A DNA stretch of 64,000 bases from Syncephalis plumigaleata (lineage: Eukaryota; Zoopagomycota; Zoopagomycetes; Zoopagales; Piptocephalidaceae), in assembly GCA_025201365.1 (NCBI GenBank), contig JAIXMF010000017.1, positions 62,001 through 126,000 of the forward strand, given 5' to 3'. Made by a program: the position numbers and the translations under genes. Positions 1 to 64,000 of this stretch are shown one piece after another (the stretch's first letter is position 1; every line of letters starts with the position of its first letter). The notes under the pieces are model-generated. The model was not told the DNA's origin. It ran no database searches and worked only from the letters and a program-made list of their open reading frames with translations.

Positions 1-159
1 CCTAGTCCTGCATCCAAGCAGTTGCTGCACCATTTGTCGGAATCCAGGCCTTTCCTTTTTCTTTCTTTTCAACATTAGTCAAGTCAAGAAACAGAAACAG
101 AAACTACCATAAGCGACAAGCATGTTCGAATAGTCTCTTCCTACTTTTATTGATCTATC

Positions 160-572
160 ATGCGCCTCCACAAGTTGCCAGTATGTCTCGATCTATGCTT
201 GATTCTTGATAGATGTATAACTCGTATGGGTGATGATCTTGTTTCTAGCACGACACGAAGATTGTTACAACATAAATACGAGCAGTTGGCATTGTTCAAA
301 TTACACTATTGCAATAACTTGTTTATTGAATGGCACATGGTAAGCAATATTGTTCATTTGGGAGCGACATCACTTCTACTATACTACCGCCATATGGATC
401 ATGTGCAATGATAAAGAGGCAGTATTTGCTCGAGTTACACCACAGATGCCGTGTGATGATGACATACCAATGCGGCATTGCTACTGGAAATAACAACAAT
501 GACAACAATGACAACAATGACAACAACAATACCTCATTTGAAGGAAACGGAATGTGTCAGCTGATACGATAA
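160..572 (+). CDS. possible two-exon coding segment, uncharacterised
   Basis: Two open stretches can be joined in phase 0 by a GTAAGC donor after 339 and an AAG acceptor ending at 416. They give about 113 residues ending in an Asn/Asp-rich run and a stop at 570-572. The acceptor is weak and no clear branch point is visible, so this may be a chance open frame or the 5' part of the gene starting at 702. No family was recognised. The stretch 1-159 holds no supported gene. Confidence 0.2.
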
Positions 573-701
573 CGTGATCGGATTCAGTAGTTTATTTAAT
601 GTTGGACAAGGCGGCTTGTACCTTTTAGAACGTCGTTAACGCTCCCCTTTTTTGTTGTTATTATTGTTGTTACAGTTGTTGTTTTTTCTTGTTTTAATTC
701 T

Positions 702-2131
702 ATGGCACAGCCTATTGAACAAAGTGAAATAAGCCTAGCAGACCAGTATGCCTTTGACTGTCTTTTGCACTGGCGAATCTGTCTGCAATTCCTGCAAGCA
801 GCCCGTATACGAAATGAGGATTCCTCCGTAATATCGTCAACCCTTAGTAATTCGCACCTTTCGTTTGGCAAGCAACTCCCGCTATTTTATCGCCAGTGGA
901 ATAGTTCGGAATATGCTACGCAGCTGAAACATGTAGAAACCGTCATTAATGGTATGATTCATCGTATATTGAACATGCCTTCCTACAAACTGATTACGCT
1001 GTGTAGATTTAAAAACGAGAATGACCACGGAATTCAACACTATGATGTTGCTACGCTGGGAGTTGTCGAATTGTTTAACGCTCATGTTTGGTCGCTATGC
1101 ATTTCGTAATCCTCGTTCGTACGCATCGTCTGATCGAGGAGATATCAACAAATGTTCAGCACCTCCTTCCAATCAAGCAGAGATATATCAAGCTAGTAGT
1201 GCACCAACAATGACAAATCCATCTACTACTCATGCTACCACTGGTTCAGCTCATATGCTACGATGCAGAAGACATCGCAGTCATACATGTCATCATTGTG
1301 CAGCACGGTCTACCGATGAACAACCATTGGGCTTGCTGAAAAGCGTATCGGCATTCGTGGCATGTAGCGCGGACTATTTCGTGAATATGAATGGCGAGGA
1401 ACGTAACAACTGGTTCCGTATTTTGTTAGATCTTCAAACTCAAGTAAGATCATAATGGATCTATATAAGCATATTGAATCTTAATTTATTCATCACTATG
1501 ATTAGGCAATTATTGAGGGTTATTTATGCGACAATCAAAGTATATTTGATTTGGTACAGAAGGCATTCTTGTTACAGACACAATCAGAATTCAAAGATTT
1601 GTTCCAGCTGGATCATGAAGCATTCAGTAATTATCAGCAAGCACGAGAGGAACGAATGGACGAGGTAAGCCCAGTCTTCACGTATAATCATTGATCGTTT
1701 GCTCATTAACTTATTGTACGATGACAGATACTAAATATCAATCCAGATGAGCGGTATCTTTCGCATTTACTACGCTTAAACACCAAGTACAAGGAGCAGG
1801 ATACTATGGATACATTATTACTATATATTTATAACATGTATATTAAATTAGAAACACCTATTCTATACCAAGTAAGTGTCACTCGCTAATAGTACATGCT
1901 AATGATAACACGCCTGACCATTTGTTATTTACCAATTAGCATGCCACTCTATCCCTTACCACACTTCATCCTTATCAACGCGCTATGTTAACCTCACCAA
2001 TACTAGATGCACTGTCATTAGTAGATGACTTATATTTACAATGCAAATATGCCAATCCATTAGATCGATTACACGGTATCACTACTAGTGATCGGCATGA
2101 TGATGATGATGGCAACAATAATAGTAACTAA
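702..2131 (+). CDS. uncharacterised protein, five exons
   Basis: Exons 702-951, 1007-1443, 1506-1664, 1728-1871 and 1940-2131 join without a frame conflict and encode 393 residues. Donors are GTATGA, GTAAGA, GTAAGC and GTAAGT; acceptors end in TAG or CAG; introns are 55-70 nt. The protein is soluble, alpha-helical in appearance, and ends in an Asp/Asn-rich tail. The first exons (YRQW, then a helical stretch with DLKTRM) faintly recall the helical bundle of gamma-tubulin complex proteins, but there is not enough to assign it. The consistent phases over four introns argue for a real gene; the true start could lie upstream, in or before 160-572. It converges with the PTAR1 gene, their stops 118 bp apart. 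Confidence 0.6.
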
Positions 2132-2248
2132 TAACAACAACTAATAACTAATAAGCAATAACAATAAACATTTATATTTCTATATCATAGATAATAGCAA
2201 TAGCAATAATTTACTACTAATCCTGTCTAGTTATTGACATAGTCAACA

Positions 2249-3662
2249 TTATAAAAGCTGTTTCAATGGTAATCCTAATGCTAAATGAACATCACCCTCT
2301 TTCATTGTCATCTCGTTTAATCTACGGTTCGTGTAGTTTATCCATGTTTCATAGGCATTTGCATGTCGTAACTGATGCTGCAATGCGTTGGATAGCTCAT
2401 TCGTCGTATGCGCCATGGTATTCACTTGTAGTTGCATCGCTAATTCGCGTTTTAGTTCATTACTCCAATCAAGCGTGAATTTGAATTGATCTTCACGTTC
2501 TCTCGCCGTCACCATCTCTAATAACGATGTGGCCACCAGTCGTAAATGACACCAGATGGCTTCATGTCCTGGATATCGTGTGATTAGATCGTATACTCGT
2601 TCCATTTCCTTGTGCCAACAAGTGACAACTGTCCTATTGGCAAGAACGCGACGACGATAATGCCATGCTGCCGAGTCTGACAGGTGAGTGGCCGTCCAGC
2701 CATCTGTGAATTCATCTTCATTATCGATCAGTTGCGTGTAGCTGGCAGAATTGGCAAATGCCACGCTAGCCTGCTCCATTAGCCATGCTCGTTGCGTCCA
2801 CGCATAGTAATTACGTTGATGCAATGTGAAAGCACGCTCTGTCAACTTTAGTTCTCGCTCCATCACAGCGGGTGTCCACTCGATAAGTGGATGCAGTAAA
2901 AGTGATCGTCTACATGTCATTCCGTTAATTACTCCACTACTACTCATATGTAGTGTCGTGTCATGTTCACTTACCGATAATGCCAGCCTACACCGCTCTT
3001 ACGACCATTTGGTGCAGTCAATGCCACACTCGTCCAGTGTAGTTCGTTGTTCAGCGAGAGTGACTTTTCTTTAAACAACATACGACGTCTAACTTGATTT
3101 TGTTAACACACACATGCACATACATATACATATACATATCTTCGTGATCTGAACCGTATATGACAACATTGTTCATTACCTAACATTGATGGCAGTATAA
3201 TTCTCTGGTTGTAGCAACATTAGACAACGACTAGCCATTTCTATTTCATTGTTTACATCTATCTCATTATTATTGATGGTAGATGGCGATGATAATTGTG
3301 TTGGTACATTAGGAGTAGCTTGATAGTTCGGCCATAAGACACACGGTTCTACGCGTTGTTCATACTGCCATAGTCGTTGACGAGCATAACCGTATAAGCT
3401 AGGAACCAGGTTGTTCGGAATACCTAGTTTATTGTCAACACACAAGAACGAGCCACCATTGCCGTCGGTATTTACAGGTAAGGCTGAGGGTACTATACCA
3501 ATCTCATCACTAACACAATAGGAATGACAATAGTTGGTCATATTATACAATAACTTGTACTTCATAGCGAGGTACTTACACTTTAGGATTATCCACTTCA
3601 CCTAAGGCAGTAAGGAATTCAACGTACAATGCTGTACTAGTAGGTGTATTGAATTGTGCCAT
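2249..3662 (-). CDS. protein prenyltransferase alpha-subunit repeat protein (PTAR1 type)
   Basis: Four exons (3662-3580, 3509-3180, 3088-2975, 2936-2249) join in frame to give 404 residues. The start has the pattern DEIGIVPS followed by VDNKLGI, then LMLLQPENYTAINVRRRML, matching the PTAR1 N-terminus and its first prenyltransferase-alpha repeat (known form: DEIGLIP, ENKLG, LLLNPD-TAWNVRK). Later repeats carry NYYAWTQRAWL, SAAWHYRRRVL and HEAIWCHLR, the W-x-x-R repeat cores. In animals PTAR1 is the alpha-like subunit of geranylgeranyltransferase III, paired with the RabGGTase beta subunit and acting on SNAREs such as Ykt6; the same role here is inference. Introns are 38-91 nt with canonical ends. 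Confidence 0.85.
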
Positions 3663-5815
3663 TTCAACGTTAACACATTATAAACATAACTGTAGAAAGA
3701 AAATAGTAGAAAATAATAAGGAATACATTGGCCACAACACATGTTCTGTACATTTGCGTAAACCCACTAAAAAGGAAACATTCCTTTGATGAGCTACCAT
3801 ATTAGGCAGTTCTCGAATAATAAGCGAAGTCCATTCTCTTTCCCATTCTTTCTTTACTCATCTTCATAAATCTATACGAATACTATTCTCCATGATGCTT
3901 TTGTCTTTTTTTTGTAGTATCCTCTATGTATAATCAAGGGGACCCATTCTACTAATGTACCAATACCATTGAATGGTAATACCATGTAGTATAAGGCATT
4001 ATCGTTTAAACAATGGGCCTTTCTGCATAGCATACATATGCACACTCACTTCCCCTCGTCTTTTCCCTTTCTCCGCTCGCCCTTCTATTGTTTCATCATG
4101 GTAGTGCCATCTTTTTTATTCTCATCTATGGACAAGTCACTGTGTCTTCCCTATAGCGTTGTGTGTGCGTGTGTGTGTGTCCATCCAGTAACGGACTTGC
4201 CATTTTGGAGGAGACAAGTTGGCTAAGATGGTAATTCGACAGTTTATGGCAGCTCTCCTGTCGAATTGCCATAAATTATGATTGACACATATCGCGCTTC
4301 TATTGTCATTCATTGTAGTACCACGCTCAATTCGCTTAGTCTATCTCTCTCTCTCTCTCTCTGCCTGTCTTTCTTCATATCTACCTTTCTTTTCTCTTTC
4401 TCTCCTACTGCTGCTGCTGTTGCTGCTACTTCCTTGTCCTCGCTCCTTTTTATTCTCCTTCCTACAGTTGCTGTTACTGTGTTCTTGTCCTTATTACAGT
4501 TACAGTTATTGTTATTGTTGTTGTTGTTCTACCATTATTATCACGTCTATTGAACATCAGTTACATCTTCTTGTAGAGGGTCACTCCCACTCTCCTCATA
4601 CATCTCTCACTCTTATATTCTTATTCCTATCGGATCCATATTGATCTATGCGTGCCTGCATAGATTGGATGATCTTCCTTATTTCTACTTTCTAGCATCG
4701 TAATCATCACTAATTCACGCTATCATTCCCTCGTAATAATCGGTAATTCTTCTTTATCTCAATAATAATTTGCAGTGTACGGTCAATAAAGCAACTAGCT
4801 ATAGCACGTTATACCAATCATCACGACATCTACTTACTGGATAAGCAGGTAAGTGTTTGTTTATTATGCGTATTTTATGTATGTAGATATGCGTATGTAG
4901 CATTGGATGCCAAATAAGCAATAATAATATACAATGATGCTTTTATCATTAGTCTTGTTTATGACAATGAATACAGGCATACTCTCCTCATCTTATCACT
5001 ATCGTATATATACATATACATATACATGCCTGTACTGAATGGTATATCCATTGCTTTATTCATCCATAATGGGCCCATCTTTTACTTGTTATGTTACGTA
5101 TACGTATACCTATATGTATGCTCATCATACCACAAATAGTGATGATGATGATAGCAGCGTGTGTTTTGGCAGGTTGTTTCCAACTTGGTTTCCAAATTGA
5201 TTGATCCATTTTAATACTGCCACTCTTTCTTTCTTCCACCTCTTCCTCTTGCTCTGCCAACTTCTCTTTCGCCTTCTTTCTCTTTCTCTTTTATCCATAT
5301 CATTCCTTTTTTTGTTTGCTCGCAGGGCGGCGGACTTTTCATATCATAGTACGGATACTATTGTATCTTTGCTAGCTGGCTAATACCGCCACTACTATTA
5401 CAGCCATTGCTTCTCTTTATTTTTGCGAAATATCTCCTTCATTGTAGTGCATATAGTGTATGCATACAACTCTATACAATAGTAAACCATCTTGTCTACT
5501 ATTACTACCATTATTATTATTATTATTGCTACGCTTGCTTTGTCTACTCTACAGTCATCTCTAGTATTGATTGTATAGTCGATTCTAGTAGTTATACAAA
5601 TATACACACACACACACACGCATATTTACTTACTTACTTATCAACTATATTGCGTCTGCTATACTTAGGCCTGGTGTTTAGTATTGAACATAATTGTTGC
5701 ATAGCAGCCAGCATATAGACCGTTTCTTGCTCACCTCACCACTAATTGGAATTCCGCCCTTCTCGTCGTCGTTAGTTAGTTCGTCAGTCATATTCCGCAA
5801 CATTCGTATATCACA
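3663..5815. other. intergenic region with no supported gene
   Basis: About 2.1 kb between the divergent PTAR1 and Opy2-like genes. It holds a TC run (4345-4364), pyrimidine-rich tracts around 4370-4460 and 5220-5310, GT and CA dinucleotide runs, and a possible donor (CAG before GTAAGTG at 4850) that might belong to a 5' UTR intron of the downstream gene. Long open frames here are low-complexity Leu/Ser/Tyr-rich and look like chance. Confidence 0.5.
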
Positions 5816-7778
5816 ATGCGTATGACACTTCGTCATTTGTCACTGGTACTTGCCTTCATCGCTAGTGTGTGCTTTGTTCTTGCTACACCGCAACAGCAAG
5901 CATCAACGCCAACATCATCATCCGCATCGCCCGCTAATCCCACGTCAACCTGTCTTAAATGTCCACCACCTACTTGTGACCCAGTATGCAAAGGCACCGA
6001 TATATGTGTTTATACCGTGCAAACCTGTCATAAATGTCCAGTTCCCTCGTGTCAGTCTGGCGACCAATTACTTCGGAATGCGCAGGGTGCATCGGCACCC
6101 GATTCCTCATCGTCATCGTCGTCATCCTCTAAAATCGTACCCATCGCTATCGGTGGTGTATGCGGTGGATTAGGTGTGGCAGCAGCTATTGCCGGTCTCA
6201 TTTGGTACCGTCAACGACGTCGTTCGCAGGAGAACCGGCCACGTTATGGCGCGCAACTTAATGCCACCGGTGTCTATGCGGGCAGTCGTCACAACATGAG
6301 TGGGTTCAAAAGCCCGTATGCAGCATCGCGACAAACCGGTTTCAGCGAGGAGAATGAATCCATCATGGTAAGTAGACTACTTGATTCATTCTTATATAGA
6401 GTAACTAATTCATTATATTCATTTACACTATCAGGATGAAAATGATCGATTCTCTATTAGTCGTCCGCCTACAGCATGGGGTGGATTCCAAGCGGCAGTC
6501 GGTGCCACAGAAGCATTGGCTGACATCACTTCAGTGACCATTGACAGTAAGGAAGCACCATTGTCCATGCACATGGCACAGACACACAGCACGCAAGGAT
6601 CAGACCCATATATGGCTGCATCACTCGGCTCGCATAATGCCTATGATCATACCAATCAGAGTATGACGGAATCCAACACCTCATCTATTAGCAAGCAACA
6701 ACTGAATACACCACCAATGACATTAGGTGCAATGGTGGCAGCAGCTACAGCCGCCGTCTCTAAAGACATGAACGTTACCAGCTCATCCTACACCGGTAGA
6801 ATGATGAATGTACTTGACACGCATCAAATAGAGCGTACGAGTATGGCCGAATCAGCACATACTGATTTCTCCGATCAAATCGAAGTGACTAGAGCACGTA
6901 AAACTACCGTAAAATCCGGTCAATCCGTAACTTACGTTGATAACGTGGAGAACTACATTACACCTGGTGGACAGATATCACGATCTGCCACCATTAGTGA
7001 TCGCTCCTCTCGTCGTCAACCTCGTGGTGGTAATACTGCCACCGCCGATGATGATCAGCATTCCTCTTCATTTGATGCGACCACCATACCTACCGGTCTT
7101 CACGACAGTCTATTCCCCGTATCGAATACCACACAAATCATACGTGATATTAAAGAGGCCGACTATAACTATAATCATCTTCAAGTGGATAACCACAACA
7201 ACAATCACGATGATGATGACGATGCAGGCTGGCCACGTACTAGTTTCGCTCGTAATATATTCAGCTCACTACCAGAATCAGCCACCCTTGCACCATTAAC
7301 TGCTACGACGATGAATACTAACATTAACACAGCTCCTACTACTCATTATACATCATTAGTACCTGCTAACACTGCTGTCACTCCATCCGACATGAATAAT
7401 GCTTACCATTCTACTAGAGATTATACAATGCGACCAGAATCAGAAATAGATCCTAGTAATGCACTCTATAATCTAGCACGCGCTGTAGCAGAGGAGGACA
7501 ACAACATGCCATTACCTGTACCAAAGATCAACTACACCGCTCAACCATCAGCCGTAGTAGATGTCACCATTCAATTACCAGATTCTATTAGGGCAGCCAT
7601 GGAGGCAGATGAAATGAACGCAGATATTATCACTACTAATACTGGAAGAGAGACACGACAAGAGTTAACCGATCCAAGTGATACTAATTCCGGTTATTGG
7701 CAATGGCGTCAACAAATGATCGATTCAGCTCGTGATAATAACCACAACAACAACAACAACAATTATACTACGCGATAA
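5816..7778 (+). CDS. Opy2-like single-pass membrane protein, signal peptide and Cys-rich ectodomain
   Basis: Two exons (5816-6367 and 6435-7778) encode 631 residues. Residues 1-24 are a signal peptide. A Ser/Thr/Pro stretch precedes a cysteine cluster at about 45-80 (CLKCPPPTC, CKGTDIC, TVQTCHKCPVPSC). A Ser run (98-106) leads into a transmembrane segment at about 108-131, then a basic stop-transfer RQRRR and a roughly 490-residue cytoplasmic tail rich in Ser, Thr, Asn and Asp. The cysteine spacing resembles the fungal Opy2 domain (C-x2-CP, C-x3-Tvq-C-x2-C). In yeast Opy2 anchors Ste50 at the plasma membrane in HOG/MAPK signalling. The tail has no recognisable enzyme domain, so an adaptor or sensor role is inferred. 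The intron has a CTAAT branch and a CAG acceptor. Confidence 0.65.
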
Positions 7779-7853
7779 TTAAATAATCAATTTATTAAAA
7801 TGTGTAATGTATTACAAACAAAACATCATCCATTCATATTATACTATTAGTAT

Positions 7854-10800
7854 TTATCGTCTACCTCCTACACGTCGTTTACCACCACTATTTGGAGGCA
7901 TATTTGTATTATTGTTATTAGATCTTGTCATTTGTGTTCCATTATTACGTCCATAATATCCACCTCCACTATTGTTATTGTTATTATTACGATTATTGGA
8001 TGCATAATGATGACGATGATGTGGTGGATTACGTGAATGTGGTGCATTATCATTATTGGGTGTATTCGATCCATCTTGTCCTTGTCCACTAGCATTCGAT
8101 GAATCAAGTCCAAATCGACGTGCTCGTCTATCACGTACATTCTGATCAGATCCAGAGGATGTACCCACTTGACGAGTATTATGATGAGTAGAACTAGTAG
8201 TAGTAGTAGTAACTACATCTGTTGTAGTATTAGATCTACCAGGACGATGTCGTGTTGATTCATTACTAGTATTACTTGTAGCAATGGGTGTAGCATTCGA
8301 TGATGTAGCAATATTAGTCTGTTTCTCATTCATACGACGTGGTGCTTTAGAGGCATTCATATCAGGTCCTCCTCCTCCTCCTCCTCCAGATGATTTAGAG
8401 TGAGGTCCTGATAATTCTTGATCTGCTGGTCTCTTCTTACTCGTACGCCAGTCTTTATTCGATTCATCTAATGAGATAATGACATCAATATACATAGAAG
8501 TATTATTAGTTATCTACTTACTATAATGATCTGCTGTATGACCAGTATTCGTAGTTGATGTATTATGTGTACGTGATCGTTTAACACGATCTGATTCATT
8601 AGTATCACTAGTACGATGATCCTATTAATGTATACATTAATAATAGAATCATTAATATACAATTAACATCAAACATTACCTTTTTATCTCCTCGTCGTGT
8701 ATCACGTTCATAATCATTACGTCTACCTCTATATTCTCGATCACGTACTGCTCCTCCTCCACTACTGCCACCACTACCTGCACTCCTTTCTCTATCTCGA
8801 CCCATTCCTGTTGTTGTTGTAGCTGTTGTAGCTGTACTCGATAATGGCATTGTAGATGGTGATGTGTTGGCTGATGTTGTGGCCATAATTGAAGTAACAG
8901 CCGTATTGGATCGTCTAGTCTGATCTAATGATGATGATGATGGTATTCCTTCATTGGATCTATGATGTCGATGTGAAGATCCACCGGAATGATAACCTGC
9001 CTCATTATCATTTGTATTAATATTACCACTATTAGTAATGACAGTATTATCTCTTCGACGATCTGATCTACTTCGTGATTGACTGGAAGTGGGAGTGGGA
9101 GTGGTAGCAGTTGTAGTGGCAGTATTAGTAGTTGCTAGTGATTGACCTTCACTATTACGATGATCTAATTGTATATCATGTTTACTGTAGTTAGATGTAG
9201 ATATCGAGTCATTGGTAGTATTGCTCTCACCAGTAGTTGAAGTAGTAGAGTATTGCTGATGTCGACGACTAGAGCGTGTTTCTCGTTGTTTAGATCGATC
9301 ATTCATTGTATGTTCCTCTACATGACTATGACTATTCTGTGAGTGTTGAGATCTACGTTCATCACTCGTTGCTGTTGTAGCAGCAGCTGTTGTAGCTGAT
9401 GTCGATGTTGTCATTGTATGACTACTATCAGTAGTATGACGTGATTCTCTAGTAGATCTACGATCTCTATCAGTATCTGAACGATAACGTCTCTCTTCAT
9501 AGATTGATGTATCTTTACGAGATTTAGATTCATTAATATTGCTTGTTGTTGTTGTCAATGATGATGTTGTATTCATCATACTATTGGATATTGCTGCAGA
9601 TGATGATGATGATGATGATCCTTGTGTGTCATCACGTCGATGATCAATTGTTCTATAAGTAATAATCAATTAGATCAATATCTATAATATACATATATAT
9701 ATAATAGTTACCGTTCATGTAATGATCTAGTAGTAGATCTACCTCCTTCTATTGTACCACTACGTGTTGCTGTCATCGCTGTTGTAGTAGTTGTTGTAGT
9801 TGCCATACCATCTTTATGAGAACGTGTTGATACTATTGATGGAGTAACAGTAGATGTGGATAATTCTATAGATTTGCTTACAGTCTCACTAATAACAACA
9901 AGTATAAGCATTAACTACAATAGTGTATATATATAGTAATAACTTACCCAGATTCTCTATTACTAGTATCTGAACGTTCTAATAACAGTCAAATCATTAA
10001 TATCTAGTATAGTAATGATATAAGTAACTTACTCTCATATTTATCTACAAGATGACTTGATCGACTACCCTGTCCAGTCTTTGTCATATGTGATGCAGTT
10101 GATGTAGATGACATATTGGATTGTAATGGTGTACCTGTTGTTGTTGTTGTTGTTGTACTAGTCATGTTAGTATTAGGTGGAGGTGCCACAATACGTTTAC
10201 GATTCTTGAATGAATCAATGGTGATCCATGTTGTACTTTTATATTTTAACTTGGCATAATATCTACATTGTAATTACATACATATCCATGAATAATTGCT
10301 ATCACTACTACATCATCATACTACTTACCCAATAGCTAAGATACGTAAATCATTTCGTTCATCTTCTTGCAGTGTCTTCACATATTCAGATTGCATAATA
10401 CGACCAGGTCGAGCAATGAGTGGGAAGTATTCGAGTATCTCTGTAAGGATAGAGATGGCATTTCTTATTTGCATATACTCTCCTGAAGCAAGACAATCAG
10501 CAAATGTCTAATCATATTGTTAACATCATTACTATTACTATTACTATTGCTGCTGGTTACTCACCTCATGCAAGTATCGATGCCAAGTAATCATGGCAGA
10601 TGTCATGTCATCTAATGACATTTGTTGACTCTCCAGTACCGGTACTTGTTGTAGTAAATTGACACACGGCTGTTTAGCAAATCCCGGCCATCCCATACCG
10701 ATACCCTCCTTCATTGTATGAGTAGTTACAGTTAGTATACATGTGTTATGATACACACAACCATCTATCACGCTACCTTAGCGAACTCTCCCTCCTTCAT

Positions 10801-13800
10801 ATGCCATCGAGTAAGTTTGGCTAGTGTATGCTTCAGGTATTGTCCAAGTCGTTTCGCTTCCTTTTCCGTACACGAGAATATCCAATTAGACATGGATCGT
10901 CGTAGTACAGAGGTGTATAGGCCAAATGTCCACAATCCAGGTACGGCCAATCGATGCATCGTCTCCACGAATTTGAAACAGTAGAGTGCATCGACATCTG
11001 AGAATAGTAAACGTGGTCGAATACAATACTGGAATATATACGCGGCTGTAATACGTGGATCTTTGACTATTGATCAAGTGAGGTCATTGTATACATTAGT
11101 TCATTTACTTGATGCACTGCTTAATTGATTCATCACTTACTATGACTAAACCATTGGTCCTTCTCTTGTTCCAATACATTCATAATAGAGGCGACATGCT
11201 TCTTATGTGCCTCCAATTCCCCTCGTAATCCCTTCTCCCATCCGTTAATTCTACTACACATGGTATGTCGAATACTATGATTTTGATAGATCTACACGTA
11301 TATCATTAGTCATACTAGTATTAATGGCGGTAATCATTCACATTAACCTACCAGATTACGATGACCACGTTCAATATCCTGTCGTTCATCACGTAGTGTT
11401 CGCTCTTGAGCCGTGTACTGTGCTTCCGGTACATAAATGTCATACATGCTCAATTGCCAAAATGTCATATAAAATGCAGGACTACAATAACAAGTTGAAT
11501 TAGTATGTTGATGACCATGTCTCTGCCATTCATTTACCTGATATGATCCCATACATCAGATGGTAATAGTGAGCGTATTGCTACTTCCACTTCCGGTGTC
11601 TATAATAATATCTATTAGCATTACTGTTGCTGCTATTATTAATCTATTCACTTACTAATAGTATACTATCATGTGATGTTGTGGTAGTTGTCGTCGAATC
11701 CACTTGCATTGAATCTGTATCCGCGTTTACTTCATTTACTACTGCGCTAGCTTCTTCACCGGTCTTCTTCTCATCTACAGCTGATTCCTGCGTAATACGT
11801 TTCGTCAATTGTCGTTGATATTTAGGACGTAACCAGTGGAATGCAACCTCCGGCTCTAGACCATATTCGCCACATAACACATGTAGATCAGGTAAGGTGG
11901 CATCATACTCGGTAGGCGATGTGAATTCACGAAAGAATTCCGCATATTGTAACTGCTGTCCCGATAACTAATTAAACAAACAAACAAACAAACAGTCATC
12001 GCATGGTTATTAGTATGATGATGCTTGCTCAATTGATTATGTTTCACATGCTTACCTGATCATATCGACTACCTAATACTTTGAGATTATCTAGGAAATC
12101 CTGTTCCGATGTATATATTATATCACGTCGTAGTTGACCCATCAGAACAGCTAGTACAATACCCAGTCCCGAGTGTAGTAGACTACGCATTAGTCGTACA
12201 CCAGGACGACGTAATGGTCGTGGGCTTTTCTCGACGATCAGTGCCTCGCGTCGTAGAATATCACCACCACCCGCCGCGTATAGTTGATGTTCGGTAAATA
12301 TCGCGCCAGCCTCCATCGAGGCCACTTCTTTAATCATTTGCTCGAGAATAAACAAATCAATTGTGCTGCCTTTCCGTATTTGATTGACAATGTATTGCGC
12401 AATGGCCTCACTCGATATCGACGAGTAACGACGTATAGCTTGTCCACAAAATGATGCCAAATCTAATAATAATCAATAATCGTGAATATCATAAATAAAT
12501 AAAACATCACTAGTAGTTAATATAGTTCACTTACTGCGAAACCACGAGGAGATATGCTGTCCATCCTGTTGTAATCGATCCTCGCCATTAGCAAACAATT
12601 CAAGAATGGTATCTATTAAACAGTTAAGCAAATAACCAATCAAACATTACGTATTATCAGTGTCATTTTAGGTATAAACAAAAGGATACATGTCAGTACA
12701 TCGTAGCCGAATCGACTCAGGTATTTAAAGGCATCGGTAACACTTTGTGTCATGTTATCATACGTTCGAAGCTGAAGCATCACCGCTCTAAACGCGATAG
12801 TCGGTGCGGCATGTGATGCTTTAGCCAAACGACGACCACTCTCCTTGATAGTCTCTACGGAAATACGTCTATCCAATGTGACGCGTGTGTATATCATTAA
12901 TCTTCATGATCAACAATACATAAAGCACATCACTTACTGCATAATATCCTTAATGGCAGACTCGGTTTTCGCTCGAGCTAGGATTAATCCCCAGATACAC
13001 GATTGTTCCTTGGTCGCCTTGGCCACGCGTGTATTCTCGCCATAACGCGTTGTCCATTCGCCGTATATACCAAATCTACCATATCAATTAATATGAGCTA
13101 TATGAGGTAAGAAACACGATAATAACTACCTTTGTTGATAGCTATACTGCTCCAGTAATAGCCATAATTCGTGTAATACCGCTAGAGTAACATCAAATGA
13201 AATCAATAGATCATTCACATATTAGTCAATGAACTTACCGGGATTAGCACGCATGCAGGATATAGCTGGCAGTAGATGTTCACGTAGGATATACATCCAT
13301 GTATCCTTTTTACGTTGCATCATCTCTTCATCCTTATCACTATCATCGGCATTGTTGCAGAAGCAGCAGTTGTTGTTGCTTGTTCTGCTGATGCACTCGA
13401 ATTCGATACTAGATCACGCACAGCAATTCGACATATCTTCACTAATAGGGCTGGACATTTACTTAGACCAAGTTGTAAAAGACTTAGACATCGTCTTAAT
13501 CCATGAATACACGGATTACCATCCTCGTCCGTTGTAGTCGATGCTCGTCCAGACGATCAGTCCACGGACTAAAGAAGAATACGCTATTGCCCGTGGGTAT
13601 GATATCCCATGTGTAATCTAGTCGACCTGATGGTACAATCTTCTGGTAAGGTACAGGTCGAACAGGTTCATACAATGGCTCTATTAGATAATCAATTACT
13701 CGGCCTAGACCAAGTGCCACATCCACACGAATAGATGGCAAGTATGGATGTAGGGCAAGTAGTCGTGTGGCTCCCTTTAAATCGCCAATGGCCAATAAGC

Positions 13801-15529
13801 TGCACATAGATCAGCTCGTTGATGTGGTACAGCATGCATGGCTGTTGTAGCTGTTTTGCTACTACTAGTAGATTGTGCAGTTGAATTACCACCACTGTTA
13901 CTAGTATTATTTGCAGCTGTTGTTGTTGTTGCTGCACCCATAGATGATATTGCCGTATTACTGCTATTATTGTTATTTACAGATGTCATTGGTGTCGACA
14001 TTAAATGACTTGACATACTAGGTGAGTCATCGACCAATGCACCAGCCGTCTTATAAACAACAATAAATATATAAATATATTATATCCTAATTATTACTAA
14101 TGACTACTTACCGCCAATATATTTAAACGAGATGAGCGTAATCCATCAATCTTACTTTGTAAATACTTTTTATATTCATCTTTAGTCTCTTCCATTGTTG
14201 GTGTCAGCTAGTTAAGCAATTAGTAACTAGTCATATCATTATAGCATGATCCACTTACATGCGGCAATAGTTGATCCACCGACATGATACCTTCACGAAT
14301 GAGTAATGCGGCAGCAAAGGTGATCTCCTCCGGTGTACGCGTCGATCGATCCGGATGCTCCTGTTGCCATCGACTGTAATAGGTAAACTTCTGGCCCATT
14401 AACTGCGCGAATACATTCACCATGATCGCTTGACCGGGCTGCGTCGTCGACTGTCCTGTATTGACATTGGTGGGACGCTCCCTCGTTTCATACCATGGCG
14501 AAGCGCGTATCAGTGTAAGAAAGTAAGCGTGATGTCGTAGTAGATGGTATGCAAACAGATCAAGTATAATATCGAGTACCCGATTAGGATCGAGATCAAA
14601 GTAGCCTATAATAACGAAGATGGTCTTAATTTCTCTGTACGTGTGTATCAACATGCATACATGTATGTATGTATGCTCGCGTCATTCGATCATCGCATTG
14701 ACCCTACCGATAAGCGACTGCACTCGTAATAGCGTTTCTTTAGCGTGTTGCTCGAGTACCATCGTCGATGCTCCACTCTTGGGTATATCGCGTACGAGTT
14801 CCGTGGCCAACTTGGCATAGCCTTCCGATTCCTCGCGTAACAAGTTGAACTTTTGCTGCTTGTAGATCATCTTCGTTCTACGTCGAATGCATTCTGTTTC
14901 AAATGCTTTTGCGGGAAATCTCGGCAACGCCTTACTTAACAGATCGATACTAAAGCGTTCCTGCATGATTGATTCCGTTAGTAGGCCTTGTCCCTTGAGC
15001 ATGGAGATCAGTTGAACGAGAGCGGTCCATTTCTTCTTTTTCACCTCCTCGTCCGGCTCCATTTCATCGATTTCTGCATCAGCCACCCATATCGCATCCA
15101 CCAATAACGATTCAATGTTAGATAAGGGAGGTAACGCTGCTGTTGCTGTTGCTGTTGCTGTTGTATTATTATTGGATGTTGATTCAGCATTGCCATCACT
15201 ATCATTGTTATTGCCAGTGTTATTGTTATTAAGTGATTGCATTAACGTAAGATTCGATAGTGCTGTTGAATGTGCCTCGGATATATTACGTCGTACACGA
15301 TCCAATACTAGTGACATCGTCATACCGTTAACGCCTTGATGATGCTCTAGATTGATCACGGCTTGAACGACATCGAACACCACGATTCATTGCCTGCTAA
15401 TAGTTCATGCGTAATAAAGTTGTGCAGTAGGTCACGCTGCTTATCATCGCCTAGATCCATGGCAGCCATGGCAGCTGCATCCAGGATTGGACCTTGATAC
15501 TCAATGTCGGTCGAAATGACCCCCGACAT
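7854..15529 (-). CDS. THO2: THO complex subunit 2 (THOC2/Tho2), many exons
   Basis: A large gene of about twenty exons. The N-terminal part contains the THO2 hallmark YKQQKFNLLREESEGYAKL (14,829-14,885) followed across a short intron by YFDLDPNRVLDIILD (about 14,560-14,610). Further in, YSSISSEAIAQYIVNQIRKGSTIDLFIL (12,350-12,430) matches the middle THO2 domain. The C-terminal third, 7,854 to about 10,200, is low-complexity Ser/Thr/Asn/Arg with RS and RD runs, as in the charged THOC2 tail. THO couples transcription to mRNP assembly and export. The gene starts at ATG 15,529 and diverges from catalase. Near 15,390 the frame ending in LLAGNES and the frame beginning VVFDVVQAV do not connect without a -1 step, so either a base is missing or an unusual intron is present. 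Confidence 0.9.
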
Positions 15530-16074
15530 CGTGTATGCCAAGAAAGAACACTAGTATTTATACGTACAAACACCTTATGCTCAACGCCCAGTAAGATACA
15601 TTCACTTGAGTTACAGTAAGCAAGTAGAATGAAGTGACTAGTGGTAATTGATCGGAAAGGTACGTACAAATATAATAATAAAAAAGCAATCAACGCGCTC
15701 ATACTCTTCTTTCTTTCTCTCTCTGTGTGTGTATGCATTTGTTTGTATACGGTGATGCATGTATGCGTGATACAGATTGAGCAAATGGTGATGACTCGAG
15801 TCCAATTCAAGTCCAATGGCTTACATCATGCCGCTCATGTTTGCTATATTAATCTACAGTGTCGGCTATTCGCCGCTCTCACTCCGTGTTCTTTCCTTCT
15901 CTCTCTCTCTCTCTCTCTCTCTCGCTTTTGTTGTCCTATTTTCATATTGAACTCACAAGCGACTATTTAGCAAGCAATACTGCCACTGTTGCGGTCTATC
16001 GACATTTACTGTTTATTGTAGCTTTCACCTCTACTCACTTGTATTCAGGTTTCTCCACTTGCTTAACTGTTATC
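15530..16074. promoter_or_regulatory. shared promoter region between THO2 and catalase, with CT run
   Basis: A 545-bp divergent intergenic region. It contains a pyrimidine stretch at 15,711-15,731 and a TC dinucleotide run of roughly 25 nt at 15,898-15,923, about 150 bp before the catalase ATG on its sense strand. Similar sense-strand pyrimidine tracts precede other genes in this window, which suggests a common promoter element type; direct evidence for function is lacking. Confidence 0.4.
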
Positions 16075-17663
16075 ATGTCCTCTACACTTACCACGAGCAA
16101 CGGCAATCCCGTTGACAATAACCAGACGTCCTTGACCGCCGGTGCCAATGGTCCAGTGTAAGTAGCCATATCATTACTAATTAGCAAGGCACGACACTAA
16201 TACTATAACGTGTAGGCTTATTCAAGATTTCCACTTGATTGACAAGTTGGCTCACTTTGACCGCGAACGTATTCCGGAACGTGTCGTACACGCTAAGGGA
16301 GCCGGTGCTCATGGCTACTTTGAAGTAACCCACGACTTTTCCGGCATTTGTCGCGCAAAGTTCCTCGATCGTGTAGGCAAGCGTACACCAGTCTTTACTC
16401 GTTTCTCGACCGTAGGTGGTGAGAAGGGTTCAGCGGATACTGCACGCGATCCACGCGGCTTTGCCGTTAAATTCTACACCGAAGAAGGTGAGTAATAGAC
16501 ATACCACAGTATATTGATGAGCATACATGCTAACTGATATTATCGCAAATCATTCCCACATAGGCAATTGGGATATGGTCGGCAATAACACGCCGGTATT
16601 CTTCATCCGTGATCCCTCCAAATTCCCAGACTTTATTCATACACAAAAGCGTAATCCGCAAACAAACCTACCGGATGCCAACATGTTCTGGGATTTCCTG
16701 AGTCTCGTACCAGAATCCATTCATCAAGTGACTATTCTCTTCTCGGATCGTGGCACTCCCGATGGCTACCGTCACATGCATGGCTTCTCCAGTCACACGC
16801 TAAAGATGGTGGATAGCGAGGGCAAGTTCAAATTCGTGAAATGGCATTTCCTCACCGATCAAGGCATTAAGAATCTTACGACGGAGGAGGCCACCAAGTT
16901 GGCTGGCACTAATCCAGACTACGCCACGCACGATCTATTCCGTGCCATCGAGCGTGGTGAATATCCATCGTGGTCCGTCCACGTACAAGTAATGGAACCA
17001 GAAGATGCCGCTCATTATCGCTGGAATCCATTTGACGTTACAAAGGTGTGGCCACATGCCGACTACCCGCTACAACCCGTTGGCAAGCTTGTTCTCAATC
17101 GCAATCCAGAGAACTACTTTGCCGAGGTAGAGCAGGCCGCATTCTCTCCTTCACATGTGGTACCCGGTATTGATGTCTCGCACGACAAGATGTTGCAGGG
17201 TCGTTTGTTCAGCTACCCAGACACGCATCGTCATCGATTGGGAGCCAACTACCTGCAAATCCCCATTAATACACCTTATGCCACACGCGTAGCTAACCAG
17301 CAACGTGATGGCCAGATGGCCGTCAATGGCAATGGTGGCTTTGCACCCAACTACGAGCCAAACAGCTTTGGCGGACCACACCAAACGGCGGTGGCATCGG
17401 ACATGCATGCCGCTGAGAAGTTGAGCGGCTTCACTGGTCGACATGTCATCGACCTAGTGGACGATGACTTTGCACAGGCCGGTCAGTTGTACCGTCTGCA
17501 AACACCGGACCAGAAGACTCGTCTCATCGCGAATATCGTCAACTCGCTTAGCGGTGCCAAGGTATTCATTCAAGATCGTATGCTGGCTCATTTCAAGCGA
17601 GCTGATGCCGAATATGGTCGTCGTGTTGAACAAGGTCTATTGGCCGCTCGTGCTAAACAATAA
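16075..17663 (+). CDS. catalase, small-subunit haem type
   Basis: Exons 16,075-16,157, 16,216-16,487 and 16,564-17,663 give 484 residues, the usual size of small-subunit catalases. The catalytic His lies in [12 protein letters not shown], the distal Asn in [11 protein letters not shown], and the haem-ligand Tyr in [14 protein letters not shown]. The enzyme dismutates hydrogen peroxide to water and oxygen. There is no signal peptide and the C-terminus ends AKQ, not a canonical SKL-type peroxisome signal, so it is probably cytosolic, though a weak peroxisomal variant cannot be excluded. Exon 3 uses strongly C-ending codons compared with neighbouring genes, as expected for a highly expressed protein. 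Introns are 58 and 76 nt. Confidence 0.97.
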
Positions 17664-18149
17664 GCATAATGATGACTACGCTTTATTTCTCTAAGCGTAG
17701 CTGATAATGCTATATGCCATCATCATTATCTACATTTATGTCTTGCTGCTTTATCAATTAATAAACCACTAATTGACCATAATAATATGTAGATTATTGC
17801 TAGCTAAATGGTGTATGCAGTATGGAACAGTATTCGTAATTGATGACGAATAAACAAACAATAATGTTCATTAGCACAATCCTCATTCTTATATGACTCA
17901 GCGGGAACATTCGCGAGAAGCAGTGACTTTCATCCATTCCACGCTCTCTCCCTCTCCCTCTGACTCTACTTGTATCGTTATCAATCTACTTGTTCATCAC
18001 TCCCATTCCGTATACTCTCCTTACCAACTCGCAACTTAACAACTACGTAGTGATTCTGTTAACACTAGCAACTATTATTGCACATACGCCATCAGCTTCA
18101 TCTTGTTTATTAGTATACAATTGTGAGCGTTACTTGTCCTTTTATCAGT
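17664..18149. other. intergenic region, catalase 3' flank and ATG3 5' flank
   Basis: No gene is visible. The 3' flank has AATAA-type signals (about 17,758-17,764 and 17,848-17,854) and the segment before ATG3 is pyrimidine-rich (17,940-18,010). Confidence 0.4.
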
Positions 18150-19356
18150 ATGAACATGCAAAATCTATTCCATAGCGTACGGGAGTATTTGAATCCAGTA
18201 CTTAAGGAGTCAAAGTTCCGAGAGACCGGTGTATTGACACCTGAAGAAGTAAGTTGTGTGTCGACCACGCTAATGACAATAGCATCTATTGCAGTAGACT
18301 AATCAGTATTACCTTGTAGTTTGTAGCCGCAGGTGATTTCCTCGTTTATAAATGTCCAACTTGGCAATGGTTCGTAGCTTATCTAGTTATTGCATGCATA
18401 TATCATTAGTGTACTTACTCCGTATTCATTCAATCTAGGTCGTCGGGATTAACGTCAAAACGGCGAGACTACTTGCCAGCCGACAAACAGTTTCTAATCA
18501 CTCGAAATGGTAGGATATATCACATTTACAAATGAAACTATACTGAACTATTGCTCATGTTACATTCATCAATAGTGCCATGCGTGAAACGAGCCAAAGA
18601 CATGGAATATGTAGGAGACGACGAAAAGGAGATCTTTGATATTATGGCCGCTGATGGCGATGGCGATGGCGATGGCGATGATGAAGGCCAAGAAGGAGAA
18701 GGATGGTTGGCCACTCATACGAATCAAGACACGGCAAAATCGACTTTGACTGGAGATCAATCGAATAGCGAAGAGAATGATCATCGGCTACTCGTGAGAT
18801 ACGTGATATTGACGATGAAGATGAGGATGAGGATGAGGATGAGTCACTTGCTGCTAATTTGAACACGATGAACATCTCGAAATCAACCGCACCTACTACA
18901 ACAGAAGATGCAGAAGATGACTTTGATGATTGCGCCATCGAAGAGGAAGAAGATCCGGCAGCCTTGAAACAGGGCGATATCAACGAGGATAACATATTAC
19001 GTACTCGCACCTATGATCTTAGCATCACATACGATAAATACTATCAAACACCACGCGTATGGCTTTTTGGCTACGACGAGCATCGACGTCCACTTACGGC
19101 TGCTCAGATCTTTGAGGATATCTCGCAGGACCATGCGCGTAAAACGGTTACCATCGATCCGCATCCTCATATGGATATATCATTGGCGTCGGTCCATCCT
19201 TGCAAGCATGCCGAGGTAATGCGACGTATTATTGAGCGTACCGCGGCTAGTGGCGTTGAGTTACGGGTCGACTACTACATGATCATTTTCCTTAAATTCC
19301 TATCGGCAATCCTGCCCACAATCGACTATGACTACACGATGGCCATGGAGGGTTAG
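18150..19356 (+). CDS. ATG3: autophagy E2-like enzyme Atg3
   Basis: Exons 18,150-18,248, 18,320-18,369, 18,439-18,509 and 18,576-19,356. The start encodes [14 protein letters not shown] and [21 protein letters not shown], then [23 protein letters not shown], all characteristic of the Atg3 N-terminal domain. After an acidic disordered insert the C-terminal E2-like core has [17 protein letters not shown], the catalytic cysteine in [11 protein letters not shown], and ends [14 protein letters not shown]. Atg3 transfers Atg8/LC3 to phosphatidylethanolamine on the autophagosome membrane. Near 18,780 the upstream frame (SEEND) and downstream frame ([13 protein letters not shown]) differ by -1 inside the acidic insert; no intron with matching phase was found, so a missing base is the simplest explanation. 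Confidence 0.93.
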
Positions 19357-19463
19357 CGCTGCTTTCTAATGTAGTAGCGATTCATTGCGCCTTAAACTAT
19401 GTTGCTATCCCCCTCTCATACCCCTTCTTATTTTTAATCTATACCAATAAAGTAGGTTAATTA

Positions 19464-19725
19464 ATTTGATATTAACATGAATTATACGGTATACATTGTA
19501 AAAATCATAAGCAATAAAGGACATTTAAAATTCATTTATAACTACCATAGCATACAGTATCTTTATCGAGCAAAAAGATAGTCGCTCTGTATCTTCTACA
19601 GCGTTACCAATATGCAAAAAGGTATGTAGCAGACAAGCTAGAGACAAAAAGAAAGCCCAATGCGGGGATCGAACCCGCAACCTTGAGATTAAGAGTCTCA
19701 CGCTCTACCGATTGAGCTAACCGGG
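19464..19725 (-). repeat. tRNA-Lys plus 3'-flank repeat, copy 1
   Basis: This stretch is a diverged copy of 42,027-42,291. It includes most of a tRNA-Lys gene and about 190 bp of its 3' flank. Substitutions and a two-base length difference separate it from the other copies, so it is older than the palindromic pair at 42 kb. Confidence 0.85.
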
Positions 19726-19726
19726 A
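19654..19726 (-). tRNA. tRNA-Lys (CTT)
   Basis: The reverse complement folds as a standard cloverleaf with anticodon CTT inside the loop CTCTTAA, D-loop TAGCTCAATCGGTAGAGCG and T-arm GGGTTCGATCCCC. A run of five Ts follows within 12 nt as the Pol III terminator. Base 1 is T here and G in the two copies at 42 kb, so the 1-72 acceptor pair with C72 is lost. The gene may therefore be impaired. A Ty3-like element begins 8 bp upstream of its 5' end. Confidence 0.85.
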
Positions 19727-19734
19727 TTGTTGAA

Positions 19735-20234
19735 TGTAATCCGCTCCTGTGATATATGAACTTCACAGTAGGATTTCCTCACTTTAACGAATCTCCACCT
19801 AGATTTGATCACGTGATGATACACTTGCTCATTACTACGTCAGGATCTATAACGATCACCCACTCGCCTCTTATTCCCTTACACAAACAATCAACAACCA
19901 CCCGACGATTCAACATAAAGTAGCATTCGCCATGCTACGCTTCCCGCTCATCAACAAGTACTACGCGAACTAGTACATCTTCGACTAACTCGGCAAAGAT
20001 GCGCTGTAGCAAACTCACATCTACTGCTGGTACCTCTTTACATTCATAGCTGTTCTAGCTATATAAGCGTACTTACATTTATACGAAATAAAGACATTAT
20101 CTTATCACACACTTACTCATCGAACAATACCCTCTACTCTACAATTCTCTCAACTTATCATAGTGTCTTATCTTAACACGAGCTCTCGAATCTATCGTAA
20201 CATTATTTCAGGCAGAACAAATTGCCGCGTTACA
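19735..20234 (+). repeat. 5' LTR of the Ty3-like element
   Basis: 500 bp, TG...CA ends with TGTAA/TTACA terminal inverted repeats; identical to the 3' LTR. It contains a TATATAAG motif (20,060-20,067) and an AATAAAG motif near 20,087, plausible promoter and polyadenylation elements. Confidence 0.95.
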
Positions 20235-20238
20235 ATTT

Positions 20239-20255
20239 TGGTGCTCACTACAGGG
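20239..20255 (+). promoter_or_regulatory. primer binding site of the Ty3-like element
   Basis: The sequence starting TGGTGCTCACTACAGGG lies 4 nt after the 5' LTR. The TGG start fits the CCA end of a tRNA primer with 3' end GAGCACCA; the tRNA species was not identified. Confidence 0.6.
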
Positions 20256-20324
20256 AGTTCTTCTAGCTAAGACTAAGACATTTATTTTTCATATTTTAGT
20301 TACATTTCTACATCAAGTATCGCA

Positions 20325-23300
20325 ATGGACGGCAAGATCGGATGTATGGAAGCCCCTACCTTCGGAGGACGCAAGAGTGAAGACCCCGAGAAATGGCTGA
20401 GCCGATTCAAGAAGATCAAACGTGCAAACAATTGGCTCGACGACCAAGCAATCGCAATGGCAGGAGTCAGCTTAGAAGGGACGGCCGAGGCATGGTATGA
20501 ATCCATCGAAGAAGTGACTACGACCTGGCAAGAATTCGAGAATGCCTTCCGTAGTAAATATGTTACCGTTGGCTATAAACATCATGCAACTAGGCAGCTC
20601 TTCTCGTATCGTCAAGGAAAAGAAGAATCCATCGACGAGCTACTCACCACATTGGATAGCCTGATCAAGCGTGCGGAAATTACAAGCGACGAGGTCAAGT
20701 TGGAATTACTAGCTCAAGCTATTCGACCGGAGTACAAGCGTGAATTTCGAAAGGAAGGTCCAAATACATACCGACGAGCCAAGGAGTTATTACTGCGAGA
20801 AGAAAGTCTTGATTTAGAAGCGCAGGATATCTTACCAAGTATCAAGGCATCCTACGACCAACCAGCGTTAATTGGTCGGACCAAGAGCGAAGAAAGCAAG
20901 AGTCAGTCTCTCGAAACCAGCATGGAACGTCTAATGGAGCGATTTCAAGAAATGTCGCTCAACATGATACAAGCCATGGTACAAGAAAAGAACAAACCCA
21001 CGGAACGAAACAATGAGCGTTCATTCAGCGAAAGACGATGTTACAATTGTCAAGGCAAAGGACATATGGCCCGAGAATGTCCCCAGAGACAAGGAGAAAA
21101 TCTGAATCTATTAGATAACGATGCTAATGAAGATGATTTGTTCCCCTTAGGAAAGAGGAAAGAACGAGATATAGCTATTCCCGCTACAAGGAAGAACGCT
21201 AGAAAAGCCGTTGCTACCGATATGGAAATGGATATCCAAGAACAGACGGTACCAACAACACACGTTGCGCAACCAACGGTACAAGCGAAGGATGTACCAC
21301 GAAGGAAAGCCCCCGCAGCGAAAGAAGGAAATGTGGCTGCAAGAGTTCCCCGGCAACCACGAATGCCTCCTAATCTAAATTTGGAGACAGACAGAAATGC
21401 GTACAAGATTGAGGATCAACTACGTTCGACGCCAGCAAATATCTCGATTGCACAACTGATTTACCAATCACCGGCAATCAGACAACAGTTAGCACGAGCT
21501 TTACGACGTGAGATGGATGCCAACAATCTTGATGATGAAATTGGTCACAATTACACTTCAGCTCGACGACGTGTAATCATCAACGGTATAGAAGTAATGG
21601 CAATTATCGATACTGGAGCTGCCAGCTCGGTGATCAGCCCTGCGTTGGTCTCACACTTAGGTATACGACCTAGACACCGCGTTGATCGAGTATTGGTCAC
21701 CGCAGATGGACAACGACATACTCCCCGGCATATGGTGAAAGACTTACCCATAAGTATTGGACCCCTCACTTTACCCGCGGATATCATTGTATTCGAAAGA
21801 ACAGGTCATCTACTGATTCTAGGTATCGACTGGATGAAGAGAAATTCCATTACACCAGATATCATTCAAAACAAGTTAATTTATCGAAAGGATGGTATAA
21901 CAATGGAAATTCCCATGAATACGCAGCAGTACGACGATATCGACCCCCTATTAGAGGACGCTCCCGTATTTGCCGCTCCAGACACGCCTCCAACGGATAC
22001 CGCTAGCATTGAAACCTTATTCGAACATTTCAGTGTACAAAATGAAGGAGTAACTGCCGTGAACAGTCAGAGCGATTCAGGAAACGATGCAGATCTCGAT
22101 ATCATGGACCCGGACGATCTGTTTGGACTCGCAGTCACTACACCAACCACTGCTTATCAACCGTTACCGGAAGACGACAGAGCCCAGTTACAAGCGGTAG
22201 TTGACGACTTTAAGGATGTTTTCGCAGAGGAAATCGAGGAATTAGGACGTACAACCGCAGCAACGCACTCGATTGATACAGGAGATCATTCGCCGGTAAG
22301 AATTCGACCTTACCGTGTACCACAAGCAATGCTACGTCAAATCAAAGAAGAAATCGAGAAGATGAAGCAAAGTGGCGTAATCGAAGAAGCACAATCACCC
22401 TGGTGTGCTCCACTTGTGCCCATTCAAAAGAAGAACGGTGGATTACGTCTATGTGTCGACTATCGAAAGTTAAATGCAATCACTAGAAAGGATAAGTATC
22501 CCTTACCTTTAATTGACGAAATCATGGACGCCTTAGGTGGATCATCAGTTTACTCAACACTCGATGCGCGTTCTGGATATTGGCAAGTCCCTTTGGCTAC
22601 GGAAGACGATCGCGACAAAACGGCTTTTGCAATCCCTGGTGGAGGCTTTTACCGCTTTTTAGTTATGCCTTTCGGTCTAGCAAACGCCCCTGGAACGTAT
22701 CAACGCATGATGGAACGTGTGTTCGCTGATATGTTATGGAAAAACGTCATAGTATTCATTGACGACATTATTATTTACTCGAAGAATGTGGACGAACATT
22801 TGGAACATCTAAAAATAGCCCTCGATAGATGCCGAAAAGTTCAACTTCAACTATCTCCCACTAAATGCTTCATTGGATATCAAGGACTGGAATATTTAGG
22901 TTTTCGAATTTCAGCTCATGGTTTAGCACCCACCCCGAACAAAATCGATGCGATTATACATGCTAAACCACCTACTAACGTTACGACAGTTAGATCATTT
23001 ATGGGCCTGGCCAGTTATTATAGACGCTTTGTGGAAGGCTTTGCAACTATATCACGCCCATTAAATCGATTAATGCGGAAGAATACGCCCTGGTCGTGGG
23101 ATGAAGATCAAATAGAAGCGTTTCAAACGTTGCAATCCAAACTCGCTAACGCTCCTATTCTACGATTTGTAGATTGGAACTTACCTTTTGTTTTAACTAC
23201 AGATGGATCGGGACGAGGTCTTGGAGCAATCCTACAACAACGGTTGCCCGATCAGAAGGAAGTTGTTATTTCTTATGCTAGCCGTAGTCTCAGTCAAGCC

Positions 23301-24866
23301 GAAAGCAATTATAGTCCCACCCACCTGGAAGGACTCGCCGTCATATGGGCTGTAAAGCATTACCGACATTACCTGTATGGACGACGATTTACGCTTAAAA
23401 CGGATCACTCTGCATTATTATCGCTATTTAAGACGTCAGAACCACTCACCGGTCGACTAGCTAGATGGCAATTAATGTTAATGGAATACGACTACGACAT
23501 CGAACATATCAAAGGCAAGATAAACCCGGCCGATTACTTATCTCGACATCCAGCTCCTATGGAACAGCATACCGACCTATTTGCAATGTCATTCACCTTC
23601 TATAACGCAACTAGAGATTATGTGAACAAAATGGTTTATCCTACCAACGCCACGGAAATTGAAAGAAAGCGATTACGAAGAATCGCAGGAAAGTATAAGG
23701 TTATCGATGATAAATTGTATCAAGTTATCAATAATCAGGAAAAGGAAGTATTACATGAGCATAACGCTCACGAGGAAATAGCAAGGATACATAATGAAGG
23801 ACACAATGGTGTCGAAAATACATGGAGACGTGTGAAGATGCGTTTCGCCGGCATCGGTTTATACAAAGTCGTAAAAGAAGTAGTAAAAGGATGCGACATA
23901 TGCCAGCGAAATACTACGACGGCCATTAGACAGGAACCTATGCATTCTATCAGTTCCAGTTATCCATTCCAATTACTCGGTGTTGACGCCATGGGACCCA
24001 TCAACCCCATCAGTACGTCCGGAAATCGATATATTTTGACAGCTATCGATTACTTCACTAAATGGCCTATTGCTCGAGCTACCAAGGATATCACCACTGA
24101 GACGGTCATTCGTTTCTTAATAGAAGATGTTGTGGCATTATATGGAGTTCCTCAGCAGTTAATTACGGATCGAGGAGCCGACTTCACGAGCGATTTAGCC
24201 GACGAATTCTTTAAGTATTTACGAATTCATCATACTCCTACTACTGCTTATAGACCACAAGCGAACGGTCAAGTAGAACGGTTAAATCGAACATTGAAAG
24301 AGCAGCTAACTAAACTGACTAACGGCAATTTACAATGGGATGTAGATTTATGGAAAGCTTTATTAGTTATTCGCACCATGACCAGTGCTACTACGAAGTT
24401 TACCCCTAGTCGTTTGTTATATGGTTATGAGCTCAAAACGCCAGCCGTGTGGACGTTGAATACGAATAGTTTCATTGATTCCGAAGAAGAATACGATCAG
24501 CGTTTACAAAGTATTCAGTACGAATTACCGAAGTTACGAGAAGTGGCTCAAGAGAATACGCGAATTGCACAGATACGTCAGAAGATTCGCTACGATCGAA
24601 CGGTTCAACCGCGTTGTTTCCAACCAAATACGGAGGTTTTATTACGGGTAATGGTATCATCAAGCGGAAAATTCACTAACTTGTATGATGGACCGTACAA
24701 AGTCATTCGTTTATTACACCCCGGTACTTACCTTATATCGGATGGTAAGAGTTTCGATATCGTTCACGTCGACAGACTTAAACCATACCATGAATATCAA
24801 CAAATGATACCTGTCGTTCGACCAAGCCAACTACGATCCACTCTTCGCCGCTTCCGACAACCTTGA
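20325..24866 (+). CDS. Gag-Pol polyprotein of the Ty3-like element
   Basis: A single 1,513-residue frame with no gag-pol frame change. In order: retrotransposon Gag domain (about 10-200), CCHC zinc knuckle CYNCQGKGHMAREC (about 239-252), aspartic protease with IIDTGAASSV (about 427), reverse transcriptase with FIDDIIIYS (about 811), RNase H, integrase with a C-x2-C zinc finger (CDICQRN) and the TDRGADF core, and a C-terminal GPY/F-type module (DGPYKVI). No chromodomain was recognised. The order RT-RH-IN places it in the Ty3/gypsy (Metaviridae) family. Confidence 0.95.
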   Translation: MDGKIGCMEAPTFGGRKSEDPEKWLSRFKKIKRANNWLDDQAIAMAGVSLEGTAEAWYESIEEVTTTWQEFENAFRSKYVTVGYKHHATRQLFSYRQGKEESIDELLTTLDSLIKRAEITSDEVKLELLAQAIRPEYKREFRKEGPNTYRRAKELLLREESLDLEAQDILPSIKASYDQPALIGRTKSEESKSQSLETSMERLMERFQEMSLNMIQAMVQEKNKPTERNNERSFSERRCYNCQGKGHMARECPQRQGENLNLLDNDANEDDLFPLGKRKERDIAIPATRKNARKAVATDMEMDIQEQTVPTTHVAQPTVQAKDVPRRKAPAAKEGNVAARVPRQPRMPPNLNLETDRNAYKIEDQLRSTPANISIAQLIYQSPAIRQQLARALRREMDANNLDDEIGHNYTSARRRVIINGIEVMAIIDTGAASSVISPALVSHLGIRPRHRVDRVLVTADGQRHTPRHMVKDLPISIGPLTLPADIIVFERTGHLLILGIDWMKRNSITPDIIQNKLIYRKDGITMEIPMNTQQYDDIDPLLEDAPVFAAPDTPPTDTASIETLFEHFSVQNEGVTAVNSQSDSGNDADLDIMDPDDLFGLAVTTPTTAYQPLPEDDRAQLQAVVDDFKDVFAEEIEELGRTTAATHSIDTGDHSPVRIRPYRVPQAMLRQIKEEIEKMKQSGVIEEAQSPWCAPLVPIQKKNGGLRLCVDYRKLNAITRKDKYPLPLIDEIMDALGGSSVYSTLDARSGYWQVPLATEDDRDKTAFAIPGGGFYRFLVMPFGLANAPGTYQRMMERVFADMLWKNVIVFIDDIIIYSKNVDEHLEHLKIALDRCRKVQLQLSPTKCFIGYQGLEYLGFRISAHGLAPTPNKIDAIIHAKPPTNVTTVRSFMGLASYYRRFVEGFATISRPLNRLMRKNTPWSWDEDQIEAFQTLQSKLANAPILRFVDWNLPFVLTTDGSGRGLGAILQQRLPDQKEVVISYASRSLSQAESNYSPTHLEGLAVIWAVKHYRHYLYGRRFTLKTDHSALLSLFKTSEPLTGRLARWQLMLMEYDYDIEHIKGKINPADYLSRHPAPMEQHTDLFAMSFTFYNATRDYVNKMVYPTNATEIERKRLRRIAGKYKVIDDKLYQVINNQEKEVLHEHNAHEEIARIHNEGHNGVENTWRRVKMRFAGIGLYKVVKEVVKGCDICQRNTTTAIRQEPMHSISSSYPFQLLGVDAMGPINPISTSGNRYILTAIDYFTKWPIARATKDITTETVIRFLIEDVVALYGVPQQLITDRGADFTSDLADEFFKYLRIHHTPTTAYRPQANGQVERLNRTLKEQLTKLTNGNLQWDVDLWKALLVIRTMTSATTKFTPSRLLYGYELKTPAVWTLNTNSFIDSEEEYDQRLQSIQYELPKLREVAQENTRIAQIRQKIRYDRTVQPRCFQPNTEVLLRVMVSSSGKFTNLYDGPYKVIRLLHPGTYLISDGKSFDIVHVDRLKPYHEYQQMIPVVRPSQLRSTLRRFRQP

Positions 24867-24894
24867 ACGAGGACGTCAAGCATTTGTGTGGGCA

Positions 24895-25394
24895 TGTAAT
24901 CCGCTCCTGTGATATATGAACTTCACAGTAGGATTTCCTCACTTTAACGAATCTCCACCTAGATTTGATCACGTGATGATACACTTGCTCATTACTACGT
25001 CAGGATCTATAACGATCACCCACTCGCCTCTTATTCCCTTACACAAACAATCAACAACCACCCGACGATTCAACATAAAGTAGCATTCGCCATGCTACGC
25101 TTCCCGCTCATCAACAAGTACTACGCGAACTAGTACATCTTCGACTAACTCGGCAAAGATGCGCTGTAGCAAACTCACATCTACTGCTGGTACCTCTTTA
25201 CATTCATAGCTGTTCTAGCTATATAAGCGTACTTACATTTATACGAAATAAAGACATTATCTTATCACACACTTACTCATCGAACAATACCCTCTACTCT
25301 ACAATTCTCTCAACTTATCATAGTGTCTTATCTTAACACGAGCTCTCGAATCTATCGTAACATTATTTCAGGCAGAACAAATTGCCGCGTTACA
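24895..25394 (+). repeat. 3' LTR of the Ty3-like element
   Basis: 500 bp, identical to the 5' LTR, followed by the TGAA target duplicate. Confidence 0.95.
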
Positions 25395-25398
25395 TGAA

Positions 25399-26453
25399 AA
25401 TTTTGCTACTTTTCCTTCCAGATTTTAGATTTCCACTTTTTGCCAACCCACTAACATTGCCCTGGGCCGCCGTAGGCATGATACATATGCCGTACGAGTG
25501 TCGACATAGTATCAGCAGCCTATCTGCCATCTCTTGATGGGTGAAAAAGTGTATTGGCAGCAAGTATGGGCGGTAGATGGAGCGAAATGTGTAGGATAAC
25601 GGTAAAAGAAAGGGATAATGTGCGGGGAAAGGGTGGCAGTGAATGCGTGCCTATACGCTAACACGAGTAGTAACAAAGAAGTGGCATGTATGCGTATATC
25701 GGTATTCATACAGCGTCAAATAGAACGAGAACAGTATTACGTATGGTCGTGTGAAGAGTAGGGAAAGAAAGGAACAAAGTGCGTATCAATGTATGCGTGT
25801 TCGTATAGTGGTAATGTCAAAAGTAAACGCGTTCATCCATCATCATCCATCATCTGTAATAGTAGAGACAAGAGAAAGAAGTAGTATGTACGTATACGTA
25901 GAATAACGGCAAATAGAGTAGAGTAGAGAGAGAGAAAGAGAAAGAGAGAGAAAGAGAGAGCGTGTAGCGAGGTTAAAGGGGAGAGAGAGAGAGGCAACGG
26001 ACAAGCATACGTGTACACTTGCTAGTGAAGTCATAGTTACAGTTTATGTTGACTAATCGTGTCACAATGGAATGGTATATTTATAGAACCAATTAGAATG
26101 CTGTCTATTATTGCCTACCTCTCAGTTGAACCTTGTCGTATTATCATCATCGTATAGCCGTAGCATATGTTGCACGCATACTCTTGCGCATTAGTATACG
26201 AGTAATAGTTAAAACATATCGTTTACTTCCATTCTAACCATCGATTAGCTAAATAAAAGTCATACTTAGATAGATATAACAATCGGCTGTATTCCATCAT
26301 GCTTACATACGCACATGTATAGGTATATGTATATATAGATTGGTTGCAACTAAAGCGCGCTTCATTTATTAAAGTAAAAAGCCTAGCCCACAAAAGGGAG
26401 TTAGTAACGCACCTCAATGCATAGAACGGAAAGCAATAGTTTGTAGAGTAGTA
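25399..26453. other. intergenic region with GA-rich tract
   Basis: About 1 kb displaced from the tRNA-Lys upstream side by the LTR element. It holds a purine (GA/GAAA) tract at 25,918-25,995. On the minus strand that tract would be a pyrimidine-rich promoter-like stretch for a short frame at 25,709-25,512, whose first 25 residues resemble a signal peptide. No family is recognised and the frame is not called as a gene. Confidence 0.35.
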
Positions 26454-26904
26454 TTACAGGGCATTACGAAGTAGATCTGGTACTGTCAGGTCAGCTAGAA
26501 GCATGAGCACGAAGTGAATGAGATTAGTCAGCGATATTTCATAGCATAGCATAGCATTGTCTTCAACTTACCAATGATATCGGCAATATCACGCTCATCA
26601 TCAAGTCTATCTATCAACATGCATGGCATTATAGCGGGAACAGCCTGTTCAACACGATTAGTCACCAGTTGCGGCATCGATTCGGTAGTGAGTAACGACA
26701 CGTCCACCTGTTGACCTAGCACATAGGAGATAAGGGCAATACCGTTAATACAATGATGCTAATTCATTCTGTGTATCTATCTATACCTTCGCGGTTAACA
26801 TGAGCTACGCGTACTCGCCATACCGCACCATTCGTTATTGACATGCTGGCTACTGCCTCGGTTGGCGTACGCCCTAATGGTTCATTGTTACGTATAAGCG
26901 TCAT
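26454..26904 (-). CDS. uncharacterised small protein, three exons
   Basis: Exons 26,904-26,787, 26,715-26,572 and 26,494-26,454 join in consistent phase to a 100-residue protein. Donors are GTATAG and GTAAGT; acceptors are CTAG. The ATG chosen is the first in the frame, and the upstream Ser-rich extension lacks an ATG. The protein has a short amphipathic N-terminus and several acidic/hydrophobic helices (DRLDDERDIADII) but no recognised domain or signal peptide. An additional upstream exon is possible. Confidence 0.5.
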
Positions 26905-27553
26905 AGTAGTGATACCCGGGAATGGCGATGGCGATGACGACGACGACAATGACAATGACAAAGAATATAGATTCGTAGTTGGTAGTTTGCGTCAATATAC
27001 GAGACGTGTCGATGATGTTGTTGCCGTTGATTATTACCAATCCAATTGGTTCAATAATAAAAATGTACACTCTGCAAGTTAACGCCGTGCAATTATTCAC
27101 TTCAGTTACAAACTAGAAAAGAAAAGAAACTACTAATGAAGGATTATCGACAATAATGTTAAGAGGTTATCGGTATAGTATGGAGTGGCTGATGCTCCTA
27201 TACAGTAGATACTGTAAACTTATTACAAGTCTTATATATATGTGTGTACACATACAAGCAAGTAAAAATAAAAATAAAATACAACAGATATTAACACAAA
27301 ATGATAATTGTGACGTTGTTAATATTAGCCACCGTGTCATTACTTGTTTTAATCACGTTCAGATGCTCACGTCTTGTCATAGAAGCGGCGTTGTATCCAT
27401 CGACAGTGCCATCAATGCTATTAGTATTAGCACCGTTACTATCATTATCATTGCCAAGCATTCTACTTGATCTCTAATTGTCATGACATGGCTGATCACT
27501 ACTAATGACAATGATTCATTAAGCGGATAATTCTTGTTGTTCCATTTGTAACT

Positions 27554-27967
27554 ATGAGCCAGGTGACCATCATCAGCAGTTGTCTATCAACTACGGTGAA
27601 CGAAGGCGTTGCCACTGGACTGTGCAAGTGCAAGTGTATGTAGGAGGATGGTATTCTTGGTGAAACAAGGCCATTGCAGTAACCGGAGAAATACTCAAAG
27701 GCCACATAGACACCACATCACATCACATACACGCACGCTCGCACATACTCGTATCTGCGTATCTATAATAGCCATAATAATAATAATAATAATAATATAG
27801 TTCTGCTATTTCTGGAGTACATGCCAGTTTACTCACTGCCACTGTGCATCCTACATCAGCAGTCTGATGATGATGATGATGATGACCTTGGCGTAATCAA
27901 ACCATCGCTTACCGTCTTTGTCATTCCTGGTCACACCACACGACAGCGCAGTCGTTTGGATAGCTAA
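27554..27967 (+). CDS. possible small gene, two exons, low support
   Basis: A terminal open stretch 27,801-27,967 ends with LTVFVIPGHTTRQRSRLDS and a stop; it contains ATG 27,821 and a run of seven Asp. It can be joined in phase 1 to 27,554-27,639 through a GTATGT donor and an ATAG acceptor at 27,797-27,800, but the implied 161-nt intron is about twice the usual size here and includes a TAA microsatellite (27,777-27,796). No family recognised. The DIRS element begins 126 bp downstream. Confidence 0.25.
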
Positions 27968-28093
27968 ACTATTCGTGAATAGTCTGTTCTAGCCGGTCTA
28001 CCACCATGCTAATACCGGCTTAGTGGCCAGTTCAACATAGAGTAGCTTTCTAGTAGTTCATTAGTACAGTACTAATACAAATGGTGTCGATGG

Positions 28094-28222
28094 AATAGCG
28101 CTATTTTAATTTTAAATAGCGTTTTATTGATGAGAGGCCAAAAATCTTTATAAAGGAGCCGGTGAGTCCAGCTCACCGGCGACCACTACTTTTCTCCTTT
28201 ATTCGTTTGTTGGCCATCTCTC
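28094..28222 (+). repeat. DIRS element left repeat A1
   Basis: 129 bp identical to 32,304-32,432. It opens with an inverted pair CGCTATTT / AAATAGCG separated by 7 nt (28,099-28,121), resembling a tyrosine-recombinase core site. It also contains a TTTATAAAG promoter-like motif and a 9-bp perfect hairpin (arms 28,158-28,166 and 28,172-28,180, 5-nt loop). Confidence 0.9.
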
Positions 28223-28322
28223 GGCAAACAACTGAATAAAGCGTTCTAGCAAGTCAAAATTTTTATTGAAGAATATTCTTATCTTTATCTATCTATATTT
28301 CCATATATATTTATTTTATAAC

Positions 28323-29348
28323 ATGTCAGACGGGACAAGTCAACAGAATTTCGAAGACGAAGAGCCTGCTGCTGTGCGCATATGTCAGGAGGATATGGCC
28401 GCTATAGCAGATCTAGTGTCTCAAAGGATGTTACAGAACCCCCACCGCCCAACTGGAGCTTCGGATCGTGCAAACAATAATGGTCTGCAGGCGAACGGTA
28501 CGAGGGCAGGTGTTAGTCAGGAGGCCGAAGCACCCGGTCTAATACAGGAGGGTGTCCAAGATGTTGAACGGGCACGACAGGTTGCACAAATTATGCAACG
28601 CGAGAGGGAACAGCGGGAGGCGAGCGAGAATCAGCTAGACCCTGATGAAGCGTCCGAGGACGAGGACCCTCGTGGGAATGAAAAAATTGCAAACGAAAAA
28701 GAAGCGGAAGTTCCAGTGGAGTTCGATCCAACATCGCCAGAACTTGTCGAATTTTTGCTTCGGATTACGCGTTTCTACGAATCGCCGTCGGAATATGCTC
28801 AGACGCACGAATTATTGACTCCCTTCTTGGGTTTTATTCCCATTGTTAATTATGTGGATCCACGACCGCAAAATCTCTCAACCATTCACGATGAAATTTT
28901 CCCAAAGTTAACGGGAGAAGGACAGCGGGAGGGACGCGCGATGTTATCGCTGGTTTTGTACATCATCAGAACCATGCAGGCATGGTCAGCTTGGAACGTT
29001 GAGTTGAAGAAAGGATCGCCTGGGTATTTGATAGTAGCCAGCATCCTACAGGTGATAGAGCGTACCGTACTTACCCGCTATTCGATGGTGAGAGCTCGTT
29101 TGGATTTGAACGACGACGCTATTCGACAGGTGGAGTCTAGATTGGATTCGGTCGGTATGATTCGATACACATACAATACCCAAGCTGAGATACTCCGTGC
29201 GCTGAGGAAGAAGGAAAGTATGCAGGCTCATCGAACTGCAAACCAATCGTCTAGCAGCAAACCAAAGGCTTCCACGGCTACCGACGCCAAGAAACCCGCC
29301 AATACAACTCGAAACGGCGGTCCGGCGGGCGGTGCCGGTCATGCCTGA
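28323..29348 (+). CDS. DIRS element ORF1, Gag-like protein
   Basis: 342 codons from ATG 28,323. The N-terminal third is acidic and Gln/Glu-rich; the middle (about 140-270) is a helical region with PFLGFIPIVNYVDP and MLSLVLYIIRTMQAW; the C-terminus is Ser/Lys/Gly-rich. It overlaps the RT frame by 17 nt. The position and composition fit the Gag-like first ORF of DIRS elements; no zinc knuckle is visible. Confidence 0.75.
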   Translation: MSDGTSQQNFEDEEPAAVRICQEDMAAIADLVSQRMLQNPHRPTGASDRANNNGLQANGTRAGVSQEAEAPGLIQEGVQDVERARQVAQIMQREREQREASENQLDPDEASEDEDPRGNEKIANEKEAEVPVEFDPTSPELVEFLLRITRFYESPSEYAQTHELLTPFLGFIPIVNYVDPRPQNLSTIHDEIFPKLTGEGQREGRAMLSLVLYIIRTMQAWSAWNVELKKGSPGYLIVASILQVIERTVLTRYSMVRARLDLNDDAIRQVESRLDSVGMIRYTYNTQAEILRALRKKESMQAHRTANQSSSSKPKASTATDAKKPANTTRNGGPAGGAGHA

Positions 29349-31320
29349 TTCGAACTCGCCACCTCCAGGCGATCGGCCCCTGCACTTAAGTGTAAGATCG
29401 GCCTGGAAACGGTGGCATCATATAGGGGCGAGCGGAAGAGTGTTGAAGTGGATCCGGCGTGGTGTGACGGTACCTTGGGCGGCAGCAGGCGCGCCCTCAC
29501 CTTTTCATCATCAATCCTACCAGGCCCGCGACCCAGCGGAAGTCCAGTTCCTCGAATTGGAAGTTCAACGGTTGTTGCAAGCCGGTGCAATAATCGAAAT
29601 CCCAGAGAGTCAAGCCAAATACGTCTCACCAACCTTCTTGATTCCTCGCAAACCGCAAGGCTATCGACTGATAATCGACCTACGTTATTTGAATCAGCAT
29701 TGTCAGGAAATGCCTATGCGATACGAAGACCTGCGCGTGTTAAAATATCTGGCACAACCCAACGACTCCGCTATTGCCTTCGATTTAAAGGACGGCTATC
29801 TAGCAGTAGGAATCAGGCCCAGTCAGCAACAGTACTTCCAAACGAAGATACTAGGAAGGTATTACCAGTATCAGACTCTACCGTTCGGTTGGAACCTGTC
29901 TCCTTATTTCTTCGTCAAGGTAATGCGACCCATGGTACAGCATTTGCGCGTGCTAGGTCTGCGGTGTCTAGCTTACTTGGACGATTTTCTGATCCTACTC
30001 GACCATCAGCAGAAGAAGGAAAGATGGCCACAAAAGGTACAGCTATTGTTGAGGAGCTTAGGTCTACGAGCGCATCCAACAAAATGTACTTGGACACCTA
30101 CGCGAGTCATAGATCATCTCGGTTATCGGTTAGATTTTGCAAAGATGGAGTTTCAATTAACCGACGCGTATCGCGAAAAAATAAAGCTTACTTTATTACA
30201 CGCCTTAAAAGAGTGTGCCAAGAAAACGCGAAAGCTCGACGCAAAGCAGTTAGCTCAAGTAACAGGCATTGTCATAGCCGCGCGACACGCGATTCCATAC
30301 ATCATGATACATCTCAGAGCGCTATACAACGATCTACGCGGAAAGGAAAGTTGGAAGGTCAAAGTCAAGGTCAGCAACGCCAGTATACGGGAGATGCGAC
30401 GAATTTTACGAATCGTGAGCGATCAGCCAGCCGCACCGATAAAGCAACGTCCAGCACAGTTCACCATTACTACCGACGCGTCAGACGAAGGGTGGGGAGC
30501 GACAATGGTGGAAGAAGGAGGACGGGAAAGATTAGCTTACGGTCAGTGGTCAGAGGAGGAGAAAGAGTTGCACATTGTCCATCGAGAGGCGTTGGGGCTT
30601 TTATACGGCGTAACGGCCTTCAAGACTTTCCTACACAATTCCACAGCACAGGCCCGAATGGACGCGCAGGCATCGATTGGCGCGCTAAATGCACACGCAT
30701 CTTCCAGCGCTTCCTTGCACAGCATCGTGAGACGCGTATGGGAGCTATGTCAACGAAACAAGATACAGCTATTGGGGTTGATTCAATATTTGCCAGGAAG
30801 ATACAACGTAGAAGCGGATTTCTTGTCGCGAATAATACAAAAATCAGATTGGCAACTACCCAAAGCAATGTTTCAGGAGATAGAAGACGCATACGGACCT
30901 CACACAATCGATCGATTCGCAGCCGGATGGAACGCACAGCTACCGCGCTACAACTCGCTCAACGTCAACGATGGCTGCGAAGGAGTGGACGCTCTACAGT
31001 GGTCATGGAAAGGGGAGAACAACTTCATCAACCCTCCTTTCGGACTCATCGGGGTAATCCTCAACAAGCTGGTGCGAGATCAGGCGCAGGCTACCGTCTT
31101 ATTGCCCAAATGGACCAGTCAGCCTTGGTGGCCGTTGGTGCTCAAGCTGATGGTTTCCACACTGGAGGTAGACTCACCTCGGGTATGGGCGAACATATTG
31201 TCCAACACCGACGTAATGCCGGAGCCTCTCGTCAATCCCGCTTGGAAGATATTGGTAGCCCGGTTGGACGGAGCGAGACTTTGCGCGCCCAGATGGTGCG
31301 AAGTTGGATGCAACAACTGA
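29332..31320 (+). CDS. DIRS element RT / RNase H / methyltransferase-like polyprotein
   Basis: 662 residues. The reverse transcriptase includes RLIIDLRYLN, AFDLKDGYLAVGI and CLAYLDDFLIL (catalytic YLDD at about 220). RNase H has TITTDASDEGWGA. The C-terminal segment (about 530-650) contains DRFAAGWNAQLPRYNS and NFINPPFGLIG. The NPPF motif is that of the DAM-like methyltransferase domain found in DIRS and PAT elements but not in Ngaro elements. Confidence 0.9.
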   Translation: MPVMPDSNSPPPGDRPLHLSVRSAWKRWHHIGASGRVLKWIRRGVTVPWAAAGAPSPFHHQSYQARDPAEVQFLELEVQRLLQAGAIIEIPESQAKYVSPTFLIPRKPQGYRLIIDLRYLNQHCQEMPMRYEDLRVLKYLAQPNDSAIAFDLKDGYLAVGIRPSQQQYFQTKILGRYYQYQTLPFGWNLSPYFFVKVMRPMVQHLRVLGLRCLAYLDDFLILLDHQQKKERWPQKVQLLLRSLGLRAHPTKCTWTPTRVIDHLGYRLDFAKMEFQLTDAYREKIKLTLLHALKECAKKTRKLDAKQLAQVTGIVIAARHAIPYIMIHLRALYNDLRGKESWKVKVKVSNASIREMRRILRIVSDQPAAPIKQRPAQFTITTDASDEGWGATMVEEGGRERLAYGQWSEEEKELHIVHREALGLLYGVTAFKTFLHNSTAQARMDAQASIGALNAHASSSASLHSIVRRVWELCQRNKIQLLGLIQYLPGRYNVEADFLSRIIQKSDWQLPKAMFQEIEDAYGPHTIDRFAAGWNAQLPRYNSLNVNDGCEGVDALQWSWKGENNFINPPFGLIGVILNKLVRDQAQATVLLPKWTSQPWWPLVLKLMVSTLEVDSPRVWANILSNTDVMPEPLVNPAWKILVARLDGARLCAPRWCEVGCNN

Positions 31321-32282
31321 ATCTACCTGTCAACGTGAGCGATGAGCAGCGTGAGCGGCTTATGTTGTTATTCGAACGGCAGTATACAGCAGCATCGTGG
31401 AATACGTACACTTCGCATGTGACTAACTATACGCGTTTTTGTGAGTTACATAGCGAGCCGCCATTCCCTTTGCAGATGGGTACATTAGCAGCTTACATCG
31501 CCACAGCCAGTCTGCGAGAACTGGCTCCATCCACAATTCAATCGCGTCTTTCGGCGCTACGGTCAATCAACGAGCATCTCGGTTTTCCGGAAATCGAGGG
31601 CTCGTTGGTTACCCAACTTACTAGAGGATACGCGTCGTGGTCGTACTCGGAACGACCCACCGTATCCTCCAATCACAACTTTTTCGCATCCTCCTGGCTG
31701 GCCCCATTGGTGTCGGGGGATACGCAGTCTCCAAGCCAAAAGGAGCTGCGCGACCTGGTGGTGGTTTTAGTAGGTTTATTGTGTGGATTGCGCGCGTCCT
31801 CTCTGATGAAACTTCAGAAGAGTGACGTGCAATTGGTAGGCCCTACCCTACGGGTAGTGGTTCATGGTTCTAAGCGTCATACGCATGAACCTGGACGGCC
31901 TATCAACATCGACACCACTAAAACCATCGCCGCCCCCCTCATTCGCCGATACCTGGAGTCGGCATCATACATCAACAACACGGAACCAACGTTTTGGGTT
32001 CCCGTGTTCTCCTCTAAAGAGATATTTAGGAGCAGTGTTACAGTTACGGGGATTCTAAGAGAGGTGTTAAAGCAAGCGGGCGTGCCAGCAGCCGTTGCTA
32101 ATTCGATGATGTCCCATAGCATTCGACGTACATTCACTTCAGCTACACACAGTATTGGTGTAGACGCTTCGCGAATCATGCATTATGGTCTATGGGAGAC
32201 CATAAGCTCGATGCAAAGGTACGCGCGGCCAGAATATGTCCCTCATCCATTTGACTATGCTTTTTATAACTTCATGTTATAA
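31290..32282 (+). CDS. DIRS element tyrosine recombinase
   Basis: The C-terminal part of a frame that stays open from about 29,412 to 32,282. The recombinase domain begins near 31,300 with a SAM-like N-terminal region (WNTYTSHVTNYTRFC). The catalytic domain includes LVGLLCGLRASSLMKL (Arg box), HSIRRTFTS (H-x-x-R) and a late Tyr in SSMQRYARPEY. It mediates integration of the circular cDNA. The frame overlaps the RT frame, as is known for DIRS-1; where translation starts is not clear. Confidence 0.85.
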   Translation, partial: QMVRSWMQQLNLPVNVSDEQRERLMLLFERQYTAASWNTYTSHVTNYTRFCELHSEPPFPLQMGTLAAYIATASLRELAPSTIQSRLSALRSINEHLGFPEIEGSLVTQLTRGYASWSYSERPTVSSNHNFFASSWLAPLVSGDTQSPSQKELRDLVVVLVGLLCGLRASSLMKLQKSDVQLVGPTLRVVVHGSKRHTHEPGRPINIDTTKTIAAPLIRRYLESASYINNTEPTFWVPVFSSKEIFRSSVTVTGILREVLKQAGVPAAVANSMMSHSIRRTFTSATHSIGVDASRIMHYGLWETISSMQRYARPEYVPHPFDYAFYNFML

Positions 32283-32303
32283 GACCTCCGGACAATAGGC
32301 AAT

Positions 32304-32432
32304 AATAGCGCTATTTTAATTTTAAATAGCGTTTTATTGATGAGAGGCCAAAAATCTTTATAAAGGAGCCGGTGAGTCCAGCTCACCGGCGACCACTACT
32401 TTTCTCCTTTATTCGTTTGTTGGCCATCTCTC
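32304..32432 (+). repeat. DIRS element internal repeat A2
   Basis: 129 bp, identical to A1. The region that follows (32,433-32,593) includes a second copy of a CTTTTCTCCTTTATT motif (32,474-32,488) and AATAAAG near 32,567, then the right-end B motif. Confidence 0.9.
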
Positions 32433-32593
32433 CCACCCATCCACAGACCCTTATGCCTGGTGCGGAGAGTTAACTTTTCTCCTTTATTGTCGGTTTCCTC
32501 TTTGCTCACTAGCCTACTAATATTCCCTTTCACCCCCCATTAGCTCACATAGTTAACAAATTTTCAATAAAGTTTTTGGCCCCAGGCAATAAT

Positions 32594-33122
32594 AAATAGT
32601 AACAGAACCATGTGATGATCGATTAATAGATTGCTATAAATATTACTGACGCCATTATGGCATGCTATTATTATACACGCGCACATGTGTCTGTATACGT
32701 GTATATTTATCATCCACTAACTATTCTAATGTAAAGCAATGAGGCATTTACTGGAATCAAGTGCTATTTTTACAAATGTAGCGATTATTACCTATACTGA
32801 TAAAGGGTCAATAACAATACAAGTTTGAAGTAGATCATGTTGCCAGCTGATATTCCTACCATGTTCTTTGTCAATTAAAATAACATCACACTGTACAGAA
32901 TATTGAGTATCATTCATTATACAATGACATGTAAAAGTAAGCAATAGCCGCTATTAGTTTTCTTGTATACATCCATTAGGAATAGTTTGAGAGAAAGATA
33001 TTTAGCTATTGCCATTCCTAATTATCGTAAATAATGGTCATGATTACGTAGACATGTCTAGTCTTAGTTTAACTTTGCTATTGTTATTACTGCTGCTGCT
33101 GCTGCTGCTGCTGTCATTACAA
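32594..33122. other. intergenic region with CTG repeat
   Basis: No gene seen. It contains a CTG trinucleotide run at 33,090-33,113 just past the end of the macro-domain gene. Confidence 0.5.
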
Positions 33123-34070
33123 CTACCATACTGAAAATCCCGGATCAGTGTCTGCAGTCGGTGGAAAGTATTTCGGCGCTTCCTCCAAGTATGTATCATA
33201 AATTTGACGAGTAAACACACAGAAAATAATACGATCCACCTAGCGATGAACTAGTCAGCTACTAGACATGATAAATGGACGAGGCATACTCACCAGATCC
33301 CGGTTATCTCCTTCATCAATCCATTGACGTACCGTATCTAGTGCCACACGCGTAGCAGCCAGAATAGGATAGCGGAACACACCGGTTGATATGCTGGCGA
33401 AAGCCTAGCATTGATAAATTAGTAAAAAGCGCTAATAATAATAAATTTGACTATTTACAATGGTGCGCAGATGATGTTCCTTCATTAACTCGAGTGAATT
33501 GCGGTAGCAATTGGCTAGTACGTCAGCATTCTCACCCACTGGTCCTACCGTGTGTATGACATCTGTCAATTGCATACGATGCGTGTTAATATATATATAT
33601 ATTAATAACGATTGATTCATTATACTCGATCATTGTCACTTACGATGTGCTGGCAACTGATATCCTGCCGTAATCTTGGCTTCCTACAACGTGACGTATT
33701 TGCATTATGATTAGCATTGCCATCGATACTAATGCCGATGACATACTCCAGTCTGGCATCCATTCAGCGTTCTACATTCCCGTTGTAACTCTGGTCCGGC
33801 AGCACTACAATGGCAGCGGTTAAACGACAAGCAACCATACCATTCGGATTCGTGTGCTCACCGATGAATACAACCATCTACACCGCCACCGCCACTTAGC
33901 ATGGTATCTGTGGCATTTACAATGGCATCAACATCAAGCGTAGTAATATCTGCTTGGCTGAATGGGACACCCGTCAGTCAACTTCTAATCTCGTCAGGTA
34001 TATCCATGTCAATACCACTCACATGAGACTGATTTTATCAAGGATATGTCGGTCTGCTACAAATAAAGCG
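33123..34070 (-). CDS. macro-domain ADP-ribose hydrolase (MacroD type)
   Basis: Seven or so exons read right to left. They give [95 protein letters not shown] and a C-terminal [18 protein letters not shown], each joined by short GT-AG introns in matching phase. This is the full MacroD-type macro fold (known pattern: D-I-T-x-L-x-V-D-A-I-V-N-A, GGGGVDGAIH, AFPSISTGIYGYP); the known catalytic GGGVD-Ala-IH loop has Cys for Ala here. Family members remove ADP-ribose from proteins or hydrolyse O-acetyl-ADP-ribose. The stop is at 33,123-33,125. The first exon upstream of 34,023 is uncertain: several acceptors near 34,045-34,090 are possible and the start codon was not fixed. Confidence 0.85.
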
Positions 34071-35532
34071 TCTATCAAATAGCGTCTGCGAGTGTTAGTA
34101 ATATTGACGCCATCTCACGAATCAGTTATGGTACATGCCACTCGCCGACTTTGCAAGTACGCCACGAGTGTAGAGACTAAACAGGGTGGGTATTCTTGAT
34201 AGCTGGCATACGCTAGACGAGGCCGCTTCCATAATCGCTATAGTACAAGTGTAAGTAAGGGTCATTGCTGCAAAAGACTAGGCAGTAAACGGGAACTTGC
34301 CCATGATAGTCAGCTAATAGTGGTAGTACACTGGTATGTCTGTGTGTGTGTCTGTGCGTGCGATTACTACAATGACTTGTCCAGTAGACTAAGAGACAAA
34401 GAAAGGTATTGATAGAATGATGTGATGTGTTCCAGTTGGGTACCGCACACACACACACACAAATAAGACGTCATGCTGGCGAATGGCGAATGAATGAGTT
34501 GATTGGCCCAAATGATGTGACAGTGTTGTGATTGGACTGGCAATCAACTTGCCAAAAGAAAAGAAAGGACAACGCCGCTACAATAACACTTTAACACCTT
34601 GTTACACTGCATACCATCATGTAAATGTCGGCTAGTCAGCTAAAGATAGCTCAGCGCACTTAATAAGATAATATTGCTCTATTCGCTTTATTATTCATGT
34701 AGGAAACAAAGTGAAGGTCCAGTATTTATTCATTACGACAGTCTCATTGGTTCGTGACAGTCTGTGATACATGCATGTTTGTGCGTAGTCTTCATTGTGT
34801 TGTCGCATATCCACAACATGTACCACCGAAGAAGAGAGACATCATCTCAGCATCAGTAATTCCCCCTGACATTAAAGCATGTTATTGGAGCAGGTCCCAG
34901 AACAGAATGCTTATTGTATTCCTGTAATATCAGCAGCAACGCTTCAACTAACGAATAGTAAGCAAGTCAAGTAGACCATACAGGTAACAAGCTGCGCAGT
35001 CGCTGCACTATTACAGCGATAAGAAAGTGATATCCACAGTAGGCTGTCAACCTAGATGAACGAATCATGAGCTATTACACGAGTAGAAATCTCTCTCTCT
35101 CTGAGTATGTTAATCTGTTTACCGCCAATACAACCACCCGTACATTCTTTCTCTATGCTTACGCACGAATGAATACAGACGAGTAACCTATTGAGAGTAG
35201 AAGAGAAATAGGGAAAATACGTTAAACGTCATGCCCTTGACTGCTTCTATTGCCATACTGAACTAGCTCACTCGTTTGTAATTTTATATCAGTATATATA
35301 GGGTATCGGCCTCACCCCTTTCATCATGATGATGGTCATGCCGCGTTTTAGCGTGTTCTCTCCGCAATCCACTCTTTCGCTTTCTGTTATTCATTTTTTT
35401 CTTCTTGCTCAGTATCGTTTGTTGTGAACCACACGACTTCATTTCTCGTTCCTCGTTCCTCATTTCTACATCAAATTCACGAATATCATCCCATCTACCA
35501 CATCATACAACAGCGCCAGCAATATTAACGAT
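34071..35532. other. intergenic region
   Basis: About 1.4 kb without a supported gene, possibly including the unplaced first exon of the macro-domain gene. Dinucleotide CA/GT runs occur around 34,330-34,460 and a CT run at 35,090-35,101. A TATATATA motif at 35,293-35,300 followed by a pyrimidine-rich stretch is a likely promoter for the gene at 35,533. Confidence 0.4.
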
Positions 35533-35878
35533 ATGTACGCATATTTATCGGTCAATCCATTCTCGACATTGGTATCATTACTCTTTGATCTTCTGGATCT
35601 AGGTAAGTATAGTTTACCCGCTCGCTGATCATCCTACCCTACTAGACCATGCCAATTAATACTTACACACATGTATATCATTAGATAATACCTCGTCTGC
35701 CATACCCGGTCTAACCTATGACGGTTCCTACATTGACACGGATGCAGTACGCGAGTCCGAGACGATGGAGTTTACGCGTCAAGTATTGCTTGACCATAGA
35801 AATCCTCAAATACTAGCGATATTAGAACAGAACGCCACCATCTCACATCATCTGCCACCTATTGCTAGAACTGCCTAG
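35533..35878 (+). CDS. small protein of unknown function, paralogue A
   Basis: Exon 1 (35,533-35,602, 70 nt) and exon 2 (35,685-35,878) give 87 residues. Exon 1 encodes a hydrophobic segment MYAYLSVNPFSTLVSLLFDL, either a signal anchor or weak signal peptide. Exon 2 is polar and acidic (YDGSYIDTDAVRESE). The intron starts GTAAGT in phase 1 and ends TTAG. Exon 1 matches exon 1 of the gene at 36,623 in length, phase and nine of 23 residues, so the two appear to be tandem paralogues. A TATA-type promoter lies about 235 bp upstream. Function unknown. Confidence 0.6.
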
Positions 35879-36622
35879 TGTGTATGTGTGTGCATGTGTG
35901 TATGTTGTACGTGTGTATGTACATAACGCAACAAGTCATGATAGTCGGTGTTATCTTGCTGCCATTCTATACTTACTACAATCAGTCCTACAGCAATAGC
36001 CAAACAACAACCTTGATTGCGTGTTTTCATTCGAGTATAGGCCTAAGCGTAGGCTTAAACTTGCTTCCCATTCATTATCATTCTTTTCATTTTACTTGTG
36101 TCTTATCATTTACTGTTACTATTACTACCTCTACTCTTACTGCTATTATTATTATGTTTATCTTTTCTGCAACCTACAGATATGCTTGTTGACTTGTTCT
36201 TTATCCATATAAACATCACGTTGAAGCGTGTCTACTGTTCAACTGCACATGTGTGTGTGAATAATCTGTGAATGTGATTAGACATGTGTGTGTGTACATG
36301 CGTACATTTTTAAGCAGGCATGTCATTACCGAACAACCGAGGATATGTGGCGAACATGGTGGATGGCGCATTTCCTCTTACGCTTCCTCATTACACGACC
36401 ACTTTCAACCATTGGTGGGACTGCTTTCAATGGTTTGTCGCCATTCGTCGTCGTCGTCTACATGTGACGCCTTGACACCATTGTTGCATTGCATTGATTT
36501 ATTCCCGTTTCCTTATTCTCTTATTTCCTCTTTACTCCATCCTCTTTACTTGCATCCAATATCATCCATCTAATCTGCCATTCCTTTAATAATCCGTTAA
36601 TTCTAATCGATATCATTCAATC
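35879..36622. other. intergenic region between paralogues
   Basis: Contains GT-repeat tracts (35,880-35,925 and 36,248-36,296). Open frames here are low-complexity and unsupported. Confidence 0.4.
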
Positions 36623-37039
36623 ATGTACTTTAATTCACGTATCAATTTCTTTAGCGTTCTATTTGCATTGTTCTATATACTTTTTGATAACGGTAAGTGT
36701 TTATGAGAGAGGCTACAAGGTGGAGCAAGGGCGAGAATAACGACCGTATTTCCCTTAACTAACTACTTGCCTCATTCACTTTTCCTAGTATATCGTCGGT
36801 CAAATAGAGCCCTATCAACGTATAATCGTGTGAATCAATCATCTTCGTCATCTTCAACTTCATCGTCGTCGTCGTCGTCGTCGTCTACTCACGTAGTATC
36901 CGCTAGCAATGAAGATGTCGATGTGGTCGATTCAAGTTCAAGTCTAAATTCGAATGAGACATCACAACAACAAGTCACCCATCCATCTAATCCTCATGTT
37001 CGTCCTACAGATTTACATTATATTTCCGCTGCTGCATAG
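36623..37039 (+). CDS. small protein of unknown function, paralogue B
   Basis: Exon 1 (36,623-36,692, 70 nt) and exon 2 (36,789-37,039) give 106 residues. The N-terminus MYFNSRINFFSVLFALFYIL is hydrophobic and aligns without gaps to paralogue A (shared M-Y, N-x-F-S-x-L, L, L, D). The second exon encodes a Ser/Thr-rich, probably extracellular or disordered stretch. The intron begins GTAAGT in phase 1 and ends CCTAG. The product may be secreted or membrane-tethered; no domain recognised. Confidence 0.6.
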
Positions 37040-37244
37040 TAATAATCCCTAACTATTCCATTACTTTATTCTGTAATACTCGATTCATTCATTTGTGTGC
37101 TATCCGATGCAGGCCAGTGAACGGATGCACAAAGCCATGCTTGAAATCGTTGCTTATAGATGATTATATTATCACATTATTATTATTATTTACGATGATT
37201 AGCCTTATAGCACTATACATACACTTATTGCTACAATAAACTCT

Positions 37245-38538
37245 CTAACTTACTATGGAACGCCGAGGAATACGCTTAGCCAGTTGATGCCATGCTGGCA
37301 TAGTGAGTGTGTCATCATTATGGCAATCCAATAGATTGCGTAATCCAATGATGTTGAGAGCAATACGTGCCGACATTACATTGAAACATCGAGTCATAAG
37401 CAGGAAACGCTCATGCTAGACAAGTATTATTATTATTACTATTCGTCAGTGGGTATAGATAATAATCGTGAATCCTCTTCCCTTACAGTAGTCTCTACCG
37501 ATGTTTGTTCAAATAGCCTATGATATTCTTCTGCACAATAGTTACTCGATCCTTCCCTCATTAATGACCGATAGATTGTATTGATATGTTGTGCCGTTTC
37601 CTTGGAGGATGTAGAGAAGAGAATACGCAACCACGACAATGGATAACTGTCAATGAGTTGTAGCGCATTCTGTAGTATACTCGAGGTATTTCTCATACTA
37701 ATAGGATCCACATGTAATATGTTTATATCAATAGGATTAGTCGTCATGCCAATACACTTACTTGTCATCTATTTCAATCAATAGCCACACTTGTTCGTAG
37801 CGCCACATCAAACGAGATAGTCCTAGTGAGATGGAGGATGTCAGCTGATTAGACAATGAATCATCCATTGATTCTAGACGATGAATAACAAGTCCAACAA
37901 AGGGTGTTATGCAAATATCTACTTCCACCGGTATAGCATGGCAATCTCTCTTCAGCTATTGATAGTTTGTATAAGTTGACATGTCGTATCTATGCATGTC
38001 TCCAATGATCATTACCAGTTGTTTCTCAAGCATATCCAAATAGGTGTAATCCCGTTCTATCCAGCGAATGCCATATTGCTTCAATGCTCGATATAACACT
38101 CGATTCATGACGAGACGTAAACTGACCACACAGAATGGTAGTTGATTACACTCATTATTCATGATTGCACTAGTGTCATTGTCATGAGTGGTAATATCAC
38201 CACTATGACTACTACTACTCTCTTCATCGACGTTGATTACTTCTCTTGTATCCGAACAATCAGCATCTACAATCAACAATTAGTACACTACTATTGAAGT
38301 ATTTTCCTATTCATTATTGGATAGAGTGTACCGTGTAATGTATGCCAAACTATAGGTTTGCCTATGCATTTATTCTCTTCTATTCCCATATTGTTATTAC
38401 ATCAAGTATCTGCTTATATCATGTATATATTTATCAGTTACCTTGACTTGTTACAACAACAACACGATCATCATCACCATCATGTAATGCTGTATTCTCC
38501 TTTATGTATTTATCGACAGCTAATGAGATCATAGACAT
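37245..38538 (-). CDS. XPF/ERCC4-like nuclease-fold plus helix-hairpin-helix protein
   Basis: Five exons join from ATG 38,538. The first encodes an acidic leader. Then come YGIRWIERDYTYLDMLEKQLL, HAIPVEVDICITPFVGLVIHRLE, LSRLMWRYEQVWLLIEID and, after a short intron, SYPLSWLRILFS. This order of strands and helices resembles an ERCC4 nuclease domain without the GDxnERKxxxD motif. The last exon, HERFLLMTRCFNVMSARIALNIIGLRNLL followed by WHQLAKRIPRRSI, resembles the tandem HhH domain. A catalytically dead XPF-like protein of the Zip2/SHOC1 meiotic type is one possibility, inferred from fold pattern only. A final GTAAGT at 37,253 suggests the last residues may differ. Confidence 0.5.
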
Positions 38539-38697
38539 ATTGCTGTTCAATTATATAGTTCAATGAATAAACATCAGAAAGAAATCTCACTACTAATAAT
38601 TATAACATAAACAGCCAATATCATTTGTATACGTGTACACACACACACATGTGCCCGTGTATTGCTTTATTCATGCTATTGTCATTCCATAGATATA

Positions 38698-41127
38698 TTA
38701 CTGGCATTCCTCGGGTACTTGCGCACTCTCTTGACGCTTACCGCCGCCCCATGGTGTGCCACCAACTAGTCGTGCACCAACACCTAGACCACGCTTAGCG
38801 AATGCCTTCCAAATCTCGCATTTGTTCTCGCCATTCGTCAATTGTTGATCGGCCAACAGAATGGCATCGCGTGCATCGGTGAAATTGGGACGGCACGGTT
38901 GCAACTTCATACCATCGATCACTAGTTGCAGTGCAAGTGTATTGCCGTGTTTCTTCGATGCCGAGAAGATATCCGTGGTAAATCCGTGCTTGTCGACTAG
39001 ATTCCAATACATCTCGTAGAGCATCTCGGCCCATACGGCACCCTTAGCGTGCACGCCCCAATAGCCGGCCTTGTTCATCGAGGCGAATGTTTCCGGGTTC
39101 GTGGTCAGATTCGTCGAGTAAGGATAGCGTCGAATGCCGTGTCCACCGTTGGCGTACTCGCCCATGGTGAAATCAGTGGTGCGTGTGGTCTCGGGACGCA
39201 TACGCAACCAAGTGGCAACGAAGTCGCCCCATCCCTCGCCCATACCACCGGATTCGCCCCATCCAAGACATCCGCTATTGTCGGGTCCACCCGTAAGTCG
39301 AATCGACAATCCATGCGTGTACTCGTGCGTGATGATACCACCTTCTAGATCGCCATCGCGATATGGCTTAACGACATTCCATACGTACATTCGCATCTTG
39401 CCGTGTCCACCATCGGGCGGTGTGGCAAAGTTGGCATTATTATAGCCAGAGCCGTCTTGAGCTGATGCGATAACGCCATCGCCACCATTGCCACCACGAC
39501 CTAGATTGTTGTTCTGGAAGTTGCCGGCTTTTTCCGTAAATCCATATTGATAATACAAATCATGTAGCATGTTGTTCCAGTAGAATAGATTGGTGACGGC
39601 AGCATCCACGTATTCATTGGGATCCTCCTTCAACGAAAGCGGAAAGTCGAAGGTGAGTCCAGTCTTCGTCATGGTGCCTTGTGGACGATAGTTACGACGC
39701 CATTGACCCGTTTCACCGTCGTGATTCTCGCTGGCCACCACATTGTTGCCTTGAGTGTCATTGTAGGTGTGCGACTTGTCTACCTTGTGCCATCCAAGCG
39801 GCGATGCCTTCTTGTCAGCGGGACTAGAGATGAACTCACGATCGCCGTCATTAGGATCATTTGTACCCAGTGGATAGACACGATAGGCAGATGCTACAGC
39901 ATTGTCTTCTTCTTTATCGTCGTCTAAACGTGGCGGTACTCGTACGTGTCCAATATCATGTGGTAGATCACGTAATAGATTGGATCCTTGTGGTACGGCA
40001 TCGGATACCCAATCCACGAGTTGTAACACTTCGCCCGTACGTGCATCGACGTGTGAGTTGTACCAGGCGTCGTGTAGTTCCGTTTGTATATCCCAGACTA
40101 ATCGAAGACGACGTCCTTGATCTACCATAATATAGGCAGGTCGTACCGGACACGGTGATAGTGCATAGGGCACATTGGTGAGTACAGTGGTGGCAGGACC
40201 ACGTAATGAGCCACGAGTCACCAGTTTAATAAGGTCTGGCCGTTGGATCTCTTGATGAATATGTTGAGAGAAGGCAGCCAATGCCTCCTTTGGTGTGAGT
40301 AGACCATGACTATCCGAGAGATCATCCACATCATCGTTATGGAAATCCGATGACTTGACTCCCCATAATTCAGAGCGACGTAGCAATTTCTGTCGATGTG
40401 TAGCTGATTGAGTAAATGTAAAACGATGATTGGTATAGCCATCACGTAGTTTAGGGAATACCGATTTAAATAATGACCATATACTATTGTCACTATCATC
40501 GCTATTATCTTGAACAGACAATGGCTTAGTAGTAGTAGTGGCAGTAGTAGATGATTGACTATCACTAGTGGTATTGTCATCTTCCACTAATTCATCTTCG
40601 ATCTCTGGTGAGTTCGGTATATCATGTCCAGTCTTGGGACCACGGTAAACACTCTCGCCCATAGAGATGACACGACCATGTCGATCGACATTAACATTGA
40701 TATCGGCATTGATGACATGAATGCCATTAACAATCTGACGTAGATAAACATGCGTCACACCATTATGATCGGAGGTGTAGGCATTCTGCACTCGGATATC
40801 CTCATCGGTCAGACCGGTTTCCCTTTCAATGTGTTTAAGGGCGACATCAACGGCTCGTTCAAGAACGGGCGCACGAATATCTTGACCATCGGCAAAGCTA
40901 CCCTCGCCAGCAAAGAAGAAGCTGCTTGGTTGTAGATGATCGTTGGTCAGACGAGACGGATGAACGACATCGTAACGACGAGGAGTGTCCGGCCCGAATG
41001 ACGGAAATGAAGTACGAGTGGCATCCACCACGCCGACACCAGTGGAGCCATGTTGCGTGGCAACCGATAGGAGGAGAGCAGCTGACGCCACAGCGTACAA
41101 TGCTGTGCGTGAACTAAGCGATGACAT
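38698..41127 (-). CDS. fungalysin, secreted M36 metalloprotease
   Basis: Intronless, 809 residues. A signal peptide (1-about 35) is followed by an FTP-type propeptide (about 80-330) and the peptidase domain. The zinc site is HEYTH (about residue 603), with the downstream Glu in GMGEGWGDF. The C-terminus contains the family pattern ARDAILLADQ and W-x-AFAKRGLGVGA. Fungalysins are secreted endopeptidases of thermolysin type that degrade keratin, collagen and elastin; they are expanded in animal-associated fungi. The region upstream of the start on its sense strand is pyrimidine-rich. Confidence 0.97.
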   Translation of the reverse strand: MSSLSSRTALYAVASAALLLSVATQHGSTGVGVVDATRTSFPSFGPDTPRRYDVVHPSRLTNDHLQPSSFFFAGEGSFADGQDIRAPVLERAVDVALKHIERETGLTDEDIRVQNAYTSDHNGVTHVYLRQIVNGIHVINADINVNVDRHGRVISMGESVYRGPKTGHDIPNSPEIEDELVEDDNTTSDSQSSTTATTTTKPLSVQDNSDDSDNSIWSLFKSVFPKLRDGYTNHRFTFTQSATHRQKLLRRSELWGVKSSDFHNDDVDDLSDSHGLLTPKEALAAFSQHIHQEIQRPDLIKLVTRGSLRGPATTVLTNVPYALSPCPVRPAYIMVDQGRRLRLVWDIQTELHDAWYNSHVDARTGEVLQLVDWVSDAVPQGSNLLRDLPHDIGHVRVPPRLDDDKEEDNAVASAYRVYPLGTNDPNDGDREFISSPADKKASPLGWHKVDKSHTYNDTQGNNVVASENHDGETGQWRRNYRPQGTMTKTGLTFDFPLSLKEDPNEYVDAAVTNLFYWNNMLHDLYYQYGFTEKAGNFQNNNLGRGGNGGDGVIASAQDGSGYNNANFATPPDGGHGKMRMYVWNVVKPYRDGDLEGGIITHEYTHGLSIRLTGGPDNSGCLGWGESGGMGEGWGDFVATWLRMRPETTRTTDFTMGEYANGGHGIRRYPYSTNLTTNPETFASMNKAGYWGVHAKGAVWAEMLYEMYWNLVDKHGFTTDIFSASKKHGNTLALQLVIDGMKLQPCRPNFTDARDAILLADQQLTNGENKCEIWKAFAKRGLGVGARLVGGTPWGGGKRQESAQVPEECQ

Positions 41128-42026
41128 GCTTAAAGTGTTCTTTAGGATATTGCAGTAAAGGTAACGATAACTTGGAAATACTTGATAGGAATAGTTAGAG
41201 AATATAAACAGAAATCAAGATGTAGTAGCAAACAAATAGAGTCAAAAGTAAAGTGAGCTGGTTAGGAAGCAAACGGACAAGCAAACGGAGAAGTTATAGC
41301 GAATGTAAGAAGTGAAAGTGACAATATGGTGATGGTGGTAATAGGAGAAAGAGGTTTAAAAGTAAAGAAAAGGGGGAAAGGAATAATTCCGTAACGAGTA
41401 GTGTAGATCACAAGCAACAAGTGCAGTCACATACACACATACGCAGTAGAGAGAATGATGAGTAAGGAGCAAAAGAATACGAACAAGGAAATAGTAAAGA
41501 GCTAGAAATAAGGAGAGGATGAGAATGAGTAGATGGCAGATGGATAATAAGCAGAAAGAGGAGCGTTGTTGTAACGGTAGAATGATGGAAGGTTGGCGTA
41601 CCGTCATTCTATGTAGAATGGTCCGACTAGGGAACAATTCGGGGCGTAATTCAATGTCATCGTTGCAGTCATGTGATGTCCTCGCTCACATGGTGTGTTG
41701 AACTGGAATGGTATACGTGTTCTAATGCATAACATACAGCAGTTGATGAATCATAACTATTATCCCTAATGAAATGGCAATACAAGTACGTATATGGCTT
41801 ATTATAATAAAATCAGCACTATTCTTTTTTTTCTTTTAGCATTGCCGTTGCTTATTTTATTATAATAAACCAAATTGACAACATTCAAATGATTTTTTCT
41901 TTTTTTCTTTTAGCATTGCCGTAGCTTATTTTATTATAATAAACTTATTTGACAACATTCAAATGAATGATCATATGAGATAAAATAGAATACAGGGATA
42001 TGATCGTTTGGGTTGTTGAAGTGTTG
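41128..42026. other. intergenic region, fungalysin promoter side
   Basis: Purine-rich on the plus strand from 41,340 to 41,570, thus pyrimidine-rich upstream of fungalysin. Its far end holds the 72-bp tandem duplication listed separately. No gene supported. Confidence 0.4.
41821..41966. repeat. tandem duplication of about 72 bp
   Basis: Two adjacent copies (41,821-41,892 and 41,893-41,966) share a T-rich lead, CTTTTAGCATTGCCG, TTATTTTATTATAATAAAC and GACAACATTCAAATGA, differing at a few positions. Function unknown. Confidence 0.85.
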
Positions 42027-42291
42027 ATTTGATGTTAACATGAATTATACGGTGTACATTGTAAAAATCATAAGCAATAAAGGACATTTAAAATTCATTT
42101 ATAACTACGCCATAGCATACTGTATCATTATTGAGCAAAAAGCCATCCGCTCTGTATCTTCTACAGCGTTACCAATATGCAAAAAGGTATGTAGCAGACA
42201 AGCTAGAGACAAAAAGAAAGCCCAATGCGGGGATCGAACCCGCAACCTTGAGATTAAGAGTCTCACGCTCTACCGATTGAGCTAACCGGGC
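42027..42291 (-). repeat. tRNA-Lys plus 3'-flank repeat, copy 2
   Basis: Homologous to 19,464-19,725. Its tRNA-proximal 182 bp (42,110-42,291) recur as an exact inverted copy at 42,385-42,566. Confidence 0.9.
42219..42291 (-). tRNA. tRNA-Lys (CTT)
   Basis: Complete 73-nt tRNA with anticodon CTT, intact acceptor stem (G1-C72) and U73 discriminator. The T5 terminator follows within 12 nt. The 5' end faces the second tRNA across a 93-bp spacer. Confidence 0.95.
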
Positions 42292-42384
42292 TTATTTTTT
42301 CTTTGCAAAAATAGCGCTGGAATGCTTTTGCTAAAATTTTACTAAAAAAGAATGTGTATGCAAAAATACCAAAATTTTTAACAA

Positions 42385-42457
42385 GCCCGGTTAGCTCAAT
42401 CGGTAGAGCGTGAGACTCTTAATCTCAAGGTTGCGGGTTCGATCCCCGCATTGGGCT
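42385..42457 (+). tRNA. tRNA-Lys (CTT)
   Basis: Identical to the tRNA at 42,219-42,291 on the other strand, divergently oriented; same T-run terminator at about 42,461-42,465. Confidence 0.95.
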
Positions 42458-42566
42458 TTCTTTTTGTCTCTAGCTTGTCTGCTACATACCTTTTTGCATA
42501 TTGGTAACGCTGTAGAAGATACAGAGCGGATGGCTTTTTGCTCAATAATGATACAGTATGCTATGG
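42385..42566 (+). repeat. inverted repeat arm with tRNA-Lys, copy 3
   Basis: A 182-bp arm that is the exact reverse complement of 42,110-42,291. The spacer (42,292-42,384) is AT-rich. Confidence 0.9.
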
Positions 42567-42661
42567 TATGGTTAGAATCGTATATTAGTAGATATTCACA
42601 GTTTATTATTACGCAACATGCATATTCGCAGAATGAATTATCAACATTATTATTATAATTA

Positions 42662-44048
42662 TTATAAAGCCAATTTAGTACTGACACCGTAGTGATCTAA
42701 TAAACGATGATAAGTAACCTGCTATTTACAAAGCTTGACGATTAAACTTACCGGAAAGCTGGATAACCGGTAATTTCTCCTTGGTTACATCTACGAAAAA
42801 GTGTTCCACGGTAGTATCGCTAGTTTGCATACGCTTAGCGGTGGCTGCATTAGTCGATTGATCACGCTGGATCGACAGAATGTAGTCGAGACGTTGACGG
42901 GAGGCTAGCGAGTCCTTGTCCGTCAGTTGTTTCTCCATAGGAATTGGTTTTCCAGCGGCATCAGACTGGACTGTACCATCCGCATTACGCATTACATCGC
43001 CGAACGTCTCGGGATGCATGTGTCGCGCGTCAAGCAGCAAGTCGCTAATGTCGATTTTAGTCGGTGACGTATAGATACGACCTGGCTGGTTGACGCCGAT
43101 TGTCTTGGCTTCAACGCCGTCACCACGTAGAACCGACATTGCCAATCCGTATTCCTCGCTACTCTCTCCTTTATCGGCGGCCACTGCGTCAAACGGTCTT
43201 CCATTAATGTTCAGATCACCGGCAAATATGACAGGATCGCTAGTCGCTTCATCACGCAATTGCTCATCCATGAAGTGACGCATATCGTATAGCTGCTTCA
43301 TACGCACTTGGACGGCGCGATCGGTCATGGGATAGTTCAGGGAATAGGACGCTTGTAAATGCGTGCTAAACACGTGTACATGCTTGCCGCCAACATCAAG
43401 TTTAGCGTAGATGACACCTTTAGCGGAGAGCCAATCGCTATCGACACCGCGATCGAATGTTTTCACGGCACTGCGCACGACTGGATAGCGACTGATGAGG
43501 ACGAGACCGCCATCGATACGTAATGACACACCAGTGTATCTGGGCGATGCCACCGAGTACTTGTAGCCGTTGGCGTAGGCCAATTTAATAAGCTGTGAGC
43601 GTCGTCCTGACCCAAAGGCAAACACCTCCTGGAAGGCGATCACATCGAAGCGATCCAATTCATACTTGATAAAGTAGTTCAATCGCTCGTCTTTGTAGTC
43701 GTTACCATTAGAGTTGATGCCGGGCGGACGCATGAAAAAGTTGTATTGCGCAAGACGTACCTGCGAAGTACTCGCCGGTTCCTTAGCTAGACGGGAAAAG
43801 TTGATGGGAATATGACGAGTTTCATTGTATTCTAGCGGCGTGAATCCACCGATTTCACCCGAATTAGTAGGATAAGTGATATCTGGCTGGTTACTAGGGG
43901 CTGGTTCCGCATCTTCTTGCGTATCAGTTGGTTGCGATACTGCCGCGCCAATTACATAGGGTATGATGGTCAATAGTGCTAAACAAACAAATAGCACACT
44001 TAACGCAAACGGTTTATTTGATTTACGTGTACGTGCGATAGACGACAT
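42662..44048 (-). CDS. secreted sphingomyelinase-type endonuclease/exonuclease/phosphatase-fold enzyme
   Basis: Exon 1 (44,048-42,752) and a 35-nt exon 2 (42,696-42,662) give 443 residues. The N-terminus has a hydrophobic signal/anchor (about 14-35). The EEP fold is marked by YNFFMRPPG (N ligand), FQEVF (Glu), SRYPV, VFSTHLQASY, FAGDLNING (D and N) and RLDYIL. The last catalytic motif, LSDHYGV, appears only when the short 3' exon is spliced on through a GTAAGT donor. This motif set is that of secreted neutral sphingomyelinases (SMase C). The probable reaction is hydrolysis of sphingomyelin or a related phospholipid; substrate is inferred. Exon 2 ends about 95 bp from the tRNA inverted repeat. 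Confidence 0.88.
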
Positions 44049-44645
44049 AGTAATAGAGATTAGATAGCTAAACTAGAAACAAGACAAGACAAGACAAGAC
44101 GAGATAAAAGGAGAAGGGAAGTGAAGGAAGTGAAGAAGTAGAAAGAAGAGAATACATACGTGCTAGCACATACCAGTTATTGCTCCCTTTTAGAAAACGG
44201 GCTTATTAACCGGTCATCGATTGTCGTATTCTATAGGCTAGTGCCACTTTTATTCTCATGTCCCGTGTTACCATAGAACATTCGCCTTATATTGCAGGTA
44301 ACTGAACCAATTGTACTGATGCTATGCATGACCTCATGTGGTCACTCTCCCTTCTTCTAATAGAGGGAGAGATAGAGATTTGCCAATTCATCCATGAACA
44401 GCTGAAATGGTATGATCCTACTACATTGTCAATTAAATACTAGTAAAATCATCCTACTGCATTGAAAGAAAAGGAGAGACACTATACATAGACTTGCATG
44501 TTAATAGCTTGAACTTCAATGGTTGTATGATATGAATAAACACAGCATGACCACTATTGCTCATTGTTACATGTAGAGATCTACCAACTAGCATGTATAT
44601 TAGTAGTAATAACAATAGCTTATTGTCTTTATTATTGTCTAGTCA
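44049..44645. other. intergenic region
   Basis: Contains an ACAAG/AAGAC pentanucleotide run (44,082-44,101) and a purine-rich stretch to 44,155, pyrimidine-rich on the sense strand of the sphingomyelinase gene. No gene seen. Confidence 0.4.
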
Positions 44646-45413
44646 TTAGACAATTGCATTCTCATGACTATTGGTATTCGATGATGAAGATGCGACATTA
44701 TGAACAGGGCGACGCTGAATATACTGCCATCGTTGATTGTGGTCGCACGTCTCTATCAGTGCATTAAGAAATGAGATATTATTCAATGTGGCAATGTCGT
44801 CGTGGTAGGATCGACCCGAGCGTAAGCAGTCGTAGTGGTTGTCGTCCGTGTCATCGCTCTCTGCCGATATCAGCTTGGATTCGCCATTCTTTTTATCGGA
44901 CGGTTGGTGGAATCGAAATAATTGCGAGTGGACAGGCTCGCCATCCGCTTGATACTCGCACTCGTCGGTCATGACGTGATGATCCGCACGATGGAATGTC
45001 AAGCATAGTCCATTTTGTAAATTACGTATTTGCACGTAGGGTGATGCAGGCAGTACTGTATTGTTTGTTTTTGCAACGATGTTGTTTAACGGTATGGTCT
45101 GCCATAAACTTCGTAGATCATCGTCGCGTCCCCTAGTGGAACAAGTGGTGAACACAACATTACGATGGAATATCGTCGGTAATGACAAGCATAGACCGGT
45201 GTCGGCGTTTAGCTTTAGCAGCTCTGCACCTTGAATATCAGGTTTCTGGAATTTCAATTTCGATAAACTATCGGTGAGTGTGCGTTTACCAACAAGTGCT
45301 AATGGGAATGACGCGAGGTCTTTATGATTTACGGGTGTGGCATAGGATGAAGCAATAAAATGTCCCGTAGTCACTAATAGGAATATGGATAAACGATACC
45401 ATATCGATGGCAT
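44646..45413 (-). CDS. secreted protein, probable beta-trefoil (ricin-B-like) fold
   Basis: From ATG 45,413 it encodes 255 residues; this start gives a clean signal peptide (about 1-25, ending SSYA). Repeated units have the form hydrophobic-x-GLCLSL / NGLCLTF, followed by a TTC or DEC cysteine and a QRWQY or LWQT motif. These are typical of ricin-B/beta-trefoil carbohydrate-binding repeats (G-x-C-L, C, Q-x-W). A role as a secreted sugar- or surface-binding protein is inferred. An upstream Leu-rich extension (to 45,518) lacks a credible start. Confidence 0.55.
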   Translation of the reverse strand: MPSIWYRLSIFLLVTTGHFIASSYATPVNHKDLASFPLALVGKRTLTDSLSKLKFQKPDIQGAELLKLNADTGLCLSLPTIFHRNVVFTTCSTRGRDDDLRSLWQTIPLNNIVAKTNNTVLPASPYVQIRNLQNGLCLTFHRADHHVMTDECEYQADGEPVHSQLFRFHQPSDKKNGESKLISAESDDTDDNHYDCLRSGRSYHDDIATLNNISFLNALIETCDHNQRWQYIQRRPVHNVASSSSNTNSHENAIV

Positions 45414-45828
45414 AGTAGTAGTAGTACCGCATTTAATGTTAACAAAGCTACGTCTACACTTCATGATAATGACAATGAATGGCAGTAGTAGTAGTAGTAG
45501 TAGTAATAAGAAAAGCAAGAAAGATACAACGTATATATTATTATTGTTGAATGTATTGACAGTTGATATAAAGCGATAATAGCATAGATAGTTGGTTAGT
45601 TACGAATGCATCCTAGTTCAACAACAATAACAATAACATAGCGTAACCAAGTATTCTACAGTTCCACATTACATCATTGTACCATTGATATCAAAATAGA
45701 ATAGAATAGAATAGAGTGCTAACATAGTTGAACGATGAAACGAATGATTATAAATCGCATGTCATTTTATTAAAAATAATTTGCAAATCCACTATAGTTA
45801 CGTTATGGTTAAATGACGATAAAAAAGT

Positions 45829-48285
45829 CTAGTTAAAATCCCTGAATCCTCGTGGTGGTGCCCTAGTCGCTTGTTCTTCAGAGGAATGTGATCGATTATT
45901 ACCACTACCACCGCGATTGAATCTATTAAACGAGCCAGTAGCATGTCGATCATTGTCACGATTGAAACTACCGCTGAATGAACGTGTTCGATTGTTGCCA
46001 CCATCTCGGTTGAATCTATCGAATGATGATGACGATGATCGATTATTACGATCGAATCTGTCAAATGAAGATGAACGGTTACCGCGATCGTAGCCGCCGC
46101 CGCCACCACCGCCAAATGAGGATGGGCCACGACGATTGAATCGATTATCGCGTACTGATTCACGTCGCATTGACTTGGCACTGAAACCGATACGTTCCAA
46201 GAAATTGGCCGAGAGTGAGGGTGGCTCGCTCATACCGAATCCTTTAACGTAGTGGGCACTCTCATCTAGAATTGATTGTTTGTTATGAATGCATAGATCG
46301 GCGGTACGGCCCACGTAGAATCCAAGGTAGGCGGTGTACGCCTCTTCAATTGCAATTGGATCGAGTTCTTCTTTACATTGTTCAAAGGTCATTTCGGCCA
46401 ATCGTTCACGACGTAGCTCGGTTTCCGATAGACCGGAGGCTGGCTGTTGTTGTTGTTGTTCATCAGCATTCGTTTCGGTGGTGGATTTTGTACCCGCCAA
46501 TGCATCGGCAGCTACTACAGTTAAACGTGCCTCCAATTCAGGATCATGACGTAGCCCCAAATCAGAGAGTGTGTTCACAAACTCACGCTCTAGTGGTGCG
46601 TAAATACCAATGGCACGTCCCTCCTGACCCGCTCTACCCGTACGTCCACAACGATGAACATATTGATCAGAGCCAGCGGAAGCGCCCATTTGCACGACGA
46701 GCGTCACACCCGGGTAGTCAACACCGCGAGCTGACACGTCCGAGGTGAATAGGATGGCTGGACCATGCGCTTCACGGAATCGATCTGCCACACGCTGACG
46801 CTGCTTCTGATCGCGCTTAGAATGGATTTCAAAGATATTGCGATAGCCGGCGGAGCGGAATAGATCAGCGTATAACATGGTGGACTTGGTAGTTGGGAAG
46901 AATACAATGACCTTGCCCGGATGATTGACCTTCTCGCCGTGACGACTACGCTGACGTGGTTCTCTACGACGATCATGCTGATTCGACTGTTCTGATTCGA
47001 CTGGTGTCGGTTGTGCTGAATTCAAACGACCTTCACCTCTAAGATGCCACGCTAATAGACGACGAAGCATTTCTGGATGTTTACTTGATGGTGCCATCAA
47101 ATAGCCCTGTCGAATACGTTCTGGCACATGAGGTTTCTTATCGTAGCCAATCGTATCGATCAGTTTGTGTTCGTTACGGAAAGCGATACGGACAACCTTC
47201 TTCACCTCGCTCGAGAGAGTAGCCGAGAAAAGCATGGTACGACGGTTCTCAGGAAGATGGTCAATAATACGGGTAAGCGCTTCACGGAAACCCATTTCAA
47301 GTAGTGTGTCTGCTTCATCAAGTATCAACTATATATCATATTATATCATTATTAATATGTATGTATATTTATATGTATATGTGTGTGTGTACTTACCATT
47401 TGAAGACCACCCATTTGTTCTTTTAGTAATCGTTCCGATTCAAGTAGATCCTCTAGACGACCTGGTGTTGCTACGAGCAAATCAATACGACGTGACTCGA
47501 TGTCTCGTACGTTATTGCGACGATTCTCGCCACCAACGAAGCAGCGTACTTGCATCGGTAGACGAGAGCATAGTCGATTGGCTTCATCGGCTATTTGCAG
47601 GGCTAATTCACGAGTTGGCGAAATAATCAATGCTCGGCATGATTTTCCTTTACGATAGTCTTCAACGGTTTGCTGTTGAAGCATTTGATCGATGGTGGGC
47701 AACAGAAAGGCCAATGTCTTGCCAGTACCAGTCTCGGCACGTACCAATAGATCGGTGGTGATGGGCATGCTGCTAAGTACCATCGATTGTACGGGCGACA
47801 TTACTTCGTAGCGGAACACACTCTTGAGTGATTTTTGAAGTCCACTGTGCAGGCAGGTAATCTCGTCAAATCGTGTGGCAGCCGGTGTGACACCATCCTT
47901 GGGAATGTTAGGAGTTTGAGTGGGAGTTGCGATAGTGGCAGCAGCAGCAGCGCTACTTGACTCGTAACGAATACCACCACCAATACCGGTAAGACGATCA
48001 TGTAGAGGTGTGGCGACACTTGTTCCTCTGCTACCAGCTAGAATGGATAGGGCACGTACATTGCTGGTAATCTTGGGTGTGACTAGGCTTGTACGTAGAT
48101 CTAAACAGTCAAGCAATATTTATGGATTAGTATTCTTGTTCTATAGAGGGGGACAAGCATATTGGTTGTGCTTAGTTGTTCTACTTACTAGAGTAGATTG
48201 GACGTGTAAAATTGCATAGCAAATTGGTACGAACTGATCGTACTGCTGCATTCGTCAGTAACATGGACTGGCGTCCATAAACCAT
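45829..48285 (-). CDS. DEAD-box RNA helicase, probably mitochondrial (Mss116-like)
   Basis: Exons 48,285-48,189, 48,100-47,397 and 47,328-45,829 give 766 residues. The N-terminus (VYGRQSMLLTNAAVRSVRTN) is basic and amphipathic, like a mitochondrial presequence. Helicase motifs in order: Q-motif region, AETGTGKT (I), PTRELALQI (Ia), TPGRL (Ib), LDEAD (II), SAT (III), SARGVDYP (V) and HRCGRTGR (VI). The tail is Gly/Arg/Ser/Asn-rich (FDRFNR repeats, poly-Gly), a likely RNA-binding extension as in Mss116. Family members remodel mitochondrial group I/II introns and RNPs. Organelle location is an inference from the N-terminus. Confidence 0.93.
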
Positions 48286-48651
48286 GTTGGATATGTGTGT
48301 GTGTTTGTGTGTTGTAGAACTGTGGTCGTTACTTCTTGTTCGTTATTATGTACGAATACACCTAGCAATAGAGCAATCTATTTATGGTGTTGGCAACAGT
48401 AAAAAAAACAAAAAAGAAGAAGCAATAAAGGAATTTTTACCAGCTTTCAATTCAGAAGATATAAAAAAGAAAAATACTCAGATCAAAAATTAATCCAATG
48501 GTTGTCCGTAAGATTAGTCACAGTGAGAATAAAAAAGAAGGGATGAATACTAATTTTTATTTTTACTTATTACAACATAGCCATTATGATCAAAGTTGCT
48601 TATCTAGCATGCTACAGCAGATGTTCATTTATTATGATAGACATAATTAAA

Positions 48652-50056
48652 TTAACGGAAACCTATCAAGATAGATTAGTAACTATTACATCGATATAAT
48701 AGTGTTGATTGCTGCTTACCATATTTTGCCGCAGTCTCTCGGCGATTCTTACGTCCCAATGCTGCTCGTTCCTCAAATGCTTGTTCGTAATTAGAGGCTA
48801 GACTGCCTAGATACATGATATTGTGGCGTTGTCGTTTATTCTGACCTGCTACTCTCTATATCATATCATTGGTGTATTAGCTTGTATGCTTAATGATAAA
48901 TCTATACTATTACTTACATTGATTTGTGTTGCTGAATGTTCCGCCATGTTAACCGCATCTCCACCCTGTCCATATCCGCCCAGTCGATCAGCCAGATTGA
49001 CATCAACAACATTGACGTTTACCGGATTAAAATCGTATTGTCGCTTCCGTTTGCCAGACAATGCGGCAATCTATTCAGTTATGATTAGCTGATTGATAAT
49101 GTTATACTAACTATTGTTATGCTGTCTCCTTACCGCCTCATCGCTTAATGTCACTTGATCGTTGTATTCCTCATTATTGCCATACACATCTGTTGCTGTA
49201 TGATCTGTCGCGTAATTGTATGTATATCCTCCTTCTGCTGTATAAGCTGGATTGTAGTTGTTATAATCCACCGCATGACCATCATTGCTATCATATGCTG
49301 ACGATGTAGGCAATGGTTTAATTGTACTTTCCGTGCTGTTGTACTCTCGCGATTCGCTTTCCTCCAATGCTGTAATAAATGTGAATTAGCTTTAACTTAC
49401 TAATAATGATGTCTCTATAATATTCATACCACCTAGCGAGAATAAATCCACTATTTCAGCGTCTTTTGCTTTGGAGGACGGCGTCTTTTGTTGTCGTTTC
49501 CTCAAACTATTCGGTATCATAGAGTGAAGTATAGTTTCATTCTCTACTACACCTGCGGTATCCTGGCTAGTCGACAGAGCTGATGTGATGATTTGCGCGT
49601 CTTCTCCCATAGCTTTCCCTAGTTGTTCATGTCGTGCCGAACTGCCAGCTTGTCCCAACGCTTTTGACGGTCGCTGGTTCTTGGGAGCAGGCAAGAATGA
49701 AGAGAGACTACTACGCACCGTAGACGACGCTGAACTAGTAGCACCCTGTCCTGCGCTGCTCTTTTCGTTAGTATCGTCGTCCTCCTCCTCCGACAATTCA
49801 TGACGATCAGGTAATGGAACTACAATTTTGACCTTACGCGCTTGCTTATTCTCTTGCACGTTACCTGGCACCTTTACCTGTTGCGCTGGTAGCGTGTCAG
49901 TGCTATCCGACGTACCAAGCTTCTTGGGCGGTGGTAAGGCAGCCGCTATACCCCTCGTACGTTAGAGGCAGTCTTCACAGGTGCCTGGACAACTGCCTCT
50001 GTATCAGAAGAGGAATTATCATCGGAATCTGAGGCGTAATTAGCAACAAGCGACAT
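48652..50056 (-). CDS. PRCC-type pre-mRNA-splicing associated protein
   Basis: Five or so exons. It starts MSLVANYASDSDD like PRCC (MSLVAYASSDES), continues with a Pro/Ser-rich region and a LSSFLPAPKN motif, and ends NKRQRHNIMYLGSLASNYEQAFEER then GRKNRRETAAKYGFR, matching the PRCC C-terminus (RRKHQITYL ... RRQTQAKYGF). The last residues come from an 11-nt exon (48,662-48,652) after a GTAAGC donor and TACTAAT branch. Vertebrate PRCC is nuclear and spliceosome-associated. Near 49,958 the N-terminal frame and the frame beginning GIAAALPPPKK differ by -1. Confidence 0.85.
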
Positions 50057-50590
50057 TTTGAAAACAAGGAAATACTAAGTGAGACTATAGACTAGTAAAA
50101 GATGTTAGCTGTAGATACGATGTAAAAGGTGGTTGACCATTCCATTTTGAAACATCTTTGGAAAAGGCAACATTGTATAAAATCGTTTTCCTCCCTCAAA
50201 TGTCCAGCTTCTAATGTCTGCTTATACCACAATAATGGGCTTTCCTTAATGCCTTATAAAAGTAAAACCACGTTTGCTACGTCAACCTTAAGTACTAATT
50301 ATTATAATCTGTTAAAGTCGTCTGCTTACACTACCGCCAGATGTTCTGCTACGACTGTTGATCCATTTGGAATTCAGTGAAGCATCAACGTAAGCGTATC
50401 TTCTACATTAAATTACTTTTAATACAAAGATCACTTGAATACTTTTATTTTACATGCATGTACCAAACTAATAGTAGTAGTAGCAGTAATAAAATGTATC
50501 ATTTAGTCAGCAAGATAGAAAGATGTGAATGCTAATAGTAAATGCAATTGTATAATAAATAATGAGCAGCCTCCAATATTAACAATCACG

Positions 50591-51582
50591 CTAATCCTGA
50601 CTATGTGCCGTATTGATCTGTGATACGTGCAACAGATGTTCCGTCTTAGGCTTACGGTCAGTAGGTGATTTAGCCTTATTGTTGCAGCAATGATTCGCGA
50701 GTATTGTTGTAACTATGACCCTAATCATAATGATGTTAGTACAACATTTATTATCACCATTACCGTTGCTTACCAATCTACAACAATGAACACGTCCTTA
50801 TTCACGGTATCAGTGGTGATAACAATCATAATTATACTGACAAGATTGCATAATAGGACAAAGCTCATTGTTTGTATGCCTTCATGCATCAGTCGTTTCC
50901 AGATGTCAGAGCCAAATAGCGCGTATTGATTATAGGCTCTACGACAGAAAATACCAGAGAATAATAAGTTGTGTGGAATATTAATTACTACCCAAAACCA
51001 CAATATAACCTGCGTGTAGTAAGCGACACAACCGAGGTAGACTTCTGGGATAACTATACTATAGTATATCCAAATTGCTGAATATACGAGCTGTGTCATG
51101 ATCAATGGGATTCCCACGTATAATACCCAATTCTTCTTGAGTAGCACCAGGTGCGCTTTACGAAGCAGTATTATGCTATTACAAAACAATGACAAACTCA
51201 TACCGACCGTTTGTAGCCAAAGACATATGTTGCAATTGAAACGACCTGTTATAAATCCTATTAGAATAATACCCTCGGTGGCCATACCCGAGAATGAGGA
51301 TATGAAAGCGCACCATAAGGGTAGTGCGTGTGGGTTTGACATTAGCGCTCTAGATAACCTAATGATGTTCCGACTAAACAAGCAGAAAATGAATAGAATG
51401 AACGATAGTTGAAGTTGTATTTCCAATAATCGATCGCGCTGTTCGGGAATATCTCCAGAGGCCTTCATGTAAAAGTCACTGATAGTGAGTCTGGGCATTT
51501 CATCAAACGGCATGTCATACTTTTCCTCGAGCGCTTTAATTCGCTTAATATCATCGGGATTATTGTAGTCAATGACTGGCAT
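50591..51582 (-). CDS. seven-transmembrane protein, GPCR-like
   Basis: Exon 1 (51,582-50,774) and exon 2 (50,720-50,591) give 312 residues. Seven hydrophobic segments occur at about 58-78, 88-112, 116-140, 150-175, 185-212, 232-254 and 262-280, followed by a hydrophilic Lys/Thr tail. The N-terminus is about 55 residues, acidic and without a signal peptide. The intron has GTAAGC, TACTAAC and TTAG. The topology fits a receptor, but no diagnostic family motif (such as DRY or NPxxY) was seen. Confidence 0.6.
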
Positions 51583-53681
51583 TGTGAAGTAAATAAATAC
51601 AATTATAATAATCTATAGAGCGATAGAAAGTGGCAGATGCGTTTAGAAAACAGAATATAAAATTGGAAACGGTTGTCCATAGATGAAATTAGGATAGTCG
51701 GTAGAATAAAAGCTAGTAGTATTACTGTGTCGTCAAAGGATAGACGTGATAGTAGCTTGATAATAAAGCGATGGCAATATGGGTAAACTGGTTTATGCAA
51801 TGCATATTGATGGCACCCGTGTAAAATACTGCTGCTAAGGGAGCCTGTAGACATGGCCCCAGCATGTCTCCTTTATCTGAATCAAATGCAGAGTTCATTC
51901 AATTAGTTGTGAGCTATGGGATACGATTGAATTCGTTAACGATGCATGTTGTATTGCTATAATATGCTCATATCATGATCATCTTGAATGGCAAATTAAC
52001 CAGGCAGCTATATCGTCCATTCAATCATGATTATACTGACTGGCAATAGCACTGATGCAACAATCAACGCATGAGGTGCCGAACATAAATTGTGACATGC
52101 ATCAACGAATCATATTGATTGAATATGCGCGTCGTATCACGTTATAGATACCATCGAGTATGTTCATGCTTTATTGATACGCCCATATGGTCGTGGGATC
52201 ATTCGATGACATACCGTGATAGATTGCAATCAGTATCAATCACGTCAATTGACCATGGAATGAGCAATGATAGATGACATACAAATGAACATGTCATGTA
52301 GATGTCATGATAAGGAATGACATTTGTATGAATGTGACAATCAAGTCATAATAATAATTACATGCACGCTCTATTATTGGAAGCTATCGTGTATTGTACG
52401 TAATTCGCACGTATTTCTATGCTAAAAGAGCACAATATCGGCTATTCAACTTGATTTGCCATCACTGTCCAACTAGGTAGGCATGCTTCCTATTCTTACC
52501 TATCCACTTCTTAATCGACTTCATCGAACAGTCAACTATCCTCACCACACATGTATGTAATACGCATAACAATCCGAGCATAGCATAATGTCTAGTGTTG
52601 ATGAAATGCGAGACTAAGGAGTCAAAACAAGTGATGATGGAAATGAGTACTTTTATTGACCGGGAAGAATGATGTCGAACAAATAGGTGGATGTAAACGA
52701 GCTACGTCAGTTCCTAGACTAATGATAGTTGCATTCGATAATTCCAAGCAAATAAACACTCCCTCCTTCGGCAAATGATCATACTCCCCAGCTTGCTTAC
52801 ATTGGATTAACCTATTCGACCGCTTTGAAAGCAACGGATATCATGAAACACTCGTACATTGTTGTATGCTTGCATTTGTGTCATTGTATTGCAGATGACG
52901 GTTACTTCATTCCTCGTTAAATGATTGGCTATTCTAATGATTTAGCACAGACCTCTATTCGAAAATGAAATGGCTCTAACACGCTCTGTTGAACTGGTAT
53001 GTTTTACTCAAACTGAGGCTAATTGCTTAACCCTTGACCAGCAAACACCTGTCCAGCTTCCTCATGTCAGGTTGGTGAAACGTATGGACAAAAGTCATGG
53101 TGCTGGGGCCTTCCGGTTTTCCTCTTACAAAACCGGCTTATTCAAATACCAGTCCTGCTACCTTTGAACAATGGCGACTTCTATCACCACCACCACCACC
53201 AAAATAACCCCAATGCAAATGTTTTTCCCTGGAGATAACTGGTAAAAAGAGAAATGGGAGTGGCGAGTATGGAGGAAATAGCGGATAGCAACATAGAATT
53301 GGGTTATAAGGTCCCATGAAAGAATCCCAGGTGAAGAAAATAAGGAGAGAAGGCCTCTTAGAGCTAAAGCAATCCAGTAAACGGTGTAATACAGCGTTAT
53401 AATATTATTCCATGTCGTTACAATATGTCGGCATGTGGAGTAGATGCTTAGAACAACTACTCGCGTGAATAATGAATGACGCCACGATAGCCATCATCAT
53501 GCTTTCCACCTGAATATTTAGCGTCATCTTGGCTATAAATAAGACGCTTTTGATATACACTCTGCTTGCCATCTTCATACTCGCTCTTCTACTCTACTCT
53601 TTCTACTCTCTTCCACCACCACTTTCTACTCTCGTTCTAGCCAGCTTATCTGTCTATCCATTCCACTAGGCCAACATCAAC
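51583..53681. other. intergenic region upstream of the micro-exon gene
   Basis: About 2.1 kb with no convincing gene. Short frames at 51,854-51,603, 52,834-52,622 and 52,970-53,167 have no recognised similarity. An 8-bp inverted repeat (53,113-53,120 / 53,129-53,136, CCGGTTTT) could form a hairpin. A CAC run lies at 53,187-53,199. Confidence 0.4.
53534..53541 (+). promoter_or_regulatory. TATA box of the micro-exon gene
   Basis: TATAAATA lies 141 bp upstream of the ATG at 53,682. It is followed by a long pyrimidine-rich leader (53,575-53,675), similar to the sense-strand pyrimidine tracts before other genes in the window. Confidence 0.6.
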
Positions 53682-56600
53682 ATGAAGTTCTCTGCCATTA
53701 TCGCTATTGCCGTCGCCGTTGTCGCTCTCACCAGTCTGGTCGCCGTTGAAGCTAGTCCCGTCCTGGATCGTCGTGGTATGTCTGGCCGTGATCCTATCAA
53801 TTGATGTACTAATCGTAGTCTATTGTTTCATTGTTCACCGATGATTACCGATAGGTCGTAAGTTCGTGTATATTAATGGTTGTTTTGACATGCTAATCAC
53901 ATTGTAATGTTTATTCAACGTATTAATTCATTAGTTCGAGAAGACCGTAAGCTAATGTATTGACCGTAACAAGTATTGTGCTAACTGTAGTATAAATCAA
54001 ATGATATCACATATCATTTGGAAGGTGTAAGTCATCATTTCATTTATAAACTATGGTGTACTAATTATGATATGGCACACAATCCATGTACTTGTCTATC
54101 ACAGTGCGTAGGTTATCATTCTGATTGCAATAAATGACTTACTAATCCTAGTATGACACATGATCCGTATACGTTCCCGTATATCAGCCTGTAAGTTATT
54201 ATTCTGGCCATAATGACTGAGGTATTAATAATGATATGGTATACGATCTACATATGTTCCTGGACGATAGGACGTAAGCTACCATCCCGACCATAATGAA
54301 TGACTACTAATCACGTTATGATCCATAATCAATACGTGTTTTCGTATTACAGCAAGTAAGCCATCATTCTGGTTGTAATCTATGAATGTACTAATCACAG
54401 TTTGACACATAATCCACGTATGTTTTGTATGATAGGAAGTAAGTCATTATTCTGACAGTAATAAATGAGATACTAACTACGCTATGGCACACGGTTCATT
54501 TATGTTTGTGTATGCTAGTGGGTAAGTGACCATTCTTACTATAATGAATGGGTACTAACTACAGTATGACACATGATCCACATATGCTCCTGTATGATAG
54601 AATGTAAGTTATCATTCTGACCGTAATGAATGAGGTACTAATCACGCTATGGCACACCAATCTATATGTTCCCGTATGATAGGAGGTAGGTCATCATTCT
54701 AACTGTAATGAATGGAGTACTAATTCTAATTTAACGCATGAATCCATATATGTTTGTGTATGACAGTTTGTAAGTTACACTATGATCGTAATGAATGAAG
54801 TACTAATTACAACGTGGCACACGATTAACGTATGCCTGTGTATGCTAGTGGGTAAGTTAATATTTCGATTATCATCTATGGTATACTAATTTAAATAACG
54901 TACGATCACACGTATTTTGGACGCTAGGACGTAAGTGACCATTCTGACCGCGATAAATGGCGTACTAATTACATTATGACACGCGCTCCACATATGTTTG
55001 CGTATGATAGAGCGTAAGCTACCATTCCGACCGTAATGAATGAGTACTAATCACGCTATGGCACACCAATCTATATGTTCCCGTATGATAGGATGTAAGT
55101 CATCATTCTGATCGTAATCTATGAATGTACTAACCACAGTTTGACCCATGATCCACATCCGTTCCTGTATGATAGGCCGTAAGTCATTATTCTGACAGTA
55201 ATAAACGAGATACCAATAATAATATGACACGCAATCTATACGTGTTTTCGTATAACAGCAAGTAAGCCATCATTCTGATTGTAATTTATTAATGCGCTAA
55301 TCATAATCTGACACATTATTCATATGCTTGTGTATGATAGAACGTAAGTGATCATTCTAATCCAATGTACGATGTACTAATAATATGGCACGCAATCCAT
55401 ACGTATGTCCCGGTATAACAGTGTGTAAGTTGTCATTCCATTTATAAACTATGGTGTACTAATAATGATGTGACACGTGATCTATGTATATCTGCCCATA
55501 ACAGTGTGTAGGTTACCCTTATGATCGTAATGAATGGATGTACTAACAATGATATCGCACATGACCCACATACGTTCCCGTATGATAGCATGTAAGTAAT
55601 CATTCTGACCGTAATACCTGATGTACTAATATCGACGTGGCTCATTACCACATATGTTCATGTATGATAGTGGGTGAGTTATCATTACAATTGTAACCTA
55701 TGAATGAGTATTAATCACGCTATGGCATACAATCCACATATGTCTCTGTATGACAGGGCGTAAGTAATCATTCTGACTACAGTGAATGAATGCGCTAATT
55801 ATGATATGGCACACAATTAATACATGTCTGTGTATGATAGGGAGTAAGTCATTATTTTGGCTGTAATGAATGGGTACTAACTATAGTATGACATACAATC
55901 CCCATATGCTCCTGTATGATAGAACGTAAGTTATCATTCTGACAGTAATGAATGAGGTACTAATCATAACGTGGTACATGATTTTCTTATTATAGGACGT
56001 AAGCTATCATTCTAACTGTAACCTATGAGCGTACTAATTGTAACGTGGCACGTGATTTCCTGTATGAAAGATTGTAAGTTGACATCCCAATCGAAATGTA
56101 TGATTGCTAATCACAGTATCGGCGCATGGCCAACATACATTTTTGCATAACAGTTAGTAAGTTATCATTCTTACCGTAATGAATGATGTACTAATGATAA
56201 TGTGGCACATGATATTCATACATTTGTGGATAACAGTGCGTAAGTTACTATTCCCGATGATAACGTATGCATGTATTGGTATTAATGCGGCACACGATCC
56301 ATGTATGTTCTCGTACGATAGAGGGTAAGTGACCATTCTGACTGTAATGAATGCTGTACTAACTACGATATGGCACACGTTTCACGTATGTTTTTGTATG
56401 ATAGGCCGTAAGTCATTATTCTGACCGTAATGAATGAGATACTAATCATGCTATGATCCATAATCAATTCATGTTCCTGTATGATAGCTGGTAAGTTTTT
56501 ACTATTATTGTAATCTATGCTTGAGTACTAATCACGTATGCTTACCTATAGTCATCTGTAAGTTTACTTATCATTGTAATGTGCGCCATTCTAATGACAA

Positions 56601-56788
56601 TATGTCATGTGTTTGTGTACGATAGCCTGTAAGTTACCGCTTTGATCATAATCTATGTGGCGCTAATCACATATGCCACTCGATCGACGTATACTTACGA
56701 ATAACAGCCAGTAAGCTGCATTATCATTGTAGTGGATGAAGCACTAATCACAATATAATCTATATTGATTAAATAGCGAGGTCAATAA
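53682..56788 (+). CDS. secreted peptide encoded by about 38 exons, 33 of them 3 nt long
   Basis: Exon 1 (53,682-53,775) encodes a signal peptide ending VEA at residue 24, then SPVLDRR, a Kex2-type dibasic site. After a GTATGT donor come 37 introns of 61-86 nt, nearly all with a GTAAGT-type donor, a TACTAAT/TACTAAC-type branch and a TAG/CAG acceptor. Exons: 53,855 (3 nt), 53,935-53,946 (12), 54,025-54,026 (2), thirty 3-nt exons from 54,105 to 56,490, then 56,552-56,557 (6), 56,626, 56,708 and 56,777 to the TAA at 56,786. The 2-nt exon resets phase 1 to phase 0, so each later triplet is one codon. The product is 74 residues with Cys at 38, 54, 55, 64 and Trp at 43, 47, 57. Weak points are the AAG acceptor at 54,024 and alternative acceptors before 53,947. 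No family recognised. Confidence 0.7.
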
Positions 56789-56843
56789 GCGGTAAGTAAT
56801 AATCCACAATAATCATACCCATACTAATCCATTATGATGACAG
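53776..56843 (+). repeat. tandem array of homologous introns, unit about 82 nt
   Basis: Most units share GTAAGT-TATCATTCTGACCG, a TAATGAATG block, TACTAAT, an ATGGCACAC block and TATGTTCCTGTATGATAG. Bases between acceptor and next donor, by start: 54105 TGC, 54188 CCT, 54271 GAC, 54353 CAA, 54436 GAA, 54519 TGG, 54601 AAT, 54683 GAG, 54767 TTT, 54849 TGG, 54928 GAC, 55011 AGC, 55092 GAT, 55176 GCC, 55259 CAA, 55341 AAC, 55422 TGT, 55505 TGT, 55589 CAT, 55671 TGG, 55757 GGC, 55841 GGA, 55923 AAC, 55996 GAC, 56071 ATT, 56154 TTA, 56237 TGC, 56322 AGG, 56405 GCC, 56488 CTG, 56626 CCT, 56708 CCA. Twenty-two different triplets and no stop codon. A last intron-like unit (56,792-56,843) falls after the stop, in the 3' UTR. 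Confidence 0.85.
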
Positions 56844-57202
56844 AACAAGTCAAGGACATCATCAAGTAGATATTATAGGTATTCAAGTCAAGAATGGATT
56901 GGTGCAAGACCCTCATTTAGTGTCCATGCCATTCAAGTCATTATTCCTTGGACCAAGAAATATATCTACAAGATCATTCAATCATTTATTGAATAAATAT
57001 GTCGTATTCTGACCGTTATACATATGGACTAACCATACCTGAATGTAATGACTAATGATCACATTTAATTGTAAATTTATCATGATAGTACACTTCTTCG
57101 TTATTTGCTCATAATTGACTATGAAAGAAAGCATTGATGATAACAACATGATAGGAGCTAATTAGCTAATGGTAAAGTTATAGTTTATTATGCAATTGAT
57201 GG
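56844..57202. other. 3' flank of the micro-exon gene
   Basis: Downstream of the last acceptor-like CAG (56,843). All three phases stay open for some way (one to 57,000), so a longer terminal exon is possible if the 56,777 exon is spliced differently. AATAAA at 56,993 could be the polyadenylation signal. Confidence 0.4.
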
Positions 57203-58315
57203 TTAGTTAATGGTCAAGATGATTTTCCCGGTTGATTTGCGTCCTTCGAGGTATTTGTGCGCTTCGGCAGCCCCCTCCAAAGGGAACTCAGCGCAGATTG
57301 GCACCTTTAATTCGCCATTTGCAATCGCGGAAAACATAGGAACGGCCAAACTGGCGAACTCCTCCTTCGTCGTGATGTATTGGAATAGAGTGGTGCGCAT
57401 TAGCTTGTAGTTGCCCTTGGCAAGTCGGAGGACATCCACTGGCGGTACTGGTCCACTGGCATTACCAAAGGTAATAAGCGTACCAAGACGACGCAGACTA
57501 TTCAAGCTAAGATCGAAGGTACGCTTGCCAACACCATCGAGTGCAGCGTGCACGCCTTGCCCTTTGGTTGCCGTCATAATATCGCAAAGCAGACGCTCGT
57601 CCACTGTCGCATCATCCGCTTCACCTGGCAGTGGCGAGTAATTAAGAACAACATCCGCACCATCTTCACGGGCTAGCGCGGCCTTCTCTTCTGTCGACAC
57701 GGTACCGATAACATGAGCACCTGCTCGCTTGCATAGTCGCACTAGCCAGCGACCAGTGCCTCCAGCGGCGGCATGCACCAGTATCCAGTCGCCAGCTTTG
57801 ACCGGATAAGCGAGTGTTACCATTGACCATGCGGTCAATCCTTGCAGTAGAGCGGCGGCAGCAGTATTCCACGATACATTCTCGGGAAGCTGAGCAGTGG
57901 TAATAGCCGGTACCGCAGCATACTCCGAATAGCTTGTGCCGCCTATGTAGGCCACGCGATCACCTGTCTTGAAGCCTTCCACGCCTTCACCCACGGCAAT
58001 GACTTCACCGGCACCTTCGCGTCCAAGAATAGTTGGTAAGGGAAGCTTGTATAGGCCAGAGCGGTGGTAGGTATCAATGAAGTTGACACCCGCAGTATGA
58101 TTACGTACTAACAACTGGCCAGCGCTGACCGTTGGACGTGGCACGGTGGCGTATTTGAGTACTTCAGGTCCACCGTTCTGCTGAATTTGTATGGCTTTCA
58201 TGGTTTCCGACATTTTGGATGCAATATAGAATCGACAAGTGACGCGAGAATAAACAGAACACGATGGTAAGCGTTTAGTAAAAGTGATAGCAGCGGATTG
58301 TTTGTAGAGAAGCAT
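57203..58315 (-). CDS. NADPH:quinone oxidoreductase (zeta-crystallin / Zta1 type)
   Basis: Intronless, 370 residues. The first 33 residues are basic and hydroxylated with no acids, a possible mitochondrial presequence ahead of the cytosolic-type start MSETMKAIQ. The MDR fold is shown by VNFIDTYHRSGLY, LGREGAGEV, GDRVAYIG, the nucleotide-binding HAAAGGTGRWLVRLC (Rossmann) and GTVSTEEKAALA. There are no zinc-ligand cysteines, as expected for quinone reductases. It reduces quinones using NADPH and protects against oxidative stress, an interesting companion to catalase. Two starts (58,315 or 58,213) could yield dual targeting. Confidence 0.95.
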   Translation of the reverse strand: MLLYKQSAAITFTKRLPSCSVYSRVTCRFYIASKMSETMKAIQIQQNGGPEVLKYATVPRPTVSAGQLLVRNHTAGVNFIDTYHRSGLYKLPLPTILGREGAGEVIAVGEGVEGFKTGDRVAYIGGTSYSEYAAVPAITTAQLPENVSWNTAAAALLQGLTAWSMVTLAYPVKAGDWILVHAAAGGTGRWLVRLCKRAGAHVIGTVSTEEKAALAREDGADVVLNYSPLPGEADDATVDERLLCDIMTATKGQGVHAALDGVGKRTFDLSLNSLRRLGTLITFGNASGPVPPVDVLRLAKGNYKLMRTTLFQYITTKEEFASLAVPMFSAIANGELKVPICAEFPLEGAAEAHKYLEGRKSTGKIILTIN

Positions 58316-58490
58316 GTTGTGTGGTGGGCATTTGGTTCTATTTTATAGGTTTTAAACGTATGACTAATGGAGAGGATTTTATACGTCACTTGATCTACGT
58401 CATAGCATATGTATGCATGTCTTTTCATCAGTTTTAATAATCAAGTTGTCACGGTTGTCAATGTGCACAATAAACGAGTGTGTATACATT

Positions 58491-59235
58491 AATAAGCATG
58501 TAGCACCAAGATGCATTATGCCAAACTCTTTCTTTTTTCCATTTTTTCACCTACGATTTTTCCACTAGATCCGCTACCTAATCCAATGTCGCCTTCCACT
58601 TTTTCCTCACTATTCGCCACCTAACTCTTGTCGCCACCTCCTATCCTTCTTCTTCCTGCTGCCGCGGGAAGAGACACTCGCTTGGGATCCCCTCAGTGGC
58701 GTGACAGGAGCCGTCATTGCCCCAAGAAGTGTCCGGGCTGCTATCCAGATAGGCCAATCTTTGAAAGAAGAGAACTGGAGGGCCTCATGGCCATGGGCTT
58801 TGTCCGTACGCTGCCAACCTCACAAGAGGGAAATGGACGGTCAGTAATGACCAGGGTTTGATCAACCAACTTCGGGTCGAAGAAAATGACGGAAAATAAA
58901 GACATACAAGTATTAACAGAATTACCCAGTTTAACAAGATAGGCCCTAGCCCACATCAAGATGGTGACCAACAGTATATCGGCACCACCCACTCAGCAAT
59001 GAGTGGATCCTTTCCGGGACTTCGTCGATGAGGCAACATTCCGAACGGAATACATAACCCCGATGGCAGCCCCTTCGTGACGCTAACACAGGGCCGGCGC
59101 ACGAAAAACCGTGGCGGTCTAACTCGAGTAAAAGTTTCTTTTCTTGAGCATGCACTCAATTTTATTATAAATCTAAGAGAGCAGAGACCCACAGGCTTAA
59201 ATAAATAAAAAATAAAAATAAGCATGTAGCACCAA
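58491..59235 (+). mobile_element. retroposed insertion with 19-bp target duplication and A-rich tail
   Basis: A 707-bp segment (58,510-59,216) is flanked by a perfect 19-bp direct repeat starting AATAAGCATG (58,491-58,509 and 59,217-59,235). Its plus-strand 3' end is A-rich (AAATAAATAAAAAATAAAA), directly abutting the right repeat. These are the hallmarks of target-primed reverse transcription, so this is a 5'-truncated LINE, a SINE or a retrocopied transcript. Its middle (58,640-59,110) is clearly more GC-rich than its surroundings. A frame at 58,628-58,861 contains CPKKCPGCYP, perhaps a zinc-finger remnant of a LINE. Family not identified. Confidence 0.75.
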
Positions 59236-59461
59236 ATGAGCACATCATAATAGTCAATAAAAATCTATTTACTAGCATTGTAGTCGATTGGAATAATAAA
59301 CAAAATGAATAGACCATCATTACTAATGCAATATTGATCAGTACACCGAGAAATAGTTATATTATAGATATTTGATAAGCATTAACAAAATGACAAGCAG
59401 CAAGTAAAACTATGCATAAAACAAATGTATGGCAGATATTGTAACGAGCACTAGTGCCTAA

Positions 59462-60249
59462 TCAATCAATTCGTGGCACTGGTGATTGACGATGAGCAGG
59501 TCGATCGAATTCACGGCCATAATCACGAATACGATCCATAGATGCCATTACCGTGGAGGCTACACTCAGCATAGTCATTAACAAAATGGTATTTACATAA
59601 CAATAATAATAAGATAAGCATACTACTTACCTATTTTACCAGCAGTTGTTGAGCAATCCGGTAGATTGGGATGAGGTCTCGTTGGTGCAAATGCGCGTGC
59701 TGACATGGCCCGGTCTGCCAGTTCGGCCATACCGATAGCATCACGCGAATCCTTGAGCATATTAAGCCATTCGGTCTCTTTATGTCGTCCAAGGCTTAGA
59801 TCCTATATCCGGAGTGGCACATCAACAAACATTGCATTAATAATCTAGTAATATTCACTCCATCGTATATGGTTAAAGATGGTAAAACTTACCCTACGAA
59901 CTTTCTCCATTGTTGCATGGTAGCCTGCATCATCTATCTCCATGTCACTTAGGATGGCAAGATTCGCTCGTGCTTCATTTAGCCAGCGACGAACGAGTGA
60001 TATCTGGTCGCCGTCCATAACGCCCTCTAACGCTGCCAGTAGTACGGCCTCGTCGATATACCAATGAATACTCGAGAGACGAACGAGTTCATTGATACAT
60101 TGCTGCCGGTGACGATAATAACCCTCTGAGACGTGTGGAGATCCGGTGACTTCCTCGTAATGCTCGAGTAGAGCGTCTATCTCGATGTAGTCCGCCGCAA
60201 GTAGTTCTCCTAGGCTATTGGAGGGACTAGGCGAGCGGGAGATATTCAT
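59462..60249 (-). CDS. hemerythrin-like (HHE) domain protein
   Basis: Exons 60,249-59,893, 59,802-59,631 and 59,559-59,462 give 208 residues. The helical order and motifs resemble HHE hemerythrins: DYIEIDALLEHYEE, SSIHWYIDEAVLLAALE (H-x3-D/E), ARANLAILSDMEIDDAGYHATMEKVRRDL and GRHKETEWL (H-x3-E). The first helix has Tyr where the DH ligand normally sits, so iron binding may be altered or lost. Family members bind di-iron and sense or carry oxygen or NO. There is no signal peptide from this ATG. A GTAAGT donor, ATATAG acceptor and phase match at both junctions support the model. Confidence 0.6.
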
Positions 60250-60913
60250 GGTTGTAGGAAGAGTAAGCAAAGGCAAACAGGTAGTTTCGATGAAGTAAAA
60301 GAGGAATAGGACTAGCAATAGACGTGTTACTAAGACGATATTTATTTCTATTGTGTTCGGCTAGAGCAAGTCTAGTTTTATTTATAGCCAAGCCCATTAG
60401 GAGAACCAATATTTATGCAAGTGCAAGTGTATGGATGGCCTTGCTTAGCAACGATATTACCCGTAACCTTCAATACCCAACCAAGCTTGCATCATAGATT
60501 TCGTACATGATTCCGAACTATTCCGAGGGCACTAGTATAGCATATTCGCAGCATGTGAAAGTGCGAGTGCTATCTCGTTATGATGTCGCCATGGACTGCT
60601 TTTAGTAGGTGATATCTGCATTTTACTAGTCCGCTGAAATACTTCGTAAATGGAAGGATACAACTAGAAAACTTAGATAATGCCAGGAATATATTGATCG
60701 CGAAATGGAAATGATTCTATTTTAACGTTCTATAGTGATAAGTTGTTACTTACATGTGAAAACAAAGTGGTATATGGTTATCTGATTCAAACACCGGCAT
60801 AACAACAGGTAGGCAGGCAAGCAAGCAACGCAAATATACTTGCGATATGCCATTGAAGCATATGTATTGTAAAACAATTTATTATTTATATACTAATAGA
60901 TGATGCAATGCTA
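60250..60913. other. intergenic region
   Basis: No gene visible. It lies between the ATP-citrate lyase stop and the start of the hemerythrin-like gene. Confidence 0.4.
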
Positions 60914-63900
60914 TTAACGCTGTGCAGCTCGCACACTTCCTGCGCCCATAAATACGCGTGCATTCTCTTGACCTGGCATCAAGTAGGAGATATCATCCCA
61001 TGGATGGCGATATAATCCTTGTTTGAGTCGTTTCTGATCCAAATAGTGACCAATAAATCCAATCGATCGACCTAGCACGAATAGACCGTTAAGTGTGCCG
61101 ATACGCACGTATTCATCGGCTTCTTCACGAGTGAAGGCACCGCAATGGCGTAGGATATCGACGAAGAGTACACCGATTGCACCGTCAACATTCAGGATGA
61201 GATTGTCCTTCTTGGCCGTAGTAATCTGCTCAACGGCAAGGGCAAAGTTGAGTATGGGCGTGGCAGGGAAGTTGGCGCGAGCAAAGTCGCAAATAATCTT
61301 TACACGTAAATCAGGATTGGTACGCGATTTAATCTTATGACCAATACCGAGAATAAGTCGATTCTGACGTCGCATCGTATCCACAAATTGTCGTGGCGTC
61401 ATGTTCTGATCGTAAGCATTCGAGAACTGGTCGGCAGCTCCATCCAATGCACCACCAAATCGGTCACCCTAATCATAATGAATAAATAAATAAATGAATA
61501 TAAATATAAATATAAATGTGCATTGCTATACTATGAATACTACTTACAATAGTAAGAAGACCGGCGACCAATGATGAAACTAAATCTTTACCAGCACGCG
61601 CTGTTACAATTGTGTTATGAGCACCGGATACGGCGGGGCCATGATCGGCCGTCAGCATTAGTACCATTTCAATGAAGCGACAAGCGTAGGGTGGTAGTAG
61701 TCGTTTAAACCACAATAGACTAAGTACACCACCAATGCCGATATCCTGTCGGAACACGTCGCTTATACGCATGCCGGCGTATAGCAATTCTTCACCACGA
61801 TCATCGCAAATGGTCGACACGAAAGCAGCCGGCTTACGTACCAGGCCTAGTTCCTGAGCCCAGGCATAATCAATTGGGATCTTGGGTGGTTCTGGCTCTG
61901 ATCGCGGGACAATAACACCCTCAGCGATCAATCGTTGGTAGACGGTGGATAGAACGGTGGGCAATTCCTCAAATGTAGACGGTACAATGACACCGGCTGC
62001 CTTAAGCGCATTATTCTTGGCATCAGCGGTTTCTCTATCGGAATTTGCAAGAGCACCAGCATGACCGAATTGCACTTCGGTCTGGAACATTTTGGCACAA
62101 GTACCAATGCACCAGGCAACGACTGGCTTCTTGATTTGACCGCTACGCACTGCTTCTGCCACGCGATATTCCTCGTCGCCACCTACTTCGCCGAGTAATA
62201 GCATCATCTTGCAGTTGGGATCCTGTTCATAGCGTATTAGATGGTCGATAAACGTCGAGCCTGGATAGCGATCACCGCCAATGGCTACACCCTCGTAGAC
62301 GCCATCGGTGCATCTCGATAGGATATTGTTGAGCTCGTTCGACATACCGCCCGATTTCGAGACGTAACCCACGGAACCGGCTCGATATAGCTTGGATGCC
62401 ACAATGTTATCCATCATACCACCGGTATTACCGATCTTGAAACAGCCTGGTTTAATACCACCAACCGTAGCGGGACCAATCATAAGTACACCGCGTTCCT
62501 GTGCCACGGTAAGCAGTTCTCGCGTGTGTCGTTCGGGAACACCTTCGGCGATAATGGCCACCGATCGTACTTGCGGCTGACCATGCTCGTTATTGATCGA
62601 TAGTAACTCGAGGGTACTTGCTCGTACACTACGACACGAGGCAAAGTTGACTATCGTGTCAGCATCAGGATGCTTCTCGAATGCCTCCTTTACTGTCTTG
62701 TATACGGGAATGAGCGTTTCTTGCGTGCCCCAGTAGAACTTTTGCATATGTCCCGAGCCAAATGGATAGACCATGCACGCTACCGAGGGAATAGTACGAT
62801 TGCAGATAAAGTCGAAATCCAACATGCCTTGCACTGCGCGTGGTTGCATACCGTAGACTATGGCACGCGTATGCGACGAGAAAGGCGACACACTCGATGG
62901 CTCCTCGGATTGATTGGTCGTGTCGGTCAGTGTACCAGTGGCATTACCGCCTTCACCATCTTGTGTTGGGAAGTGAGCGAGTTCCCTCGATTGCTCGACG
63001 ACCGTCGATGGATCGACAAAGTCCGGCGAACCAGCACGCGGTGTCATACCGTCGAGTGGTGTGCCAGCCTGCGAGTTGCCGGCTAGTAGACTGGCTGCCG
63101 TGGGACGTAGTAAGGGTGCGGCCTGTGGTTTCAACGCCATAGGAACGATGGCCGTGATGTGTGTCTCCGGACCGAATACACGAATCTCCACGCCTAGCTC
63201 CTTGCCCAATTGTCGCATCGCCCGTAATCCTTCCTGGTAGTTGGGACCGGCTCGTCGTACGAACACGCGCACCTTATGCGTAATTAGTTGATGCTGGTAT
63301 TCGGTAAGTGCTCGCACGATACCCTTGAAGGTACTAGCTACATTGGTGAAATTGGCAATGCCACCACCGATAAATAGAATCTTGCCCTCGCCACGTCGTG
63401 TGTCGTCCCGCGTCATTAGATCGAGGATAGTCTTGGCATAGTCGTAGGTCTGCGTTTCTGAGGGAGCACCGCTGTATTCACCATAATTGGCGAGTTCATC
63501 GGCAAATCCTAGGGCGGCAATGGCGTCCGAGTAGACGACACTAGCACCGCCACCCGCCACCATCGTCCAAATACGTCCCTTTCGATTGAGCACGGTCAAT
63601 TTGAGTGAAGCACCGGTCTTTGCGTCCAACTCTGCAATATACGCTTCTTCCGCGGTTAGTTCACGACCAAATGGTGCGGGGAATATCATGGGTGCACCGT
63701 CATCGAGGGAAACTGCGGATGTGCCACTTGCCAATACGACATCTTTACGGGCGGCACTCCATTTGGGACCTGCTTCAAATTCGGCCGTTTGATCCAGTTT
63801 GGCTGCCATATCAAGGAAGTAAACGCCTAGATCGCCATCAGGTGAGGTGGCCGTAACAACGAGTGGATTGATCTCCAAATAGGCAAAGTGTAGATCGACG

Positions 63901-64000
63901 TAGACGGCGTAGGCACGTTCAATAAACGCAGCAAGTGCTAGTTGAGCCTTCTCCGAGGCGATATCCTTCAGCAGGACACTGCGAATCGTGTCGGCATCCG
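60914..64000 (-). CDS. ATP-citrate synthase (lyase), single-chain form, 5' end outside the window
   Basis: Two exons in the window: one from the edge to 61,548 and one 61,468-60,914 (185 codons with stop). The visible part starts in the ATP-grasp/citrate-binding region ([20 protein letters not shown]) and continues through the linker and the succinyl-CoA-synthetase-like module ([13 protein letters not shown]) with the phosphohistidine site QFGHAGA. The citrate-synthase-like C-terminal domain follows ([29 protein letters not shown]). The enzyme makes cytosolic acetyl-CoA and oxaloacetate from citrate, ATP and CoA for lipid synthesis. All modules are on one chain, whereas many ascomycetes split ACL into two genes. 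About the first 70-75 residues short of the 300-residue mark of the human enzyme lie outside. Confidence 0.97.

Follow-up and report, generated by a model that had tools for sequence, protein, structure and literature searches.

The window analysed here, a 64,000-nucleotide stretch of DNA from Syncephalis plumigaleata, carries a gene in which introns of about 80 nt, tandem relatives of one another, alternate with exons that are mostly one codon long. Its features are as follows.

53534-53539, plus strand: TATA-box-like TATAAA, 148 nt upstream of the ATG (read from the sequence)
53682-53775, plus strand: exon 1, predicted signal peptide and Arg-Arg site, MKFSAIIAIAVAVVALTSLVAVEASPVLDRR, with the first base of the next codon
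53776-53854, plus strand: intron 1, with a GTATGT donor (parser)
53855-53857, plus strand: 3-nt exon GTC, phase 1 (splice-site listing and parser)
53935-53946, plus strand: 12-nt exon TTCGAGAAGACC (splice-site listing and parser)
54025-54026, plus strand: 2-nt exon GT, preceded by an AAG acceptor and restoring phase 0 (parser)
54105-56490, plus strand: thirty one-codon phase-0 exons in succession, CPDQEWNEFWDSDAQNCCHWGGNDILCRAL, with introns of 70-83 nt
56552-56557, plus strand: 6-nt exon TCATCT, Ser-Ser (parser)
56626-56628, plus strand: 3-nt exon CCT, Pro (splice-site listing and parser)
56708-56710, plus strand: 3-nt exon CCA, Pro (splice-site listing and parser)
56777-56791, plus strand: last coding exon CGAGGTCAATAAGCG, Arg-Gly-Gln-stop, with TAA at 56786-56788 (parser)
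56792-56843, plus strand: 3′ UTR intron; the parser favours an acceptor at 56878, but comparison with siblings led to manual assignment of 56843
56844-57010, plus strand: conserved 3′ UTR (sibling comparison; end approximate)

The structure was derived with a parser whose scoring draws on donor, branch point, acceptor and intron length and takes no account of the reading frame. After exon 1 it returned 37 exons up to 56791, of which 33 were 3 nt and the others 12, 2, 6 and 15 nt. An earlier note on this DNA had described a signal-peptide exon at the start of the array and 33 separations of exactly 3 nt, and the frame-blind parse recovered both (exon 1 at 53682-53775, 33 three-nt exons); the ladder of units that it had described also stood, whereas its count of about 36 did not, the parser chaining 38 introns with the last in the 3′ UTR. 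Each unit of the ladder ends in TAG or CAG, followed by three free bases and then by GTAAGT or a close variant, and the GT(A/G)AG(T/C) donor, CTAAY-like branch point and YAG acceptor of U2-type introns were found in this order, with GC donors or AAG acceptors in a few units of the arrays. Acceptor weights had been loosened, because a stricter setting missed the AAG acceptor of the GT exon (54025-54026) together with the preceding 12-nt exon, and the frame was lost. Copies of the motif AGNNNGTAAG number 41 in the window versus 6.2 expected (largest count in 100 shuffles, 13), and the array contains a tandem repeat with TRF periods of 82 and 165.

Exon 1 codes for a hydrophobic leader followed by Arg-Arg (judged by eye), in line with the secretory signal of micro-exon genes (MEGs). 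The predicted spliced string across the first junctions, from exon 1 onward, reads ...GATCGTCGTG+GTC+TTCGAGAAGACC+GT+TGC+CCT+GAC+CAA, and the whole spliced frame of 74 codons is open to the in-frame TAA at 56786-56788, reproducing the open frame of the earlier note as well as its thirty successive whole-codon phase-0 exons (54105-56490). In most sibling arrays a similar stop followed by GC/GTAAGTAAT closes the array in the manner of the window gene's last exon.

In a protein search, the window spliced peptide matched hypothetical proteins of Syncephalis plumigaleata, which is placed in Zoopagales, Zoopagomycota. Throughout the 32.6-Mb assembly, tandem AG-NNN-GTAAG pairs spaced 50-80 nt apart were found 2,654 times (1425+1229), compared to 61 times (37+24) in the reversed control. 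The strict string of exon 1, intron 1, 3-nt exon and donor occurred 67 times in the genome and not once in the control, a count that includes the window gene and probable haplotype copies. The signal exon gave 150 scored genome matches among 168 candidates, intron-free members included, and a composite query of the 3′ UTR gave 196 candidates, of which 40 were scored, all 97-99% identical. Since some loci are near-duplicates on small contigs, which are probably alternative haplotypes, these family counts are not numbers of distinct genes. The window gene is one member of a very large family, a point that goes beyond the earlier note. The signal exon, 3′ UTR and TATA box were conserved in the members examined, and the parsed peptides combine a conserved leader with a hypervariable mature region, Cys-, His/Gly- and Pro-rich ones being among them.

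Fifty-two stretches were parsed, and 47 gave a chain. Of the five without one, L039, L042 and L045 have no intron there, and in L067 and L079 the start or the donor is a variant that escaped the pattern. Removal of nine near-identical copies left 38 non-redundant arrays, in which, under the final parser settings, 683 of 803 exons were 3 nt long and the median intron length was 80 nt. The longest unbroken run, 44 three-nt exons, was found in the C362 array, which also has the most one-codon exons (46) in one parsed secreted-peptide array. Twenty-nine of the 38 arrays were complete to the 3′ block, and in 23 of these the frame ran uninterrupted from the ATG to a stop in the last exon. When phases were drawn at random and triplets shuffled by column, 2000 simulated runs gave 6.6 open arrays on average and never more than 15. 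The six that were not open (L022, L026, L033, L056, L058 and L077), among which are a frame-shifted exon 1 and a 2-nt unit, are broken (pseudogenes) or misparsed.

Three-nt exons are not confined to the genes of this signal exon, since a longer array, L024+L023 (C1, minus strand), lacks a signal peptide while its 3′ block is the same as that of its siblings. When GC donors were allowed, it was parsed into 76 introns and 63 three-nt exons, the other exons being 1, 2, 6, 8, 15, 21 and 27 nt, with the frame broken at a 2-nt and a 1-nt unit; a stricter parse gave 63 introns and 52 three-nt exons and was open as far as parsed. A Pfam search with the first version of its peptide returned no family. 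Two candidate identities were rejected: UstYa, a fungal RiPP enzyme (PF11807), which reached 13.8 bits against a cut-off of 25 with one of two exon choices, and an HMG-box protein, for which Pfam gave no support.

The architecture, the family and the signs of selection on coding and splice sites can be read directly from the DNA, and four lines of evidence bear on translation of the triplets, the fourth being the intron-free members described further below. A plain count of stops (1 in 676 triplets versus 14.5 expected) is confounded, because TAG also forms the acceptor, and it was replaced by a comparison of TAA/TGA with NRA. In phase-0 triplets, TAA and TGA made up 0 of 76 TRN, whereas NRA made up 85 of 273 other NRN (p = 5e-11); for all 683 triplets in every phase the values were 1/81 and 94/309, respectively. 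Regarding Cys, seven of the eight arrays with exactly four Cys triplets have the framework C-Xn-CC-Xn-C, for which the chance is about 7-14% each; these arrays are related to one another, so that their joint probability should not be taken as a P value in the strict sense. They mix TGT and TGC and differ in other residues, and the four Cys were the sole invariant residues in the alignment of six member peptides. In addition, a mature peptide assembled from 31 exons, 28 of them 3 nt (L076), aligned along the length of P0013, a 76-aa protein with a frame of 80 codons open at its locus; both end in TVPWP, and the score of 66, the highest among the 186 pairs that were compared, stands against a maximum of 47 over 20,000 shuffles.

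Codon choice and information content bear on the use of the splice sites. Among amino acids able to use codons ending in YA, such codons accounted for 6 of 225 triplets versus 433 of 1679 codons in seven ordinary window ORFs (p = 2e-19). YA followed by the G of the donor makes a decoy YAG acceptor one base past the codon, which would be the reason for its avoidance. A after a purine was not avoided (A:G 63:33 in Lys, Glu and Gln triplets; 252:210 in the host), and CAG among the triplets was 0/13. Selection against a decoy acceptor would predict just such avoidance, which would be difficult to account for if the spliceosome did not read these acceptors. The codon itself is the least constrained part of the repeat, since its positions carry 0.04, 0.02 and 0.13 bits, compared to 0.3-2 bits at most flanking positions (lowest, 0.09), where AG and GT were imposed by the parser. 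Synonymous codon usage of the triplets did not follow that of ordinary genes (r = −0.08, lower than the 0.26 ± 0.09 obtained after shuffling of columns; when two transposon-like ORFs were counted among the ordinary genes, r was about 0). Acceptor avoidance accounts for only part of this oddness; CGT, TAC, TTC and TCC were also shunned.

Between the closest copies (five of 15 pairs, pooled), 4 of 404 exon positions and 158 of 8650 intron positions differed (p = 0.33), with no significant sign that purifying selection has acted on the codons. In the three most divergent of the 15 pairs, exon differences were about twice the intron differences; this excess fits diversifying selection, but homogenisation of introns fits it too.

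Deposited protein models were compared with the parsed arrays. P0001, deposited for the window locus, has seven of the 33 three-nt exons and then runs into an intron, a mis-annotation that one-codon exons, if true, would explain. Of the 46 one-codon exons that the C362 array contains, P0003 matches 40 by residue. Donors other than GTAAG occur at five exons of this array: one lies before the matched run, three are the codons missing from P0003 inside the run and one (ATG, GTACGT) is kept. Of the three codons missing inside the run, one is a Cys for which two neighbouring Cys exons are indistinguishable; three more codons are missing before the run, one of them with a weak donor. We rejected P0001 and P0003 as transcript evidence, the codons missing from P0003 inside the run fitting weak donors; the deposited models may be ab initio, and since ab initio prediction would be expected to yield a similar result, they were counted as weak support.

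Three family members (L039, L042 and L045) have no introns. Such members with a similar promoter likewise go beyond the earlier note. They keep the 3′ UTR, and their TATA box precedes the ATG by 130-166 nt, a distance similar to the 148 nt of the window gene; they might be processed copies, but with the TATA box retained, plain retrocopying is not needed. A motif search did not find the 3′ UTR intron within 900 nt, and its apparent absence from these members rests on that search; alignment to 3′ ends with and without the UTR intron gave scores of 108/111.5, 65.5/65.5 and 155/155, with no separation. An uninterrupted coding sequence for RR-A-P-Q occurs at 8 places, next to a signal-exon match in every case, versus 2 places in the reversed control, and the arrays build the same residues from G^CTC^CTCAA joined across exons.

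It is highly probable, in our view, that the array codes for a protein and that most codons of its mature secreted peptide each occupy an exon of their own. This agrees with the earlier note, for which a secreted-peptide gene of single-codon exons was also the preferred reading; stop depletion, decoy-acceptor avoidance, the Cys framework, the paralogue with an intact ORF and the 67 strict genome matches all speak for it. The gene would consist of units, each an approximately 80-nt U2-type intron plus a codon, standing head to tail between the conserved signal-peptide exon and the block of stop and 3′ UTR. Factors can hardly occupy both sides at once where 3 nt separate acceptor and donor, so exon definition is very unlikely, and splicing would most likely proceed stepwise by intron definition. 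Removal of intron n would join NNN to the growing upstream exon, NNN/GTAAGT would become the next 5′ splice site, and one codon would be gained per step. Since the donor is usually GTAAGT or close to it, the exon side would be free for nearly any codon. Such splicing would be recursive-like except that 3 nt are retained; a recursive (ratchet) splice site has no nucleotide between acceptor AG and donor GT, and a zero-length ratchet site was rejected here, 3 nt lying between AG and GT in 33 of the 37 window exons. Secretion of the predicted product, MKFS...DRR^GLREDRCPDQEWNEFWDSDAQNCCHWGGNDILCRALSSPPRGQ, would be accompanied by cleavage after Arg-Arg, presumably by a Kex2-type protease, to give a peptide with a C-Xn-CC-Xn-C framework and with the 43 residues that had been claimed. 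Syncephalis is described as mycoparasitic (PMC10386755). The conserved leader, the hypervariable mature region and the peptide composition, in a fungus attacking fungi, suggest a function as effector, signalling or antimicrobial peptides.

Three other readings bear on whether the codons reach the peptide. The triplets might be stepping stones of splicing, so that a very long intron is removed piecewise or in one jump, exon 1 is joined to the last exon in the mRNA, the codons are mostly skipped and a short peptide is made. The frame would indeed be kept when any body exon is skipped, some units, mostly those with weak donors, are missing from the deposited models, and some seem decayed (a 164-nt intron in the C362 array); nevertheless, triplets that are never translated would not be expected to lack stops, to share a Cys framework or to give, when concatenated, a homologue of an intact ORF, and we regard this as very improbable. 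A non-coding minisatellite or decaying intron array mimicking a gene could account for the TRF periodicity of the units, for the loss of frame in some arrays and for codon usage unlike that of ordinary genes. It would have to reconcile a codon that is the least conserved part of the unit yet free of stops, codon avoidance that depends on splicing, and conservation of signal exon, 3′ UTR and TATA box across the examined members, and is hardly credible. Regular exon skipping, by which one locus would give many in-frame isoforms, would extend the one-codon-per-exon reading rather than exclude it. Body exons are symmetric and in phase 0, donor strength varies within an array, and MEG proteins are described as arising mainly by alternative splicing of central exons (PMC10526429), while the common four-Cys framework speaks for inclusion of nearly all exons, at any rate in the genes that have it; such a combinatorial gene appears to us possible though unlikely.

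How the arrays arose is a separate question from their function. Three of the 15 pairs of close relatives that were compared show a gap of 161-166 nt, which amounts to two units, or two residues. Units with the same codon but different neighbours on both sides, taken from different arrays, shared more upstream 5-mers than expected (6.23 versus 5.77 ± 0.08, 0 of 300 permutations), whereas downstream sharing was not significant (5.72 versus 5.65 ± 0.09). Cassettes thus seem to be copied as intron plus codon, while a coupling between codon and acceptor context could give the same signal. Insertion of introner-like elements at many codons, in place of tandem copying, would explain the mutual similarity of the introns and has precedent in introner-like elements of fungi (PMC4457414). 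Against it stand the head-to-tail period of about 82 nt, the two-unit gaps and the upstream intron sequence shared by same-codon units, and we think this origin improbable. Syncephalis may carry a genome-wide system of codon cassettes, in which modules of intron plus codon are duplicated, lost and exchanged between loci and stepwise splicing assembles the peptides, possibly with skipping that generates isoforms; we put this forward tentatively, at somewhat less than an even chance. If true, peptides would evolve by insertion, deletion and shuffling of single residues without damage to the frame.

The known 3-nt microexons are, to our knowledge, isolated or few and do not form runs of at least 30. 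Exon-definition models assume room for factors at both exon ends, and for 30-44 consecutive 3-nt exons with overlapping donor and acceptor footprints, removal of single introns in turn seems almost the only way to splice them. If true, the arrays would offer a natural system in which to test intron definition, recursive splicing and 3′ splice-site fidelity, and the amino acid would become the unit of exon shuffling. If borne out by RNA, they would also set the lower bound on exon size and show a novel means of building variable peptides. Given such proof, long runs of single-codon exons would be a categorically new architecture, since the literature searched shows no such runs and the nearest case in it is RPS24.

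Among the open-access literature, in the portions available, we found no report of long runs of single-codon exons, the nearest being the three consecutive microexons of RPS24 (PMC11162997), and none on Syncephalis introns; functional microexons in filamentous fungi were called undescribed until 2024 in one account (PMC11121469). Single 3-nt microexons are described in Drosophila, mouse and plants (PMC8042270, PMC7821500, PMC8831610), and like these and the microexons of RPS24, the exons here are at or near the minimal size. With fungal introner-like elements (PMC4457414) and stwintrons (PMC8469720) the arrays share families of similar introns; unlike the multiplied or nested introns of those accounts, the copies here are in tandem with one codon between them.

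The earlier note had likened the gene in concept to schistosome MEGs and aphid bicycle genes, and the likeness is one of concept only, exon sizes and phases being different. MEGs of Schistosoma mansoni are described as having 10-20 very short exons of 6-81 bp (3-81 in the abstract), most of 15 bp, with introns of 0.1-5 kb (PMC10526429). As in those genes, a signal peptide is followed by many tiny, mostly symmetric exons, the products are secreted (predicted here) and diversifying, and in-frame skipping is possible. Unlike in MEGs, 683 of 803 exons are 3 nt and introns have a median of 80 nt, outside the MEG sizes, up to 46 one-codon exons occur in a secreted-peptide array and 63 in the signal-less one, the introns are tandem relatives and the host is a fungus. 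Protein searches with the window peptide and a six-peptide profile matched only Syncephalis plumigaleata entries or entries without an organism name; no entry called MEG was among the 12 and 18 matches, respectively (5-residue words were required, and remote homology is possible), nor was any bicycle protein, and Pfam and PDB sequence searches with the window peptide gave no match.

Aphid bicycle genes likewise have many very small exons of one phase and code for secreted, fast-evolving effector candidates, and the bicycle-related 'megacycle' gene has >100 microexons (PMC9168663). Their internal exons are, in that description, almost all in phase 2, whereas those of the present arrays are in phase 0 and 3 nt long. 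The closest parallel in mechanism would be recursive splicing through RS-exons (PMC6224609), where, as proposed here, each splicing event creates the 5′ splice site for the following one at, or close to, the junction just formed; cryptic RS-exons are described as being removed without trace, whereas in the Syncephalis arrays one codon is apparently kept at each step.

Codon choice was counted in the phase-0 one-codon exons of all 38 non-redundant arrays, in which several amino acids were written with a narrow set of codons (Tyr = TAT in 15/15, Gln = CAA in 13/13, Pro = CCT in 47/59 and Arg = AGA in 13/23), whereas ordinary genes differ. Avoidance of decoy acceptors, i.e. YAG formed by a codon ending in YA and the G of the following donor, accounts for only part of this narrow choice. 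Regarding the donors themselves, GC replaced GT in a few units of L023/L024 and of another array, L073 (for instance, TGG|GCAAGT in L073).

Three pairs of similar arrays (L043 and L044, L046 and L047, L037 and L058) differed by a two-unit block of 161–166 nt, corresponding to two residues of the product. A dimer period of 165 nt was detected in the window by TRF.

The L023/L024 array lies as follows.

G000:C1, about 1,411,000–1,417,700, minus strand: array with as many as 76 introns and 63 three-nt exons

This array ends in the same 3' block (stop and conserved 3' UTR region) as the signal-peptide arrays and bears no signal peptide. Its UstYa match was weak and under the cut-off. It also contains two 27-nt exons alike in sequence, which may be alternatives to each other.

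The signal exon is common to two JGI proteins, P0017 and P0018, encoded on JGI contigs of 1,994 and 1,945 bases, respectively. Since P0017 appears to continue past this exon into an intron 1 resembling that of the window gene, a relative with the identical first exon-intron boundary may exist elsewhere.

The window also bears the following features.

20325–24866, plus strand: Ty3-like retrotransposon, an open 1513-aa frame assigned by its domain content (gag, protease, reverse transcriptase, RNase H and integrase)
38698–41127, minus strand: 809-aa fungalysin, an M36 metallopeptidase that carries a propeptide
41826–41966: 74-nt repeat in two copies, 94% matched, close to the fungalysin frame
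29412–32282, plus strand: 956-aa frame with a tyrosine-recombinase domain (PF00589)

The tyrosine-recombinase frame is perhaps a Crypton-type element.
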